From NCBI RefSeq assembly GCF_034661175.1, contig NZ_CP141058.1, positions 1,984,001 to 2,048,000 of the forward strand: a DNA stretch of 64,000 bases, read 5' to 3'. Below the pieces are notes generated by a model. It saw only the letters and a program-made list of their open reading frames with translations. It made no database searches and was not told the DNA's origin. Positions 1 to 64,000 of the stretch are shown piece by piece. A program made the position numbers and the translations under genes. This DNA comes from Nocardioides renjunii (GTDB taxonomy: Bacteria > Actinomycetota > Actinomycetes > Propionibacteriales > Nocardioidaceae). Each line of letters opens with the position of its first letter. The stretch's first letter is position 1.

Positions 1-1
1 C

Positions 2-571
2 GACTGGCAGGGGCGGGCGGCCGCGCGCGCCTGGTGGCTGCTGCGCCACCACGGGCACGCCGACGTGCGGGTCCTCGACGGCGGCTGGTCGGCGTGGCTC
101 GAGGACGGGCACCCGGTGGAGTCCGGCGAGACCACCCCGGAGCCGGGCGACTTCGCCGTCTCCACGGTGAAGGGGACCGCGGTGGTGGACGCCGACGACG
201 TGCTCAGCGTCGACGTGCTCATCGACGCGCGAGCGAGCGAGAGGTACGCCGGCGAGACGGAGCCCGTGGACCCGGTGGCCGGGCACATCCCGGGCGCCGT
301 CAACGTGCCCACGACGGACAACCTCGACGAGCGGGGGCGCTTCCTGCCGGCCGACCGGCTGCGCGAGGCGTACGCCCGGGTGGGCGCCGACACCGACGGC
401 ACGGTGGCTGCCTACTGCGGCTCGGGGGTCACCGCCGCCCACGACCTGCTCGCGATGGAGGTCGCCGGCATCCCCGCGGCGCTCTACCCCGGCAGCTGGA
501 GCGGTTGGGTCACCGACCCGCGGCGACCGGTCGCGACAGGACGTCGGCCCGGACCTCGTCACCCACGCTGA
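2..571 (+). CDS. Sulfurtransferase (tandem rhodanese), 5' end missing
   Basis: The reading frame is open from the left edge, so the N-terminus lies outside the window. The visible 189 residues are the end of a first rhodanese domain (ARAWWLL...VLDGGWSAW) and a complete second one. The second carries the active-site loop CGSGVTA with its catalytic Cys and ends in the family-typical GSWSGWVTDPRRPVATG. Family role: transfer of sulfane sulfur from thiosulfate or 3-mercaptopyruvate to a thiol acceptor in the cytoplasm. The last residues (RRPGPRHPR) run past the usual family end, and the final 62 bases overlap the 3' end of the convergent MOSC gene. Thiosulfate versus mercaptopyruvate preference cannot be told from this fragment. 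Confidence 0.9.
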   Translation, partial: DWQGRAAARAWWLLRHHGHADVRVLDGGWSAWLEDGHPVESGETTPEPGDFAVSTVKGTAVVDADDVLSVDVLIDARASERYAGETEPVDPVAGHIPGAVNVPTTDNLDERGRFLPADRLREAYARVGADTDGTVAAYCGSGVTAAHDLLAMEVAGIPAALYPGSWSGWVTDPRRPVATGRRPGPRHPR

Positions 572-1373
572 TCCGGCCGCCGGACTCCGGGACCATCGAG
601 ACGGCGAACACCGTCTTGCCACCCATGAGCCGGTGCCGGGCGAGGGTCCGGATCGGCTCCTTGGCCGTGGTGAGGGTGTCCGCGTCGATCGTCGTCATCA
701 CGCACCGGCTCGTCGGCTTGGCGACCCGGAACCGCACGCCACCGACGGTCACCGCCTCCCACTGGTCCTCCGCGAACGGCTCGTCCCCGTCGACGACCAG
801 GTTGGCGCGGAACCGTTCGACCGGCAGCGGCTCCGGCGGCTCCTCACCGGCCTCGAGCGCTCGCTGGAGGATCCAGTCGTTCAGCCGACGCAACGAGGCC
901 AGGGAGGCGATGGTGACGGGGAAGGCGTCGGCGAAGGCGGTGTGGTCGCCCTCGGCCGAGAAGCCCGGCTGGAGCCGGCGCTCGGCCGGGTCGTGACACC
1001 AGACGAGGCGCAGGGCCGAGCGGCCGAGGGCCTCCGCGAGCCAGCCGTCCGCCTCCGGGGCCGGGACGGCGTGCAGGTCCAGGGAGAACAGGCGTACGCC
1101 GACCGGCGGGCCGTCGGGCACGTCGAGGTCCAGGTCCGCCAGGCCGGGGGCGCGCAGCCGCAGGGCGCCGGTCACGGACGGGTCGGTGGCGGGCGTGTCG
1201 GCGACGACGTGGAGCGTCGCGTGGGCCTCCCGCGCGGAGACCAGCCGCCCGTCGGCGTCGACGAGCATCCAGGAGCGGTCGTCCTCGAGCCCGCGCGCCA
1301 GCACGGTGGCCGACGGGACGGGGCGGACGGCCCCGGACTTCAGCGGGTGGACGTTGAGCTGGACCAGGCGCAC
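510..1373 (-). CDS. MOSC domain-containing protein (YcbX-like)
   Basis: 287 residues from a GTG start (MRLVQLNVHPLKSGAV). The N-terminal beta-barrel domain, typical of the YcbX/MARC group, covers about residues 1-110. A MOSC domain follows, with the conserved cysteine motif PTSRCVMTTIDADT near residue 220. MOSC proteins bind the molybdenum cofactor or carry sulfur to it; YcbX-type members reduce N-hydroxylated compounds with a redox partner. No ferredoxin domain is fused here, so a separate partner would be needed. The gene lies 45 bases downstream of sepH on the same strand. I see no clear -10 box or Shine-Dalgarno before the GTG, so the start is less certain than the identity. Confidence 0.85.
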   Translation of the reverse strand: MRLVQLNVHPLKSGAVRPVPSATVLARGLEDDRSWMLVDADGRLVSAREAHATLHVVADTPATDPSVTGALRLRAPGLADLDLDVPDGPPVGVRLFSLDLHAVPAPEADGWLAEALGRSALRLVWCHDPAERRLQPGFSAEGDHTAFADAFPVTIASLASLRRLNDWILQRALEAGEEPPEPLPVERFRANLVVDGDEPFAEDQWEAVTVGGVRFRVAKPTSRCVMTTIDADTLTTAKEPIRTLARHRLMGGKTVFAVSMVPESGGRISVGDEVRADVLSRPVAAGR

Positions 1374-1418
1374 GGCGTCAGCCGGCCGGCGGGGGAGCGG
1401 CGCTGACCCGCGAGGCGC

Positions 1419-2420
1419 TCATCCGCGCTCGCTCGGGCCGCCGAACATGATCTCGTCCCAGCTCGGCACGGAGGCGCGGCCCCGCTTGCGGGCCGGCTTG
1501 GCGCGCGGCTCGTCGCGCGTGTCGGCGGCGGGCTGCTCGGGCTCGCGCCCGGGGCGGTCGTCCTCGGTCGACGCGGACCCGGCCGCGTCGGTCTGGTCGG
1601 TGCCGTCGAGGTAGGCCTCGACCGACTGCTCGGCGCCCAGCGACGGGTCGGAGATCTCGATCGTGGTCTCGTTGGCCGACTCGGCGGTCACCATCTCGAT
1701 CGCGTCGTCGCCGAGGGCGTCACCGCCCGCGCCGGCGCGACCGTCGGTCCCGGCGTCGCCGGCGAGCGGGTCGTCGCCGACGGCGCTGAGCCGGCGCTGC
1801 CGCGCTGCCGCGAGGTCGTCGGCGGCCGCCTGGGACGGGGCCGCGGGCGCGATGTCGCCGATCAGCCAGTGGGCGTCCTCGTCGTCGACGGTGACGAAGT
1901 TGCCGCGGGGGTCGTGGGAGAAGGTGGCGGTGCCGACGCGGCCCGCGACGTCGTAGAGGGCGGTCAGGGTCCAGCGACCGTCCTCGCGGCGCCAGGCGTC
2001 CCACTCGACGCCGCCCGGGTCGACGTTGTGGGCGCGCAGGTGGGCGGTGACGGCGTCGCCGAGGGTGCGGGCGCCGGACTCGCTGGCGCGGCGGCGCACG
2101 GACGCGAGCTGCGCGCGCTGGGCGACGTGGGCGCGCTCGGCCATGACGGGGGCGGCGAACGGCGCGATCTTCTCGACCGACGTGCCGGCGGCGTGGGCCA
2201 CCGCCTCGGGGGTCTCACCCGCGCGGATGCGGGCCTGGATGTCGCGGGGGCGGAGGCTTGATTCCATCGGGATCTCCAACTGGCCGTTGCTGGCGGGTGC
2301 GTCCGAGAGGGCGCGGCGGAGCTTCGCGTCGATCACCAGGACGTGCTCCTGGCCCGACTCGTCCACCAGGCGCAGGAGCCTGCCGTCCCCGCTGCGTCCG
2401 GTGAACGTCAGCTTGGCCAT
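1419..2420 (-). CDS. sepH: Septation protein SepH
   Basis: 333 residues. The N-terminal DUF3071 region (about 1-175, beginning MAKLTFTGRSGDGRLLRLVDE) contains the helix-turn-helix stretch SLRPRDIQARIRAGETPEAV. An acidic, low-complexity linker follows, then a basic patch (KPARKRGRAS) and the C-terminal motif VPSWDEIMFGG. This layout matches actinobacterial SepH, which in Streptomyces and Mycobacterium binds FtsZ and promotes Z-ring assembly at division septa. An AGGAG Shine-Dalgarno lies 10 bases before the ATG, and a TAGGCT -10 box lies about 57 bases upstream. The neighbours show no link to division; position next to a TRIC-type channel gene is all that can be said. Confidence 0.9.
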   Translation of the reverse strand: MAKLTFTGRSGDGRLLRLVDESGQEHVLVIDAKLRRALSDAPASNGQLEIPMESSLRPRDIQARIRAGETPEAVAHAAGTSVEKIAPFAAPVMAERAHVAQRAQLASVRRRASESGARTLGDAVTAHLRAHNVDPGGVEWDAWRREDGRWTLTALYDVAGRVGTATFSHDPRGNFVTVDDEDAHWLIGDIAPAAPSQAAADDLAAARQRRLSAVGDDPLAGDAGTDGRAGAGGDALGDDAIEMVTAESANETTIEISDPSLGAEQSVEAYLDGTDQTDAAGSASTEDDRPGREPEQPAADTRDEPRAKPARKRGRASVPSWDEIMFGGPSERG

Positions 2421-2477
2421 GGACGGCGGACTCCTGCCTCGGAAGGGTGGGCGATGCGCGGGGCATCCGTTCGCTCG

Positions 2478-2483
2478 AGCCTA
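2478..2483 (-). promoter_or_regulatory. Probable -10 box of sepH (TAGGCT)
   Basis: Reads TAGGCT on the minus strand, about 57 bases upstream of the sepH ATG, giving an expected 5' UTR near 50 bases that includes the AGGAG ribosome binding site. No convincing -35 was picked out. Confidence 0.45.
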
Positions 2484-2549
2484 CGCCAGCGAGGTGCTCC
2501 GCCACCGCTTCGGCTGCGGCGCGCCGACGTGCGTGCCACGGCCAGGGCC

Positions 2550-2555
2550 TAGCCT
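2550..2555 (+). promoter_or_regulatory. -10 box TAGCCT, leaderless start of the TRIC-type gene
   Basis: TAGCCT ends 7 bases before the GTG at 2563. That spacing puts the transcription start on or beside the start codon. No Shine-Dalgarno is present. It supports GTG 2563 as the real start, although the frame stays open further upstream. Confidence 0.55.
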
Positions 2556-2562
2556 TCGGGAC

Positions 2563-3198
2563 GTGCCTGAGACGGAGCTCGCCACGTCGCTCGTCGTGCT
2601 CGACCTGGTCGGCATCTTCGTGTTCGCCGTGACGGGCGCGCTGGTCGCCGTGCGCAAGAACCTCGACCTCTTCGCCGCGATCGTCCTCGCCGGGGTGACC
2701 GGCCTCGGTGGCGGCTTCCTCCGCGACGTGCTGCTCGGCGCGACGCCTCCCGCGGCCCTCGCCGACTGGCGCTACCTCCTCGTCCCGCTCGCCGCCGGCG
2801 CCCTGACCTTCGCCTTCCACCCGGCGATCGGCCGCCTCGAGCGTGGCATCACCCTGCTCGACGCCTTCGGGCTGGCGCTCTTCTGCGTGACCGGGGCGCT
2901 CAAGGCCGTGGAGCTCGGCGTCGGTCCCGTGCCGGCGGCGCTGCTCGGCATGGTCACCGCGATCGGCGGCGGCATCATGCGCGACGTGCTGGCCGGACGG
3001 GTGCCGGTCATCTTCGAGGGCGCCCTCTACGCGACGCCCGCCCTGGCGGGTGCCGCCGTCGCAGTGCTCCTCGACCGGACCGACCTGCCGACGGTGGTCG
3101 TGGCCGCCGCCGGCTTCGCCACCTGCCTGGGGTGGCGGCTGCTGGCCCTCGTGCGGGGCTGGCAGGCGCCGATGCCCCGCGGGCCAGCCAACGTCTGA
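2563..3198 (+). CDS. TRIC/UPF0126 family membrane channel (YicG-like)
   Basis: 211 residues, about seven hydrophobic segments. Two halves show the duplicated glycine-rich signature of the family: GVTGLGGGFLRDVLLG (about residues 46-61) and AIGGGIMRDVLAG (about 133-145). Prokaryotic TRIC proteins are trimeric monovalent-cation channels of the cytoplasmic membrane. The GTG start at 2563 was chosen because it opens directly into the first membrane segment (LVVLDLVGIFVFAVTGALVAV) and follows a TAGCCT box at leaderless distance. The gene is divergent from sepH and convergent with the lactone oxidase gene 18 bases downstream. Confidence 0.88.
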   Translation: MPETELATSLVVLDLVGIFVFAVTGALVAVRKNLDLFAAIVLAGVTGLGGGFLRDVLLGATPPAALADWRYLLVPLAAGALTFAFHPAIGRLERGITLLDAFGLALFCVTGALKAVELGVGPVPAALLGMVTAIGGGIMRDVLAGRVPVIFEGALYATPALAGAAVAVLLDRTDLPTVVVAAAGFATCLGWRLLALVRGWQAPMPRGPANV

Positions 3199-3216
3199 CC
3201 GGCCCACCGACGGACC

Positions 3217-4551
3217 TCAGGCCCCGAGCACCCGCCGGAGGTGGTCGTTTGCGAACACCCGGTCCGGGTCGAGGCGGTCGCGGAGGGCGAGGAAGTCGTC
3301 GAAGCGGTCGTACGCCGGCGCGAGGTCCGCCGCGGTGCGGGTGTGCACCTTGCCCCAGTGGGGCCGACCGCCGGCCTCGCGCAGGATCGGCTCGAGGCCA
3401 CCGAAGTAGGCCGTGTGGTCGGTGTCCTGCGGGACGTGGAAGGCGAGGTAGAGGGTGTCGCGGCCGTGGGCGGTCGACAGCGGTACGTCGTCCGCCGGTG
3501 CGGTGCGGACCTCGACCGGGAAGGCGATGCGCCAGTCGCTCGCGTCGATCACCCGGCGGCACTCGCGCAGCACGTCGAGGCCGACCTCGCGCGGGACGGC
3601 GTACTCCATCTCGCGGAAGCGCACCCGACGCGGGCTGACGAACACGCGGTGCGCGAGGTCGCTGTAGCGCCGCTCGGACAGCGCGCGGCCGGCGACGCGG
3701 TTGATCCTCGGCACCAGCGGCGGGACCCGCGAGCCGACCCGGCAGAGGCCGCCGAAGACCGAGTTGGACACGAGCTCGTCCTCCCACCAGGCGGCGAGCC
3801 GCGACGGCGGCTGCTGCTCGCCCGGGTCGAGGTCGGTGCGGACGTTCTGCTTCACCATCAGCCGGTCGGTGTGCGGGAACCAGTAGAGGTCGACGTGGTG
3901 GGACGCGGCGACCATCTCGTCGTAGGACGCCAGCCCGCGGTCCCAGGTCATCGGCTCCTCGTGGGCCTCCACGACGAAGAGCGGCTCGACGTGGAAGGTC
4001 AGGCTGGTGAGGATGCCCAGCGCCCCCAGGCCGACCCGGGCCACCTCGAGGACGTCGGGGTTCTCCTGCGCCGAGGCGCGGACCACCTCGCCGGTGCCGG
4101 TGACGAGCTCCAGCCCGGCGAGCTGCGCGGCGAGCCCGGCGGCCACGCCACCCGTGCCGTGGGTGCCGGTCGAGGTGGCGCCGGCGAGCGTCTGCTCGGC
4201 GATGTCGCCCATGTTGTGCAGCGACAGCCCCAGCCGCTCGAGCGCGAGGTTGAGGTCCTTGAGCGGGGTGCCGGCGCGCGCCGTGACCGTCATGGCCTCG
4301 CGGTCGACCGTGAGGACGCCGGTCAGGCCGTCGGGTCGCAGCAGGGTGTGCTCGGGCGCGGCGATGGCGGTGAAGCTGTGCCCGGTGCCGGTCATCTTCA
4401 CCGTCCGGCCGGCCTCGCGGGTGCGGCGCACGACGTCGACGACGTCCTCGACCGAGCGCGGCGTCTCCACGTGCCGCGGCACGGCCTCCTCGAGGCCGGA
4501 CCAGTTGCGCCAGGTGTGGCCCGTCGGACCTGGCTGCACGGGTGGGGTCAT
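3217..4551 (-). CDS. FAD-linked D-arabinono-1,4-lactone oxidase family protein
   Basis: 444 residues. An N-terminal PCMH-type FAD domain (about 20-190) contains [10 protein letters not shown], where the His is the usual site of covalent FAD attachment. The C-terminal ALO domain ends in the diagnostic HWGKVHT motif and a [19 protein letters not shown] tail. The family oxidises aldonolactones (D-arabinono-, L-gulono-lactone) with oxygen or another acceptor; the exact sugar substrate is not readable. It sits downstream of an MFS transporter gene, the two overlapping in an ATGA, so they are probably one translationally coupled unit. Whether the transporter carries a related substrate is only a guess. 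Confidence 0.85.
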
Positions 4552-5735
4552 GCCCGCACGCTAGAGGACGGGCGGGCGGTCTGGGCGGCGAGCGCTCCGA
4601 GGACACCGCCGGCGAGCGCGACGCCGTACGCCGCCGACGCGCCGCTGTGGTCGACCACGAGGCCCGCGATGCTCGCGCCCGGCGCGACGCCGGCGACGAT
4701 CCCGGTGTGCAGGATCGCCATGCCCTCGGTGAGCCGGCCCGAGGGCACGCCCTGCTCCACCATCGTCATCGCGCCGATCATGGTGGGCGCGATGGCGAGG
4801 CCCCCGACCAGCAGCACGACCGCCATCACCGGGATCGACTGGACCAGCATGAGCGGCGCCATCGCCAGCGCCATGGCCGCGGAGCCCCAGCGCAGCCGGA
4901 CCTCGGGGCCGCTGCGCCAGGCGACCGCGCCGGTGACCAGGCCGGCGACGAGGCTGCCGAGGGACCAGACGGCGAGCAGCCAGCCGGCGACCCAGCGCTC
5001 GCCCTGCTCCTCCGCGAACGCCACGGTGGTGACCTCGGCCGCGCCGAAGAGCGCGCCGAGCGTCAGGCAGACCAGCGCCAGGGGGAGGACCAGCCGCCAC
5101 GGCATCGCGGGACGGACGCCGACGGGGCCGGAGCTGCGCCCGGCCGGCGGCTCGGTGGAGCGCTGCGCGGCGAAGGCGAACGTCCCGACCACGCCGGTGA
5201 CGAGGGCGGACGTCAGACCGGCGACCGGGTGCCAGCTCGTGGCCAGCAGGGTGACGAGGACCGGACCCACGACGAAGACGACCTCGTCGAGCACCGCCTC
5301 GAGCGCGAACGCGGTCTGCTTCTCGCCGGCGTCGTCGAGCAGGTACGACCAGCGCGTCCGCACGCTGGCGCCGACCTGCGGGAGCGCGGCGCCGGACACG
5401 GCGGCGAAGAGGTAGGTCCACACGCGCGGCCAGTCCTGCTCGACCGCCAGCATCATCAGCGCCAGCCCGGCGCCGAAGACCGAGATGGCCGCGGGCAGCA
5501 CCCGCGCCTGGCCGAAGTGGTCGACCCACCGGCCGTGCAGCACCGCGAACGCCGCCTCGGACAGCACGAACGCAGCGGACACGGTCCCGGCGAGGCCGTA
5601 GGAGCCGGTGCGCCCCTCGACGAGCAGGACGATGCCGAGCCCGACCATGGAGATGGGGAGCCGGGCGACGAGTGCGGCGCTGCTGAAGGCGAGGGCGCCC
5701 GGGCGCGCCAGCACCCGGCGGTAGGAGTCGAGCAT
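4548..5735 (-). CDS. MFS transporter
   Basis: 395 residues with about 12 hydrophobic segments and the N-terminal order of a major facilitator ([47 protein letters not shown] is split over the first helices). The loop between helices 2 and 3 ([14 protein letters not shown]) resembles motif A. The ATG at 5735 was chosen over more upstream frame because a TACCAT -10 box lies 7 bases before it on the minus strand. The frame stays open far upstream, but that stretch is antisense to ferrochelatase. It overlaps the downstream lactone oxidase by four bases (ATGA). Substrate unknown; drug or metabolite efflux is possible. Confidence 0.85.
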
Positions 5736-5742
5736 CAGCGCG

Positions 5743-5748
5743 ATGGTA
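5743..5748 (-). promoter_or_regulatory. -10 box TACCAT of the MFS-oxidase operon
   Basis: Minus-strand TACCAT, 7 bases before the MFS ATG at 5735. It shares a 33-base divergent intergenic gap with the hemH -10 box, only 8 bases away. Confidence 0.55.
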
Positions 5749-5756
5749 GGGCGGCC

Positions 5757-5762
5757 TACGCT
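5757..5762 (+). promoter_or_regulatory. -10 box TACGCT of hemH, leaderless
   Basis: TACGCT ends 6 bases before the ATG at 5769, with no Shine-Dalgarno between. It decides the hemH start, since the reading frame is open for a further 1.2 kb upstream. Confidence 0.55.
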
Positions 5763-5768
5763 GGCGAC

Positions 5769-6884
5769 ATGAATCCTGCGGGTCACCCCGACGTGAAGCC
5801 GTACGACGCCCTCCTGGTGCTCTCCTTCGGAGGCCCGGAGAAGCCCGAGGACGTCGTCCCGTTCCTCGAGAACGTGACGCGCGGGAGGGGCATCCCGCGC
5901 GAGCGCCTCGAGCAGGTGGGCGAGCACTACTTCCTCTTCGGCGGCAAGAGCCCGATCAACGACCAGAACCGCGCCCTCATCGCCGCCCTGGAGAAGGACT
6001 TCGCCGACCAGGGCATCGACCTCCCGGTCTACTTCGGCAACCGCAACTGGGACCCCTACCTCGCCGACACGCTGGCCCGCATGGCCGCCGACGGGGTCGA
6101 GCGGGCCGCGGTGTTCGCGACGTCGGCCTACTCCTCGTGGTCGTCGTGCCGGCAGTACCGCGAGAACCTCTGGGACGCCGTCGAGGAGACGCCCGGTGCC
6201 CCACGCCTGGACAAGCTGCGCCAGTACTACAACCACCCCGGCTTCATCGAGCCCGCCGTCGACGCGTGCCTCGCCGCGCTCGAGCAGCTGCCCGACAACG
6301 GCGACGCCGCCCGCCTGGTCTTCGTCACCCACTCGATCCCCACCGCGATGGCGGACAGCAGCGGGTCCGAGGACCCGCTCGGGCAGCGGCGCCCGGCGTA
6401 CGTCCCCCAGCACCGCAGCGTGGCCGACGAGGTGGCCGCCCGAGTCAGGGTCGCCACGGGCCGGACCCACCGCCACGACCTCGTCTACTGCTCGCGCTCC
6501 GGCGCTCCGTCGACGCCCTGGCTCGAGCCGGACGTCAACGACCACCTCGAGGAGCTCGCCAGCGACGGCGTGACGCGCGTGGTGCTGGCACCCATCGGCT
6601 TCGTCTCCGACCACATGGAGGTCATCTACGACCTCGACACGGAGGCGATGGAGACCGCCGAGAAGCTCGGCATCCAGGCCGTGCGCGCCGCCACCGCGGG
6701 CGTCGACGAGCGCTTCGTCGCGATGGTCCGCGACCTGGTGCTCGAGCGGGCCGCGGCCGAGCGCGGTGAGGAGCCCGAGCGCCCCGCCGTCGGCGCGCTG
6801 CCGCCGGGTCCCGACATCTGCGGAGCCGGCTGCTGCCCCAACCCGCGCGGGCCGCGCCCGGCCCTCTGCGGACGCGACTCGTGA
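5769..6884 (+). CDS. hemH: Ferrochelatase (probably coproporphyrin ferrochelatase, CpfC type)
   Basis: 371 residues beginning [24 protein letters not shown], the normal family start. It has the conserved Tyr/His-rich metal-insertion core ([45 protein letters not shown]). It ends in a cysteine cluster, CGAGCC then ALCG, as in the [2Fe-2S] ferrochelatases of actinobacteria. The enzyme inserts Fe2+ into a porphyrin; in monoderm actinobacteria the substrate is expected to be coproporphyrin III rather than protoporphyrin IX (pathway knowledge, not visible here). The last four bases overlap the next gene (GTGA). No other heme gene is adjacent. Confidence 0.93.
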
Positions 6885-7702
6885 CGGCCGCGCCCGACGC
6901 CCTGCGCGACCTGGCCCGCTCGATCGCCCACGAGGGCGCCGCGCTGGCCCGCGAGATGCGACAGGGCGGCATCGACGTCGCCGACACCAAGACCAGCGCG
7001 GTCGACGTCGTGACCGAGGCGGACCGGGCGGTGGAGGCCCTCGTCCGGCAGCGGATCACCGCCCAGCGACCCGACGACGCCATCCTCGGCGAGGAGGGCG
7101 ACGACCGCCCCGGCACGAGCGGCGTCCGCTGGGTGGTCGACCCGATCGACGGCACGGTCAACTACCTCTACGGGCTGCCGGACTGCGCGGTGTCGATCGC
7201 CGCCGAGGTCGAGGGGCGCGTCGTGGCCGGGGCCGTGGTGACGATCCCGACGGGCCTCGAGTACGCCGCGGCGGAGGGCCACGGGGCCACCCGCGACGGC
7301 CGGCTCATCGCCGTACGCCCCACGCCGCCGCTGGCGGAGCGCCTGGTGCTGACGGGCTTCGGCTACCGCCGCGAGGTGCGCGAGCACCAGGCCGGATGCG
7401 TCGCCCGGCTCCTGCCCGAGGTCCGCGACATCCGGCGGATGGGCTCCTGCGCCCTCGACCTGTGCCACGTCGCCGACGGCAGCGCGGACGCCTACGTCGA
7501 GGCCGGGCCGCACCCGTGGGACTGGTCGGCCGGAGGCCTGGTCCTGCGCGAGGCCGGCGGGCGCTTCGAGCTGCTCGACGGCAGCCTGGACCTGGGGGAC
7601 CACTCGGTCCGCAACGTCGTGGTGGGCGCACCGGCCCAGGGCTGGGACAGCTTCGTGGAGGCGCTCGCGCAGGCGGGGTTCCTGGCGGCGCCGTCCGCCT
7701 GA
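6881..7702 (+). CDS. Inositol monophosphatase family protein
   Basis: 273 residues from a GTG that overlaps the hemH stop (GTGA). The metal-binding signatures are intact: GEEG (about residue 69), [15 protein letters not shown] (about 86-100) and the C-terminal [17 protein letters not shown] (about 208-224). The family hydrolyses inositol-1-phosphate, histidinol phosphate, PAP or fructose-1,6-bisphosphate in a Mg2+-dependent, Li+-sensitive way; the exact substrate cannot be read from sequence. Coupling to ferrochelatase is positional and does not by itself suggest a heme role. Confidence 0.88.
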
Positions 7703-7927
7703 CCGCAGCCTGGCCGCCGACCTGTCACCCGCCCCCAAGGGTGGTGCGACCCCGGCGGGGGTGGCGGGAATAGAGGGACGTGGCCCACTGTTCACGCGAC
7801 ACGTCGCGGACCGGCTCACCACGGAGCCGATCCATGGTGCACAATCTGGCGCCGACGACGAGCACAACTCGACTCGGGCCCGCCGCGATCCGGCAGGCAC
7901 GAGGCACAGCATGGGGAGAGGGAACCG

Positions 7928-8218
7928 ATGGCCACCGACTACGACGCACCACGCAAGTCCGAGGAGGACCAGAGCGAGGAGAGCATCGAGGAGCTCAAGG
8001 CCCGCCGCCACGACAAGAACTCGGGCAAGGTCGACGAGGACGAGACCGAGGCCGCTGAGTCCTTCGAGCTCCCCGGCGCCGACCTCTCGCACGAGGAGCT
8101 CGCCGTCGAGGTCATGCCGCGGCAGGACGACGAGTTCACCTGCATGAGCTGCTTCCTGGTGCACCACCGCTCGCAGCTCGCGGACGAGAAGAGGCTCATC
8201 TGCCGCGACTGCATCTAG
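7928..8218 (+). CDS. DUF4193 family zinc-ribbon protein
   Basis: 96 residues, strongly acidic N-terminal half (EEDQSEESIEELKARR...DEDETEAAESFELPG) followed by a C-terminal zinc ribbon built from CMSC and CRDC with a His-His between. This is the DUF4193 family, found almost only in actinobacteria and of unknown function. Start ATG 7928 follows a GGGAGAGGG Shine-Dalgarno. The 225-base upstream gap is unusually long for this window and contains a possible CACAAT -10 (7840-7845), but the promoter is not convincing. A strong hairpin follows the gene. Confidence 0.85.
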   Translation: MATDYDAPRKSEEDQSEESIEELKARRHDKNSGKVDEDETEAAESFELPGADLSHEELAVEVMPRQDDEFTCMSCFLVHHRSQLADEKRLICRDCI

Positions 8219-8256
8219 GTCCACGCACCTGAGGTCCTGTCGCACAGGCACGCACC

Positions 8257-8296
8257 GAGGCCCCGACCCGTCCCGCGAGGGACAGGCCGGGGCCTC
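8257..8296. terminator. Hairpin terminator between convergent DUF4193 and DUF4235 genes
   Basis: Outer arms GAGGCCCCG (8257-8265) and CGGGGCCTC (8288-8296) pair perfectly, and GTCCC/GGGAC (8270-8274/8279-8283) forms an inner stem with a GCGA loop. No U-run follows, as usual for actinobacterial terminators. It may serve both converging genes. Confidence 0.7.
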
Positions 8297-8332
8297 GTCA
8301 CGTGTCGGCCCGAGCCGGGCCGGTCAGCCCGG

Positions 8333-8626
8333 TCAGGCCTGGTCGCCGGCGCGGAGGCCGGGGGGCCGGTGGCCGGTCGACCTGGTGTAGTAGTCGGCCG
8401 CCCGTCGCTGCGCGAACATCCGCGCCAGGGCGATGATCGCCCCGGTGACGGCGGCCCACGCGACTGCCTCGCCCACGCCGACGTCGGGGTCGGCCGGGTT
8501 CTCGGGCGGGTTCTTGCCGGTGCTGACCTTCCAGCCCTTGTCGATCGCCTTGCGGGCGACGGCGGCCGCGCCCAGCGCGCTCACCAACGAGAAAGCGGTC
8601 CAGATCTTCGAGCTGTCCTCTGCCAT
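8333..8626 (-). CDS. DUF4235 family small membrane protein
   Basis: 97 residues. Two hydrophobic segments: about 8-25 (IWTAFSLVSALGAAAVARKA) and about 52-70 (VAWAAVTGAIIALARMFAQ), with a proline-rich linker between them (NPPENPADPDVG). The C-terminus is YYTRSTGHRPPGL. This is the actinobacterial DUF4235 family, function unknown, likely an inner-membrane hairpin. A TAGGGT -10 box lies 7 bases before the ATG, so the message is probably leaderless. Confidence 0.85.
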   Translation of the reverse strand: MAEDSSKIWTAFSLVSALGAAAVARKAIDKGWKVSTGKNPPENPADPDVGVGEAVAWAAVTGAIIALARMFAQRRAADYYTRSTGHRPPGLRAGDQA

Positions 8627-8633
8627 GCCGGCA

Positions 8634-8639
8634 ACCCTA
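8634..8639 (-). promoter_or_regulatory. -10 box TAGGGT of the DUF4235 gene
   Basis: Minus-strand TAGGGT with a 7-base spacer (TGCCGGC) to the ATG at 8626. No Shine-Dalgarno is seen. Confidence 0.55.
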
Positions 8640-8648
8640 CCCAGCGCG

Positions 8649-9095
8649 TCAGCGGGTCCGCGCCGCCTCTAGGGCTGAGGCGAGGGCGTCGGGCCGGCGG
8701 CTGCTGACCAGCCAGTAGGGAGTCGGGTCGGCGGGGTCGGCGATGTCCACGCGCACCCCGCGCTTGAGGTAGGGGCGCAGCAGGAGGTAGGCGCGCGCGT
8801 CGGCCTCCACGCCCGCCAGGCGACGTACGTCGTCGGCGTCGAGGGGGGTGACCGCGCCCACGTGCTCGAGCGGCACCTGCGCCCGGCCGGCCCGGAAGGC
8901 CTGCCGGTCGACCGCGACGCGGGCGGACCCGTAGGAGACGAACAGCGCGACCATGACGGCCAGGGCGCCGGCCGTCACCGACCACGCGACCACCTCCGGC
9001 GTGGCGGCCAGGACGGCCAGCCACAGGGACGCCACCAGCATGGTCCCCTGCGCCCACCAGCGCAGCGGGACGGTGAGGCGTTCGGCGTAGTCCAC
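8649..9095 (-). CDS. DUF3093 family membrane protein
   Basis: 148 residues from GTG. Two adjacent hydrophobic segments near the N-terminus (about 17-31 and 37-55) precede a cytosolic beta-rich region with [40 protein letters not shown]. That stretch is characteristic of DUF3093, an actinobacterial family regularly encoded next to dut. Function unknown. It is divergent from dut across only 27 bases; its TAGGCT -10 box abuts the dut -10 box back to back. Confidence 0.85.
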
Positions 9096-9102
9096 GGCGC
9101 AG

Positions 9103-9114
9103 AGCCTATAGATT
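9103..9114. promoter_or_regulatory. Back-to-back -10 boxes of the divergent DUF3093 and dut genes
   Basis: Minus-strand TAGGCT occupies 9108-9103 and plus-strand TAGATT occupies 9109-9114, meeting at the palindrome CTATAG (9106-9111). The spacers to the start codons are 7 bases (GTG 9095) and 8 bases (GTG 9123). Two RNA polymerases could not melt this DNA at once, so the two genes should compete or alternate. Confidence 0.6.
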
Positions 9115-9122
9115 CACTCCTC

Positions 9123-9617
9123 GTGCCCGACGCCCACCTCACGCCCGACCCCGGGGCCCACCTCGGGCCCGACCTCGAGATCGCCGTCGTCCGTCTCGAC
9201 CCCGGCCTGCCGCTGCCGTCGTACGCCCACCCCGGCGACGCCGGAGCCGACCTGCACACCACCGTCGACGTCACCCTGGCGCCCGGCGAGCGGGCGCTGG
9301 TGCCGACCGGGCTGTCCGTCGCGCTGCCCGAGGGCTACGTCGCGCTGGTGCACCCGCGCTCGGGCCTCGCGGCGCGTCACGGCCTGTCGATCGTCAACAC
9401 GCCGGGCACCGTCGACGCCGGCTACCGCGGCGAGATCAAGGTCCTGCTGATCAACCACGACCCGGTCGAGGCGGTCACGCTGTCCCGCGGCGACCGCATC
9501 GCCCAGCTCGTCGTCCAGCGCTTCGAGCGCGCCCGCTTCGTCGAGGTGGGGGTGCTGCCGGAGTCGGTGCGGGGAGCCGGGGGTTACGGTTCTACGGGTA
9601 CTGGTGCGCGTCCATGA
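9123..9617 (+). CDS. dut: Deoxyuridine 5'-triphosphate nucleotidohydrolase
   Basis: 164 residues. All five trimeric dUTPase motifs are present: DAGADLH (about 39-45), [30 protein letters not shown] and the C-terminal arm [10 protein letters not shown]. The enzyme converts dUTP to dUMP and PPi, keeping uracil out of DNA and feeding dTMP synthesis. The GTG at 9123 was chosen because of the TAGATT -10 box 8 bases before it. It adds an unusual 17-residue N-terminal extension made of two imperfect copies of [16 protein letters not shown], an imperfect tandem duplication. Catalytic residues lie well downstream of it. Confidence 0.95.
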
Positions 9618-9668
9618 CCCGGGACGCCTCCGGGGTCCACCGACGGCCCACCACCAAGGAGTTCTGAC

Positions 9669-10313
9669 GTGAAGTTCCGCCGCAAGGCAGAGGCCACCGA
9701 CACCGTCGCCGACGCGGCCGCGGAGACCGCGGGCGACGCCGGGGCGGGCACCGCGTCCGCCGGGCGCGGCGCGGGACCGTTCGACGTCTCGCAGGTCGAG
9801 GGCGACGGCACCGACCGTGCCGACCTCGGCTCGCTGCTGGTGCCCGCCATCGCCGACCGCGAGCTGCGGCTGCAGGTCGACGAGGCGAGCGGCCAGGTCC
9901 GCGCCGTCATGCTGGCCGGCTCCGACGGCGCCTGCGAGTTCCAGGCCTTCGCCGCTCCGCGCAACGGCGACCTGTGGTCCGACGTGCGGCCGCAGATCGC
10001 CGAGGACATGGCCCGCCGCGGTGGCCAGGCCGTGGAGCGCGAGGGCCGCTGGGGCACCGAGCTGGTGTGCCAGATGCCGGTCAAGCGCCCCGACGGGTCC
10101 ACCGCGCTGCAGCCGTCGCGGATCATCGGGATCAACGGTGACCGCTGGATGCTGCGGGCCTCGTTCCTCGGGCGCCCGGCGCTCGAGCCGGAGGAGACCC
10201 CGGAGTGGGAGGACGCGCTCGCGCAGGTCGTCGTACGCCGTGGTGAGGGCGCGATGCCCGTCGGCGAGCCGCTGCCCGTGAGGCTGCCGGACGACGCCCG
10301 CCGGGTGAGGTGA
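9669..10313 (+). CDS. DUF3710 family protein
   Basis: 214 residues from a GTG with an AAGGAG Shine-Dalgarno 7 bases upstream. The first 45 residues are Ala/Gly/Thr-rich and probably unstructured. The rest matches DUF3710 (GPFDVSQVEGDGTDRADLGSL, then CEFQAFAAPRNGDLW and WMLRASFLGRPAL). No catalytic motif is recognisable and the function is unknown. In actinobacteria this gene regularly stands between dut and an OB-fold gene, as here. It is followed after three bases by the OB-fold gene, so the dut-DUF3710-OB-DUF3159 row is likely one operon. Confidence 0.85.
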   Translation: MKFRRKAEATDTVADAAAETAGDAGAGTASAGRGAGPFDVSQVEGDGTDRADLGSLLVPAIADRELRLQVDEASGQVRAVMLAGSDGACEFQAFAAPRNGDLWSDVRPQIAEDMARRGGQAVEREGRWGTELVCQMPVKRPDGSTALQPSRIIGINGDRWMLRASFLGRPALEPEETPEWEDALAQVVVRRGEGAMPVGEPLPVRLPDDARRVR

Positions 10314-10316
10314 GCC

Positions 10317-10679
10317 GTGCCGGAGAAGAGCCGCCTGCGCCAGGCGCTGTCGCGGTGGGCGGACAGCTCGGAGGCGCACCAGCGTGACCTCCGCCAGTCC
10401 TACGCCACCCACGAGGCGGTCGCGATCGCGGACGCGCCCGAGCGCGAGCACGTCGTCGTCAACGGCGTGCTGCGCACGGTGACGCTGCGACCGCGTGGCG
10501 GCGTGCCGGCCCTCGAGGCCGAGCTCGACGACGGCTCCGGCGTCATCACCGTGGTGTGGCTCGGCCGCCGCCGCATCAGCGGCGTCGACCCCGGCCGCTC
10601 GGTCACCGTGGCCGGCTGCATCGGCCGCCAGGGCGGCGTCCCCATCATGTTCAACCCGCGCTACGAGCTGCTGCCGTGA
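10317..10679 (+). CDS. OB-fold nucleic acid-binding domain protein
   Basis: 120 residues. After an N-terminal helix (RLRQALSRWADSSEAHQRDLRQSYA) comes an OB-fold of about 70 residues (VVVNGVLRTVTLRPRGG...GVITVVWLGRRRISGVDPGRSVTVAGCIG), like the single-stranded-nucleic-acid-binding OB domains of RecG or aminoacyl-tRNA synthetases. No enzyme domain is fused. The GTG start lies three bases after the DUF3710 stop, and the gene overlaps DUF3159 in a GTGA. Role unknown; a DNA- or RNA-binding job is an inference from the fold. Confidence 0.8.
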   Translation: MPEKSRLRQALSRWADSSEAHQRDLRQSYATHEAVAIADAPEREHVVVNGVLRTVTLRPRGGVPALEAELDDGSGVITVVWLGRRRISGVDPGRSVTVAGCIGRQGGVPIMFNPRYELLP

Positions 10680-11473
10680 CGGACCAGACGCCGGCCGGGA
10701 CCGGTGACCACACCTCCGACCTGACCTCCGAGATGACCTCGGACCTGACCCCCGGCCCGACCTCGGAGCGGCCCGCGCACCCGGTGGAGACCGACACGGT
10801 CGAGGCCGTGGTGCGACAGCAGCTCTCCAAGGCGCTCGGCGGCCGCCGCGGCATGGCCGAGGCCGCCGTGCCGACCATCCTGTTCACCGCCACGTGGCTG
10901 ACGATGCGCGAGCTCGAGCTCGCGCTGTGGGTGAGCATCGGCGCCGCCGTGGTGCTGCTCCTGGTCCGGCTCGCGCAGCGCTCCACCGTGCAGTTCGTCG
11001 TCAACGCCCTGTTCGGGATCGCGATCGGCTGGTACTTCGTGCACCGCTCGGCCGCCTCGGGCGGCTCCGAGCAGGACCAGGCCCTGGCCTACTTCCTGCC
11101 CGGCATCCTCTACAACGGCGGCTACGCCGTCGTGCTGGCGTTCACCTGCCTCATCGGCTGGCCGCTCGTCGGCTTCATGGTCGGCAGCATCACCGGCGAC
11201 GCGACGGCGTGGCACTCCGACCGCCAGGTCGTGAAGCTGTGCAGCCGGCTCACGTGGCTGCTCGTCGCCCCCTGCCTGCTCAGGGTGGCGGTGCAAGCAC
11301 CGATCTGGCTCGCGGGCACCTCGGGGTCGATCGACCCCGATGCTGCCGTCGCGGCGCTGGGGGTGCTCAAGATCGTCCTCGGCTGGCCGCTCCAGCTCGC
11401 GGCACTCGGCTCGATGGTGTGGCTGCTCTCGCGCAACCGCACGCCGGTCACGACCGGTCCCGCGCCCGCCTGA
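10676..11473 (+). CDS. DUF3159 family membrane protein
   Basis: 265 residues from the GTG that overlaps the OB-fold stop codon (GTGA). The N-terminal 40 residues are hydrophilic and contain a four-residue repeat (TSDL TSEM TSDL TPGP TSER) encoded by five 12-base units. The body has about five to six hydrophobic helices with the DUF3159 signatures GGRRGMAEAAVPTILFT and ITGDATAWHSDRQVVKLCSRLTW. DUF3159 is sometimes described as intracellular-septation-protein-like, but its function is not established. It is convergent with a TrkA gene 15 bases away, so a link to potassium uptake is only positional. Confidence 0.82.
   Translation: MTDQTPAGTGDHTSDLTSEMTSDLTPGPTSERPAHPVETDTVEAVVRQQLSKALGGRRGMAEAAVPTILFTATWLTMRELELALWVSIGAAVVLLLVRLAQRSTVQFVVNALFGIAIGWYFVHRSAASGGSEQDQALAYFLPGILYNGGYAVVLAFTCLIGWPLVGFMVGSITGDATAWHSDRQVVKLCSRLTWLLVAPCLLRVAVQAPIWLAGTSGSIDPDAAVAALGVLKIVLGWPLQLAALGSMVWLLSRNRTPVTTGPAPA
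10712..10771 (+). repeat. 12-base imperfect tandem repeat, five units, inside the DUF3159 gene
   Basis: Units: ACCTCCGACCTG, ACCTCCGAGATG, ACCTCGGACCTG, ACCCCCGGCCCG, ACCTCGGAGCGG. The reading frame is preserved, adding four residues per unit to a disordered N-terminus. Probably grown by replication slippage. Confidence 0.75.
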
Positions 11474-11488
11474 GCGGCGGGCCGCGGC

Positions 11489-12154
11489 TCAGTAGTGGCC
11501 GGGGGAGAGCAGCTGCTCGAGGTCGTGCTCGACCTCGGCGGGCACGACGAACAGCAGCTCGTCGCCCGACTCGAGCGGCTGCTCGGCGTCGGGGGTGTAG
11601 ACCTGTCCGTCGCGCAGGATCGTGACGAGCGCGCAGTTGTCGGGGAAGGGCACGAGGCCGCTGGGCGTGCCGACGTAGGGGGAGTCCGCGGACAGGGTGA
11701 GCTCGACGAGGTTGGCGTTGCCCTGCCGGAAGGTGAACAGCCGGACGAGGTCGCCGATCGAGACCGCCTCCTCGACGAGCGCCGACATGATGCGGGGCGT
11801 CGAGACGTTGACGTCGACGCCCCACGCCTCGGTGAAGAGCCACTCGTTGTTGGGGTGGTTGACCCGGCCCACGGTGCGGGGCACGCCGAACTCGGTCTTG
11901 GCGAGCAGCGAGGTGACCAGGTTGGCCTTGTCGTCACCGGTCGCCGCGATCACCACGTCGCACTTGCCGAGCTGGGCCTCGGCCAGCGAGGACAGCTCGC
12001 AGGAGTCGGCCAGCAGCCACTCGGCGTCGGGCACCCGCTCGGGGCGGATCGACGAGGGGTTCTTGTCGATCAGCAGGACCTGGTGGCCGTTCTCGATGAG
12101 CTCGCGGGCGATCGATCGGCCCACTGCTCCGGCTCCGGCGATGGCGACGCGCAT
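11489..12154 (-). CDS. TrkA/RCK family potassium-uptake regulator (second copy)
   Basis: 221 residues. An RCK_N Rossmann domain begins MRVAIAGAGAVGRSIARELIENGHQVLLIDKN and is followed by an RCK_C domain (about 135-215). Such proteins bind NAD(H)/ATP or c-di-AMP and gate a membrane K+ transporter on its cytosolic face. It lies 32 bases downstream of another trkA-like gene on the same strand, and both are divergent from a KimA-like transporter. Together they resemble the paired CeoB/CeoC genes of mycobacteria. No TrkH/KtrB-type channel subunit is in the window. Confidence 0.88.
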   Translation of the reverse strand: MRVAIAGAGAVGRSIARELIENGHQVLLIDKNPSSIRPERVPDAEWLLADSCELSSLAEAQLGKCDVVIAATGDDKANLVTSLLAKTEFGVPRTVGRVNHPNNEWLFTEAWGVDVNVSTPRIMSALVEEAVSIGDLVRLFTFRQGNANLVELTLSADSPYVGTPSGLVPFPDNCALVTILRDGQVYTPDAEQPLESGDELLFVVPAEVEHDLEQLLSPGHY

Positions 12155-12186
12155 GTCTACGGTGCTCCTGGCTTCGGTCTGGTCGA

Positions 12187-12849
12187 TCAGTCGTTGTCGG
12201 GGCCGGCCTCGAGGACGGCGTAGGCGTGGGCGGCGTGCTCCTCGCGCATGACCAGGTGCAGCATGTCGCCCTCCTGCAGCACCGTCTCGCGGGTCGGCAG
12301 CATGCCCTCGCCGAGGCGGTCGATCCACGCGATCCGGCTGCGCGACTGCATCTGGAACTCCACCGTGCGGTGGCCGATCCACGCCTCGGGGATCGGGACG
12401 TGGTCGACCCGGATGGTGCCCGAGGGGTCGCGGAAGTCGGGCTCGGCGCCGGCGGGGAGGATCCGTCGCAGGATCTGGTCGGCGGTCCACTTGACCGTGG
12501 CGACGGTCGTGATGCCGAGGCGCTGGTAGACCTCGGCGCGGCCCGGGTCGTAGATGCGGGCGACGACCTGCTGGAGGCCGAACGTCTCCCGCGCCACGCG
12601 CGCCGCGATGATGTTGGAGTTGTCGCCGCTGGACACCGCCGCGAAGGCGTCGGCGCGCCGGATGCCGGCCTTCTCGAGCACCTGCTGGTCGAAGCCGTAG
12701 CCGGTGATCTTGTCGCCGTTGAACTCCGGGCCGAGGCGCCGGAACGAGTCGGGCTCGCTGTCGATGATCGACACCGTGTGGTTGCGGTCCTCGAGGCTGC
12801 GGGCGAGCGTCGAGCCGACGCGGCCGCAGCCCATGATCACGACGTGCAC
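12187..12849 (-). CDS. TrkA/RCK family potassium-uptake regulator (first copy)
   Basis: 220 residues from GTG. RCK_N domain with GCGRVGSTLARSLEDRNHTVSIID, then RCK_C. It differs from its downstream neighbour in the glycine loop (GCGRVG against GAGAVG), so the pair probably form a heteromeric ring or sense different ligands (inference). A TACGGT -10 box on the minus strand lies 6 bases before the GTG, suggesting a leaderless message for both trkA genes. The divergent partner is a KimA-like transporter 56 bases away. Confidence 0.88.
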   Translation of the reverse strand: MHVVIMGCGRVGSTLARSLEDRNHTVSIIDSEPDSFRRLGPEFNGDKITGYGFDQQVLEKAGIRRADAFAAVSSGDNSNIIAARVARETFGLQQVVARIYDPGRAEVYQRLGITTVATVKWTADQILRRILPAGAEPDFRDPSGTIRVDHVPIPEAWIGHRTVEFQMQSRSRIAWIDRLGEGMLPTRETVLQEGDMLHLVMREEHAAHAYAVLEAGPDND

Positions 12850-12855
12850 ATCCGA

Positions 12856-12861
12856 ACCGTA
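12856..12861 (-). promoter_or_regulatory. -10 box TACGGT of the trkA pair
   Basis: Minus-strand TACGGT, 6 bases before the GTG at 12849. It faces the TAGGCT box of the divergent transporter gene, which starts 31 bases away. Confidence 0.5.
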
Positions 12862-12891
12862 TCCCAGCGTGGATCACGGTGGTCGCGGGTC

Positions 12892-12897
12892 TAGGCT
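12892..12897 (+). promoter_or_regulatory. -10 box TAGGCT of the KimA-like transporter gene
   Basis: TAGGCT with an 8-base spacer to GTG 12906. There is no room for a long 5' leader, hence no riboswitch. Confidence 0.55.
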
Positions 12898-12905
12898 TCC
12901 CGCCT

Positions 12906-14960
12906 GTGAGTGTCGGCGACGTGTCCAAGCGCATCCTGCTCGGTCGCAAGCTGCGGAGCAGCCAGCTCGGGGAGACCCTGCTGCCCAAGCGCATCGCCCT
13001 GCCGGTCTTCGCCAGTGACGCCCTCTCGTCCGTCGCCTACGCACCGGACGAGATCTTCATCATGCTCGCCGTCGCGGGGGCCTCGACCTACGTCTGGTCG
13101 TGGAAGATCGGCCTGGCGGTCGCGGTCGTGATGCTCACCGTGATCGCGTCCTACCGCCAGACCGTGCACGCCTATCCCTCGGGCGGCGGCGACTACGAGG
13201 TGGCCACGGTCAACCTCGGCCGCAACGCCGGCGTCACCGTGGCGAGCGCCCTGCTGGTCGACTACGTCCTCACCGTGGCGGTGTCGATCTCGTCGGCCGC
13301 GCAGTACGCCGCCGGCGCCGTGCCGTCCCTGATCGGGCACGAGGTGACCGTGGCGGTCGTCGCGATCGTGCTGCTCACGGCGATGAACCTGCGCGGGGTG
13401 CGGGAGTCCGGTGCCTTCTTCGCCGTGCCGACCTACCTGTTCATGACCGCGATCCTCGGCATGTGCGCCTACGGCCTGCTGCGCCTGCTGGCCGGCGACC
13501 TGCCCGAGGCGGAGAGCGCCCAGCTGGTCATCGAGCCCGAGCCGGGATGGGACGGCCCGCTCACCCAGGTGGCCCTGATGTTCCTGCTCGCCCGGGCCTT
13601 CTCGTCCGGCTGTGCGGCCCTCACCGGCGTCGAGGCGATCAGCAACGGCGTGCCGGCCTTCGAGCGGCCCAAGAGCCGCAACGCGGCGACCACCCTCCTC
13701 CTGCTCGGCCTCATCGCGATCTCGATGATGATGAGCGTCATCGTGCTGGCCAAGCAGATGAGCATCCGGTTCGTCGACCCGCACCACCTCGAGCGGCTGC
13801 GTACGGCGGGGGGCGGGGCGCTGCCCGAGGGCTACGAGCAGCACCCGGTGATCTCGCAGATCGCCGCCGGGGTGTTCGACCACTTCTCGCCGGGCTTCTA
13901 CTTCGTCGTCAGCGTGACCGGCATCATCCTCGTGCTGGCCGCCAACACCGCCTTCAACGGCTTCCCCGTCCTGGGCTCGATCCTCGCCCAGGACGGGCTC
14001 GCGCCGCGCTCGCTGGGCTCGCGGGGCGACCGCCTGGCCTACAGCAACGGCATCGTCTTCCTCGCCGCGATGTCGATCCTGCTGATCTGGGCCTTCGACG
14101 CCGAGACCACCAAGCTCATCCAGCTCTACATCGTGGGCGTGTTCGTCTCGTTCAACCTCAGCCAGCTCGGCATGATCCGCCACTGGACCCGGCACCTGCG
14201 CACCGAGACCGACCCGGCGGAGCGCCGCCGGATGCTGCGCTCGCGCGCGATCAACACCTTCGGGCTCGGGATGACCGCGGTCGTCCTGGTCATCGTCCTG
14301 GTGACGAAGTTCCTCGCCGGTGCGTGGATCACCATCCTGGCGATGGGGTTCTTCTTCCTCGGCATGCGGGCCATCGGTCGCCACTACGCCCGCGTCGAGC
14401 TCGAGCTCGCGGCGGACGAGCAGGACAAGGTGATGCCGACCCGCGTCCACGCCATCGTCCTGGCGGCCAAGCTGCACAAGCCGACGCTGCGCGCCCTCGC
14501 CTTCGCCCGGGCCACCCGCCCCAACGTCCTCGAGGCGATCTACGTCAGCATCGACGCCAAGGCCACCAGCCGGCTGCTGGAGGAGTGGGACGAGCGGCAC
14601 CTCGACATCCCCCTCAAGGTGCTGCACTCGCCCTACCGCGAGGTGGTGCGCCCGATCGTCGAGTACACCCAGGAGATCCGCCGCGCCAGCCCGCGTGGGG
14701 TCGTCGCGGTCTACATCCCCGAGTACGTCGTGGGCCACTGGTGGGAGCAGCTGCTGCACAACCAGACCGCGCTGCGGCTCAAGGGCCGGCTGCTCTTCAC
14801 CCCGGGCGTCATGGTGATCTCGGTGCCCTACCAGCTGCGCTCGTCCCAGGTCGCCCAGGAGCGGGGGAAGCGCGACGAGGGACGCGTCCACGCCGGCGAC
14901 CTGCGGCGCGGACGGGTGACCTCCCGCGGTGGCCGGTCGCGTCCGGGTGACGACACGTGA
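12906..14960 (+). CDS. KimA-like potassium/APC superfamily permease
   Basis: 684 residues: about 12 membrane helices (about 40-500) followed by a roughly 170-residue cytosolic C-terminal domain (ARVELELAADEQDKVMPTRVHAIVLAAKLHKPTLRAL...). This is the plan of KimA (YdaO), a high-affinity K+/H+ symporter controlled by c-di-AMP in Bacillus. Early residues LPKRIALPVFASDALSSVAYAPDEI match the family's ion-site helix. The divergent TrkA pair strengthens the potassium assignment. GTG 12906 was chosen from its TAGGCT box. The stop overlaps the RNA methyltransferase start (GTGA). An amino-acid substrate cannot be excluded. Confidence 0.82.
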   Translation: MSVGDVSKRILLGRKLRSSQLGETLLPKRIALPVFASDALSSVAYAPDEIFIMLAVAGASTYVWSWKIGLAVAVVMLTVIASYRQTVHAYPSGGGDYEVATVNLGRNAGVTVASALLVDYVLTVAVSISSAAQYAAGAVPSLIGHEVTVAVVAIVLLTAMNLRGVRESGAFFAVPTYLFMTAILGMCAYGLLRLLAGDLPEAESAQLVIEPEPGWDGPLTQVALMFLLARAFSSGCAALTGVEAISNGVPAFERPKSRNAATTLLLLGLIAISMMMSVIVLAKQMSIRFVDPHHLERLRTAGGGALPEGYEQHPVISQIAAGVFDHFSPGFYFVVSVTGIILVLAANTAFNGFPVLGSILAQDGLAPRSLGSRGDRLAYSNGIVFLAAMSILLIWAFDAETTKLIQLYIVGVFVSFNLSQLGMIRHWTRHLRTETDPAERRRMLRSRAINTFGLGMTAVVLVIVLVTKFLAGAWITILAMGFFFLGMRAIGRHYARVELELAADEQDKVMPTRVHAIVLAAKLHKPTLRALAFARATRPNVLEAIYVSIDAKATSRLLEEWDERHLDIPLKVLHSPYREVVRPIVEYTQEIRRASPRGVVAVYIPEYVVGHWWEQLLHNQTALRLKGRLLFTPGVMVISVPYQLRSSQVAQERGKRDEGRVHAGDLRRGRVTSRGGRSRPGDDT

Positions 14961-16174
14961 GCCGTCGTACGAACCGTCCCCGGAAGGCACGCGGTCGCTC
15001 GCGGGTGGGGGAGCGCTTCGAGGCCGAGGTGGGCCCGGTCGCCCACGGCGGGCACTGCGTGGCGCGGCTGCCGGAGCCGGAGTCGCGCGTGGTCTTCGTC
15101 CGCCACGCGATCCCCGGTGAGCGCGTGGTCCTCGAGGTGACCGAGGGCACCGACGGCGACCGGTTCTGGCGCGCCGACGCCGTCGCGGTCGTGGAGTCCT
15201 CGCCCGACCGCGTCGTCCCGCCCTGCCCCTATGCCGGCCCCGGGCTCTGCGGCGGCTGCGACTTCCAGCACGTCGCCCTGCCCGCGCAGCGCGACCTCAA
15301 GACGGCCGTCGTGCGCGAGCAGCTCGTCCGGCTCGGCAGGCTCGACCCGGCGTCGGAGCTCGTGAGCGGCCTGCAGGTGGAGGCGCTGCCCGTTGCGGGT
15401 CGCCCCGACGACGGGCTGCGGTGGCGCACCCGCCAGCGCTACGCGGTGCTGCCGGACGGACGCCCCGCCATGCGCGGGCACCGCTCGCACCACCTCGTGC
15501 CGGTCGACGACTGCCTGATCGCGGTCGAGGAGGCACGGCCCCGTCCCGGCGTGGAGCCCGGACGTCAGGGCGAGTGGTCGCCCGGTGAGCCGGAGGCCAT
15601 GACGTCGCACGACGTGACGATCGGCAGCTCCACCGTCCCGTTCAGCGTGGCCTCCGACGGGTTCTGGCAGGTCCACCCCGAGGCGCCGGGCGCGCTGGTC
15701 GGTGCCGTGCTGGACCTCCTGCGGCCGGCGCCGGGGGAGCGGGCCCTCGACCTCTACGCCGGCGTCGGCCTCTTCGCCCGCTTCGTCGGCGAGGCGACCG
15801 CGGCGCGGGTCGTCGCGGTCGAGGCCGACCGCACCGCGTGCCAGCACGCCCGCGCCAACCTCGCCGGGCTCGATCGGGCCGCCGTGGAGTGCGGGCCGAC
15901 CGACAAGGTGCTGCGCGCGGGCCTCGACGAGCCGTTCGACCTCGTCGTGCTCGACCCTCCCCGCGAGGGTGCCAAGCGCGCCGTGGTGGAGCAGGTCGTC
16001 GACCGCCGCCCGCGCGCGGTGGCGTACGTCGCCTGCGACCCCGCCGCGCTCGGCCGCGACGTCGCGATCTTCGCCGAGCACGGCTACGCCCTCACCGCGA
16101 TCCGGGCCTTCGACCTGTTCCCGATGACGCACCACGTGGAGTGCGTCGCGCTGCTGGAGCCGGTCCACCGCTGA
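14957..16174 (+). CDS. TRAM-domain class I RNA methyltransferase (RumA/TrmA family)
   Basis: 405 residues. N-terminal TRAM domain (about 18-75, GERFEAEVGPVAHGGHCVAR), then a four-cysteine [4Fe-4S] arrangement (CPYAGPGLCGGC near 93-104 plus DDCLIA), then the SAM-binding fold with ALDLYAGVGLFA (about 264-275) and LDPPREGAKRAV. The catalytic cysteine lies in YVACDPAALGRDV (about 358). The family makes 5-methyluridine in 23S rRNA or tRNA. The target uridine cannot be assigned from sequence. Translation is coupled to the upstream transporter by GTGA, a neighbourhood common in actinobacteria but unexplained. Confidence 0.88.
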   Translation: MSRRTNRPRKARGRSRVGERFEAEVGPVAHGGHCVARLPEPESRVVFVRHAIPGERVVLEVTEGTDGDRFWRADAVAVVESSPDRVVPPCPYAGPGLCGGCDFQHVALPAQRDLKTAVVREQLVRLGRLDPASELVSGLQVEALPVAGRPDDGLRWRTRQRYAVLPDGRPAMRGHRSHHLVPVDDCLIAVEEARPRPGVEPGRQGEWSPGEPEAMTSHDVTIGSSTVPFSVASDGFWQVHPEAPGALVGAVLDLLRPAPGERALDLYAGVGLFARFVGEATAARVVAVEADRTACQHARANLAGLDRAAVECGPTDKVLRAGLDEPFDLVVLDPPREGAKRAVVEQVVDRRPRAVAYVACDPAALGRDVAIFAEHGYALTAIRAFDLFPMTHHVECVALLEPVHR

Positions 16175-16234
16175 GCCCGTGCGGGCGTCACCGGACCGCT
16201 TGTCAGGCGGGAGCGGGCGGGGGAGGGTGGCGCC

Positions 16235-16591
16235 ATGGCCACCTACGCCGTCAACCCGGCCGCCGTCGCCCGTGCCCGCGAGCTGATCGAGTCCCGCCAG
16301 TACGTCCTCGACAGCGACTGGGGACGGATGCAGCCGAATGCGGAGGCCGAGAACGCGTTCCTCGAGCGGCACTCCTGGGAGGACTACGCCGGCTGGCACC
16401 TCGGGCTGACCGAGGGCGCCAACGACGAGACGAAGGCGCGGTACGCGTTCGTCGTCGGCGACCTGCGGCGGGTGCACCGGTCCGCGCTCATCGCGTGCGT
16501 CTACCGGGCCTCGGAGTGGCGGCACAAGCAGGTGGAGCTCGCCGCGCACGAGCTGCTCCAGCACCTCGACGCGAGGGCCGGCATCTCCTGA
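16235..16591 (+). CDS. Conserved hypothetical protein (118 aa)
   Basis: 118 residues, soluble, mixed alpha, beginning MATYAVNPAAVARARELIESRQYVLDSDWG. Trp- and His-rich stretch ERHSWEDYAGWHLGLTEGANDETKARYAFVVGDLRRVHRS. A purine-rich GGGGGAGGGTGG Shine-Dalgarno precedes the ATG. I recognise no named domain; similar short proteins occur across actinobacteria. It stands alone, 60 bases after the RNA methyltransferase and before the acnA control region. Codon use is like the neighbours, so there is no sign of recent transfer. Confidence 0.75.
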   Translation: MATYAVNPAAVARARELIESRQYVLDSDWGRMQPNAEAENAFLERHSWEDYAGWHLGLTEGANDETKARYAFVVGDLRRVHRSALIACVYRASEWRHKQVELAAHELLQHLDARAGIS

Positions 16592-16621
16592 CCGGCGGGT
16601 CGACGGCCGGTTGGCGTACCC

Positions 16622-16649
16622 CTCGACATCATGTATCTTGATGTCGAGA
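16622..16649. promoter_or_regulatory. Palindromic operator upstream of acnA
   Basis: Perfect 10-base arms CTCGACATCA (16622-16631) and TGATGTCGAG (16639-16648) are separated by TGTATCT. Nested in the right half is a second pseudo-palindrome, TCTTGATGTCGAGA (16636-16649), with half-site TCTYGA. It ends 18 bases before a TAGGGT -10 box, overlapping where a -35 would lie, which fits a transcription-factor site. The regulator is not in the window. Confidence 0.7.
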
Positions 16650-16667
16650 GAAGTCGTTGCCCGAACT

Positions 16668-16673
16668 TAGGGT
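16668..16673 (+). promoter_or_regulatory. -10 box TAGGGT of acnA
   Basis: TAGGGT, giving an expected transcript start near 16680 and a 5' UTR of about 70 bases ending in GAGGAG. It lies just downstream of the palindromic operator. Confidence 0.5.
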
Positions 16674-16749
16674 CGCCTGCCTTCCCGTGCCTCCACGTGC
16701 GACGGCAAGATGGACGCGAACCCGCGAACTCCCCGAGGAGATGTGGCTG

Positions 16750-19647
<2,898 letters not shown>

Positions 19648-19648
19648 G

Positions 19649-20221
19649 GTGGCGGACTTCCTCGAGCGTGCGCAGGCGGCCGTCGGTGACGACGGCCGCC
19701 TGCCGCTCGGGCGGATGCCCGCCTGGGACGTGTTCCCCTTCGAGCGCGGCGGCCTGCGGGCGCGGCCGCTGACCGAGTTCGCCGACCCCGAGCCCGACCG
19801 CCGCCAGGACCCGGCCGACTGCCGGACCTGCCGTGCGCTGGGCCGGCACACCCAGGTGCTCCACCTGGGTGAGCGGCTCGCGGTCGTCCGTCCGGCCGCG
19901 ACCAGCCTGCCGTTCGTCGCCAACGTCGTCGCCCGTGAGCACGAGCTCATCGAGGACCTCGACGACGCGGGCCACGTCGAGCTCGGCCGCCTGCTCGCGC
20001 GCACGTGTGCCGCCGTCCGCGCGCTCGACGGTGTCGGCAACGCCCACATCACCAAGTGGGAGAACGGCAGCGGGCACCTCTCCGTCAACGTGATGGCGCG
20101 CCCGCGCGGCGTCCTCCAGCTCCGCGGCTCCAACTTGCCGGTCTGGGCCGACATGCTGCCCGAGATCCCGCAGGACGAGTACGACGCCCGCGCCGAGGCC
20201 GTGCGCGCCGCGCTCGCCTGA
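19649..20221 (+). CDS. HIT-superfamily-like protein with degenerate catalytic motif
   Basis: 190 residues from a GTG one base after the acnA stop. A CxxC (DCRTCRALG, about 54) opens a region with the HIT layout: LPFVANVVAREHELIEDL, HVELGRLLARTCAAVRAL, NAHITKWENGSGHLSVNVMARPRG. In true HIT hydrolases the last segment reads HxHxH; here it is H-L-S-V-N, so only one His is kept and nucleotide hydrolysis is doubtful. Assignment rests on overall pattern only. Tight linkage to acnA suggests co-transcription. A strong terminator follows. Confidence 0.6.
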   Translation: MADFLERAQAAVGDDGRLPLGRMPAWDVFPFERGGLRARPLTEFADPEPDRRQDPADCRTCRALGRHTQVLHLGERLAVVRPAATSLPFVANVVAREHELIEDLDDAGHVELGRLLARTCAAVRALDGVGNAHITKWENGSGHLSVNVMARPRGVLQLRGSNLPVWADMLPEIPQDEYDARAEAVRAALA

Positions 20222-20229
20222 GAAGAACT

Positions 20230-20265
20230 CGCCGCGGCACCCCACCAGGTGCCGGGCTCGCGGCG
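20230..20265 (+). terminator. Hairpin terminator after the acnA operon
   Basis: Inner stem GGCACC/GGTGCC (20236-20241/20248-20253) with loop CCACCA, extended by CGCCGC/GCGGCG (20230-20235/20260-20265) across a one-sided bulge GGGCTC. No U-run. Confidence 0.6.
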
Positions 20266-20306
20266 TGTGGACGTGTGAGAGTGTCCGCACCCGCGAGGAG
20301 CCCGCC

Positions 20307-21683
20307 ATGTCCGCACCGCCCACCGACGTCGTCGACAGGCTCGAGCGACTGGCCGACCACGCCCCTGGAGGCACCGTCGACCCGGACGCGGTCTGGGCCC
20401 GCGGGCGGCGGCGGCAGGGACGTCGTACGGCGTCAGTGCTCGCGGCGATCGTCGCGGCCGGGGTGCTCGCCGCCGCGGTGACGCCTGCGGTGCTGGCCCG
20501 CGTCGAGCCACCGGTCGCCGCCTCGTCGCAGCGGATGGTGCTGCCCGACGTGCTGGAGGCTCCGGGGGCCTGGACTCCCGCGTTCACCGTGACGCCCCGC
20601 CGGTTGTCCGCGGTCGGCGTCGGACAGCGCGCAGGCCTGTGGTCGTCCTCCGCCGCCCTGTGGGGTGTCGACGCCGGCACGGGCGAGGGTCGGTGGCTCG
20701 AGCTCCCCGGCGCCCTGCCCACGGCCGAAGCGGATGCCCAGCTGTCGGCCGACGGCCGTCGCCTCGCCTACTGGGTGACGGGGACGACCCCCGGTGAGCC
20801 GATGTCGATGGGTGGGACCGAGGACGACACGCCCGTGGTGGGGCTCGCCGTGGTGGACCTCGAGACGGGCGGCGTGGTCCGGTGGGACGTCGAGTCGGAG
20901 CACGGCCTCGCGGTCCAGGGTCTCGTCTGGGCCGGTGACGTCGTGTGGTGGCAGGGAGGGCCGGTCACCCCGCTCGGGAGCGGTAGGACCAGCACCGACA
21001 TCGAGACCCACGTGTGGGACGTCGAGACGGACGAGAGGTCGGTGATCGGAGGCAAGGATCCGCGTGCAGCGCTGTACCTCAACGAGGCCGGCAATGCGCC
21101 GCAGGGGTTCGTCACCCTCCCCCGCACCTTCCGGCTCCAGCGCGTGACGGAGGCCGAGGACCCCGTGTCGCTGCGGATGGACCTGCCGCCCGACGCACCT
21201 TCGACAGCCGGCCTGTTCGATCCCCAGATGGCGACGGACGGGAGACGCGTCGCGGCGCTGATGGTGCGGGAAGCCGCGGTGTTCGACGACGCCGAGGCCA
21301 AGGAGCTCCTCGTCGGGAGCGCGACCGAGGGGACCGTGGTCCTGAAGCCGGTCGAGGGCGTGGGGGCGCAGTCCCTGCTGGGGTGGCGATCGCCGAGCGA
21401 GGTCGTGGCGTCGATCCCGACGGTCGTGGACGAGTCACAGGTGATCCGCGGCCGGCAGGTCTCGGCGGTCGACGTCACCACGGGTGCGCGCACGGAGCTG
21501 CTCGAGCTGCGGGGCGCGTTGCCGGTCAGTGTGGCGGCGGAGGCGTGGACCGCCGAGGTGGTGGAGGCGCCCGACGCGCCGTTCGCGCCCGACCCCCGAC
21601 TGGTCGGGGTGGGCGGGATGGTGGTCATCGTCTTCCTCGTCTCCCTCGTCCGCGACCTGAGGCGGCGCCGTGGCCACCCCTGA
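20307..21683 (+). CDS. Membrane-anchored protein with propeller-like extracytoplasmic region, next to a sigma factor
   Basis: 458 residues from an ATG with GAGGAG 6 bases upstream. A basic cytosolic head (about 1-50, WARGRRRQGRRT) precedes one membrane helix (about 47-68). About 350 residues with repeated beta-rich units follow (LWGVDAGTGEGRWLELPG, VVDLETGGVVRWDVESEH, THVWDVETDERSVIGG), and a second helix (VGVGGMVVIVFLVSLV) closes the protein just before an RRRRGHP tail. The repeats suggest a beta-propeller. It overlaps the SigE-family sigma factor gene by 14 bases, so it may sense or restrain that sigma factor. No anti-sigma zinc motif (HxxxCxxC) is visible. Confidence 0.7.
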   Translation: MSAPPTDVVDRLERLADHAPGGTVDPDAVWARGRRRQGRRTASVLAAIVAAGVLAAAVTPAVLARVEPPVAASSQRMVLPDVLEAPGAWTPAFTVTPRRLSAVGVGQRAGLWSSSAALWGVDAGTGEGRWLELPGALPTAEADAQLSADGRRLAYWVTGTTPGEPMSMGGTEDDTPVVGLAVVDLETGGVVRWDVESEHGLAVQGLVWAGDVVWWQGGPVTPLGSGRTSTDIETHVWDVETDERSVIGGKDPRAALYLNEAGNAPQGFVTLPRTFRLQRVTEAEDPVSLRMDLPPDAPSTAGLFDPQMATDGRRVAALMVREAAVFDDAEAKELLVGSATEGTVVLKPVEGVGAQSLLGWRSPSEVVASIPTVVDESQVIRGRQVSAVDVTTGARTELLELRGALPVSVAAEAWTAEVVEAPDAPFAPDPRLVGVGGMVVIVFLVSLVRDLRRRRGHP

Positions 21684-22164
21684 GGGCTTCACGGAGTTCG
21701 TCGTGGCGCGGCAGGCGGCGCTGCTGCGCACGGCGTACCTCCTCACCGGGCACGCGCAGGACGCGGAGGACCTCGTCCAGACCACGCTCGTCAAGGTCGT
21801 CCCGCAGTGGCGGCGGATCGCCGACAACCCCGAGGCCTACGTCCGCCGGGTCCTCGTCCACGAGAACGTCTCGCGGTGGCGCCGCCGGCGGTGGCGTGAG
21901 CACAGCACCGGCGACCTCCCCGACGTGCTGGCCGCCGAGCCCGACCGGGCCGAGCTGCTCGCCGTCCGCACGGCGCTGGCCACCCTGCCTCCACGGCAAC
22001 GCGCGGTGATCGTGCTCCGCTACTACGAGGACCTCTCGGAGGCCGACATCGCGGCGACGCTCGGGATCGCGCCGGGGACGGTGAAGTCCCAGGCCCGCGA
22101 CGGACTCGCGAGGCTGAGGCAGGCGCTCCCCGACGTGGAGGGCGCCGGTAGCCTGACGCGGTGA
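21670..22164 (+). CDS. SigE-family (ECF) RNA polymerase sigma factor
   Basis: 164 residues from GTG. Region 2 is FVVARQAALLRTAYLLTGHAQDAEDLVQTTLVKV (shown in part) and region 4 is LPPRQRAVIVLRYYEDL then IAATLGIAPGTVKSQ. This is the SigE-70 ECF group that is highly expanded in actinobacteria, acting on alternative promoters under stress. Its start lies inside the end of the upstream membrane-protein gene, and its stop overlaps the DUF3105 gene (GTGA), so the three are likely one unit. Target promoters are unknown. Confidence 0.9.
   Translation: MATPEGFTEFVVARQAALLRTAYLLTGHAQDAEDLVQTTLVKVVPQWRRIADNPEAYVRRVLVHENVSRWRRRRWREHSTGDLPDVLAAEPDRAELLAVRTALATLPPRQRAVIVLRYYEDLSEADIAATLGIAPGTVKSQARDGLARLRQALPDVEGAGSLTR
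22149..22154 (+). promoter_or_regulatory. -10 box TAGCCT inside the sigma factor gene
   Basis: TAGCCT ends 6 bases before the DUF3105 GTG at 22161, so that gene may have its own leaderless transcript besides read-through from the sigma factor gene. The box is in coding sequence and could be chance. Confidence 0.4.
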
Positions 22165-22874
22165 GCGACACCGAGACCCCCGACGGTGCCCACCCCGACT
22201 CCCACTCCCAACCGCACAGCGACCCCGGCGAGCAGGCGTACGCCGCCGCACCGGTGTTCGAGGGGGCGACGGAGCCGGTCGAGGAGCAGCACTCCAGGCG
22301 CCTGCCGCTCGTCCTCGCCAGCGTGGCCGCTGCGCTGGTGCTCGGCGCAGCGCTCGCCGCGCCGCTCGTCGACCGGGCGCTGCGCGGCGAGGAGCAGGCG
22401 CAGCGCGCCCTCGACCTGAGCCTGGTGGAGACGTGGGACGTCACGGACCGCAGGCACACCGACGACGACCTGACCTACCCGCAGGACCCACCCGCCGGTG
22501 GGGCGCACCACCCCGTGTGGCTGGCGTGCGGCGTCTACGACGAGCCGGTCCGCGAGGAGAACGCCGTCCACGACCTCGAGCACGGCACGGTCTGGATCAC
22601 CCACGACCCCGGCCTGTCCGACGACGACGTGGACGCGCTCGCAGCCCAGCTGCCGGACAACGGCATCCTGTCGCCGCGCGAGGACCTGCCGTCGCCCGTC
22701 GCGGTCACCGTGTGGGGCGCCCAGCTCCGCCTCGACGGCGCCGACGACGAGCGGCTCGGGCTCTTCCTCGAGGAGTACGGCGACGGCCAGACGGCGCCGG
22801 AGATCGGCGTCTCCTGCCGGGGCGGCACCCCCGATCCCGGCGGCGCCCTGCCGGGTGAGGGCACCAACGCCTGA
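22161..22874 (+). CDS. DUF3105 family membrane-anchored protein
   Basis: 237 residues. A hydrophilic, His/Pro-rich cytosolic N-terminus (about 1-48) leads to one membrane helix (LPLVLASVAAALVLGAALAAPLV, about 49-70) and an exported DUF3105 domain. The signature is there: YPQDPPAGGAHHPVWLACGVYDEPV then AVHDLEHGTVWI, with clustered His and Cys residues that could bind a metal. Family function unknown. The start overlaps the sigma-factor stop (GTGA), which suggests the sigma factor and this exported protein are made together. A CGG-rich low-complexity tail ends the protein. Confidence 0.85.
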   Translation: MSDTETPDGAHPDSHSQPHSDPGEQAYAAAPVFEGATEPVEEQHSRRLPLVLASVAAALVLGAALAAPLVDRALRGEEQAQRALDLSLVETWDVTDRRHTDDDLTYPQDPPAGGAHHPVWLACGVYDEPVREENAVHDLEHGTVWITHDPGLSDDDVDALAAQLPDNGILSPREDLPSPVAVTVWGAQLRLDGADDERLGLFLEEYGDGQTAPEIGVSCRGGTPDPGGALPGEGTNA

Positions 22875-22905
22875 CGACGTGCAGGATCCGAGCCACCGGC
22901 TCCGA

Positions 22906-22911
22906 TAGCCT
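22906..22911 (+). promoter_or_regulatory. -10 box TAGCCT of the thiamine-binding protein gene
   Basis: GATAGCCT with a 6-base spacer (CGCCGC) to ATG 22918; no Shine-Dalgarno. One of the clearest leaderless starts in the window. Confidence 0.6.
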
Positions 22912-22917
22912 CGCCGC

Positions 22918-23223
22918 ATGCTCGTCGCCTTCTCGATCTCGCCCGTCGCCCAGGACCCCAGCGGGTCGGTCACCGAGGCGGTCGCCGCCGCCGTCCGGGT
23001 CGTCCGTGAGTCCGGCCTGCCCCACGAGACCAACGCGATGTTCACCAACATCGAGGGGGAGTGGGACGAGGTCATGGCCGTGGTCAAGCGCGCCGTCGAC
23101 GTGGTGGCCGAGGTGTCGCCGCGCGTCGGACTGGTCCTCAAGGCCGACATCCGGCCCGGCCACGAGGGGCAGCTGACCGCCAAGGTCGAGCGCATCGAGG
23201 AGGCGCTGCGCCGTGCTGAGTGA
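22918..23223 (+). CDS. MTH1187/YkoF-family thiamine-binding protein
   Basis: 101 residues with the ferredoxin-like fold signature of the MTH1187 (DUF77) family: MLVAFSISPVAQDPSGSVTEAVAAAV..., then SGLPHETNAMFTNIEGEWDEVM, with the conserved TxIEG that contacts the pyrimidine part of thiamine in YkoF. Members bind thiamine or a thiamine precursor; no reaction is established. It overlaps the downstream yjbQ-like gene by 11 bases. YjbQ proteins have a weak thiamine-phosphate synthase activity, so the coupling of the two is suggestive. Confidence 0.82.
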   Translation: MLVAFSISPVAQDPSGSVTEAVAAAVRVVRESGLPHETNAMFTNIEGEWDEVMAVVKRAVDVVAEVSPRVGLVLKADIRPGHEGQLTAKVERIEEALRRAE

Positions 23224-23617
23224 GACGCGCAGCTACCGCACCGGCGGCGAGGAGGTCGTGCTCGACCTGACCCGCGACGCGGCCGACTTCGTGGCAGGCC
23301 GTGGCGACGGACTGCTGCACGTCTTCGTGCCCCACGCGACCGCCGGCATCGCCGTGATCGAGACCGGGGCCGGGTCGGACGACGACCTGCTTGCCGCGCT
23401 GGGCGACCTGCTCCCCGCCGACGACCGGTGGCGGCACCGGCACGGGTCGCCCGGGCACGGCCGCTCCCACGTGATGCCCGCCATCGTGCCGCCGCACTGC
23501 ACCGTCCCCGTGCTGGCCGGTGAGCTCGCCCTGGGCACCTGGCAGAGCATCTGCCTGGTGGACCTCAACGTCGACAACGCCCAGCGCGAGGTGCGCTGGT
23601 CCTTCCTCGAGGGCTGA
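23213..23617 (+). CDS. YjbQ family protein (secondary thiamine-phosphate synthase-like)
   Basis: 134 residues from a GTG within the end of the thiamine-binding gene. Conserved YjbQ/UPF0047 signatures are HVFVPHATAGIAVIE, the His/Gly-rich HRHGSPGHGRSHVMPAIV and LALGTWQSICLVDL. The fold carries a metal site formed by the conserved His residues. E. coli YjbQ shows thiamine-phosphate synthase activity in vitro, but the physiological reaction is not settled. The 11-base overlap indicates translational coupling with the thiamine-binding protein. Confidence 0.85.
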   Translation: MLSETRSYRTGGEEVVLDLTRDAADFVAGRGDGLLHVFVPHATAGIAVIETGAGSDDDLLAALGDLLPADDRWRHRHGSPGHGRSHVMPAIVPPHCTVPVLAGELALGTWQSICLVDLNVDNAQREVRWSFLEG

Positions 23618-23620
23618 GGC

Positions 23621-24211
23621 GTGGCGGCCGTCGAGATCCGCCCCGCCCGTCCGGCCGACGCCGACGCCGTGCTGCAGGTGGTCCGTGCCGCCTTCGGCGC
23701 CGGCGGGTCGGCGCACGGGGACCAGGTGGCCGACCTCTGGGCGGAGGTCCGGGCGGGGGAGCACCTGCTGGCCGAGCGGGTGGCGGTGGTCGACGGCGAG
23801 GTCGTGGGCCACGTGGGAGTGAGCCACTGCTGGATCGACGCGCGACGCGAGCTCGTCGCGGCGTGCATGCTCTCGCCGCTCAGCACCGCACCCGCCCACC
23901 AGGGCCGGGGCACGGGCACCGCCCTCGTCGCTGCCGCGATCGAGGCCGCCCGCGGCCTGGGCAGGCCGGCGATGTTCCTCGAGGGCAGCCCGTCCTTCTA
24001 CGGCGCTCGCGGCTTCGGGCCCGCGGCCGCGCACGGCTTCGAGGCGCCCAGCCGCCGGGTGCCGGCACCGGCGTTCCAGGTCGTCCCCCTCGCCCTCGAG
24101 GGCTGGATGACGGGTCGCGTGGTCTATCCCGAGGTCTGGTGGCGGCACGACTCCACCGGCCTCCGCGACCCCGACCTGGCCGAGGTCGAGGCAGCACTCG
24201 GACTCTCCTGA
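23621..24211 (+). CDS. GNAT family N-acetyltransferase
   Basis: 196 residues from GTG. The acetyl-CoA binding loop is APAHQGRGTGTALVAAAIEAARGLG (motif A, QGRGTG near residue 92) and the later part carries FLEGSPSFYGARGFGPAA (motif B). This subfamily resembles the YhbS-type acetyltransferases, whose substrates are unknown. It follows yjbQ by three bases and is probably the third gene of that operon. A terminator is not evident; the next transcript begins at an SOS-boxed promoter 14 bases after the stop. Confidence 0.85.
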   Translation: MAAVEIRPARPADADAVLQVVRAAFGAGGSAHGDQVADLWAEVRAGEHLLAERVAVVDGEVVGHVGVSHCWIDARRELVAACMLSPLSTAPAHQGRGTGTALVAAAIEAARGLGRPAMFLEGSPSFYGARGFGPAAAHGFEAPSRRVPAPAFQVVPLALEGWMTGRVVYPEVWWRHDSTGLRDPDLAEVEAALGLS

Positions 24212-24224
24212 CCCGGCCGAGCGA

Positions 24225-24240
24225 TCGAACACACGTTCGA
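24225..24240. promoter_or_regulatory. Perfect SOS box (LexA operator)
   Basis: TCGAACACACGTTCGA is a perfect 6-4-6 palindrome matching the actinobacterial LexA consensus TCGAAC-N4-GTTCGA. It ends exactly one base before a TAGACT -10 box, so bound LexA would block that promoter. The controlled gene is the hypothetical at 24253. Confidence 0.85.
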
Positions 24241-24246
24241 TAGACT
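24241..24246 (+). promoter_or_regulatory. -10 box TAGACT abutting the SOS box
   Basis: TAGACT with a 6-base spacer (GGCGCG) to GTG 24253, so a leaderless message is expected. The SOS box sits directly upstream and overlaps the -35/spacer zone. Confidence 0.65.
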
Positions 24247-24252
24247 GGCGCG

Positions 24253-24669
24253 GTGTTCCCCGTCCCGCAACCGCCCCGGCGGGCCACGCCGCCCCAGGGC
24301 CACCGCGGCGTCGCCCCGCCCGGCTGGCCGCGACAGGTGCGGCCGCCGGACGCCCCCGACTGGGAGACCACCGCGGCCAGCTGGCTGCTCGACCTCTGCC
24401 CGCCCGACTACCGCCGGTTCCCCGGGCTGCGGCGTCACGTCGTGGTGCTGGCGCGCTTCGCCGTGCTGCACGTCGAGGCGCAGCAGCTGGCGACCCGGCG
24501 CGGGCTCAGCGAGATCCGCGGCGACCTGAAGGACGTCGCCAACGAGGCGGTCGTCGAGGCCGCGGTGCAGACCTTCCAGCTCGAGGACGCCCGGCTGCTC
24601 GGCGTACGCCGCGAGGTCGGGCTGGTCGAGGAGGCGCTGCGCGGTCGTCGCTACCGCGTCCGGATGTGA
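24253..24669 (+). CDS. SOS-regulated conserved hypothetical protein (138 aa)
   Basis: 138 residues. A Pro/Arg-rich N-terminus (about 1-35, MFPVPQPPRRATPPQGHRG) precedes a compact helical domain: DWETTAASWLLDLCPPDYRRFPGLRRH, then LARFAVLHVEAQQLATRR and EAVVEAAVQTFQLEDARLLGVRREVGLVEEALRGRRY. I know the pattern from other actinobacteria but no function. Many Arg residues and helices would suit nucleic-acid or protein binding. The perfect LexA box over its promoter shows it belongs to the DNA-damage response. It is a one-gene unit: the next gene has its own -10 box. Confidence 0.8.
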   Translation: MFPVPQPPRRATPPQGHRGVAPPGWPRQVRPPDAPDWETTAASWLLDLCPPDYRRFPGLRRHVVVLARFAVLHVEAQQLATRRGLSEIRGDLKDVANEAVVEAAVQTFQLEDARLLGVRREVGLVEEALRGRRYRVRM

Positions 24670-24690
24670 GGCCCCGCCCCCGCCGGTGGC

Positions 24691-24696
24691 TAGGGT
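24691..24696 (+). promoter_or_regulatory. -10 box TAGGGT of the triple-Nudix gene
   Basis: TAGGGT, 6 bases before ATG 24703, no Shine-Dalgarno; leaderless. Confidence 0.55.
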
Positions 24697-24702
24697 CGCG
24701 CC

Positions 24703-25980
24703 ATGCATCGCTTCGCGGCCGTGGCCGTGTTCGACCTCTTCGGCCGGCTGCTGCTGCAGGAGCGTGACGAGGACGCGCCCCACGACCCCGAGCGCTGGGG
24801 CTACCCCGGTGGTGACCTCGAGCCGGGGGAGGACTTCGTCACCGCCGCGGTGCGCGAGCTGGAGGAGGAGACCGGGCTGGTCGTCGACCCCGCGCGTCTC
24901 CAGTCCCTCGGCAGCCACCGGTTCCGCAGCGCGTCGTGCGGCGGGGACGACGTCTTCGAGCTCTTCGCCGTACGCCTGTCGGTCTCCCAGGACGACCTCG
25001 TGTGCGGCGAGGGCCGGCAGGTGCTCCTCGTCGACCCGGCCGACCTCGGCGACCGGGAGCTGCACCAGGCCACCGCGCTGACCCTCGACCGGGTGCGGGA
25101 GTGGCACGCCACCTCGGTGCGCACCGACTTCGTCCAGGTGACGCTGGTGGACCCGCGCGGCCGGGTGCTCATGCAGGAGCGGGACGAGCACGCCCCGGTC
25201 TGGCCCGACATGTGGTGCTTCCCGGGCGGCGGCCTCGAGGAGGGAGAGGAGCCGGCGGCGGGTGCGGCGCGCGAGCTGGCCGAGGAGACCGGCGTGGTGC
25301 TGGCCCCCGAGGAGCTCACCGACCTCGGCCTGTTCGAGCTCGCCACCGACCGCGGCACCTTCCGGTTCCACGCCTTCGTCGCGCGTACGACGCTCACCGA
25401 CCGCGACGTGGAGTGCCACGAGGGCCGGCAGATGGTCTTCGTCGACCCCGACCCGCTGCCCGGGCTGGACCTCGTGCCGTCGACGGCTCTCGTGGCGCCG
25501 GCGCTGCTCGAGTGGATCGCGCAGCACCCGCGCGGCGGGGACGACCACAGGCGGCGCTTCGCCGGCGTGATCCTCGTCGATGCGCGCGGGTGGCTCCTGC
25601 TGCAGGAGCGCGACGAGCACCCCCGGATCGACCCGGAGAAGTGGGGCCTGGCCGGCGGCCACCTCGAGCCGGGCGAGGACTTCGTCGTCGGGGCGGCACG
25701 CGAGCTGGAGGAGGAGACCGGCGTCCGGCTCGAGCCGGACCAACTGGCGCTGCTCGGTGAGTTCGCCGTCGACCACCGCGAGGCCTACGGCACCTGGGAC
25801 CTCATGCAGGTGTTCGCCGCGCGCACCGACCTCACCGACGCGGACATCGACTGCCGCGAGGGTCGGCAGATCGTCTTCGTGGACCCCGAGGTGGCGCGGG
25901 GGCTCGACCTGAGCGCCGCGGCGGTCGACATCGTGCCCGCCTTCCTCGCCAGCCGGCTCTACGCCACGATGGCGCTATGA
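24703..25980 (+). CDS. Triple-Nudix hydrolase
   Basis: 425 residues made of three tandem Nudix domains of about 140 residues each. Nudix boxes start near residues 37 (GDLEPGEDFVTAAVRELEEE), 176 (GGLEEGEEPAAGAARELAEE) and 319 (GHLEPGEDFVVGAARELEEE). All three keep the GX5EX7REUXEEXGU catalytic glutamates. Each repeat also repeats the run LLLQERDE or VLMQERDE before the box and GRQxxFVDP after it. Nudix enzymes hydrolyse nucleoside diphosphates linked to another group; substrate unknown. Three intact sites in one chain are rare. The last four bases (ATGA) overlap the SMP-30-like gene. Confidence 0.9.
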   Translation: MHRFAAVAVFDLFGRLLLQERDEDAPHDPERWGYPGGDLEPGEDFVTAAVRELEEETGLVVDPARLQSLGSHRFRSASCGGDDVFELFAVRLSVSQDDLVCGEGRQVLLVDPADLGDRELHQATALTLDRVREWHATSVRTDFVQVTLVDPRGRVLMQERDEHAPVWPDMWCFPGGGLEEGEEPAAGAARELAEETGVVLAPEELTDLGLFELATDRGTFRFHAFVARTTLTDRDVECHEGRQMVFVDPDPLPGLDLVPSTALVAPALLEWIAQHPRGGDDHRRRFAGVILVDARGWLLLQERDEHPRIDPEKWGLAGGHLEPGEDFVVGAARELEEETGVRLEPDQLALLGEFAVDHREAYGTWDLMQVFAARTDLTDADIDCREGRQIVFVDPEVARGLDLSAAAVDIVPAFLASRLYATMAL

Positions 25981-26912
25981 CCTCGCCGAGCCTGACCGTC
26001 CACCCCGTCCCGTCGATGGGGGCCGAGGACGTGGTCGTCTCGCCCGACGGCCTGGTGCTCACCGGCACCGAGGACGGGGCCATCTGGTCGCTCGACCCCC
26101 GCACCGGCAGCACCCGGCGGGTCGCCGACACCGGTGGCCGGCCCCTCGGCCTTGAGCTGCTCGACGGCGAGCACCTGGCCGTCTGCGACGCCGAGCGCGG
26201 CCTGCTCCGCGTCTCCCTGGCGTCCGGCGCGGTCGAGGTCCTGCTGGACCGCGTGGACGGCGAGCCGATGAAGTTCTGCAACAACGCCGCCGTCGCGAGT
26301 GACGGCACCATCTGGTTCAGCGACTCCTCGCTGCACTTCGGCGTCGCTCGCTGGAAGGACGACTTCGTCCAGGACACCCGCACGGGCCGGCTGCTGCGGC
26401 GCGACCCCGACGGCAGGGTCACCGTCGCCCTCGACGGCCTCGCCTTCGCCAACGGGGTGGCCCTGGCGGCCGACGAGTCGTACGTCTGCGTGGCCGAGTG
26501 CCGCGGGCGGACCGTCGTACGCCTGTGGCTCAGCGGGCCGCGTGCCGGTGAGCGCGACCACCTCGTCACCGACCTGCCGGGCTACCCCGACAACATCAGC
26601 CGGGGCAGCGACGGGCTCATCTGGGTGGCGGTCGCCAGTCCGGTGGACGCCCTGGTCGAGCGACTCGGCTCGGCCCCCATGGTGCTGCGCCGGGCGGTGA
26701 CAAGGATCCCCGAGGCGCTGCAGCCCAAGCCGGCGCGGACGATCCGCGTGCAGGCCTACGACGACGACGGCCGGCTCGTCCACGACCTCGACCTCGCCCC
26801 GCCCGGTCACGGACCGGGCTACCACATGGTCACCGGCGTGCGGGAGCACGACGGCCGGGTGTGGATGGGGAGCCTCCATGAGCCGTCGGTGGCGGTCCAT
26901 GACCTGGCATGA
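25977..26912 (+). CDS. SMP-30/gluconolactonase/strictosidine synthase-like beta-propeller protein
   Basis: 311 residues, six-bladed propeller pattern. Signatures: [23 protein letters not shown], then [20 protein letters not shown] and [19 protein letters not shown], and [18 protein letters not shown]. These match the strictosidine synthase-like branch (also called SMP-30/LRE-like) of calcium-dependent lactonases and esterases. Substrate unknown. No signal peptide, so cytosolic. Start overlaps the triple-Nudix stop (ATGA), implying coordinated production, but no shared pathway is evident. Confidence 0.82.
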
Positions 26913-26914
26913 AA

Positions 26915-26920
26915 TAGACT
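26915..26920 (+). promoter_or_regulatory. -10 box TAGACT of dxs
   Basis: TAGACT begins three bases after the upstream stop and lies 8 bases before ATG 26929. It decides the dxs start, since the frame is open further upstream. Confidence 0.55.
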
Positions 26921-26928
26921 CGGGCCCC

Positions 26929-28833
26929 ATGGCACTCCTCGACTCGATCGCGTCACCGCGCGACCTCCGCGACCTCTCGGCGGAGCAGCTGGACGAGCTG
27001 GCCGCGGAGATCCGCGACCTGATGATCCGCACGGTGGCGACCAACTCCGGTCACCTCGGGCCCAACCTGGGCGTCGTGGAGCTGACGCTGGCCATCCACC
27101 GGGTCTTCGACTCCCCGCACGACCGTGTCGTCTTCGACACCGGGCACCAGTCCTACGTCCACAAGCTCGTCACCGGGCGCCACGTCGGCTTCGGAACCCT
27201 GCGCAAGGAGGGCGGCGTCAGCGGCTACCCCAGCCAGGCCGAGTCCGAGCACGACATCGTCGAGAACTCCCACGCCTCCACCTCGCTGTCCTACGCCGAC
27301 GGGCTCGCCAAGGCCTACGCCATCAAGGGCGAGGACCGGCACGTCGTGGCCGTCATCGGTGACGGTGCGCTCACCGGCGGCATGGCCTGGGAGGCGCTCA
27401 ACAACATCGCCATCGCGCAGAACAGCCGCCTGGTGATCGTGGTCAACGACAACGAGCGGTCCTACACCCCGACGATCGGCGGGCTCGCGACCGCGCTGAC
27501 CTCGCTGCGCACCAACCCCCGCTACGAGCAGGTCCTCGACCTGGTCAAGAAGCGGCTCAACGCCGTGCCCGGCGTCGGCCACGCGGCCTACGACGCGCTG
27601 CACGCGGTGAAGAAGGGCATGAAGGACGCCCTGGCGCCCCAGGGCCTGTTCGAGGACCTGGGCCTCAAGTACGTCGGTCCGGTCGACGGCCACGACCGCG
27701 CCGCCATGGAGCAGGCGCTCACCCACGCCAAGAAGTTCAACGGCCCCGTGATCGTGCACGCGATCACCCGCAAGGGCCAGGGCTACGACCCGGCGCTGCG
27801 GCACGAGGCCGACCAGTTCCACGCCCCCGGCCCCTTCGACGTCCAGACGGGCGCGGAGAAGCCCAAGGGCAAGATCTGGACCGACCACTTCTCCGAGGCC
27901 ATCGTCGAGCTGGGCGCCCGCCGCGAGGACGTCGTGGCCATCACCGCCGCGATGATGCACCCGGTCGGGCTCGACGTCTTCGCCGCGACCTACCCCGAGC
28001 GCACCTTCGACGTCGGCATCGCCGAGCAGCACGCCGTCACGTCGGCCGCCGGCCTGGCGATGGGTGGGCTGCACCCGGTGTTCGCGGTCTACGCGACCTT
28101 CCTCAACCGGGCCTTCGACCAGGTCCTCATGGACGTCGCGCTGCACAAGTGCGGCGTCACCTTCGTGCTCGACCGCTCCGGCGTCACCGGTGACGACGGC
28201 GCCAGCCACAACGGCATGTGGGACATGTCGATGCTCCAGGTGGTCCCGGGCCTGCGCCTCGCCGCCCCGCGCGACGTCACGCGCCTGCACGAGCTCCTCG
28301 ACGAAGCCGTGCAGGTCGACGACGCCCCGACGGTGGTCCGGTTCCCCAAGGGCCCGCCGCCCGCCGACATCCCCGCCCTCGACCGTGTCGGCGGTGTCGA
28401 CGTGCTCGTCCGCGAGGGCGAGCAGGACGTGCTCGTCGTGGCGGTCGGATCCATGGGCACCACCGCGGTCGAGGTCGCCTCCCGTCTCACCGCCCAGGGC
28501 ATCGGCGTGACCGTCGTCGACCCGCGGTGGGTCAAGCCGGTCGACCCGGCCGTCATCGACCTGGCCCGCGAGCACCGGCTCGTCGTGAGCATCGAGGACA
28601 ACGGGCGCGTCGGCGGCTGCGGTGCCGTGCTCCTGCAGACCCTCAACGACGAGGGCGTGCACACGCCGTTCCGGCTGCACGGGATCCCGCAGGAGTTCCT
28701 CGACCACGCCAAGCGCGACGCGATCCTCACCCGCATCGGCCTGGACGCGCAGACCATCGCCCGCGCCATCGTCGAGGACGTCACCGCGCTCGACGAGGGT
28801 GTCACGCTGGTCGAGGTCGACCACCCCGCCTGA
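26929..28833 (+). CDS. dxs: 1-deoxy-D-xylulose-5-phosphate synthase
   Basis: 634 residues, usual family length. N-terminal signature [24 protein letters not shown]-binding [16 protein letters not shown] (about 144-159), catalytic [15 protein letters not shown], and the second-half motifs [17 protein letters not shown] and [17 protein letters not shown]. It condenses pyruvate and glyceraldehyde-3-phosphate to DXP, the first step of the MEP isoprenoid pathway, in the cytoplasm. No other MEP gene is nearby. It has its own leaderless-type promoter. Confidence 0.96.
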
Positions 28834-28863
28834 CCTGACTCGACGGTAACGACGGCAGCCGCC

Positions 28864-28869
28864 TAGGTT
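28864..28869 (+). promoter_or_regulatory. -10 box TAGGTT of the amino-acid permease gene
   Basis: TAGGTT, 6 bases before ATG 28876, no Shine-Dalgarno. Confidence 0.55.
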
Positions 28870-28875
28870 GCTGGC

Positions 28876-30381
28876 ATGAGCCTGTTCCGCACCAAGTCAG
28901 TCGAGCAGTCGATCGCCGAGACGGAGGAACCGGAGCACCGGCTCAAGAAGAACCTCGGAGCCCTCGACCTGACGATCTTCGGCGTCGGCGTGATCATCGG
29001 CGCCGGCATCTTCGTCTACACCGGGCTCGTGGCGGCGACCAACGCCGGGCCCGCGATCGCCCTGTCGTTCCTCATCGCCGGCCTGGCCTGCGCGCTCGCG
29101 GCCCTCTGCTACGCCGAGTTCGCCTCGACCGTGCCGGTCGCCGGCAGCGCGTACACGTTCAGCTACGCCACGTTCGGCGAGCTGGTCGCCTGGATCATCG
29201 GCTGGGACCTCGTCCTCGAGTTCACCGTGGGGGCCTCGGCGCTCGCCGCCGGGTTCTCCGGCTACCTGCAGAACGTCCTCGAGGGCACGCCCCTCGAGGT
29301 GCCCGAGTCCCTCGCCTCGGCGAGCGACGGCGTGGTGAACCTGCCGGCCGTGCTCATCGCCCTGCTCGTCACCGCGGTGCTCATCGGCGGGATCAAGCTC
29401 TCCAGCCGGATCAATCAGGTCATCGTCGCGATCAAGCTGGCCGTCGTCGGCCTGGTCATCGTGATGGGGGTCGGCTACATCAAGACGGCCAACTACTCGC
29501 CGTTCATCCCCGAGAGCCAGCCGACCGGCGGCGGCGAGGCCGACTTCTGGAAGTCGCCGCTCATCACCACGATCTTCGGGCTCGAGCCCGCCGTGTTCGG
29601 CATCGGGGGAGTGATCGCCGGCGCGGCCATCGTCTTCTTCGCCTTCATCGGCTTCGACGTGGTCGCCACGACCGCCGAGGAGACCCGCAACCCCCAGCGC
29701 GACGTCCCGATCGGCATCCTCGGCTCGCTCGCGATCGTCACGGTGCTCTACATCGCCGTGTGCCTGGTGATCACCGGCATGCAGTCCTACCAGGACATCG
29801 ACCCCGACGACGCCGCCCCGCTCGCCACGGCCTTCGACCAGGCGGGGGTCGAGTGGATCGGCAACGTGATCTCGGTCGGGGCCACCATCGGCCTCACCGT
29901 CGTCGTGCTGATCCTGATGATGGGGCAGACGCGCGTCGCCTTCGCGATGGCGCGCGACGGCCTGCTGCCGCGGTCGCTGGCCAAGGTGCACCCCAGGTTC
30001 GGCACGCCCTACCGGATCACCGCGATCACCGGCATCGGCGTCGCGCTGCTGTCCGGCTTCGTCGACTTCGCCACGCTCGGCGACCTGGTGAGCATCGGCA
30101 CCCTCTTCGCGTTCGTCCTGGTCAGCGTCGGGGTCCTCGTGCTGCGGCGCACCCGTCCGGACCTGCCGCGCGCCTTCCGCACGCCCGCGGTCGGGCTGAT
30201 CGCGACGCTCTCGGTGCTGCTCTGCTTCTACCTGATGCTCAACCTCATCGGCGAGACCTGGGTCCGCTTCCTCATCTGGATGGCCATCGGCCTGGTCGTC
30301 TACTTCGTCTACGGCCGCTCGCACAGCCGCCTCGGCCGGGGCGAGACCCTCGGGCTGTCCGACGCCGACCGCACCGCCTGA
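28876..30381 (+). CDS. APC-family amino-acid permease (CAT type)
   Basis: 501 residues with about 12-13 membrane helices. The first helix carries the unwound APC substrate motif GVGVIIGAGIFVYTG (about 36-50) and helix 6 the FFAFIGFDVVATTAEETRNPQRDVPIGI signature of cationic-amino-acid transporters (YfnA/GkApcT-like). Import of a neutral or cationic amino acid is likely; the substrate is not fixed. The stop codon TGA is the first part of the 31-base palindromic repeat array that follows and probably terminates this message. Confidence 0.88.
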   Translation: MSLFRTKSVEQSIAETEEPEHRLKKNLGALDLTIFGVGVIIGAGIFVYTGLVAATNAGPAIALSFLIAGLACALAALCYAEFASTVPVAGSAYTFSYATFGELVAWIIGWDLVLEFTVGASALAAGFSGYLQNVLEGTPLEVPESLASASDGVVNLPAVLIALLVTAVLIGGIKLSSRINQVIVAIKLAVVGLVIVMGVGYIKTANYSPFIPESQPTGGGEADFWKSPLITTIFGLEPAVFGIGGVIAGAAIVFFAFIGFDVVATTAEETRNPQRDVPIGILGSLAIVTVLYIAVCLVITGMQSYQDIDPDDAAPLATAFDQAGVEWIGNVISVGATIGLTVVVLILMMGQTRVAFAMARDGLLPRSLAKVHPRFGTPYRITAITGIGVALLSGFVDFATLGDLVSIGTLFAFVLVSVGVLVLRRTRPDLPRAFRTPAVGLIATLSVLLCFYLMLNLIGETWVRFLIWMAIGLVVYFVYGRSHSRLGRGETLGLSDADRTA

Positions 30382-30485
30382 CCGGGCGGTTCCTGCCCGT
30401 CCCGGACGCCGACCGGGCACTTCCTGCCCGTCCCGGACGCCGACCGGGCACTTCCTGCCCGTGATGGGGCAGGAAGTGCCCGGTC
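30380..30485. repeat. 31-base tandem repeat ending in a 19-bp perfect hairpin
   Basis: Unit starts at 30380, 30411 and 30442, exactly 31 bases apart, each opening GACCGGGCACTTCCTGCCC (the first copy has GGTT for ACTT) followed by CGTCCCGGACGC in the first two. The third copy (30442-30460) is answered by its perfect reverse complement at 30467-30485 across a 6-base loop GTGATG. The 19-bp stem should be a strong bidirectional terminator between the permease and the convergent fadB-like gene. The first unit overlaps the permease stop codon. A related array lies at 39411. Confidence 0.85.
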
Positions 30486-30518
30486 AGCCGTCTGATCGTG
30501 ACCGGTGCGCGCGGTGGA

Positions 30519-32606
30519 TCAGTGGAACCGCTGGCCGGTCGCCTTCTCCGAGATGCCGGCGACGTCGAGCAGGAACGTCAGGCCGCCGTTCCAGAACGAG
30601 AAGCCGGCGCCGGTGATCATCGCCAGGTCGATGTCCTGGGGAGCGGCGACGACTCCCTCGTCGAGCATGAGCCGCGCCTCCTCGGCGAGGCCGGACAGCG
30701 TCCGCTCGCGGACCTCCTCGGCGGTCAGCACCACCGGGTCGGCGGGCTTCTCCAGGAGCGCCTCGACCTCGGGGTCGAGGGCGCCGTCGGGTCCGTAGTA
30801 GGCCGTCTTCCTCGCCGCCACGATCCGCTCGAGGGCGGGGGAGACGTAGAAGCGGTCCGGGAACGCGCCACTGAGCGTCTCGTTGTTGTGCAGCGCGATG
30901 GCCGGGCCGACGAGCGACAGCAGCACGAAGGGCGGCATCGGTGCGATGCCGGCGAAGGCGTTGTCGGCCACCTCGACCGGCGTGCCCTCGTCGACGATCC
31001 GGCCGACCTCGCTCATGAACCGCCCGAGCAGCCGGTTGACGATGAAGGACGGGCTGTCGTTGACCAGGATGGTCGTCTTCTTCAGCGCCTTGCCGGTGGC
31101 GAAGGCGGTGGCCAGCGTCGCGTCGTCAGTCGCCTCGCCCTTGACGATCTCGAGCAGCGGCATCACCGCGACGGGGTTGAAGAAGTGGAAGCCGACGACC
31201 CGCTCGGGGTGCTCGAGGTCCGACGCCATCTCCGTGATTGACAGCGAGGACGTGTTGGTGGCCAGCACGCACTCGGGGGAGACGACCTTCTCCACGTCGG
31301 CGAAGACGGTCTTCTTGACCGCCATCTCCTCGAAGACGGCCTCGATCACGAAGTCGGCGTCGCCGAACGCGACCTGCTTGTCGGTCTCGCCGGAGACCAG
31401 CGCCTTGTGCCGGTTGGCCTTGTCCTGGCTGATCCGGCCCTTGGCCAGCAGCTTGTCGATCTCGGCGTGGACGTAGGCGACGCCCTTGTCGGCCCGCTCC
31501 TGGTCGAGGTCGGTCAGCACGACCGGCACCTCGAGGCGGCGCACGAACAGCAGCGCGAGCTGGCTGGCCATCAGGCCGGCACCCAGGATGCCGACCTTGG
31601 TGACCGGTCGCGCGAGCGACTTGTCGGGGGCGCCGGCGGGACGCTTGGCCCGCTTCTGCACCAGGTCGAAGGAGTAGAGCGAGGCCAGCAGCTCCGCCGT
31701 CTGCGACAGCGCGTGGAGGGCGTCGTCCTCGGCGGCGAAGCCCGCGTCACGGTCGGTGTGGCGTGCGGCGGCGATCAGCTCGACGGCCTTCGCGGCGGCC
31801 GGGGAGCCGCCACCGGTCCGGGAGGCCACGATGCCCTCGGCCCGCCTGATCGCGGCGTCCCACGCGTCGCCGCGGTCGACCTCGGGCCGCTCCACGGTCG
31901 TCTCGCCGCGCAGCACCGAGGCCGCCCACAGCAGCGACTGCTCGAGGAAGTCGGCGCCGTTGAAGACCGCGTCGGCCAGCCCGAGGTCGTACGCCGCCTG
32001 CCCGCCCAGCGTCTTGCCCTGGTTGAGCGGGTTCTCGAGGATCAGGGTCACGGCCTTGTCCGCACCGACCAGGTTGGGCACCAGCCACGCGCCACCCCAG
32101 CCCGGGACCAGGCCGAGCATGACCTCGGGCAGGCCGAGCGCGGGGGCGGAGTCCATGACGGTGCGGTAGGTGCAGTGCAGCGCCACCTCCAGGCCGCCGC
32201 CGAGGGCGAGGCCGTTGATGAGCCCGAACGACGGCTTGCCGCCGTCCTGCAGCTTGCGGAAGACCGCGTGCCCGAGCTCCGCCACGATGCGTACGGCGTC
32301 GGGGCCGCCGCCCTGGATGGAGGTGAGGTCGGCGCCGGCGGCCAGGATGAACGGCTTGCCGGTGACGGCGATCGCGTCGACGGTGTCGTCGGCGAGGGCG
32401 GCGTCGATGGCCTCGTCGAGCGAGAGCAGCGACGCGGGGCCGAAGGTGTTCGGCCTGGTGTGGTCCTCGCCGTTGTCGAGGGTGATCAGGCCGAACGTCG
32501 CCCCGGGCAGGGTGACCGTGCGCAGGTGCGCGCGGGTGACGCGCTCGGCGTCGGAGACGATCGTCCGGGCGCGCTCGACGATGCTGGGGTCGTGGGGGGT
32601 GCTCAC
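30519..32606 (-). CDS. Fatty-acid oxidation multifunctional protein (enoyl-CoA hydratase / 3-hydroxyacyl-CoA dehydrogenase)
   Basis: 695 residues from a GTG overlapping the thiolase stop. N-terminal crotonase domain (about 20-250; KPFILAAGADLTSI, LINGLALGGGLEVALHC, LPEVMLGLVPGWGG), then the NAD-binding 3-hydroxyacyl-CoA dehydrogenase domain (VGILGAGLMASQLALLFVRR near 340; HFFNPVAVMPLLEIVKG) and two C-terminal domains. It carries out the middle two steps of beta-oxidation in complex with a thiolase. The upstream coupled gene is that thiolase, so the two form a FadAB-like unit. Ends near the repeat hairpin. Confidence 0.92.
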   Translation of the reverse strand: MSTPHDPSIVERARTIVSDAERVTRAHLRTVTLPGATFGLITLDNGEDHTRPNTFGPASLLSLDEAIDAALADDTVDAIAVTGKPFILAAGADLTSIQGGGPDAVRIVAELGHAVFRKLQDGGKPSFGLINGLALGGGLEVALHCTYRTVMDSAPALGLPEVMLGLVPGWGGAWLVPNLVGADKAVTLILENPLNQGKTLGGQAAYDLGLADAVFNGADFLEQSLLWAASVLRGETTVERPEVDRGDAWDAAIRRAEGIVASRTGGGSPAAAKAVELIAAARHTDRDAGFAAEDDALHALSQTAELLASLYSFDLVQKRAKRPAGAPDKSLARPVTKVGILGAGLMASQLALLFVRRLEVPVVLTDLDQERADKGVAYVHAEIDKLLAKGRISQDKANRHKALVSGETDKQVAFGDADFVIEAVFEEMAVKKTVFADVEKVVSPECVLATNTSSLSITEMASDLEHPERVVGFHFFNPVAVMPLLEIVKGEATDDATLATAFATGKALKKTTILVNDSPSFIVNRLLGRFMSEVGRIVDEGTPVEVADNAFAGIAPMPPFVLLSLVGPAIALHNNETLSGAFPDRFYVSPALERIVAARKTAYYGPDGALDPEVEALLEKPADPVVLTAEEVRERTLSGLAEEARLMLDEGVVAAPQDIDLAMITGAGFSFWNGGLTFLLDVAGISEKATGQRFH

Positions 32607-33820
32607 TCGGTGTCTCCCGTCGAGTCGTCCGAACCGTTCCAGTGCGGGTTCTCCCAGATCACGGTGCCGCCCATGCCGATGCCGATGCACATGGTCGTGA
32701 GGCCGTAGCGGACCTCCGGTCGCCCCTCGAACGCCCTCGCGAGCTGGTTCATCAGGCGTACGCCGGACGAGGCCAGAGGGTGGCCCATCGCGATCGCGCC
32801 GCCGTAGGGGTTCACGCGCTCGTCGTCGTCGGCGATGCCGAAGTGCTCGAGGAACGCCAGCACCTGCACGGCGAAGGCCTCGTTGACCTCGAAGGCCTCG
32901 ATGTCGTCGATCGTGAGGCCGGCGAGGCGCAGCGCCTTCTCGGTGGCCGGGATCGGGCCGGCGCCCATGACCTCGGGCTCGACGCCGACGAAGGCGTAGG
33001 TCACCAGGCGCATCTTGACCGGGAGGCCGAGGTCGCGGGCGGTCTCCTCGTCGGCGAGCAGCGCGGCGGTCGCGCCGTCGTTGATGCCGGCGGCGTTGCC
33101 CGCGGTCACGTTGCCGTGCGAGCGGAACGGCGTCTTGAGGCCGGCGAGCGACTCCATGGTCGTCTCGGGGCGCATCGGCTCGTCGGTGGTGGCCAGGCCC
33201 CAGCCGGCCTCGGCGGAGCGGGTCGCCACGGGCACGAGGTCCGGCTGGATGAGCCCGGCGTCGTAGGCCGCCTTGGTCTTCTGCTGGCTGCGGACGGCGT
33301 AGGCGTCCACGCGCTGCTTGGTGATCGTGGGGTAGCGGTCGTGGAGGTTCTCGGCCGTCTTGCCCATCACGAGGGCGTCGGGGTTGACGATCCGCTCGGA
33401 GAGGATCCGCGGGTTGGGGTCAACGCCCTCGCCCATCGGGTGGCGGCCCATGTGCTCCACGCCGCCGGCGATGGCGACGTCGTAGGCACCGAAGGCGATG
33501 CCCGACGCGGTGTTGGTGACCGCGGTCATCGCACCGGCGCACATGCGGTCGATGGAGTAGCCCGGCACGCTCTGGGGCAGGCCGGCGAGCAGCGCGGCGG
33601 TGCGGCCGAGGGTGAGGCCCTGGTCGCCGATCTGGGTGGTGGCGGCGATGGCCACCTCGTCGACCCGCTCGGGCGGCAGGGACGGGTTGCGGCGCATCAG
33701 CTCGCGGATGGACTTGATGACGAGGTCGTCGGCACGTGTCTCGGCGTACTGGCCCTTGGCCTTGCCGAACGGGGTGCGGACGCCGTCGACGAAGACGACC
33801 TCACGCTGTGGACGGGACAC
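32603..33820 (-). CDS. Acetyl-CoA C-acyltransferase (3-ketoacyl-CoA thiolase)
   Basis: 405 residues. The nucleophilic cysteine lies in DRMCAGAM (about residue 94), the catalytic His in GGAIAMGHPLASSG, and the second Cys in TTMCIGIGMGG. It cleaves 3-ketoacyl-CoA to acetyl-CoA and a shortened acyl-CoA, the last step of beta-oxidation. GTG start has a GGGAG about 8 bases upstream. A palindrome GTTACC-CCTC-GGTAAC sits 38 bases upstream within the promoter zone, likely an operator. First gene of the operon with the fadB-like gene (GTGA overlap). Confidence 0.93.
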   Translation of the reverse strand: MSRPQREVVFVDGVRTPFGKAKGQYAETRADDLVIKSIRELMRRNPSLPPERVDEVAIAATTQIGDQGLTLGRTAALLAGLPQSVPGYSIDRMCAGAMTAVTNTASGIAFGAYDVAIAGGVEHMGRHPMGEGVDPNPRILSERIVNPDALVMGKTAENLHDRYPTITKQRVDAYAVRSQQKTKAAYDAGLIQPDLVPVATRSAEAGWGLATTDEPMRPETTMESLAGLKTPFRSHGNVTAGNAAGINDGATAALLADEETARDLGLPVKMRLVTYAFVGVEPEVMGAGPIPATEKALRLAGLTIDDIEAFEVNEAFAVQVLAFLEHFGIADDDERVNPYGGAIAMGHPLASSGVRLMNQLARAFEGRPEVRYGLTTMCIGIGMGGTVIWENPHWNGSDDSTGDTE

Positions 33821-33857
33821 TGGCTACTCCCAGGCTCGGGGAACGGGGCGCGATCAG

Positions 33858-33873
33858 GTTACCCCTCGGTAAC
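33858..33873. promoter_or_regulatory. Palindromic operator GTTACCCCTCGGTAAC before the thiolase operon
   Basis: Perfect 6-base arms with a 4-base centre. On the minus strand TAACCT within it could be the -10 of the thiolase operon, so a bound repressor would mask the promoter. TetR-type regulators of fatty-acid genes use sites of this size, but which regulator binds is unknown. Confidence 0.55.
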
Positions 33874-33924
33874 AATGCCTGCCCACGAGGGCGGGTGTGT
33901 GTCAGGTCACTCGGGCCCGGTCAC

Positions 33925-33930
33925 TAGGCT
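33925..33930 (+). promoter_or_regulatory. -10 box TAGGCT of the PAC2 gene
   Basis: TAGGCT, 6 bases before ATG 33937, no Shine-Dalgarno; leaderless. Confidence 0.55.
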
Positions 33931-33936
33931 GACGCC

Positions 33937-34884
33937 ATGGCCGAACGACTCGTGCACATCGTCGACGATGCCGAGGTGCTGGCCGACGCCGGTGACCTCA
34001 CGCTGGTCGTCGTGCTCACCGGATTCCTCGACGCGGGCAAGTCGGCCGAGCTCGCGGCGTCCCACCTCGCGGAGCTGTCCGACGGCAAGGTCGTGGCGAC
34101 CTTCGACGTCGACTCGCTCCACGACTACCGCGCCCGCCGCCCACCGATGTCGTTCGTGCGTGACCACTACGCCGACTACGAGGCCCCGCGGCTCGTCGTG
34201 CGCGCGCTGCGCGACACCGGCGGTACGCCGTTCCTGCTGCTCGCGGGGCCCGAGCCCGACATCCGGTGGGAGGCCTTCATCCGTGCCGTGCGTGAGGTCG
34301 TCGAGCACTTCGGCGTCTCGCGCACCGTGAGCCTGGGTGCCGTGCCCATGGCCGTGCCGCACACCCGTCCCATCGCGATCACCCCGCACGCCAACCGTCC
34401 CGACCTGGTCCCGGGCGAGAGCCCGTGGCAGGGCGAGCTGCGGGTGCCGGCGAGCGCGCAGGCGCTGCTGGAGCTGCGGCTGGGGGAGTGGGGCCTCGAC
34501 GCCCTCGGGTTCGTCGCGCACATCCCGCACTACCTCGCGCAGATGGAGTACCCCCAGGCCGCGCTCGTGCTGCTCGAGCACCTGGAGATCGGCGGGCACC
34601 TCACCATCGACCTCGGCGAGCTGCGCGAGGCCGCCGAGATCACCGAGACCGAGGTCGACCGCTACCTGTCCTCCCACGACGAGGTCGGCGAGGTCGTGCG
34701 CGGGCTCGAGCAGCAGTACGACTCCTTCCGCGAGGCGGAGGCGGCCGGCTCGTCGCTGCTCGCCGGCGACGGCCCGCTGCCCACGGGCGAGGAGATCGGC
34801 AGCGCCTTCGAGGCGTTCCTCGCCGACCTCGACGACTCCAAGGGCGAGGGCGAGGACCCGGCCGCCGGCTGGGAGGACCGCTGA
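33937..34884 (+). CDS. PAC2 family protein (proteasome-assembly-chaperone-like)
   Basis: 315 residues. PAC2 fold: LTLVVVLTGFLDAGKSAELAASHL (about 22-45), VATFDVDSLHDYRARRPPM, then LLLAGPEPDIRWEAFIRAV and LGFVAHIPHYLAQMEYPQAA. Actinobacterial PAC2 proteins occur together with the 20S proteasome but their role as assembly factors is not proven; there is no proteasome gene in this window. An acidic C-terminal tail (about 280-315) is likely disordered. It overlaps tesB by one base (TGATG), so the two are co-translated. Confidence 0.85.
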   Translation: MAERLVHIVDDAEVLADAGDLTLVVVLTGFLDAGKSAELAASHLAELSDGKVVATFDVDSLHDYRARRPPMSFVRDHYADYEAPRLVVRALRDTGGTPFLLLAGPEPDIRWEAFIRAVREVVEHFGVSRTVSLGAVPMAVPHTRPIAITPHANRPDLVPGESPWQGELRVPASAQALLELRLGEWGLDALGFVAHIPHYLAQMEYPQAALVLLEHLEIGGHLTIDLGELREAAEITETEVDRYLSSHDEVGEVVRGLEQQYDSFREAEAAGSSLLAGDGPLPTGEEIGSAFEAFLADLDDSKGEGEDPAAGWEDR

Positions 34885-35753
34885 TGGCCGGCAGTGCCGA
34901 GGAGCTGGCCGGCCTGCTCGACCTCGAGCGGCTCGAGGTCGACCTCTTCCGGGGTGCGCAGGCGAAGACCTCGCGCCAGCGGGTCTTCGGCGGGCAGGTG
35001 GCCGCCCAGGCCGTCGTGGCCGCGACCCGCAGCGTGGACGGCGACTTCGTGCTGCACTCGCTCCACTCCTACTTCCTCCGCCCGGGCGACACCTCGGTCC
35101 CGATCGTCTACGACGTCGAGCGCATCCGCGACGGCCGCTCCTTCGTCACCCGCCGGGTGTCCGCGCGTCAGCACGGCCGGCCGATCTACTACATGACGGC
35201 CAACTTCCAGGTCCCCGAGCCGGGCCTCGAGCACCAGGACCGGATGCCCGACGTGGTCCCGCCCGAGCAGGGGTTCCCGCTGGTCGAGCTGGCCCGGGCA
35301 CAGGGCCCGGAGACGGCCGAGCACTGGGAGCGGGAGTGGTCGGCGCTCGACGTGCGACACGTCGGCATGACCGGCCAGGGCATCGACGAGGACGCCGAGC
35401 ACGCCGCGCGCGCCCGGCTGTGGATCAAGGTGGACGGTGCCCTCTCCGACGACCCCACGACGCAGGCGGCGGCGTTCACCTACGCCAGCGACCTGACGCT
35501 GCTCGGCGCCGCGCTCGTGCCGCACGGCATCAACATCGCCTCGCCCAAGCTGCAGCCCGCCTCGCTCGACCACACCATCTGGTTCCACCGGCCGTTCCGG
35601 GCCGACGAGTGGTGGCTCTACGACCAGTTCTCGCCGTTCGCCGGGGGAGCGCGTGGGCTGGCGCTCGCACGGGTGTTCACGCAGTCGGGCGAGCTGGTGG
35701 CCACCGTCGCGCAGGAGGGTCTGATCCGCCTGCGCGACGGTCGCACACGGTGA
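34884..35753 (+). CDS. tesB: Acyl-CoA thioesterase II
   Basis: 289 residues forming the double-hotdog TesB fold. N-terminal half: RVFGGQVAAQAVVAATRSV and LHSLHSYFLRPGD; C-terminal half: SLDHTIWFHRPFRADEWWLYDQFSPFAGGARGLALARVFT (shown in parts). The catalytic Asp/Thr/Gln triad region LDHTIWFHR is intact. It hydrolyses medium- and long-chain acyl-CoA to free acid and CoA. ATG 34884 overlaps the PAC2 stop by one base. It fits the surrounding fatty-acid genes. Confidence 0.92.
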   Translation: MAGSAEELAGLLDLERLEVDLFRGAQAKTSRQRVFGGQVAAQAVVAATRSVDGDFVLHSLHSYFLRPGDTSVPIVYDVERIRDGRSFVTRRVSARQHGRPIYYMTANFQVPEPGLEHQDRMPDVVPPEQGFPLVELARAQGPETAEHWEREWSALDVRHVGMTGQGIDEDAEHAARARLWIKVDGALSDDPTTQAAAFTYASDLTLLGAALVPHGINIASPKLQPASLDHTIWFHRPFRADEWWLYDQFSPFAGGARGLALARVFTQSGELVATVAQEGLIRLRDGRTR

Positions 35754-35765
35754 CGGAGCAGCGGC

Positions 35766-36647
35766 TCAGGCCGAGGTCGTACGCCCCACCAGGTGCGGCG
35801 AGGCGTCGCGCGGGCTGGTGACCGCGAAGGCCCAGCCGTCGGCCTCGCGGCGCGCGGCGTACGCCACGGTGCCGGGGAGCAGGACCGGCTTCTTGAACGC
35901 CACCTCGACCGTGACGGCTTCGGGCAGCCGGTTCTCGATCGCCGCCACCGAGCGGGCCTTGGTCCACATGCCGTGGGCGATCTGCCGCGGGAAGCCGAGC
36001 GCCTTCGCGGTCAGCGGCCAGAGGTGGATCGGGTTGGCGTCGCCGGACACCCCGGCGTAGGTGCGGCCCAGGTCGGCCGGCAGCCGCCACTCCACGCCGC
36101 CGGTCGGCGCGTCCGGCAGCGTCAGGCCGGCGCCCGGCTCGCCGTCGGTCGTGTGCCCGCGCCGGAGGTAGGTCGAGGTCGACTCCCAGGCCGTCCCACC
36201 ACCGGCGGAGACGGTGGTGACGAAGTCGAGGAGGACGCCCTTGGCGTGCGGGCGGGGGGTGCCGGCGGCGGTCGTGACGTCGACCTCCTCGCCGACGCCG
36301 ATCGCGCGGTGGGCGGTGATCGTGTTCTCCACGTGCACCAGCCCGACGGCGGGGTAGGGGAAGGCCGGGTCGGCCATGATCGCGGTGTGCAGCGGGAACG
36401 CCAGCAGGTGCGGGTAGGTGAGGGGTACGACGTCCTTGCGCGGGAAGCCGCACACCGCGGCGTACGCGTCGACGCGGGCGCGCTGCACCGCGACGCCCCG
36501 GCGGGACCAGGTGAGGCCGCCGAACTGATCCGCCGGGCGCTTGCGCACGCCCGGCAGCCGGTTGACCACGGGCAGGGCGGGCAGGGCGGCGCGGACGAGC
36601 GTCGTGATGCCCCCCGGCTCGCCGTCGAGCGTCCTCGTGCCCGGCAT
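35766..36647 (-). CDS. MaoC-like 3-hydroxyacyl-thioester dehydratase (HtdX-like)
   Basis: 293 residues, two hotdog modules. The C-terminal module contains the hydratase-2 motif YAGVSGDANPIHLWPLTAKALGFPRQIAHGMW, with the catalytic Asp and His. The N-terminal module carries FPLHTAIMADPAFPYPAVGLVHVENT. It dehydrates (R)-3-hydroxyacyl thioesters. The order here, MaoC gene directly after a high-molecular-weight fabG4 and divergent from fadA2, copies the M. tuberculosis Rv0241c(htdX)-Rv0242c(fabG4)-Rv0243(fadA2) arrangement. One-base overlap (TGATG) with fabG4. Confidence 0.88.
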   Translation of the reverse strand: MPGTRTLDGEPGGITTLVRAALPALPVVNRLPGVRKRPADQFGGLTWSRRGVAVQRARVDAYAAVCGFPRKDVVPLTYPHLLAFPLHTAIMADPAFPYPAVGLVHVENTITAHRAIGVGEEVDVTTAAGTPRPHAKGVLLDFVTTVSAGGGTAWESTSTYLRRGHTTDGEPGAGLTLPDAPTGGVEWRLPADLGRTYAGVSGDANPIHLWPLTAKALGFPRQIAHGMWTKARSVAAIENRLPEAVTVEVAFKKPVLLPGTVAYAARREADGWAFAVTSPRDASPHLVGRTTSA

Positions 36648-37981
36648 CAGGCGCCCAGCATCATCTGGCCGCAGACGCGGACCACGTTGCCGTTGACGGC
36701 ACCCGAGCCGGTGCCGGCCAGCCAGGCGATCGTCTCGGCGACGTCGACGGGCAGACCGCCCTGCGACATCGCGTTGAGGCGCTGGCCTACCTCGCGGGTC
36801 GCGAAGGGCACCGCGGCGGTCATCTGCGTGACGATGAAGCCCGGCGCGACGGCGTTGATGGTGATGCCGTCGCCGAGCTCGTCGCGCAGGCTGTCGACGA
36901 GCCCGATGACCCCGGCCTTGGACGCGGCGTAGTTGGTCTGGCCGACGTTGCCCGCGATGCCGGCGATGGAGGCGACGCCGATGATGCGTCCGCCGGGGTT
37001 GACCACGCCGGCGTCCAGCAGCTCGCGGGTGATCAGCTCCGGCGCGGTGACGTTGACCGCGATCACGCTGCTCCATCGGTCCGCGGCCATGTTGGCGAGC
37101 TTCTTGTCGCGGGTGACGCCGGCGTTGTGGACCACCACGTCCACGCCACCGTGGTGGGTGCGGAGGTGGTGGGCGATCCGCTGCGGCGCGTCCTTGACGG
37201 TGATGTCGAGCACCAGGTGGTCGCCGTCGAGCTCGGCCATGAGCGTCTGTAGCTCGCTGGCGGCCTGCGGGACGTCGACCCCGACGACGGTGGCGCCGTC
37301 GCGGTGCAGCACGCGGGCGATCTCCTCACCGATGCCGCGGCTGGCGCCCGTGACGAGGGCGACCTTGCCGGCCAGCGGCCGGGACCAGTCGGCCACCTCG
37401 TCGGTCGTGGTCGGTCCGTGCGCGCCGATCCGGACCACCTGGCCGGAGACGTAGGCCGACTTGGGGGAGAGGAAGAACGCGAGCGTCGAGGCGATCGCTC
37501 CGTCCGCGGCAGGGGCGACGTAGACCAGCTGGACCGTGCCGCCCCGCCCGACCTCCTTGCCGAGGGAGCGGGTGAAGCCCTCGAGCGCGCGCTGCGCGAC
37601 GCGCTGCGATCCGGTGGCCTGCTCCGGCGGCGTACCGATCACGACGACGCGGGGGCAGGTCTCGAGGCGCCGCATCAGCGGGGTGAAGAACTCCTGCAGC
37701 TCGACCAGGGCGGTGGTGTCCTCGATGCCGGTCGCGTCGAAGACGAGGGCCTTGGCGCGCGCGCCCTCGCCCAGCTCGCGCGCGGAGGCGATGCCGAGGC
37801 CGTCGAGGGTGGTGGGGAGCACGTCGGCCAGCCGGCCGGACCCGCCGAGCACGACGAGACCGTCGACGAGCGGGGCGCCGTCGGTCCAGCGCTCCAGCGC
37901 GGTGGGGTTGGGCAGGCCCAGGTTCTTCACGAGCAGCTGCCCGATCGAGGTGGACACGAAGCCCTGGTAGCGGTCGCTCAT
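36647..37981 (-). CDS. fabG4: High-molecular-weight 3-oxoacyl-ACP/CoA reductase (FabG4-like)
   Basis: 444 residues, almost twice an ordinary FabG. The N-terminal flavodoxin-like domain (about 1-205) is typical of FabG4; the C-terminal half is a normal ketoreductase with VTGASRGIGEEIA (about 217-230), HNAGVTRD, catalytic Ser in VASIAGIAGNV and YAASKAG. FabG4 of M. tuberculosis is NADH-dependent and works on 3-ketoacyl-CoA. It lies upstream of the MaoC gene in one operon and faces fadA2 across 138 bases. A GAGGGA ribosome site precedes the ATG. Confidence 0.92.
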   Translation of the reverse strand: MSDRYQGFVSTSIGQLLVKNLGLPNPTALERWTDGAPLVDGLVVLGGSGRLADVLPTTLDGLGIASARELGEGARAKALVFDATGIEDTTALVELQEFFTPLMRRLETCPRVVVIGTPPEQATGSQRVAQRALEGFTRSLGKEVGRGGTVQLVYVAPAADGAIASTLAFFLSPKSAYVSGQVVRIGAHGPTTTDEVADWSRPLAGKVALVTGASRGIGEEIARVLHRDGATVVGVDVPQAASELQTLMAELDGDHLVLDITVKDAPQRIAHHLRTHHGGVDVVVHNAGVTRDKKLANMAADRWSSVIAVNVTAPELITRELLDAGVVNPGGRIIGVASIAGIAGNVGQTNYAASKAGVIGLVDSLRDELGDGITINAVAPGFIVTQMTAAVPFATREVGQRLNAMSQGGLPVDVAETIAWLAGTGSGAVNGNVVRVCGQMMLGA

Positions 37982-38119
37982 GGTGGCAGGTCCCTCTTCG
38001 CTGTCGGGTGGTGGAGCCGGGTCGATGACATGCAACTGGGTGTTCGAACGGGAGTCCAGACTTCGTGACGTGCCCCTCAGGGCGTTGGCCCCGGATGCGT
38101 CACCGGCAAGGATAGGAAC

Positions 38120-39400
38120 ATGCAGCCCACCACCCGCCCGGTCGCCGTCGTCGGCGGCAACCGCATCCCGTTCGCCCGCTCCAACACGGTCTACGCCGGG
38201 GTGTCCAACCAGGAGATGCTCACCGCGGCCATCGACGGACTCGCCGACCGGTTCGACCTCCGCGGCGAGCGCCTCGGCGAGGTGGTCGCGGGAGCGGTCC
38301 TCAAGCACGCTCGCGACTTCAACCTCACCCGTGAGTGCGTGCTCGGCTCCACGCTCGCGCCCGAGACGCCCGCCACCGACATCCAGCAGGCCTGCGGCAC
38401 CGGGCTGCAGGCGGCGATACAGGTCGCCGGCAAGATCGCCCTCGGCGTGATCGACGCGGGCGTGGCGGGCGGCACCGACACCACCTCCGACGCCCCGGTC
38501 GCGATCAGCGACAAGCTGCGCCGCAAGCTGATGCGGGTCAACGCCGCCAAGGACACCGCCGGCCGGCTCAAGGCGCTCGGCTCCATCCGTCCCGGCGACA
38601 TCGGGCTCGACATCCCGCAGAACGGCGAGCCGCGCACCCGGCTCTCGATGGGCGAGCACGCCGCGCTGACCGCGCTCGAGTGGCGGGTCAGCCGCGAGGC
38701 GCAGGACGAGCTCGCTGCTCGCTCGCACCACAACCTGGCGCGGTCCTACGACGAGGGCTTCCACGACGACCTCGTCACGCCGTTCCGCGGCGTCGAGCGC
38801 GACAACCACATGCGGCCCGACTCCACCGTCGAGAAGCTGGCCACCCTCAAGCCGGTCTTCGGCAAGGGCTCGGCCGCGACGATGACGGCCGGCAACAGCA
38901 CGCCGCTGTCCGACGGCGCCTCGGCGGTGCTGCTGGCCAGCGACGAGTGGGCCGAGGAGCGCGGCCTGCCCGTCCTCGCCCACCTCGTCGACGCCGAGAC
39001 GGCCGCGGTCGACTACGTCAACGGCCACGAGGGCCTCCTGATGGCACCGGCGTACGCCGTCCCGCGGATGCTGGCGCGCAACGGCCTGACGCTGCAGGAC
39101 TTCGACTACTACGAGATCCACGAGGCGTTCGCCTCCCAGGTGCTCGCGACCCTGGCCGCCTGGGAGGACCCGGTGTTCTGCCGGGAGCGGCTCGGTCTCG
39201 ACGAGCCCCTCGGCTCCATCGACCGCGACAGGCTCAACGTCAACGGCTCGTCGCTGGCGGCGGCGCACCCCTTCGCCGCCACCGGTGGGCGGATCCTCCC
39301 CGTCGCCGCCAAGCTGCTGGCGCAGAAGGGTCAGCGCCGCGCCCTCATCTCGATCTGCGCCGCCGGTGGCCAGGGGGTCGTGGCGATCCTGGAGCGCTGA
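38120..39400 (+). CDS. fadA2: Acetyl-CoA acetyltransferase (FadA2-like thiolase)
   Basis: 426 residues. Nucleophile Cys in DIQQACGTGLQAAI (about residue 93), His in GSSLAAAHPFAATGGR and second Cys in SICAAGGQG. The start MQPTTRPVAVVGGNRIPFAR and length match the FadA2 branch, different from the shorter thiolase at 32603. An AAGGA Shine-Dalgarno sits 7 bases before the ATG. Divergent from fabG4-htdX as in mycobacteria. The 3' end is part of a 12-base tandem duplication, and palindromic repeats follow at once. Confidence 0.92.
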   Translation: MQPTTRPVAVVGGNRIPFARSNTVYAGVSNQEMLTAAIDGLADRFDLRGERLGEVVAGAVLKHARDFNLTRECVLGSTLAPETPATDIQQACGTGLQAAIQVAGKIALGVIDAGVAGGTDTTSDAPVAISDKLRRKLMRVNAAKDTAGRLKALGSIRPGDIGLDIPQNGEPRTRLSMGEHAALTALEWRVSREAQDELAARSHHNLARSYDEGFHDDLVTPFRGVERDNHMRPDSTVEKLATLKPVFGKGSAATMTAGNSTPLSDGASAVLLASDEWAEERGLPVLAHLVDAETAAVDYVNGHEGLLMAPAYAVPRMLARNGLTLQDFDYYEIHEAFASQVLATLAAWEDPVFCRERLGLDEPLGSIDRDRLNVNGSSLAAAHPFAATGGRILPVAAKLLAQKGQRRALISICAAGGQGVVAILER

Positions 39401-39414
39401 CCGGAGCGCTGACC
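39391..39414 (+). repeat. 12-base tandem duplication across the fadA2 stop codon
   Basis: GGAGCGCTGACC occurs twice in direct succession (39391-39402, 39403-39414). The first copy contains the stop codon, the second ends in the GACC that opens the 31-base repeat, so the junction of gene and repeat seems to have been duplicated. Confidence 0.8.
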
Positions 39415-39510
39415 GGGCACTTCCTGCCCGTCCTGCTCGGCGACCGGGCACTTCGTGCCGTCTGACGGGCAGGAGGTGCCCGGTCGGGGTCTGGGACGGG
39501 CACGAACTGC
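39411..39510. repeat. Second palindromic repeat array, 31-base period
   Basis: Units open GACCGGGCACTTCCTGCCC at 39411 and GACCGGGCACTTCGTGCC at 39442, again 31 bases apart. An inverted copy (GGGCAGGAGGTGCCCGGTC, 39467-39485) closes a hairpin with the second unit, and a decayed inverted copy, ACGGGCACGAACTGCCC, lies at about 39496-39512. Same family as 30380-30485. It likely terminates fadA2 before the pyrR promoter. Confidence 0.8.
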
Positions 39511-39521
39511 CCGCTCACCTG

Positions 39522-39527
39522 TAGGGT
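39522..39527 (+). promoter_or_regulatory. -10 box TAGGGT of pyrR-pyrB-pyrC
   Basis: TAGGGT 14 bases before the conserved PyrR leader; transcription should start near 39534. The same box and distance occur before the carA leader. Confidence 0.55.
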
Positions 39528-39540
39528 CGCCCCCGATCGA

Positions 39541-39580
39541 CATCCTTTAACGAGCCGTCCCGTGAGGCGGAGAAGGAGGT
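39541..39580 (+). promoter_or_regulatory. PyrR-binding leader RNA before pyrR
   Basis: A 40-base element contains CATCCTTTAACGA, then the PyrR loop GTCCCGTGAGGC flanked by CCG/CGG, then the Shine-Dalgarno AAGGAGGT. TCCTT (39543-39547) can pair with AAGGA (39573-39577), closing a hairpin that hides the ribosome site. This matches the translational-repression leaders described for mycobacterial PyrR, with UMP/UTP-bound PyrR stabilising the hairpin. It differs by one base from the carA leader at 46865. Confidence 0.85.
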
Positions 39581-39591
39581 CCGGCGCGCAC

Positions 39592-40164
39592 ATGCCTGCC
39601 ACCACCGACGAGACCAGCCCCGGGACCGGCCCCGAGCGGGCCGACCGCACCGTCCTCGACGCCCGTGACATCTCCCGGGCGCTGACCCGGATCTCGCACG
39701 AGCTGCTCGAGCGCAACAAGGGCGCCACCGACCTGGTGCTGCTCGGCCTGCACACCCGCGGCGTGCCGCTGGCCCGGCGCATCGCCGACAAGATCGCCAC
39801 CGTCGAGGGCGCGCCCGTCGCGGTCGGCGAGCTCGACGTGACGATGTACCGCGACGACCTGCGCTCCCAGCCCACCCGGCGCGCCCACAAGACGGCCCTG
39901 CCTCCCGGCGGGATCGACCGCAAGGTGGTCGTGCTCGTCGACGACGTGCTCTTCTCCGGCCGGACGATCCGGGCCGCGCTCGACGCCCTCGCCGACCTCG
40001 GCCGGCCCTCCGCCGTACGCCTCGCCGTCCTGGTGGACCGCGGCCACCGCGAGCTCCCGATCCGCGCCGACCACGTCGGCAAGAACCTGCCGAGCGCGCT
40101 CGCCGAGCGGGTCAGCGTCCGGCTCAGCGAGGTCGACGGCACCGACGAGGTGACGATCTCGTGA
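39592..40164 (+). CDS. pyrR: Bifunctional pyr operon regulator / uracil phosphoribosyltransferase
   Basis: 190 residues. Type I PRTase fold with PRPP loop [19 protein letters not shown] (about 112-130) and the PyrR-specific RNA-face region [21 protein letters not shown]. It binds leader RNA in response to uridine nucleotides and can make UMP from uracil and PRPP. ATG 39592 lies 11 bases after AAGGAGGT, a long but workable spacing; an in-frame GTG inside the leader was rejected because it would destroy the leader. Overlaps pyrB in a GTGA. It should regulate itself and the carA block. Confidence 0.94.
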
Positions 40165-41108
40165 AGCACCTGCTCTCCGTCGACGACCTGTCGGCCGACG
40201 CCATCCAGCAGCTCTTCGAGACCGCCGCCGACATGCACGACGTGCAGCGCCGCGAGGTCAAGAAGCTGCCGGCGCTGCGCGGCCGCACGGTCGTCAACAT
40301 GTTCTTCGAGGACTCCACCCGCACCCGCTCGTCGTTCGAGATCGCCGGCAAGTGGCTCTCCGCCGACGTCATCAACGTCAGCGCCAAGGGGTCCAGCACG
40401 TCCAAGGGCGAGAGCCTGCGCGACACCGTGCTCACCGTCTGCGCGATGGGCGTGGACGGGCTCGTCATCCGGCACCCGGCCAGCGGCGCGGCGCTCCAGG
40501 TCAGCGAGTGGGTCGACGCCTCGGTCGTCAACGCCGGCGACGGCACGCACGAGCACCCCACGCAGGCGCTCCTCGACGCCTACACGCTGCAGCGCCGCCT
40601 CGGCTCCCTCGAGGGGCGCCACGTGGCGATCGTCGGCGACCTCACCCACAGCCGGGTCTTCCGCTCCAACATCCAGTGCCTGACCAGGCTCGGTGCCCGC
40701 GTCACCGTGGTGGCGCCGCCCACGCTGATGCCCAGCGGCGTCGGCGCGTGGTCGGCCGCGGCCGGGTTCGATACGTCGTACGACCTCGACGACGTGCTGC
40801 GGCGCGACGGCGGTCCGGACGCGGTGATGATGCTGCGGGTGCAGCGCGAGCGGATGACCGGTGCCTACTTCCCGAGCCCGCGGGAGTACACGGTCGGCTA
40901 CGGCCTGACGCGCGACCGGCTCGCCGTGCTCGGCCCGGACGTGCCGATCTGCCACCCCGGGCCGATGAACCGGGGCCTCGAGATCGCCGCGGACGCCGCG
41001 GACGCCGCCCAGTCGGTCGTGCTGGAGCAGGTGTCCAGCGGCCTGGCGGTCCGGATGGCCGTGCTCTACCACCTGCTCGCCGGAGAGTCCGAAGGAGGGA
41101 TGGCCTGA
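40161..41108 (+). CDS. pyrB: Aspartate carbamoyltransferase, catalytic subunit
   Basis: 315 residues from GTG. Carbamoyl-phosphate binding [13 protein letters not shown] (about 48-60), the loop [16 protein letters not shown] (80s loop), [16 protein letters not shown] and HPGPMNRG. It joins carbamoyl phosphate to aspartate, giving carbamoyl aspartate. No pyrI regulatory gene is present, as usual in actinobacteria. A short AADAADAAQ repeat lies near the C-terminus. Coupled to pyrR (GTGA) and pyrC (TGATG). Confidence 0.96.
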
Positions 41109-42397
41109 TGTCGCTGGTGATCGAGGGAGCCTCGCTGCTGGGCGAGGGGACCACCGACCTCTACGTCGACGACCACGGGATGCTCGTGGACTCGGCGCCC
41201 GCGGGGGCGGAGCGGATCGACGCCGCCGGCCTCGTCGCGCTGCCCGGCCTCGTCGACCTGCACACGCACCTGCGCGAGCCGGGCCGCGAGGACGCGGAGA
41301 CGATCCTGACCGGGTCGCGCGCGGCGGCGCTGGGCGGCTACACCGCTGTTCTGGCGATGGCCAACACGACGCCGGTCACCGACACCGCCGAGGCGGCGAC
41401 GCGTGTGTGGGAGCTCGGTCGCGAGGCCGGCCTCGTCCACGTCCAGCCCGTCGGCGCGGTCACCCGGGGACTCGGCGGCGAGGAGCTCGCCGAGCTCGGG
41501 CTCATGCACCGCTCCCGCGCGGGCGTCACCGTCTTCTCCGACGACGGCAGGTGCGTCCACGACGCCCGCGTGATGCGCCGGGCGCTGGAGTACGTCAAGG
41601 CGTTCGGCGGCGTGGTGTCGCAGCACTCCCAGGACCCGTCGCTCGCCGGTCCGGCCGCGTGCTGCCACGAGGGCGAGCTGTCGGGCCGGCTCGGCCTGCC
41701 CGGCTGGCCCGGCATCGCCGAGGAGGTCATCGTGGCCCGCGACGTGATGCTCGCGCGGCACACCGGCTCGCGGGTGCACGTCGCCCACGTCTCCACCGCC
41801 GGATCCGTCGACGTGCTGCGGTGGGCGAAGGCGCGGGCGGAGCGTGACGGGACGTGGTCGGTGACCGCCGAGGTGACCCCGCACCACCTCCTCCTGACCA
41901 CCGACCTGCTCGCCGGCTACGACCCGACCTACAAGGTCAACCCGCCGCTGCGCCCGCAGGAGGACGTGGACGCGCTGCGCGAGGCCCTCGCCGACGGCAC
42001 GATCGACGCGGTCGCCACCGACCACGCGCCGCACGCCCGCCACGACAAGGAGCACGCGTTCGTCGACGCCGCGTTCGGCATGGTCGGCCTCGAGACCGCG
42101 CTGGCCGTCGTACGCACGGCGCTGCCGCAGCTGTCGTGGCCCGACGTCGCGCGGGTCATGTCGGCGACGCCCGCCCGCATCGCCGGCCTCGCCGACCAGG
42201 GCCGGCCGCTGACGCCGGGCTCACCGGCGCACGTCGTGCTGGTGGAGCCCGACGCGGCGCTCACGGTCGACCGCGACGCCTCGGCGTCGCTCTCGCGCAA
42301 CAACCCCTGGCACGGGCGCAGCCTCACCTCGCGGGTGGTGCACACGGTGTACGCCGGCCGCGTCACCGTGCGCGACGGCGCGCTGGTCGACGCCTGA
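41108..42397 (+). CDS. pyrC: Dihydroorotase
   Basis: 429 residues. Metal ligands in LVDLHTHLREPG (about 54-63), the second-shell HSQDP and VHVAHVSTAGS histidines, and the catalytic Asp in AVATDHAPHARHDKE. A class I, PyrC/AllB-type amidohydrolase that closes carbamoyl aspartate to dihydroorotate. The start overlaps pyrB by one base. It ends the first pyrimidine block; the downstream genes on both strands are unrelated, and the pathway resumes at carA 4.5 kb away. Confidence 0.95.
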   Translation: MSLVIEGASLLGEGTTDLYVDDHGMLVDSAPAGAERIDAAGLVALPGLVDLHTHLREPGREDAETILTGSRAAALGGYTAVLAMANTTPVTDTAEAATRVWELGREAGLVHVQPVGAVTRGLGGEELAELGLMHRSRAGVTVFSDDGRCVHDARVMRRALEYVKAFGGVVSQHSQDPSLAGPAACCHEGELSGRLGLPGWPGIAEEVIVARDVMLARHTGSRVHVAHVSTAGSVDVLRWAKARAERDGTWSVTAEVTPHHLLLTTDLLAGYDPTYKVNPPLRPQEDVDALREALADGTIDAVATDHAPHARHDKEHAFVDAAFGMVGLETALAVVRTALPQLSWPDVARVMSATPARIAGLADQGRPLTPGSPAHVVLVEPDAALTVDRDASASLSRNNPWHGRSLTSRVVHTVYAGRVTVRDGALVDA

Positions 42398-42405
42398 CCT
42401 CGCGC

Positions 42406-43122
42406 TCAGCCGACCACGCCGGTCGCCGGGTCGCGGTCGGTGAGGCAGTAGACCTGTCCGCCCGGGGCGGTCAGCACCGTCCAGAAGTCGTTCACGCGAA
42501 CGAGCCGGGCACCGAGCGCCACGTGGCGCTCGGTGTCGCCGGCGCGGTCGGCTGAGGCGAGGTCGGGGTGGGCCCGCACGGGTCCGTCGGGCTCGCCGAG
42601 GTGCTGCAGCAGGATCCGCGGCTGGTCCGGTGCCACCAGCCGCGTGAACCCGGGTCCGGTCGCCTGCTGCAGCTCGCGTCCGGTGAGGTCGCGCCAGAAG
42701 GCGACCTCCGACTCCCAGTGGGCGTCCGGGACGTCGAGGCAGACCTGGTCGAGGATCGTCGAGCCGTCCCGCACCAGCGCCGGCTCGCCCTCGACGAGCG
42801 TGTGGCAGAACGTGAAGCCGCCGGGGGAGCGCATCACCTCCACGCCCTCGTAGGTCCACGCCGGCGTCGCCCCGAGCGCCCGCGCCCGGGCGACGGCCGC
42901 CGGGCGGTCGCGCGAGTCGAGGTCGAGGTGGATGCCGGCCGGTGCGGCCACGGCCTGCACCTTGACGTACGCCGACCCTGCCGCCGGCACGAGCGTGAGG
43001 AACCGGCCGTCCTCGCCGCGACGCTCGGACGGCTGCGAGCCGGTGACCGCCGACCAGAAGGCGACCGCGCGCTCGACCTCGTCTGCCGGCGTGTCGAGGA
43101 AGATCTGGAGCCAGGCCGTCAT
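42406..43122 (-). CDS. VOC family protein, two glyoxalase-like domains
   Basis: 238 residues. Two tandem betaalphabetabetabeta modules: residues about 1-115 (LQIFLDTPADEVERAVAFWSAVTG, HLDLDSRDRPAAVARARALGA) and about 120-235 (LDQVCLDVPDAHWESEVAFWRDLTG, VLTAPGGQVYCLTDRDP). Such pairs form a glyoxalase/dioxygenase-type active cleft, but metal ligands are only partly kept, so the reaction is unknown. Convergent with pyrC across eight bases. A CAGGAT box lies 6 bases before the ATG. Confidence 0.8.
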   Translation of the reverse strand: MTAWLQIFLDTPADEVERAVAFWSAVTGSQPSERRGEDGRFLTLVPAAGSAYVKVQAVAAPAGIHLDLDSRDRPAAVARARALGATPAWTYEGVEVMRSPGGFTFCHTLVEGEPALVRDGSTILDQVCLDVPDAHWESEVAFWRDLTGRELQQATGPGFTRLVAPDQPRILLQHLGEPDGPVRAHPDLASADRAGDTERHVALGARLVRVNDFWTVLTAPGGQVYCLTDRDPATGVVG

Positions 43123-43128
43123 GCGGCC

Positions 43129-43134
43129 ATCCTG
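43129..43134 (-). promoter_or_regulatory. Possible -10 box CAGGAT of the VOC gene
   Basis: TGACAGGAT on the minus strand with a 6-base spacer to the ATG at 43122. First base deviates from TANNNT; the priA start has a similar TGACAGAAT. Confidence 0.35.
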
Positions 43135-43162
43135 TCACCGACCGGACCGCCGCTGCCGGGCG

Positions 43163-43168
43163 TAGCGT
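43163..43168 (+). promoter_or_regulatory. -10 box TAGCGT of the PPOX-type flavoprotein gene
   Basis: TAGCGT, 8 bases before ATG 43177. It fixes the start, since the frame is open for about 600 bases upstream. Confidence 0.5.
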
Positions 43169-43176
43169 GGTGGTCC

Positions 43177-43824
43177 ATGAGCAGCGAGGCATCCGCGCCG
43201 GCACCGTCCGTGATCACGACTCCCGAGCAGCTCGAGGCGCTCCTCGGCACGCCGGCGGAGCGGGCCCGCACCAAGGAGCGCTCGCGCCTCACCGACATCG
43301 ACCGCGCGTGGCTGGCCGCCTCGCCGTTCTGCGTCCTGTCGACCGCGGACGCGTCCGGTCGCTGCGACGCGAGCCCGAAGGGCGACCCGGCGGGCTCGCT
43401 GGTCCACGTCGTCGACGACACCACGATCGCGATCGCGGAGCGCCCGGGCAACCGCCGCGTCGACGGCTACCTGAACCTCCTCGAGAACCCCCACGTCGGC
43501 CTGCTCTTCGTGGTGCCGGGTCGCGGCGACACCCTGCGGGTGAACGGCCGCGGTCGCCTGGTGACCGACGCCCCGTTCTTCGACGACCTGGCCGTGCGCG
43601 GCCGGCGACCGGTCCTGGCGCTCGTCGTGGACGTCGAGACCCTCTTCTTCCACTGCGCCAAGGCCTTCCGCCGCTCCCGGCTGTGGGAGCCCGCGTCGTG
43701 GACGCCCGACGCGGTGCCCGCCCGCGCGGTGATCGCCCACGAGCTGGAGCCGGTCGCCGGCCAGGGGCTGGCCGAGCTGGAGGACTACTACCGCCCGGAG
43801 AACTACGACCGGGGCCTCTACTGA
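43177..43824 (+). CDS. PPOX-class FMN-binding flavoprotein (MSMEG_1061-like)
   Basis: 215 residues of the split beta-barrel fold: LAASPFCVLSTADASGRCDASPKGDPAG, NRRVDGYLNLLENPHVGLLFVVPG, TLRVNGRGRLV and FFHCAKAFRRSRLWEPASW. These match the MSMEG_1061 family of pyridoxamine-phosphate-oxidase-like FMN proteins, whose substrate is unknown. It shares one base with the downstream VOC gene (TGATG). The two may act on the same small molecule, which is inference. Confidence 0.85.
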   Translation: MSSEASAPAPSVITTPEQLEALLGTPAERARTKERSRLTDIDRAWLAASPFCVLSTADASGRCDASPKGDPAGSLVHVVDDTTIAIAERPGNRRVDGYLNLLENPHVGLLFVVPGRGDTLRVNGRGRLVTDAPFFDDLAVRGRRPVLALVVDVETLFFHCAKAFRRSRLWEPASWTPDAVPARAVIAHELEPVAGQGLAELEDYYRPENYDRGLY

Positions 43825-44240
43825 TGGCCGCGCACCCCCGGCTGCTGCACACCGTCCTCGACGCCGTGGACGTACGCCGGGAGGCGGAGTTCTGGCGTGA
43901 GCTGCTCGGGCTGGTCTACCGAGCGGGCGACGAGGTCCCTCCCGAGGGCCCCGCGGCGGACGACGCCGACTGGCTCGTCCTCACCCACCCCGACGGCCGG
44001 CGCTGCCTCGCCGTCCAGCAGGTCGCCGAGCAGCCCCGCAGCACCTGGCCCAGCCAGGACGTGCCGCAGCAGCTGCACCTCGACCTCACCGTCACCGACC
44101 TCGCCGAGCTGGCCGCCCAGCACGACCGGGCGGTCGCGCTCGGTGCCACCGTCCTGCTCGACCGCACCGACGACCCGGACGAGCCGCTCTGGGTCCTCGC
44201 CGACCCCGAGGGTCACCCGTTCTGCATCTTCGTGGGCTGA
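43824..44240 (+). CDS. VOC family protein, single-chain glyoxalase-like
   Basis: 138 residues: one VOC pair with LLHTVLDAVDVRREAEFWRELLGLVYRAGDE and QQLHLDLTVTDLAELAAQHDRAVALGATVL, ending WVLADPEGHPFCIFVG. This tail is common in the glyoxalase-like antibiotic-binding and isomerase branch. Substrate unknown. Coupled to the PPOX flavoprotein by a one-base overlap and convergent with the DUF3060 gene. Confidence 0.82.
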   Translation: MAAHPRLLHTVLDAVDVRREAEFWRELLGLVYRAGDEVPPEGPAADDADWLVLTHPDGRRCLAVQQVAEQPRSTWPSQDVPQQLHLDLTVTDLAELAAQHDRAVALGATVLLDRTDDPDEPLWVLADPEGHPFCIFVG

Positions 44241-44253
44241 GCGCCGGCGGCCC

Positions 44254-44913
44254 TCAGGCCTCCCGGTTGACCCGGATGCGGTTGTTGGCGCCCCGGACGG
44301 ACACCTTCGTCCGGCCCTCGCTCACCACCACCAGGTTGTTGGGACCGACCACCCTGAGCGAGGGCAGCCGGGTCAGCCGCACCTTGTTGTTGGCGCCGCG
44401 GACGACCACGGCGTTCGCGCGTCCGGCACGCAGGCTCGCGTTCGACGTCCTGACCAGGACGTCACCGGTGCGGTCCGCACGGAGGCTGACGTTGCCCTCC
44501 CGCAGCTCCACGCGCCCGACCGTGCCGGTGAAGGCGGCGGAGTCGTTGCCCCTCGCCAGCGTCACGTCGCCCGCGCTCGGGCCCCGGACGCTGCTGTTGC
44601 CGCCGGCGACGGACACGGTCCCGAGGTGGCCGCTGGCCACGACGTCGGTGTTGGCGCCGGTGACCGTGAGGCTCGCGGCCGCCGGCATCGTCACCGAGGT
44701 GTTGCTGCCCGACACGACCACGTCGACGCAGACGCCGGTGATCGTCACCGTCTCGGTGCTCTCGGCCACCGTCACCGAGCCGCCCATGCAGTCGAGGACC
44801 ACGTCGGCGTGCGACGGTGCCGCGCCCACGAGCAGGGCGCAGGTGAGGGAGGCGGAGAGGAGAGCAGCGCCGGAGGTGGCGCGGCGGGACCGGAGGGGCG
44901 TCGTGTGCGTCAT
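44254..44913 (-). CDS. DUF3060 secreted beta-helix-like protein
   Basis: 219 residues. Signal peptide (RSRRATSGAALLSASLTCALLVGAAPSHA, cleavage near residue 36), then a first Cys pair (DCMGG, GVCVDV). After that come about eight repeats of roughly 20 residues with GxN turns: VSGSNTSVTM, VTGANTDVVA, VAGGNSSVRG, LREGNVSLRA, VRGANNKVRL, VVGPNNLVVV, VRGANNRIRV. The spacing and Asn ladder suggest a right-handed beta-helix. DUF3060 proteins are exported, of unknown function, and frequent in actinobacteria. A CAGCAT box 6 bases before the ATG may be its -10. Confidence 0.8.
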   Translation of the reverse strand: MTHTTPLRSRRATSGAALLSASLTCALLVGAAPSHADVVLDCMGGSVTVAESTETVTITGVCVDVVVSGSNTSVTMPAAASLTVTGANTDVVASGHLGTVSVAGGNSSVRGPSAGDVTLARGNDSAAFTGTVGRVELREGNVSLRADRTGDVLVRTSNASLRAGRANAVVVRGANNKVRLTRLPSLRVVGPNNLVVVSEGRTKVSVRGANNRIRVNREA

Positions 44914-44957
44914 GACGCGATGCTGCCCCGTCGCAGCGCCGGGAAACCGGGCGCGAC

Positions 44958-44995
44958 GAAATCGGTTGGCGGCCGGCCCGGAGGGCGCCTAGGCT
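44958..44995 (+). promoter_or_regulatory. WhiB7-like promoter of the ABC-F gene
   Basis: AAAT (44959-44962 within GACGAAATCGG), three bases, then a -35 TTGGCG (44966-44971), 18-base spacer and -10 TAGGCT (44990-44995). An A/T-rich element a few bases upstream of the -35 is the hallmark of WhiB7-activated promoters in mycobacteria. The downstream gene, an ABC-F, is a typical WhiB7 target class. WhiB7 itself is not in the window. Confidence 0.5.
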
Positions 44996-45005
44996 CGTGG
45001 GCACC

Positions 45006-45023
45006 ATGTGGATCCAGGACTGA
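45006..45023 (+). CDS. Five-residue leader peptide MWIQD
   Basis: ATG TGG ATC CAG GAC TGA begins 10 bases after the -10 box, so transcription starts just before it and ribosomes should load almost at the 5' end. Stalling of a ribosome on this short frame by an antibiotic could change folding of the 78 bases before the ABC-F start. No other start codon of note lies before the hairpin. It is a prediction from position, not a known family. Confidence 0.5.
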   Translation: MWIQD

Positions 45024-45072
45024 CCCGACTCGCGACCGCGGCGGCGCCCCTCCGGCGCCCGGTGCCCGGCGA

Positions 45073-45095
45073 GTCCTCCCCTGACCCTCGAGGAC
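45073..45095 (+). promoter_or_regulatory. Hairpin covering the ABC-F Shine-Dalgarno
   Basis: GTCCTC (45073-45078) pairs with GAGGAC (45090-45095), the likely ribosome binding site 6 bases before ATG 45102. A second stem, GGCGCC-CCTCC-GGCGCC (45043-45059), lies upstream. AGGAC inside the leader peptide frame (45016-45020) could compete for GTCCT. The set looks like a translation attenuator. Confidence 0.5.
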
Positions 45096-45101
45096 GTCCG
45101 C

Positions 45102-46769
45102 ATGCCTGCCACCCATCCCACCCCCTCCACCACCTCGGCCACCTCGGCCCCGCCCTCCTCCGGCACCCTCGCGCCGCTCGTCGTCGGCGGGCTGTCGGTC
45201 GCCTATCCCGACCGCGCGGTGCTCAGCGACGTCGACCTGCTGGCCCAGCCCGGTCGGCGCATCGGGCTCGTCGGCGAGAACGGCGTCGGCAAGTCGACCC
45301 TGCTGCGGGCCGTCGCCGGCAGGCTCCCGGCCCGGGCCCGGGTCACCGGCACGGTCACGGCGCCGGACGACCTCGTGCTGCTCGGCCAGGAGCCGCCGTT
45401 CCGTGACACGGCCACGGTCGCGGAGGTGCTGGCGATGACGCTCGAGCCGCTGCGGACGGCCGTCGTCGAGGTCGAGCGGTCCGCCGGCCGCGTCGGCACG
45501 GCCGAGGGCGACGCGGCGTACGAGCGGGCGCTGGAGCACGCCGTGGCGCACGACGCCTGGGACGCCGACCGGCGCGCGGCGCTCGCCGCGGCCCGCCTCG
45601 GGCTCGACGGCCTCGACCCGGACCGCGTCGTCGCCACCCTGTCGGGCGGCCAGCGCACCCGGCTGGCGCTGGCGACGATCATGACGACGCGGCCGGCGTG
45701 CCTGCTGCTGGACGAGCCGACCAACCACCTCGACGACGACGCGGTCGAGGTGCTGACCGCGTTCCTGCGCGACCTGCCCGGGGTCGTCCTCCTGGCTAGC
45801 CACGACCGCGTGCTGCTGGACGACGTGTGCACCGACCTCGTCGACCTCGACGCCGGCGCCCTCGGCACCGACGGCAGGGGCGGGCGTCGGTTCGGCGGCG
45901 GCTGGTCGGCGTACGAAGCCGCGCGGGCCGACGCCCGGCGGCGGTGGGAGGAGACGTGGGCCGCGCAGCAGGAGGAGATCGCCCGGCTGCGCGAGGGGAC
46001 GCGGATCGGCACCGGCGCCATCGCCCACGACCGCGGCCCTCGTGACGGCGACAAGTTCATCTACTCCTTCAAGGGCGGGCGGGTCGAGCAGGCGCTGGCC
46101 CGGCGCAAGAAGGACGCGCAGCGCCGGCTCGAGGTCGCCGAGCGCGAGCAGGTGCGCAAGCCGCCCGTGCCGCTGTCCTTCCGCGGCGACCTCACCGCGG
46201 CGGCGACCGGACGCCTCGTCCAGGTCCGCGACGCCGAGGTGCGCGGTCGGTTGCGCCTGGCCCGTCTCGACCTGGCGGCGGGGGAGCACCTGCTGGTGAC
46301 CGGCCCCAACGGCTCGGGCAAGTCGACGCTCCTCGGGGTGCTGTCCGGCCGGCTCACACCCACCGGCGGCTCGGTCGACGTCTCCGCGCGCACGGTCCGC
46401 GAGCTCACCCAGGACCCGGAGGTGGACGACCCGGCGCGCTCGGCCGGGGTGACGTACGACGCCGCGGTGCGTGACCTCCTCGACCCGCCCGCCCTGCGCG
46501 ACCTCGGCCTGCTGCACCCGCGGGACCACCGCACGCCGGTCGGCAGCCTGTCGGTGGGCCAGCGACGCCGCCTCGGCCTGGCGGTGGCGATCGCGGCCGC
46601 ACCGGACCTGCTGCTCCTCGACGAGCCGACCAACCACGTGTCCCTCGCGCTGGCCGGCGAGCTCGAGGAGGCGCTCGCCACATCTCCGGGAGGCGTCGTG
46701 CTGGCCTCGCACGACCGCTGGCTGCGCCGGCGCTGGGAGGGGTCCGCACTGGCGTTGACGGCCTGGTGA
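45102..46769 (+). CDS. ABC-F family ATP-binding protein (probable ribosome-protection factor)
   Basis: 555 residues. Two ATPase domains: Walker A GENGVGKST (about 64) and GPNGSGKST (about 403), signatures LSGGQRTRLALA and LSVGQRRRLGLA, Walker B LLLDEPTNHLD and LLLDEPTNHVS. The linker between them (about 265-365, charged, ARADARRRWEETWAAQQEEIARL...) is the P-site tRNA-interaction region. No membrane domain, so cytosolic. ABC-F proteins bind the ribosomal E site; resistance members push drugs off the peptidyl-transferase centre. Leader peptide, hairpin and WhiB7-like promoter favour a drug-inducible resistance role. The N-terminal 25 residues are Ser/Thr/Pro-rich. Confidence 0.85.
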   Translation: MPATHPTPSTTSATSAPPSSGTLAPLVVGGLSVAYPDRAVLSDVDLLAQPGRRIGLVGENGVGKSTLLRAVAGRLPARARVTGTVTAPDDLVLLGQEPPFRDTATVAEVLAMTLEPLRTAVVEVERSAGRVGTAEGDAAYERALEHAVAHDAWDADRRAALAAARLGLDGLDPDRVVATLSGGQRTRLALATIMTTRPACLLLDEPTNHLDDDAVEVLTAFLRDLPGVVLLASHDRVLLDDVCTDLVDLDAGALGTDGRGGRRFGGGWSAYEAARADARRRWEETWAAQQEEIARLREGTRIGTGAIAHDRGPRDGDKFIYSFKGGRVEQALARRKKDAQRRLEVAEREQVRKPPVPLSFRGDLTAAATGRLVQVRDAEVRGRLRLARLDLAAGEHLLVTGPNGSGKSTLLGVLSGRLTPTGGSVDVSARTVRELTQDPEVDDPARSAGVTYDAAVRDLLDPPALRDLGLLHPRDHRTPVGSLSVGQRRRLGLAVAIAAAPDLLLLDEPTNHVSLALAGELEEALATSPGGVVLASHDRWLRRRWEGSALALTAW

Positions 46770-46843
46770 GGACCGGCGCTGGTGAGGGGTCGCAGGGCCC
46801 GCCGGCTCGTGGACGGGATGCCGTCGCGGGGCGGGTCCGCTGG

Positions 46844-46849
46844 TAGGGT
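46844..46849 (+). promoter_or_regulatory. -10 box TAGGGT of the carA block
   Basis: TAGGGT 16 bases before the PyrR leader; same box as at pyrR. Confidence 0.55.
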
Positions 46850-46864
46850 CTGCGACGGCTCGAA

Positions 46865-46904
46865 CATCCTTTAACGATCCGTCCCGTGAGGCGGAGAAGG
46901 AGGT
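46865..46904 (+). promoter_or_regulatory. PyrR-binding leader RNA before carA
   Basis: 39 of 40 bases match the pyrR leader: CATCCTTTAACGA, loop GTCCCGTGAGGC, and Shine-Dalgarno AAGGAGGT (46897-46904). TCCTT (46867-46871) can pair with AAGGA (46897-46901). The single change (GCC to TCC) is outside the binding loop. Spacing to ATG 46910 is 5 bases, shorter than at pyrR, so carA should translate better when derepressed. Confidence 0.85.
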
Positions 46905-46909
46905 ACGGC

Positions 46910-48147
46910 ATGGCATCGCCTGCCCGGAATCTGCCCCACCGGACCCCGCCCGTCCCGGCCCTGATGGTCCTCGAGGACGGCCGCGTCTTCCGCGGTGAGT
47001 CCTTCGGCGCCGAGGGCGAGACCTTCGGCGAAGCGGTCTTCTCCACCGGCATGTCCGGCTACCAGGAGACGCTGACCGACCCCAGCTACCACCGCCAGGT
47101 CGTCGTCATGACGGCCCCGCACGTCGGCAACACCGGCATGAACGACGAGGACACCGAGTCGTCGCGCATCTGGGTCGCCGGCTACGTCGTGCGCGACCCG
47201 GCCCGGGTCCCGTCGAGCTGGCGCAGCGTGCGGACGCTCGCCGACGACCTGCGCGACCAGGGTGTCGTGGGGATCAGTGGCGTCGACACCCGCGCCCTCA
47301 CCCGGCACCTGCGCGAGCGGGGCGCGATGCGGGTCGGCATCTCCACCACCGAGACCGACGTCGACCGGCTGCTCGCCCGCGTGCGGGAGTCCGGCGAGAT
47401 GGTCGGTGCCAACCTCAGCGAGGCGGTCAGCACCCCCGAGGCCTACGTCGTGCCTGCGCAGGGCGAGAAGCGCTTCACCGTCGCAGCGGTCGACCTCGGC
47501 ATCAAGGCCAACACCCCGCGCATGATGAGCGAGCGCGGCATCGAGGTGCACGTGCTGCCCGCCACGGCCAGCCTCGAGGACGTCCAGGCCGTCGGCCCCG
47601 ACGGGCTGTTCTTCTCCAACGGGCCGGGCGACCCCGCCGCGACGACCGGGCAGGTCGAGCTGCTCCAGGACGCGCTGCGCGCCGGGATCCCCTACTTCGG
47701 GATCTGCTTCGGCAACCAGCTCTTCGGCCGGGCGCTCGGGTTCGGCACCTACAAGCTCACGTACGGGCACCGCGGCATCAACCAGCCGGTCATGGACCGC
47801 ACGACCGGCAAGGTCGAGGTGACCTCGCACAACCACGGGTTCGCCGTCGACGCGCCGCTGACCGGGACGACCACGACCGAGCTCGGGGAGGCCGCGGTCA
47901 GCCACGTGTGCCTCAACGACGACGTCGTCGAGGGCCTCGAGCTGCGCGACGCCGAGGGCAACCTCACGGCGTTCTCCGTGCAGTACCACCCGGAGTCCGC
48001 GGCGGGCCCGCACGACGCGGCGTACCTCTTCGACCGGTTCACCGACCTGATGGCCGGCTCGTCCGGCCGGACCAGCACCAGCACCAGCACCAGCACCAGC
48101 ACCGACCGCAGCACCGACCGCAGCACCGACCACGAGGGAGCTCGCTG

Positions 48148-48148
<1 letters not shown>
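46910..48148 (+). CDS. carA: Carbamoyl-phosphate synthase, small subunit
   Basis: 412 residues. N-terminal domain ([20 protein letters not shown]...[11 protein letters not shown]) and a C-terminal class I glutamine amidotransferase with nucleophile Cys in [17 protein letters not shown] and catalytic His-Glu in [12 protein letters not shown]. It makes ammonia from glutamine for CarB. An in-frame GTG inside the leader was rejected. The last about 28 residues ([21 protein letters not shown] in part) are a low-complexity tail encoded by hexamer and 12-mer repeats, absent from ordinary CarA. Overlaps carB by one base. Confidence 0.95.
48071..48133 (+). repeat. Tandem repeats at the 3' end of carA
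   Basis: ACCAGC repeated about 5.5 times (48071-48103), then GACCGCAGCACC repeated twice (48104-48127) with a partial third. Frame kept; adds Ser/Thr then Asp/Arg/Ser/Thr residues to the CarA tail. Confidence 0.85.
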
Positions 48149-51495
<3,347 letters not shown>

Positions 51496-51498
51496 GTC

Positions 51499-52587
51499 GT
51501 GCGCCCCTACGACGTCGTCTTCGAGCAGGCCCTGACGCGGGCCGACCCCGAGCGCATCCACCACGCGGCGTTCCGGGCGATTCGGGCCGCGGGTCCGCTC
51601 ACCCGGCGCGCGGTGCGGGTGCCGGGTGCCCCGGTCCACGCGATGGGCCTGCGGTTCCCGCACCCGCTCGGCCTGGCCGCGGGCTTCGACAAGAACGCCG
51701 TGGGGATCGACGGCCTCGCCGCGCTGGGCTTCGGCCACGTCGAGGTCGGCACGGTCACCGGCGAGGCGCAGCCGGGCAACCCGCGCCCGCGGCTCTTCCG
51801 GCTGACCGCCGACCGCGCGATCGTCAACCGGATGGGCTTCAACAACGACGGCGCCGAGGTGGTCGCCCGACGCCTGACCGCCTGGCGGGACGCGCACCAC
51901 GAGCGGAGCCGCCGGGCCGCCCGGCGCAACGGGTTCGCCACGTCTCCCGGTGCGCCACCCCCGATCCTCGGGGTCAACATCGGCAAGACCAAGGTCGTCC
52001 CCGAGGAGGAGGCCGCGCGCGACTACGAGAAGTCCGCCGGCCTGCTCGCCCCCCACGCCGACTACCTCGTCGTCAACGTGTCCTCGCCCAACACGCCCGG
52101 CCTGCGCGACCTGCAGGCCGTCGAGAAGCTCGAGCCCCTGCTCGCCGCCGTACGCCGTCGCGCCGACGAGGTCCGGCCCCACGACCGGGTCCCGCTGCTG
52201 GTGAAGATCGCGCCCGACCTCAGCGACGACGACGTCCTCGCCGTCGCCGACCTCGCCGTCGCGAGCGGCCTCGACGGGATCATCGCCACCAACACGACCA
52301 TCAGCCGTGACGGGCTGGCCAGCAGCGCGGACACCGTCGAGGCCACCGGCGCCGGTGGCCTCAGCGGCCGCCCCCTGACCCACCGCTCCGAGGCCGTGGT
52401 GCGGATGCTGCGCGACCGGGTCGGTCCCGACCTGACGCTGATCGGCGTCGGTGGGGTCACCACCCTCGACGACGCCCGCCGCCGCCTCGCCGCCGGCGCC
52501 GACCTGCTCCAGGCCTACACCGCCTTCGTCTACGAGGGCCCGCTCTGGCCGCGACGCATCGTGCGGGGGCTCGCCGCGGATGCCTGA
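51499..52587 (+). CDS. pyrD: Dihydroorotate dehydrogenase, quinone-dependent (class 2)
   Basis: 362 residues from GTG three bases after carB. Class 2 marks: N-terminal amphipathic extension ([25 protein letters not shown]), [19 protein letters not shown], and the catalytic serine in [19 protein letters not shown]-binding [26 protein letters not shown] is intact. It oxidises dihydroorotate to orotate at the membrane, passing electrons to menaquinone. The presence of this complete enzyme makes the following PyrK/PyrD-like pair redundant for UMP synthesis. Confidence 0.95.
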
Positions 52588-52592
52588 CCGCG

Positions 52593-52616
52593 ATGACGGC
52601 GGCGATGACGGCGGCG
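52593..52616 (+). repeat. Duplicated 12-mer creating extra start codons for the PyrK-like gene
   Basis: ATGACGGCGGCG twice in tandem, followed by ATGGCTGAG. Each copy offers an ATG in the same frame, giving N-termini MTAAMTAAMAER, MTAAMAER or MAER. Confidence 0.85.
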
Positions 52617-53438
52617 ATGGCTGAGCGCCCGGCGGAGCCGCGCGGCCCGGTCCACGTCGACGGCGAGGTGGTCGCCACCAAGCGGGTCGGCGGCTACCGC
52701 CACCTCACGCTCACCGCGCCGGGGGTCCCCGAGCGGTTCCGCGCCGGCAGCTTCGTGGCGGTGACCGTGGAGGGCCACGTGGCCCGGCGTGCCCTGTGGA
52801 TCCACCGCGTCCGCGCCTCCTCCGCCTTCGGACCGACGCTCGACGTCGTCGTCGACGTACGGGGGAGCGGCACCGCGTGGCTGGCGGCCCAGCCGGTCGG
52901 CACGAAGGTCGCCGTCACGGGGCCGCTGGGCCGTCCGTTCGCGCTGCCCAAGGAGGCGGTGTCCTGCCTGCTGGTCGGCGAGGGCTACGCCGCAGCACCG
53001 CTGTTCCCGCTCGCCGAGCGGTTGCGCGAGCGCGGCTGCGCCGTGTCGCTCGTCGTGTCGGCCCCCGACGAGGCGCACCTGCTCTCCGCGCTCGAGGCCC
53101 GCCGCTCGGTGCGCTCGGTCACCGTGCTCACCGCCGACGGGTCGGTGGGCCAGCGCGGCACGGCCGCCGACCACCTCGACGACCTGGTCCGCCGCAGCCG
53201 GGCCGACGTCGTCTACGCCGCCGGCCCCACCGACGTCCTCCGCAGCGCCGCGTCCGCGGCCGAGCAGGTCGGGGCGTGGAGCCAGGTCGCCGTCGAGGTG
53301 CCCACGCCGTGCGGCACCGGGCTGTGCCACGGCTGCCCGCTGCCGGTGGTGGGGGAGGACGGCGTGGACCGCGTCGTCCGGGCCTGCGCGGAGGGCCCGG
53401 TCGTCCGGGGCGACCGCGTCCGGTGGGACGCTCTGTGA
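52593..53438 (+). CDS. PyrK-like iron-sulfur flavoprotein (electron-transfer subunit)
   Basis: 281 residues. Ferredoxin-reductase-like FAD domain (GEVVATKRVGGYRHLTLTAPG; RRALWIHRV), NAD-binding stretch LLVGEGYAAAPLFPLAERL (about 128-146), and a C-terminal [2Fe-2S] motif CGTGLCHGC with a fourth Cys in VRACAEGP. This is the layout of PyrK, which links NAD+ to class 1B dihydroorotate dehydrogenase. Three in-frame ATGs (52593, 52605, 52617) arise from a duplicated ATGACGGCGGCG, so the true start is uncertain. Stop overlaps the PyrD-like gene (GTGA). Confidence 0.85.
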   Translation: MTAAMTAAMAERPAEPRGPVHVDGEVVATKRVGGYRHLTLTAPGVPERFRAGSFVAVTVEGHVARRALWIHRVRASSAFGPTLDVVVDVRGSGTAWLAAQPVGTKVAVTGPLGRPFALPKEAVSCLLVGEGYAAAPLFPLAERLRERGCAVSLVVSAPDEAHLLSALEARRSVRSVTVLTADGSVGQRGTAADHLDDLVRRSRADVVYAAGPTDVLRSAASAAEQVGAWSQVAVEVPTPCGTGLCHGCPLPVVGEDGVDRVVRACAEGPVVRGDRVRWDAL

Positions 53439-54271
53439 GCGCGCGGGTCCCCGGACCGGTCATGGTCGCCGCCGGCTGCGGCGGCACCGGTCGCGAGCTC
53501 GAGGCGTACGCCGGACCGGCCGGCCTCGACGGCCTCGACCTCGTCACCCGGTCCATCACCCTCGACGCCCGGCCCGGCGGCCCGGGGCCGCGCCTGGTCG
53601 AGGTGCCCGGCGGGCTGGTCAACGCCGTCGGCCTGCCCAATCCCGGCCTCGAGCACTTCCTCGCCACTGAGCTGCCATGGCTCGTGCGGGCCGGCGTGCG
53701 GGTCACCGTGTCAGTGGCCGGCGCCACCATCGGGGAGTACGCCGACCTCGCGCGGCGCCTGAGCCGGGCCCCGGGCGTCGCCGGCCTCGAGGTCAACGTC
53801 GGCGCCCCCGACGAGGCGGGCGCCGGGCTGTTCGAGGTCCGCGAGCCCTTCCACGCCGCCAGCGTCGTCGCCGCCGTCCGCCGCGAGTTCCCCGCCGACC
53901 GACCCGTGCTGGCCAAGCTGCGTCCGGACGTGTCACGGATCGTCGAGGGCGCCCGCGCCTGCCACGAGGCCGGCGCCACGGCCGTGGTGGTGGGCAACGC
54001 CGTCCCGGCCGCCTTCCCCGACGGCCGAGCCGGGGGTCTGAGCGGCCCGGCCGTGGCACCGATCGCGCTGCGCTGCGTCACCGCCGTCCGGGACGCGCTG
54101 CCCGGCGTCCCCACGATCGGGTGCGGCGGCGTCCGTGACGCCGCGTCCGCCCGCGCCTACCTCGCCGCCGGTGCGAGCGCCGTCCAGGTGGGCACCGCCC
54201 TGCTCCACGACCCCACGACCGTCGCCCGGCTCCGGGACCACCTCACGCCGACCTCCGAGGAGATGCGATGA
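53435..54271 (+). CDS. Class 1 dihydroorotate dehydrogenase-like protein lacking the catalytic cysteine
   Basis: 278 residues. Overall PyrD class 1B pattern: PVMVAAGCGGTGREL, LVTRSITLDARPGGPGPRL, NAVGLPNPGLEHF, VLAKLRPD, GGLSGPAVAPIALRCV and GCGGVRDAASARAYLAAGASAVQVGTALL, so FMN binding looks intact. The active-site segment that normally reads NISCPN is NVGAPDEAGAGL here (about residues 119-130). The base Cys is missing, and the Ser of class 2 is not there either. Either another residue acts as base or the substrate is different. It is fused in translation to the PyrK-like subunit (GTGA) and to pyrF (ATGA). Confidence 0.8.
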   Translation: MSARVPGPVMVAAGCGGTGRELEAYAGPAGLDGLDLVTRSITLDARPGGPGPRLVEVPGGLVNAVGLPNPGLEHFLATELPWLVRAGVRVTVSVAGATIGEYADLARRLSRAPGVAGLEVNVGAPDEAGAGLFEVREPFHAASVVAAVRREFPADRPVLAKLRPDVSRIVEGARACHEAGATAVVVGNAVPAAFPDGRAGGLSGPAVAPIALRCVTAVRDALPGVPTIGCGGVRDAASARAYLAAGASAVQVGTALLHDPTTVARLRDHLTPTSEEMR

Positions 54272-55092
54272 CCCCCTTCGGCACCCGACTGGCCCGGGCC
54301 GTCGACCAGCGCGGCCGCTTCTGCGTCGGCATCGACCCCCACGCCGCCCTGCTGCAGGAGTGGGGGCTCTCGGACGACGTCGCCTCCCTCGAGCGCTTCG
54401 CGCTGACGGTGGTGGAGGCGGTGGCACCGGTCGTCAGCGTCGTCAAGCCGCAGAGCGCGTTCTACGAGCGGTTCGGCAGCAGGGGCGTCGCCGTCCTCGA
54501 GCGGGTTGTCGCCGAGTCGCGCGACGCCGGCGCGCTCGTCCTGCTCGACGTCAAGCGCGGCGACATCGGCTCGACCAGCCAGGCCTACGCCGACGCCTAC
54601 CTCGACCCCTCCTCGCCCCTGGCCGCGGACGCGATCACCGCGAGCCCGTTCCTCGGGTTCGGCTCGCTCGGCCCCATGGTCGAGGCCTGCCACGAGCACG
54701 GCGGCGGGCTGTTCGTCCTCGCGCTGACCTCCAACAAGGAGGGACCCGAGGTGCAGCGGGCCCGCGCCGAGCACGGCACGGTCGCCGGCACGGTGCTCGC
54801 CCACCTGCGCGCGCTCAACGCCGGTGCGGACCCCGTCGGGTCGTTCGGTGCCGTCGTCGGCGCCACCATCGCCGACCACGACGAGGACCTCGACATCAAC
54901 GGCCCCTTCCTCGTGCCCGGCTACGGCGCCCAGGGTGGCACGACCGACGACCTCGCCCGGGTCTTCGGCGCCGCCGCCCGCTGGGCGCTGCCCAGCTCCT
55001 CGCGCGAGGTGCTGCGGGCCGGCCCCGACGTCACGGCCCTGCGCGACGCGGCCCTGCGCGGCAACGACGCCGTCCGGTCCCTGGGCGCGTGA
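54268..55092 (+). CDS. pyrF: Orotidine 5'-phosphate decarboxylase (type 2)
   Basis: 274 residues. Type 2 PyrF marks: GRFCVGIDPHAALL, VVKPQSAFYERFGSRG and the catalytic LLDVKRGDIGSTSQAYA (Lys/Asp), then PFLVPGYGAQGGT for the phosphate. It decarboxylates OMP to UMP, the last pathway step. Coupled upstream by ATGA and downstream by GTGA to a 99-residue hypothetical. Orotate phosphoribosyltransferase (pyrE) is not in the window, so one step is encoded elsewhere. Confidence 0.95.
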   Translation: MTPFGTRLARAVDQRGRFCVGIDPHAALLQEWGLSDDVASLERFALTVVEAVAPVVSVVKPQSAFYERFGSRGVAVLERVVAESRDAGALVLLDVKRGDIGSTSQAYADAYLDPSSPLAADAITASPFLGFGSLGPMVEACHEHGGGLFVLALTSNKEGPEVQRARAEHGTVAGTVLAHLRALNAGADPVGSFGAVVGATIADHDEDLDINGPFLVPGYGAQGGTTDDLARVFGAAARWALPSSSREVLRAGPDVTALRDAALRGNDAVRSLGA

Positions 55093-55388
55093 GGCGGCTC
55101 GCCCTCCTCCTGCTGCTGGCCGCCCTGGCCGACGAGGCCCCGGGCGACATCGCCGACGACTGGGCCGCGGTGATCGACCCGCTGCGCGACCTCCGGCAGG
55201 TCCTGGCCGACCACGGCGTGGACGCGTCGTCGTACGACGCACGCAAGCCGCCGGTCGGTCTCGACCGCCACGCGCGTCGGACCATCGAGGCCGCCGCCCG
55301 CCGGGCCGGCTCCGCGCGCACGGTCGAGGCGATGGCGGCCCTCGAGCACCACGCGCGGGACGTGTGCGGGACGCCGCTGTCCCGCTAG
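55089..55388 (+). CDS. Small hypothetical protein (99 aa) coupled to pyrF
   Basis: 99 residues from a GTG that overlaps the pyrF stop (GTGA). A short hydrophobic run at the N-terminus (VRRLALLLLLAALADEAPG) could be a weak membrane segment. The rest is helical and Arg/Ala/Asp-rich: DWAAVIDPLRDLRQVLADHGVDASSY, then RHARRTIEAAARRAGSARTVEAMAALEHHARDV. No family recognised. The overlap and neighbour-like codon use support a real gene, but it could be a chance frame in GC-rich DNA. Confidence 0.5.
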   Translation: MRRLALLLLLAALADEAPGDIADDWAAVIDPLRDLRQVLADHGVDASSYDARKPPVGLDRHARRTIEAAARRAGSARTVEAMAALEHHARDVCGTPLSR

Positions 55389-55442
55389 GTGACGCCCGGT
55401 GATGGTGAACGTCACGTCGACGGACCGGCGCCGAGGGCTCGA

Positions 55443-55472
55443 TTGCCTGCCCGCTCGCGACGTGACTAGATT
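55443..55472 (+). promoter_or_regulatory. Promoter of mihF (TTGCCT - 18 - TAGATT)
   Basis: -35 TTGCCT (55443-55448), 18-base spacer, -10 TAGATT (55467-55472), giving a start near 55479 and a leader of about 38 bases with GAAGGA before the GTG. One of the few complete sigma-70-type promoters seen here. The gap before it (55389-55442) has only a weak GTGACG/CGTCAC hairpin. Confidence 0.6.
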
Positions 55473-55516
55473 GAGCAACCACCGCCGGACCCCCGACCTC
55501 CCGAAGGACAGCTTTC

Positions 55517-55840
55517 GTGGCCTTGCCCCCTCTGACGCCCGAGCAGCGCCAGGCAGCCCTCGACAAGGCTGCGGCCTCCCGACGCGAGCGGGCCGAGGTC
55601 AAGAACCGCCTGAAGAACTCCGGCGGGTCCATCCTCGACGTGCTCCACGAGGGGCAGACCAACGAGGTCATCGGCAAGATGCGGGTCGTCGAGCTGCTCC
55701 AGTCGGTGCCCGGCCTCGGCCGCGTCCGTGCCCGCCAGGTCATGCAGCGGCTCGGCATCGCCGAGAGCCGCCGGGTCCGCGGGCTCGGCGTCAAGCAGGT
55801 CGCGGCGCTCGAGCGTGAGTTCGGCCCCGACCCGTCGTGA
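55517..55840 (+). CDS. mihF: Integration host factor, actinobacterial type (mIHF)
   Basis: 107 residues from GTG. Signature [32 protein letters not shown], then the helix-two-turn-helix region [36 protein letters not shown] small nucleoid protein unrelated in fold to HU/IHF that binds and bends DNA with little sequence preference; essential in mycobacteria. Its stop overlaps gmk (GTGA), a conserved actinobacterial neighbourhood (pyrF-mihF-gmk-rpoZ-coaBC-metK-priA). Confidence 0.94.
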
Positions 55841-56451
55841 TCGAGGCAGAGCCCGCTCCCGCGGCAAGCACCCCCACCCGCCGCTCCCGGCTGATCGTCC
55901 TCGCCGGCCCCACCGCCGTCGGCAAGGGCACCGTGGCCGCCGCCGTGCGCGAGACCCACCCGGAGGTCTGGCTGTCGGTGTCCGCGACCACCCGGCCGCC
56001 GCGGCCCGGCGAGGAGAACGGCGTCCACTACTGGTTCGTCTCCGACGAGGAGTTCGACGCCATGATCGACAAGGGCGACCTGCTGGAGTGGGCGGTCGTC
56101 CACAAGGCGGCGCGCTACGGCACTCCACGGGCCCCGGTCGAGCTCGCCGTCGCCTCCGGGCACCCGGCGATGCTGGAGATCGACCTTCAAGGCGCGCGCC
56201 AGGTGCGCGAGACGATGCCCGAGGCGCTGTTCGTCTTCCTCAAGCCGCCGTCGTGGGACGAGCTCGTACGCCGCCTCGTCGGCCGCGGCACCGAGAGCGA
56301 GGCCGAGCGCGAGCGCCGGCTCGAGACCGCGCGGGCCGAGCTGGCCGCCGAGAGCGAGTTCGACGTGACCATCGTCAACCACGAAGTTCACGCTGCTGCC
56401 GACGAGTTGGTAGCCTTGATGGTTGGTCCTGCTTCACCCTCTTCTGACTAG
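55837..56451 (+). CDS. gmk: Guanylate kinase
   Basis: 204 residues from GTG. P-loop [16 protein letters not shown] (about 22-37), GMP-binding [23 protein letters not shown] and [12 protein letters not shown]. It phosphorylates GMP to GDP. The P-loop reads GPTAVGKG rather than the commoner GPSGVGKG, a conservative change. The rpoZ promoter appears to lie inside its last codons. Confidence 0.95.
56387..56416 (+). promoter_or_regulatory. Possible rpoZ promoter within the end of gmk
   Basis: TTCACG (56387-56392), 18-base spacer, TAGCCT (56411-56416). It would give rpoZ a 5' leader of about 45 bases. Confidence 0.4.
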
Positions 56452-56466
56452 CGAGGCACCTGCACC

Positions 56467-56778
56467 GTGGCTTCTCCCAACATCGCCGCCGAGGGCGTCA
56501 CCAACCCCTCGATCGACGACCTGCTCACCAAGACCGACAGCAAGTACAAGCTGGTGCTCTACAGCGCCCAGCGCGCCCGTCAGATCAACGCCTACTACTC
56601 CCAGCTCGGCGAGGGCCTCCTCGAGTACGTCGGCCCGCTCGTGGACACCCACGTGCAGGAGAAGCCGCTCTCGATCGCGCTCCGCGAGATCAACGACGAC
56701 CTGCTGACCTGCGAGGACATCGACCCCGCCGCCGAGGCCGCCGCCGCCGAGGCCGCTGCCGCCGCGCCCACGGAGTGA
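56467..56778 (+). CDS. rpoZ: DNA-directed RNA polymerase omega subunit
   Basis: 103 residues from GTG. Conserved core: [35 protein letters not shown] (shown for orientation in two parts: [30 protein letters not shown]), and [14 protein letters not shown]. It clamps the beta-prime C-terminus and aids RNA polymerase assembly. An Ala/Glu-rich tail ([14 protein letters not shown]) is a low-complexity extension common in actinobacteria. Confidence 0.95.
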
Positions 56779-56791
56779 CGCGAGCCTCCTG

Positions 56792-58006
56792 GTGACCGCG
56801 GTCGTCCTGGGCGTCTCCGGCGGGATCGCGGCCTACAAGGCCTGCGAGCTGCTGCGCCGGTTCACCGAGTCGGGGCACGACGTCACCGTCGTGCCCACGG
56901 CCTCGGCGCTGGAGTTCGTCGGCGCCCCGACGTGGGCCGCCCTGTCGGGCAAGCCTGTCTCCGCCACGGTGTGGGCCGACGTCCACGCCGTGCCGCACGT
57001 CCAGATCGGGCAGCACGCCGACGTCGTCGTCGTGGCGCCGGCCACGGCCGACCTGCTGGCCCGGGCCGCCCACGGGCTGGCCGACGACCTGCTCACCAAC
57101 ACCCTGCTCACCGCACGCTGCCCGGTCGTGTTCGCCCCGGCGATGCACACCGAGATGTGGGAGCACCCGGCCACCCAGGCCAACGTCGACACCCTGCGCC
57201 GACGGGGCGCCGTGGTCATCGAGCCGGCCGAGGGCCGGCTCACGGGCGCCGACACCGGCAAGGGCCGCCTGCCCGACCCGGCCGAGATCTTCGAGCTGGT
57301 GCTCGGGGTGCTCGACCGGGGTGCCGACGCGGCGCAGGACCTCGCCGGGCGCAAGGTCGTCGTGTCCGCCGGCGGCACCCGCGAGTACCTCGACCCCGTC
57401 CGGTTCCTCGGCAACCGCTCGTCCGGGCTGCAGGGCTACGCCCTCGCCCGGGCCGCCGCCTCGCGCGGTGCGCACGTCACGCTCGTGAGCGCCAACGTGT
57501 CGCTGCCCGACCCGGCCGGCGTGGGCGTCGTACGCGTGGAGACGACCGAGCAGCTGCGCGAGGCCGTGGTGGGCGCCACGGCCACCGCCGACGCGGTCGT
57601 CATGGCGGCCGCGCCCGCCGACTTCCGGCCCACCGCCGTCAGCGACGCCAAGATCAAGAAGGCCGACGACGGCTCCGCGCCCGCCATCGAGCTGGTGCAG
57701 AACCCCGACATCCTCGCCGAGATCTCCCACGACCGGGCCCGCGCCGGAGCGGTCGTCGTCGGCTTCGCCGCCGAGACCGGTGACACCACCGGCTCCGTGC
57801 TCGAGCTCGGGCGCGCCAAGCTGGCCCGCAAGGGCTGCGACCTGCTCGTCGTCAACGACGTCAGCGGGGGAGCGGTGTTCGGCAGCACCGACAACGAGGC
57901 GGTCATCCTGGGGGCCGACGGCACCGCCGTCGAGGTCGCCCGGGGCTCCAAGACCGCCCTGGCCCACGTGATCTGGGACGAGGTCGCCCGGCGATTCGTC
58001 GGGTGA
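56792..58006 (+). CDS. coaBC: Bifunctional phosphopantothenoylcysteine decarboxylase / phosphopantothenate-cysteine ligase
   Basis: 404 residues from GTG. CoaC flavoprotein half (about 1-185): GVSGGIAAYKACELLRR, catalytic His region VPHVQIGQHADVVVVAPATAD, and FAPAMHTEMWEHPATQAN. CoaB half: VSAGGTREYLDPVRFLGNRSSGLQG, then DAVVMAAAPADFRP and KIKK. Two consecutive steps of coenzyme A synthesis. Complete and of normal length. Confidence 0.95.
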   Translation: MTAVVLGVSGGIAAYKACELLRRFTESGHDVTVVPTASALEFVGAPTWAALSGKPVSATVWADVHAVPHVQIGQHADVVVVAPATADLLARAAHGLADDLLTNTLLTARCPVVFAPAMHTEMWEHPATQANVDTLRRRGAVVIEPAEGRLTGADTGKGRLPDPAEIFELVLGVLDRGADAAQDLAGRKVVVSAGGTREYLDPVRFLGNRSSGLQGYALARAAASRGAHVTLVSANVSLPDPAGVGVVRVETTEQLREAVVGATATADAVVMAAAPADFRPTAVSDAKIKKADDGSAPAIELVQNPDILAEISHDRARAGAVVVGFAAETGDTTGSVLELGRAKLARKGCDLLVVNDVSGGAVFGSTDNEAVILGADGTAVEVARGSKTALAHVIWDEVARRFVG

Positions 58007-58035
58007 GACACACGTCCCGGATGCTGGTCAGCCGC

Positions 58036-58041
58036 TAGGTT
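58036..58041 (+). promoter_or_regulatory. -10 box TAGGTT of metK
   Basis: TAGGTT, giving a start near 58048 and a short leader of about 30 bases with GAGAG before the GTG. Too short for any SAM riboswitch. Confidence 0.5.
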
Positions 58042-58077
58042 TCTCCCCGACCGTTCCACACAAGAATTGAGAGCATC

Positions 58078-59280
58078 GTGGCTGGACGCCTGTTCACCTC
58101 CGAGTCCGTGACCGAGGGGCACCCCGACAAGATCGCCGACCGGATCAGCGACTCGGTCCTCGACCACCTCATGGCGGAGGACCCCGACCGCGCCAACCTG
58201 CGCGTCGCCGTCGAGACGCTGCTGACCACCGGCCTGGTGGTGGTGGCGGGCGAGGTGCGCACCACCGCCTACGCCCCGGTGGCCGACATCGTCCGCCGGG
58301 CGATCCTCGACATCGGCTACGACTCCTCGGAGAAGGGCTTCGACGGCACCACGTGCGGCGTCCAGGTCGCGATCGGCGCCCAGTCCAGCGACATCGCCGC
58401 CGGCGTCGACGCCGGCCACGAGTCCCGCGTGGGCGACTCCGACGACGAGCTCGACAAGCGCGGCGCCGGCGACCAGGGCCTGATGTTCGGCTACGCCTGC
58501 GACGACACCCCCGAGCTGATGCCGCTCCCGATCACCATCGCCCAGCGGCTCGCCCAGCGGCTGACGCAGGTCCGCAAGGACGGCGTCCTGCACTACCTGC
58601 GCCCCGACGGCAAGACCCAGGTCACCATCGAGTACGACGAGGACGACCGCCCGGTGCGCATCGACACCGTGGTGCTCTCCACCCAGCACGACCCCGACAT
58701 CGAGCACGCCCAGCTCGAGGCCGAGATCAAGCAGCACGTGATCGACCCCGTGCTCGCCGACTTCTCGCTGCCCTCCGAGGGCTATCGGATGCTGGTCAAC
58801 CCGACCGGCACCTTCGTCATCGGTGGCCCGATGGGCGACGCCGGCCTCACCGGTCGCAAGATCATCGTCGACACCTACGGCGGCATGGCGCGCCACGGCG
58901 GCGGCGCCTTCTCCGGCAAGGACCCCTCGAAGGTCGACCGCTCGGCCGCGTACGCCATGCGCTGGGTGGCGAAGAACGTCGTGGCCGCCGGGCTCGCCCG
59001 GCGCTGCGAGGCGCAGGTCGCCTACGCCATCGGCAAGGCCGCGCCGGTGGGTGTCTTCATCGAGACCTTCGGCACCGGCGTCGTGCCGGACTCGCAGATC
59101 CAGGACGCCGTGCTCGAGGTCTTCGACCTCCGCCCGGCCGCGATCATCCGCGACCTCGACCTGCTCCGCCCGATCTACGCCCAGACCTCGGCCTACGGCC
59201 ACTTCGGTCGCGAGCTGCCCGACTTCACGTGGGAGACGACCGACCGCGCGGAGAAGCTGAAGGCGGCCGCGGGGGTCTGA
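58078..59280 (+). CDS. metK: S-adenosylmethionine synthetase
   Basis: 400 residues from GTG. Motifs: [20 protein letters not shown] (start), [12 protein letters not shown] (about 134-145), [19 protein letters not shown] with the catalytic loop Lys/Asp, and [13 protein letters not shown] at the end. It makes SAM from methionine and ATP. Standard length. Two strong palindromes lie directly downstream, before priA. Confidence 0.96.
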
Positions 59281-59322
59281 CGGCTGGGCTGACGTTGGCG
59301 GCCTGCTGACGTTGGCGCCGTC

Positions 59323-59348
59323 GGTTTCCCCGCATATGCGGGGAAACC
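59323..59348. repeat. Perfect 26-base palindrome between metK and priA
   Basis: GGTTTCCCCGCAT and its exact complement ATGCGGGGAAACC with no spacer, centred on CATATG. It could be a terminator stem with a tiny loop or a dimeric protein-binding site. It occurs once; no second copy was seen in the window. Confidence 0.75.
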
Positions 59349-59349
59349 C

Positions 59350-59383
59350 GAACTTCTCGAGCCGTACACGCCCCGAGAAGTTC
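59350..59383. terminator. Hairpin after metK
   Basis: GAACTTCTCG (59350-59359) and CGAGAAGTTC (59374-59383) pair perfectly over a 14-base loop, one base after the 26-base palindrome. Probably the metK terminator or part of a priA control region. Confidence 0.55.
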
Positions 59384-59424
59384 ACAAACTCCTCGGGGAG
59401 TCCGGCCCCGTCGGTGGCCGCTGA

Positions 59425-59430
59425 CAGAAT
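59425..59430 (+). promoter_or_regulatory. Possible -10 box CAGAAT of priA
   Basis: TGACAGAAT with a 7-base spacer to ATG 59438. The first base departs from TANNNT. It supports ATG 59438 as start. Confidence 0.4.
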
Positions 59431-59437
59431 CGCCCGC

Positions 59438-61447
59438 ATGACCTCCCACGACGCCCCGGAAGCAGACATGCTCCCGGGGCTTCGTGCCGCGGTGGACGAC
59501 GCCCGGGCGAAGGCGGCGGCGACCCGGCGCCGCAAGGCCGCGGCGTGGGAGCCGGCCGCCACCGACCCGGTCGCGCGCGTGCTGGTCGACATCGCGCTGG
59601 CCCACCTCGACCGGCCCTTCGACTACGCGGTCCCGGTCGCCATGGCCCACACGGCCGTGCCCGGGGCGAGGGTCAAGGTGCGCTTCGCCGGGCAGGACGT
59701 CGACGGGTTCGTCGTCGAGCGCGCCGGCGAGACCGACCACACCGGCGCGCTGCAGCCACTGCGGCGCGTGGTGAGCCCCGAGCCGGTGCTCGCCCCCGAG
59801 ATCGCCGAGCTGAGCGAGACCCTCGCCCGGACGTACGCCGGCGCCCGGTCCGACGTCCTGCGCCTCGCCGTCCCGCCGAGGCACGCCGCCACCGAGAAGG
59901 TGCCGTCCGAGGCCGCCCCGGCGCTTCCCGCCGCCACGACACCCCGCGCGTGGTCGGACGTCGAGCACGGAGCACCGTTCCTCCGCCGGCTGGCGGCGGG
60001 GGAGTCGCCGAAGGCCGTGTGGTCCGCCGCGCCGGGCGACGACTGGCCCGCGATGGTCGCCGAGGCGGTGGCGGCGACCTACGCCGCCGGTCGCGGCGCG
60101 CTGGTGTGCGTGCCGGACCGGCGCGACGTCACCCGCGTCGACGCCGCGCTCCGCGCGCTGCTGGGCGAGGGCCACCACGTCAGCCTCACCACCGACGGGG
60201 GACCGGCCGCCCGCTACCGCGACTTCCTCGCCGTCTCGCGCGGGGCCCGCAGGATCGTCGTCGGCACGCGTTCGGCCGCGTTCGCGCCGATCCACGACCT
60301 CGGCCTGGTCGTGCTCTGGGACGACGGCGACGACCTCCACGCCGAGCCCCGTGCGCCCTACCCCCACACCCGCGAGGTCCTCGTCACCCGGGCCGAGCAG
60401 CAGTCGACGGCGGCGCTGCTCGGCGGGTTCGCCCGGACCCCGGAGGCGCAGCAGCTGCTCGCGACCGGGTGGGCCCGCGAGCTGACCACGCCCCGCGAGG
60501 TGCTGCGTCGCCGGGTCAAGGTGGAGGCGGTGCCCGCCGAGGACCGAGCCGTCGGCACCCGCATCCCCCGCACCGCCTACGACGCCATCCGCAGCGGCCT
60601 GACGTCGGGGCCGGTGCTCGTCCAGACGCCACGCGCCGGCTACGCCGCCTCGCTGGCCTGCGACACCTGCCGTACGCCCGCCCGCTGCTCGGTGTGCAGC
60701 GGACCGCTCGCGCTGGCGGGCCCCGCCGCCCCGCCCCACTGCCGCTGGTGCGGCCACGTCGAGCAGGCCTGGGCGTGCCCCACCTGCGGCGGCCGGGGAC
60801 TGCGTGCCCCGGTCCGCGGCGAGGCACGCACGGCGGAGGAGCTCGGTCGGACGTTCCCCGGCACCACGGTCCGCAGCTCCAGCGGCGAGCGCGTCCTCGA
60901 CACGGTGCCCGCCGCCGCCCACATCGTCGTCGCCACGGTGGGCGCCGAGCCCGTCGCCGACGGCGGCTACGCCGCCGTGGTCGTCCTCGACACGTGGCTG
61001 AGCCTGGCCCGTGACGACATGCGCGCCGCGGAGGAGGCGCTGCGCCGGTGGCTCAACGCCGCCGCGCTGGCGCGCCCCGGCGGCCACGTGGTCGCCGTCG
61101 GCGACCCCGCACACCCGGCGCTGCAGGCACTGGTCCGGTGGGACCCCGCCGGCTACGCCCGTCGCGAGGCCGACGAGCGCGCGCAGGCCCACCTGCCGCC
61201 CGCCGCCCGGCTGGCGACGGTCACCGGCGACCTCGGCGCGCTCGACGACGTGCTGCACCTGCTCGACGTCCCGGAGGGCGCCGAGGTGCTCGGCCCGGTG
61301 GCGGTCGGCGACGAGCACCGCGTCCTGCTGCGCGTGCCCTGGACGCAGGGCCCGGCCCTCTCCGCCGCCCTGGGCGACCTCCAGCGGGTCCGCTCGGCCC
61401 GCAAGCTCGACCCCGTGCGGATCCAGGTCGACCCCCTCACGATCTAG
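59438..61447 (+). CDS. priA: Primosomal protein N' (PriA), probably helicase-inactive
   Basis: 669 residues. The N-terminal 3'-DNA-binding domain (VLVDIALAHLDRPFDYAVPVAM...VKVRFAGQDVDGFVVER) and the eight-cysteine zinc region (CDTCRTPARCSVC ... CRWCGHVEQAWACPTC) are conserved. The helicase motifs are not: no Walker A GxxGxGKT where ATPases have it, and the DEAH box is replaced by VVLWDDGDDLH. This loss is known for actinobacterial PriA. It should act in replication restart as a structural loader rather than an ATP-driven helicase. ATG chosen downstream of the palindromes. Confidence 0.9.
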   Translation: MTSHDAPEADMLPGLRAAVDDARAKAAATRRRKAAAWEPAATDPVARVLVDIALAHLDRPFDYAVPVAMAHTAVPGARVKVRFAGQDVDGFVVERAGETDHTGALQPLRRVVSPEPVLAPEIAELSETLARTYAGARSDVLRLAVPPRHAATEKVPSEAAPALPAATTPRAWSDVEHGAPFLRRLAAGESPKAVWSAAPGDDWPAMVAEAVAATYAAGRGALVCVPDRRDVTRVDAALRALLGEGHHVSLTTDGGPAARYRDFLAVSRGARRIVVGTRSAAFAPIHDLGLVVLWDDGDDLHAEPRAPYPHTREVLVTRAEQQSTAALLGGFARTPEAQQLLATGWARELTTPREVLRRRVKVEAVPAEDRAVGTRIPRTAYDAIRSGLTSGPVLVQTPRAGYAASLACDTCRTPARCSVCSGPLALAGPAAPPHCRWCGHVEQAWACPTCGGRGLRAPVRGEARTAEELGRTFPGTTVRSSSGERVLDTVPAAAHIVVATVGAEPVADGGYAAVVVLDTWLSLARDDMRAAEEALRRWLNAAALARPGGHVVAVGDPAHPALQALVRWDPAGYARREADERAQAHLPPAARLATVTGDLGALDDVLHLLDVPEGAEVLGPVAVGDEHRVLLRVPWTQGPALSAALGDLQRVRSARKLDPVRIQVDPLTI

Positions 61448-61477
61448 CGCGGGTGCTGGCCGGGTCGGCGGCCTCCC

Positions 61478-61483
61478 TAGACT
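61478..61483 (+). promoter_or_regulatory. -10 box TAGACT before def
   Basis: TAGACT, start expected near 61490, leaving a leader of about 80 bases with AGGGAGA before the GTG. The rest of the 123-base gap shows no clear structure. Confidence 0.45.
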
Positions 61484-61570
61484 TGTGACCTCACGGTCCG
61501 GGCGCCCGACCGGCCGCCGACCGCTCCTCCGCACCGCCCCACCACACCGACCCACACCCCAGGGAGATCC

Positions 61571-62116
61571 GTGGCCGTCCAGCCGATCCGCCTCTTCGGC
61601 GACCCGGTGCTCCGCCAGCGAGCGATCGAGGTCGACAGCTTCGACCGGGAGCTGCGCCAGCTGGTCACCGACCTCACCGACACGATGCTCGCCGCGCCCG
61701 GCGCGGGCCTGGCCGCACCGCAGATCGGTGTCGGGCTCCGGGTGTTCACCTGGCACGTGCACGGTGAGCTCGGCCACCTGGTCAACCCGTCGCTGGAGCT
61801 CTCCGAGGACACCCAGGACGGCGCGGAGGGTTGCCTGTCGCTGCCAGAGCTGACCTACGACTGCCTGCGCGCGCTGTCCGTCGTCGCCACCGGCTTCGAC
61901 ATGCACGGCGAGCCGCAGCGGATCGAGGCCTCGGAGCTCCTGGCGCGCGCCATGCAGCACGAGACCGACCACCTCGACGGCATCCTCTTCATCGACAAGC
62001 TCGACACCGACGCCCGCAAGGCGGCGATGAAGGAGATCCGCGAGTCCGAGTGGTTCGGCCTGGAGAAGCCCACGGTCCGGGTCAGCCCGCACGCCACCCA
62101 CGGGTTCGCCCGATGA
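61571..62116 (+). CDS. def: Peptide deformylase
   Basis: 181 residues from GTG with AGGGAG upstream. All three metal motifs: [10 protein letters not shown] (about 44-53), EGCLSLPE (Cys ligand, about 91-98) and QHETDHLDG (HExxH, about 133-141). It removes the formyl group from nascent proteins. It sits 10 bases before fmt, which adds that formyl group, the common def-fmt pair. Confidence 0.96.
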
Positions 62117-62126
62117 GCGCGGCCTG

Positions 62127-63053
62127 ATGCGCGTCGTCTTCGCGGGCACGCCCGAGGTGGCGCTGCCCGCCCTCGACGCGGTCGCCGCCAGCCGGCACGA
62201 GCTCGTCGGCGTCGTCACCCGCCCCGACGCCCCGAGCGGACGTGGCCGCCGCCTGGTGGCCAGCCCGGTGGCCCAGCGCGCCGACGAGCTCGGCGTACCC
62301 GTCCTCAAGCCGACCCACCCGCGCGAGCCCGACTTCCAGGCGGCCCTGGCCGGGCTCCGGGCCGACGCGTGCCCGGTGGTGGCCTACGGAGCCCTGCTGC
62401 CGCAGTCGGCGCTGGACCTCGTGCCGCACGGCTGGATCAACCTGCACTTCTCGGTGCTGCCGTCCTGGCGCGGAGCCGCTCCCGTCCAGCACTCGCTGTG
62501 GGCCGGTGACGAGGTGACCGGGGCGACCACCTTCCGGATCGTCAAGGAGCTCGACGCAGGTCCGGTCTTCGGCGTGATGACCGAGCGGATCCGCCCCGGC
62601 GACACGGCGGGCGACCTCCTGGCCCGGCTGGCGGAGGGGGGAGCGGGCCTGCTCGTGCAGACGCTCGACGGCATCGAGGACGGCACGCTCGAAGCGCGTG
62701 AGCAGCAGGCCGAGGGCGTCTCGTTCGCGCCCAAGATCACCGTCGAGGACGCCCGGATCGACTGGGCGCACCCCGCCGTCGCGATCGACCGCCAGGTGCG
62801 CGCCTGCGACCCAGCGCCGGGCGCGTGGAGCACCTTCGGCGGCGAGCGCATCAAGATCGGGCCGGTCCGCTCGGTCGACCGCGAGCCGCTGCCCCCCGGG
62901 GTGCTCGACGTGACCAAGAACGCCGTCCTCGTGGGCACCTCCACCTCACCGGTGCAGCTCGGGGACGTGAAGGCGTTCGGCAAGAAGCAGATGGCGGCCG
63001 CCGACTGGGCGCGCGGCGTACGCCTCGAGTCGGGCGCCCGCCTCGGTGACTGA
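62127..63053 (+). CDS. fmt: Methionyl-tRNA formyltransferase
   Basis: 308 residues. [15 protein letters not shown] at the start, the catalytic Asn/His segment [21 protein letters not shown] (Asn, His, then Arg and Gly) about residues 105-125, and the C-terminal beta-barrel [17 protein letters not shown]. It formylates Met-tRNA-fMet using 10-formyl-THF. Same operon as def. Confidence 0.95.
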
Positions 63054-63064
63054 CGCGCGTCGCC

Positions 63065-63070
63065 TAGGGT
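63065..63070 (+). promoter_or_regulatory. -10 box TAGGGT of the MmcQ/YjbR gene
   Basis: TAGGGT, 7 bases before ATG 63078. It favours 63078 over the more upstream in-frame start at 63069, which would begin inside the promoter-to-start spacer. Confidence 0.55.
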
Positions 63071-63077
63071 GCGGGGG

Positions 63078-63503
63078 ATGAGCTCCCCAGCGAAGCGGCC
63101 CGCCCGGCCGGAGGACGTCGACGAGATCTGCGGCAGCCTGCCCGACACCGAGCTCGGCACGTCGTGGGGCGACCGCCCGACCTGGAAGGTCCCCCGCGGC
63201 GACAAGGGCAAGGGCTTCGTCCTGCACCGCGCGCCGCACCAGAACGCGGTGGACCCGGCCACGGGGGAGATGTACGACGACCTGCTGGTCATCGTCACGC
63301 CGACCGAGGCCGAGAAGCACGCGCTCGTCGAGGACGAGTCGACGCCGTTCTTCACCATCGACCACTTCAACGGCTATGCCGCCGTGCTGGTGCAGCAGTC
63401 CCGGCTCGGCGAGATCAGCCGCGATGAGCTGGCCGAGGTGATCACCGAGGCGTGGGCCGCGAAGGCCCCGCAGAAGCTGGTCCGGGAGCACTTCGGTGAG
63501 TGA
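63078..63503 (+). CDS. MmcQ/YjbR family protein
   Basis: 141 residues. CyaY-like fold of the MmcQ/YjbR family: VDEICGSLPDTELGTSWGDRPTWKVPRGDKGKGFV, then TPFFTIDHFNGYAAVLVQQSRLGEISRDELAEVITEAW. These small proteins are described as DNA-binding by structural similarity only. Standing between fmt and rsmB it interrupts the usual fmt-rsmB pair, with its own leaderless-type promoter. Overlaps rsmB by eight bases. Confidence 0.82.
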   Translation: MSSPAKRPARPEDVDEICGSLPDTELGTSWGDRPTWKVPRGDKGKGFVLHRAPHQNAVDPATGEMYDDLLVIVTPTEAEKHALVEDESTPFFTIDHFNGYAAVLVQQSRLGEISRDELAEVITEAWAAKAPQKLVREHFGE

Positions 63504-64000
63504 ACGGCGCCGCCCGGTCGACCGCCCGCGGCGTGCGGCGCTCGACGTGCTCACGGCGGTCCGCACCGACGAGGCCTACGCCAACCTCGTGCTGCCGCAG
63601 GTGCTGCGCAAGCACGGCCTCGAGGGCCGCGACGCCGCTCTCACCACCGAGCTGGCGTCGGGCGCCATCCGCATGCAGGGCCTCTACGACCCGATCATCG
63701 ACGCCTGCCTGACGAAGCCGCGGCTGCAGGCGGGCGTGCGCGACGTGCTCCGGCTCGGCGTCCACCAGCTGCTCTCCATGCGCGTGCCCGACCACGCCGC
63801 GATCTCCACCAGCGTCGACCTCGTGCGCGCGAGCGTCGGCCAGGGCCCGGCAGGCCTCGTCAACGCGGTGCTGCGCAAGGTCAGCCGCCGTGACCTCGAC
63901 GGCTGGGTCGCGGAGGTGGCTCCCGACCGGACCACCGACCTCCTCGGCCACCTCGCCACCGCCCACTCCCACCCCCGCTGGGTGGTCGAGCTCCTCGCCG
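63496..64000 (+). CDS. rsmB: 16S rRNA (cytosine-C5)-methyltransferase RsmB, 3' end missing
   Basis: The frame from GTG 63496 (VSERRRPVDRPRRAALDVLTAV) runs past the window end; 168 residues are visible. They make up the N-terminal NusB-like domain: DEAYANLVLPQVLRKHGLEGRDAALTTELASGAI, then LRLGVHQLLSMRVPDHAAISTSVDL and GLVNAVLRKVSR. The SAM-binding NOL1/NOP2/Sun domain lies beyond 64000. The family methylates C967 of 16S rRNA (E. coli numbering). The position after def-fmt is the classic neighbourhood. Confidence 0.9.
   Translation, partial: MSERRRPVDRPRRAALDVLTAVRTDEAYANLVLPQVLRKHGLEGRDAALTTELASGAIRMQGLYDPIIDACLTKPRLQAGVRDVLRLGVHQLLSMRVPDHAAISTSVDLVRASVGQGPAGLVNAVLRKVSRRDLDGWVAEVAPDRTTDLLGHLATAHSHPRWVVELLA

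Follow-up and report, generated by a model that had tools for sequence, protein, structure and literature searches.

The locus examined here raises the question of what an orphan actinobacterial gene does directly behind a perfect SOS box, and with which part of the damage response its product works. A predicted LexA (SOS) box, TCGAACACACGTTCGA, occupies positions 24225..24240 on the + strand of the window, the 64-kb stretch of DNA that was analysed, and matches TCGAAC-N4-GTTCGA with zero mismatches. It is abutted by a predicted -10 element, TAGACT (24241..24246, +), which lies 6 bases 5' of the GTG start codon (24253) of a gene for a helical protein of 138 residues (24253..24669, +; stop codon 24667-24669), an arrangement predicted to give a leaderless transcript. 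"S" is used here as the working name of the gene product. The flawless 6-4-6 LexA site and the exact spacing of -10 box and gene reported in a preliminary description of this DNA were both confirmed. The site is the sole zero-mismatch box in the window, and three other perfect boxes lie elsewhere in the genome. When up to two mismatches are allowed, the window holds 9 boxes; 100 shuffles gave 2.5 on average, and 0/100 reached 9. The closest named S locus is that of Nocardioides sp. zg-1308 (99 % protein identity).

The preliminary description had left S unassigned, and our searches agree: S matched no curated family above the cut-off, and a fold search returned no clear structural relative. 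At E 0.001, 2650 homologues were found, with no Pfam domain among the 120 matches listed; the named sources are Nocardioides, Intrasporangiaceae-type genera (Knoellia, Pedococcus), and Tessaracoccus with other Propionibacteriaceae. W37, L45, P50, R54, L66, R89 and R120 are invariant in an alignment of 101 sequences (A2). The AlphaFold2 model (mean pLDDT 86.7, pTM 0.75) is all-helical: a short head of helices leads into a long hairpin formed by residues 63-92 and 98-129, and the N-terminus and tail are poorly modelled. Three candidate identities were rejected. A HEPN relative was not supported by PF18726 or any other Pfam match, and hhalign against the SAV_6107 HEPN protein was not significant. 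An ImuA' relative likewise gave no significant hhalign result, and S has no Y-family (ImuB) domain and no Pfam match above the cut-off. A phage or mobile origin was set aside on zero matches in a phage collection and five plasmid records, four of them larger than 1 Mb.

Conservation of the box was followed in a set of 116 related genomes. S was matched in 48, and two weak matches (G006 and G073; E ~1e-3) were left out because tblastn with S missed both, giving 46. The box just 5' of S is perfect in 36 of these, has one mismatch in six and two in three, and is missing in one. In family f1, which we took from organism names to be Nocardioidaceae, the window's own family, all clear orthologues (38/38) have retained the box at one mismatch or fewer; family f2 (eight S genomes) contains the single box-less case and all three two-mismatch cases. 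A named genome collection, which shares species with the related set, gave a similar picture: among the best 80 of 365 loci, 60 boxes are perfect, 18 have one mismatch and two loci have none, so that 78/80 are at one mismatch or fewer, compared with one perfect and two one-mismatch boxes among 2660 control windows at the same loci (3/2660). Four plasmid S loci were counted alongside this collection: the box has two mismatches in two of them and a single mismatch in a third, and the fourth has no box.

The promoter layout could be followed in the same 80 best loci of 365. In 62 of the 78 boxed loci the box is followed by TANNNT and then, after a spacer of 6-7 bases, by an ATG or GTG in frame, against a shuffle expectation of 0.3, and in these 62 the box ends 0-2 or 7-9 bases 5' of the -10 element; 16/78 do not match this leaderless pattern. 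The layout is that of a putative leaderless transcript with a promoter that LexA could cover. LexA control of S, as predicted from sequence, is strongly supported by this conservation in its own family.

Outside the family the picture changes. The box is absent from nine f6 loci, which encode a divergent form of S, and from the single f8 locus. The f6 form (DWPCQVKxPGSYDWERSA; L142-L149) also has no RYVPRL-like C-terminal end, and a GC-rich inverted repeat lies just 5' in several of these loci. Among the 30 best loci of a class sample, 16 boxes are perfect, one has one mismatch, one has two, and 12 loci have none; f1 contributes 15 of these loci (14 perfect and one with two mismatches), and 3/5 f9 loci are boxed. 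Twenty further class-sample loci, picked by us across families, gave four boxes at one mismatch or fewer, all in f89, and 16 loci without. Overall, 28/50 class-sample loci, from 15 families, have no box: it is found in f1, part of f2, f9 and f89, and is missing from most other families sampled. The test offered in the preliminary description, that orthologues should carry the box if LexA controls the gene, thus came out in favour of LexA control in the window's family, and against it in most of the distant families sampled. Since most of the more distant homologues examined are box-less, SOS control is a feature of some lineages and not of the whole S family. We also searched the box-less S genes for a RecA-NDp/PafBC-like damage promoter, using what we take to be its motif; with a single exact TTGTCNGTG in 29 loci and none in 13 others, such a promoter is no general answer.

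The other perfect boxes of the genome (G000; 4.4 Mb, single contig) were read with their neighbours. TCGAAC-N4-GTTCGA occurs at four places and the backward-read control pattern at none; with up to two mismatches allowed the count is 437 and that of the control 225, so these matches are mostly noise and only boxes with zero or one mismatch are informative. Besides S, perfect boxes mark an AlkB-like gene, an imuA'-imuB-dnaE2 locus and a DUF6504-HEPN_SAV_6107-dnaE2 locus. The AlkB-like 2OG-Fe(II) oxygenase (PF13532; L031, L153) has its box just 5', at G000:C1:798031-798046, and an ORF named GntR-like by eye lies in the opposite orientation about 80 bases from that box. In the imuA'-imuB-dnaE2 locus (L033, L265) imuB carries PF00817, and the gene labelled imuA' by eye is presumably so. 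The second dnaE2 locus is represented by L034 and L264. Two SOS-marked dnaE2 systems, imuA'-imuB-dnaE2 and DUF6504-HEPN-dnaE2-dinB, are thus found together in one genome (L264, L265).

What is new here is that S tracks the DnaE2 type that is encoded with DUF6504, the SAV_6107 HEPN protein and DinB. The query was the dnaE2 of the DUF6504-HEPN locus, the second dnaE2 locus with a perfect box, and its close matches in relatives have at least 59 % identity. This DnaE2 type is present in 34/116 related genomes, and S in 33 of these 34, the exception (G048) being an 85 %-complete assembly. S occurs without it in 13/46 related S genomes, of which 12 have imuA' and the remaining one (G070) is 84 % complete. 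imuA' itself is present in 86/116 relatives, with both genes in 21, S only in 25, imuA' only in 65 and neither in five. An early idea that S belongs with ImuA'-ImuB, both having perfect boxes here, was dropped because S and imuA' anti-correlate.

This association was also seen between close relatives. On an aconitase tree (one gene, no support values, 80/116 genomes) with sister comparisons read by eye, the DnaE2 type changes in the same sense as S and imuA' in the opposite sense in each of six comparisons that differ in S (G010 vs G016+G037; G003/G063; G059 vs G018+G036; G009/G041; G061/G032; G028 vs G008+G066). One more comparison, G024/G048, is an exception. S can persist after the polymerase is gone, because the DnaE2 type differs within pairs that both retain S (G004/G040, G053/G007, G043/G058 and G057/G068, and likewise G019 and G055 when set beside their neighbours). 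A two-trait model comparing dependent with independent evolution gave LR values of 42.1 (S-DnaE2), 36.0 (S-imuA') and 53.6 (DnaE2-imuA'), obtained with our own script on the one-gene tree and with some rates at bound.

Wider samples retain the association and loosen it. A narrower profile (A1) found S in 14 genomes of a phylum sample of 396, all 14 with the DnaE2 type, which itself gave 91 matches, many of them distant and 77/91 without S. In the class sample (335 genomes, requested completeness at least 95 %, DnaE2 cut-off 1e-100), S was found in 128 and the DnaE2 type in 161; both were present in 103, S only in 25, the polymerase only in 58 and neither in 149. The polymerase is therefore present in 103/128 S genomes vs 58/207 genomes without S. 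The 58 polymerase-only genomes fall in f94 (36; a small-genome family), f6 (12), f5 (3), f99 (3), f11 (2), f80 (1) and f102 (1). Eleven of the 25 S-only genomes are in f89, and some of these may be misses, because several f89 polymerase matches lie near the 1e-100 cut-off. When G222, G286, G123 and G048 were rechecked with an f6 S protein as query, S was still not found. The case for a strict dependence of the DnaE2 type on S is weakened by the 58/161 class-sample polymerase genomes that have no S.

Nineteen polymerase loci were read by eye with the help of a simple ORF caller. The usual order in Nocardioides is SOS box, DUF6504, HEPN_SAV_6107, DnaE2, a methyltransferase-like gene and DinB, after which a DUF3040-like gene is common. 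The methyltransferase and DUF3040 labels were given by eye, and those of DUF6504, HEPN and DinB come from Pfam matches in single loci. Somewhere within the 11-kb stretch, 18/19 loci have a box at one mismatch or fewer. S was not found in this operon in the dnaE2 loci read. Paired perfect boxes, one of them directly 5' of dnaE2, were observed within one dnaE2 locus in L250 (2616, 4734) and L255 (6969, 7070), which would suit a split of such a locus into separate units for the small genes and for dnaE2.

A 2026 survey divides these polymerases into DnaE2A, which occurs with ImuA-ImuB, and DnaE2B, which occurs in genomes without them; according to the parts of that text available, one DnaE2B group combines an active PolY, a standalone ImuB-C and RecA and is represented in Tessaracoccus (lapidicaptus type) (PMC12926913). 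The polymerase type followed here fits that group because its neighbours match and imuA' is usually missing, although 9/34 related genomes have both, and it is probably the published DnaE2B, an assignment made from neighbours and the usual absence of imuA'. The suggestion that DUF6504 is the standalone ImuB-C of the literature, to which it looks alike by eye, was unsupported by hhalign. The published DnaE2B modules, as far as the available text describes them, share with the present system an actinobacterial origin, a DnaE2 type mostly without imuA' and a DinB-like polymerase nearby. They differ in that S is encoded elsewhere on the chromosome and no S-like protein is named in the available parts of the survey, nor in those of a paper on the mycobacterial mutasome (PMC6511836). 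A neighbourhood survey would miss S because it lies far from the polymerase operon (0.75 Mb between the two loci in G000). In Streptomyces venezuelae, LexA targets include dnaE2 and dinP, and Table 1 of that study's main text lists no LexA target that could be matched to S (PMC9380542). The literature searched on SAV_6107/DUF6504, on Nocardioides LexA or mitomycin, and on DnaE2B gave no title or abstract opening about S.

From its perfect LexA-box match and its co-occurrence with a DnaE2B-like polymerase, we infer that S may be an SOS-induced accessory factor of the DnaE2B translesion pathway. We hold this reading tentatively, at somewhat less than an even chance, because the class sample has exceptions and because some forms of S, described below, have no box and are linked to aconitase. 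The interpretation given in the preliminary description is in this sense partly supported, and the comparative data extend it to a link with one DnaE2 type. In the proposed mechanism, LexA bound to the box would lie over the promoter as far as the -10 element until DNA damage, through activated RecA, leads to LexA cleavage. The leaderless S mRNA would then be made together with the separately located, own-boxed DUF6504-HEPN-dnaE2B-dinB operon, and S might load, stabilise or regulate DnaE2B, a job comparable to that of ImuA'/ImuB in the other actinobacterial mutasome. Where the polymerase was lost, S may have been retained for a while or for a second role. We take this to be the most economical account of the box, its conservation, the promoter layout and the co-occurrence together.

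Such a factor would resemble known systems in part. With the mycobacterial ImuA'-ImuB-DnaE2 mutasome, as described in the available parts of PMC6511836, S would share the status of a LexA-marked accessory factor of an error-prone DnaE2; it differs in having no detectable similarity to ImuA' and no Y-family domain, and it tends to occur where imuA' is missing. UmuD' and YqjX/YolD would likewise be comparable as small SOS proteins serving a lesion-bypass polymerase, but the available survey text describes them as SH3 beta-barrels (PMC12926913), whereas S is modelled as all-helical. The SAV_6107 HEPN protein (PF18726) of the dnaE2 operon is, like S, small, helical and tied to the same DnaE2 type, but hhalign finds no similarity between the two. 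Damage-induced mutation is driven in actinobacteria by DnaE2 polymerases. How the ImuA'-ImuB version works is known in outline, and the partners of DnaE2B are only predicted. S, a conserved, LexA-marked orphan at a separate locus, is a concrete candidate for the missing partner. Nocardioides provides a natural series of lineages in which two mutagenesis machines seem to replace each other. A bolder reading, which we consider rather unlikely, is that the actinobacterial DnaE2B mutasome has in S a subunit of its own that has not been listed before, and that Nocardioides lineages repeatedly swapped whole machines, S plus DUF6504-HEPN-DnaE2B-DinB for ImuA'-ImuB-DnaE2A.

S might instead act in the SOS response at large, for instance by modulating RecA, the replication fork or the nucleoid, alongside any damage-tolerance system that a genome has, its link to DnaE2B being a by-product of shared ancestry or lifestyle. 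The 13/46 related S genomes without the polymerase, 12 of them with imuA', fit this explanation, since S keeps its box there, and so do the class genomes that keep the polymerase without S. It accounts poorly for the presence of S in all but one of the polymerase genomes among relatives and for the six sister comparisons, all of which shift S and polymerase together, and we regard it as doubtful.

The box-less loci bear on another possibility. The aconitase stop codon lies 3-306 bases 5' of the S match in 12/29 loci examined, nearly all of them box-less (a value of 700 for L310 was discarded as a script artefact, and the aconitase end in L309 and L310 was judged by eye only). In several families no more than about 50 bases separate the aconitase stop codon from the start of S, which there has no SOS box (L300, L307, L311, L312, L313, L318), and an old acnA-S operon is possible. 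S also remains close to aconitase and dxs in many Nocardioides loci; in the window the aconitase gene (16690..19647, +) lies 4.6 kb from S, as context outside the SOS unit. Because box-less, aconitase-linked loci occur in distant families, S either predates SOS control or lost it several times. S could accordingly be an old housekeeping gene tied to aconitase or central metabolism that was placed under LexA in some lineages and whose main job is not lesion bypass. Yet S with its own promoter (f1, f2, part of f9 and the four f89 loci read) is nearly always boxed, and its presence in just 14/396 phylum-sample genomes ill suits a core metabolic role, which makes this explanation distinctly unlikely.

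SOS regulons often include a small, lineage-specific division inhibitor, and S, being small and matching no curated family, might be a cell-division or growth checkpoint protein. However, no membrane segment was seen in S by inspection, and a LysM ORF divergent from lexA, with which it shares a cluster of four one-mismatch boxes (L152, G000:C1:3651076-3651218), already occupies what we take to be the position of the YneA/Rv2719c-like division inhibitors of mycobacteria and corynebacteria. A checkpoint role for S is therefore very improbable.

The preliminary description had presented S as a single-gene unit, which is doubtful. A 425-residue ORF with three Pfam NUDIX stretches in tandem (24703..25980, +) begins 33 bases 3' of the S stop codon, a consensus scan found no terminator between 24000 and 26100, and a NUDIX homologue lies immediately 3' of S in 45/80 loci (best 80 of 365, named collection). 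The triple-NUDIX ORF is possibly transcribed from the predicted S promoter. That the box mainly serves this hydrolase as an SOS nucleotide-pool cleaner, with S a minor leader gene, is the least probable explanation of all, since 35/80 of these loci (one of the 35 short of sequence) have no adjacent NUDIX homologue and the box is nevertheless present in 78/80, and since the box sits against the start codon of S, which is itself conserved as a protein.
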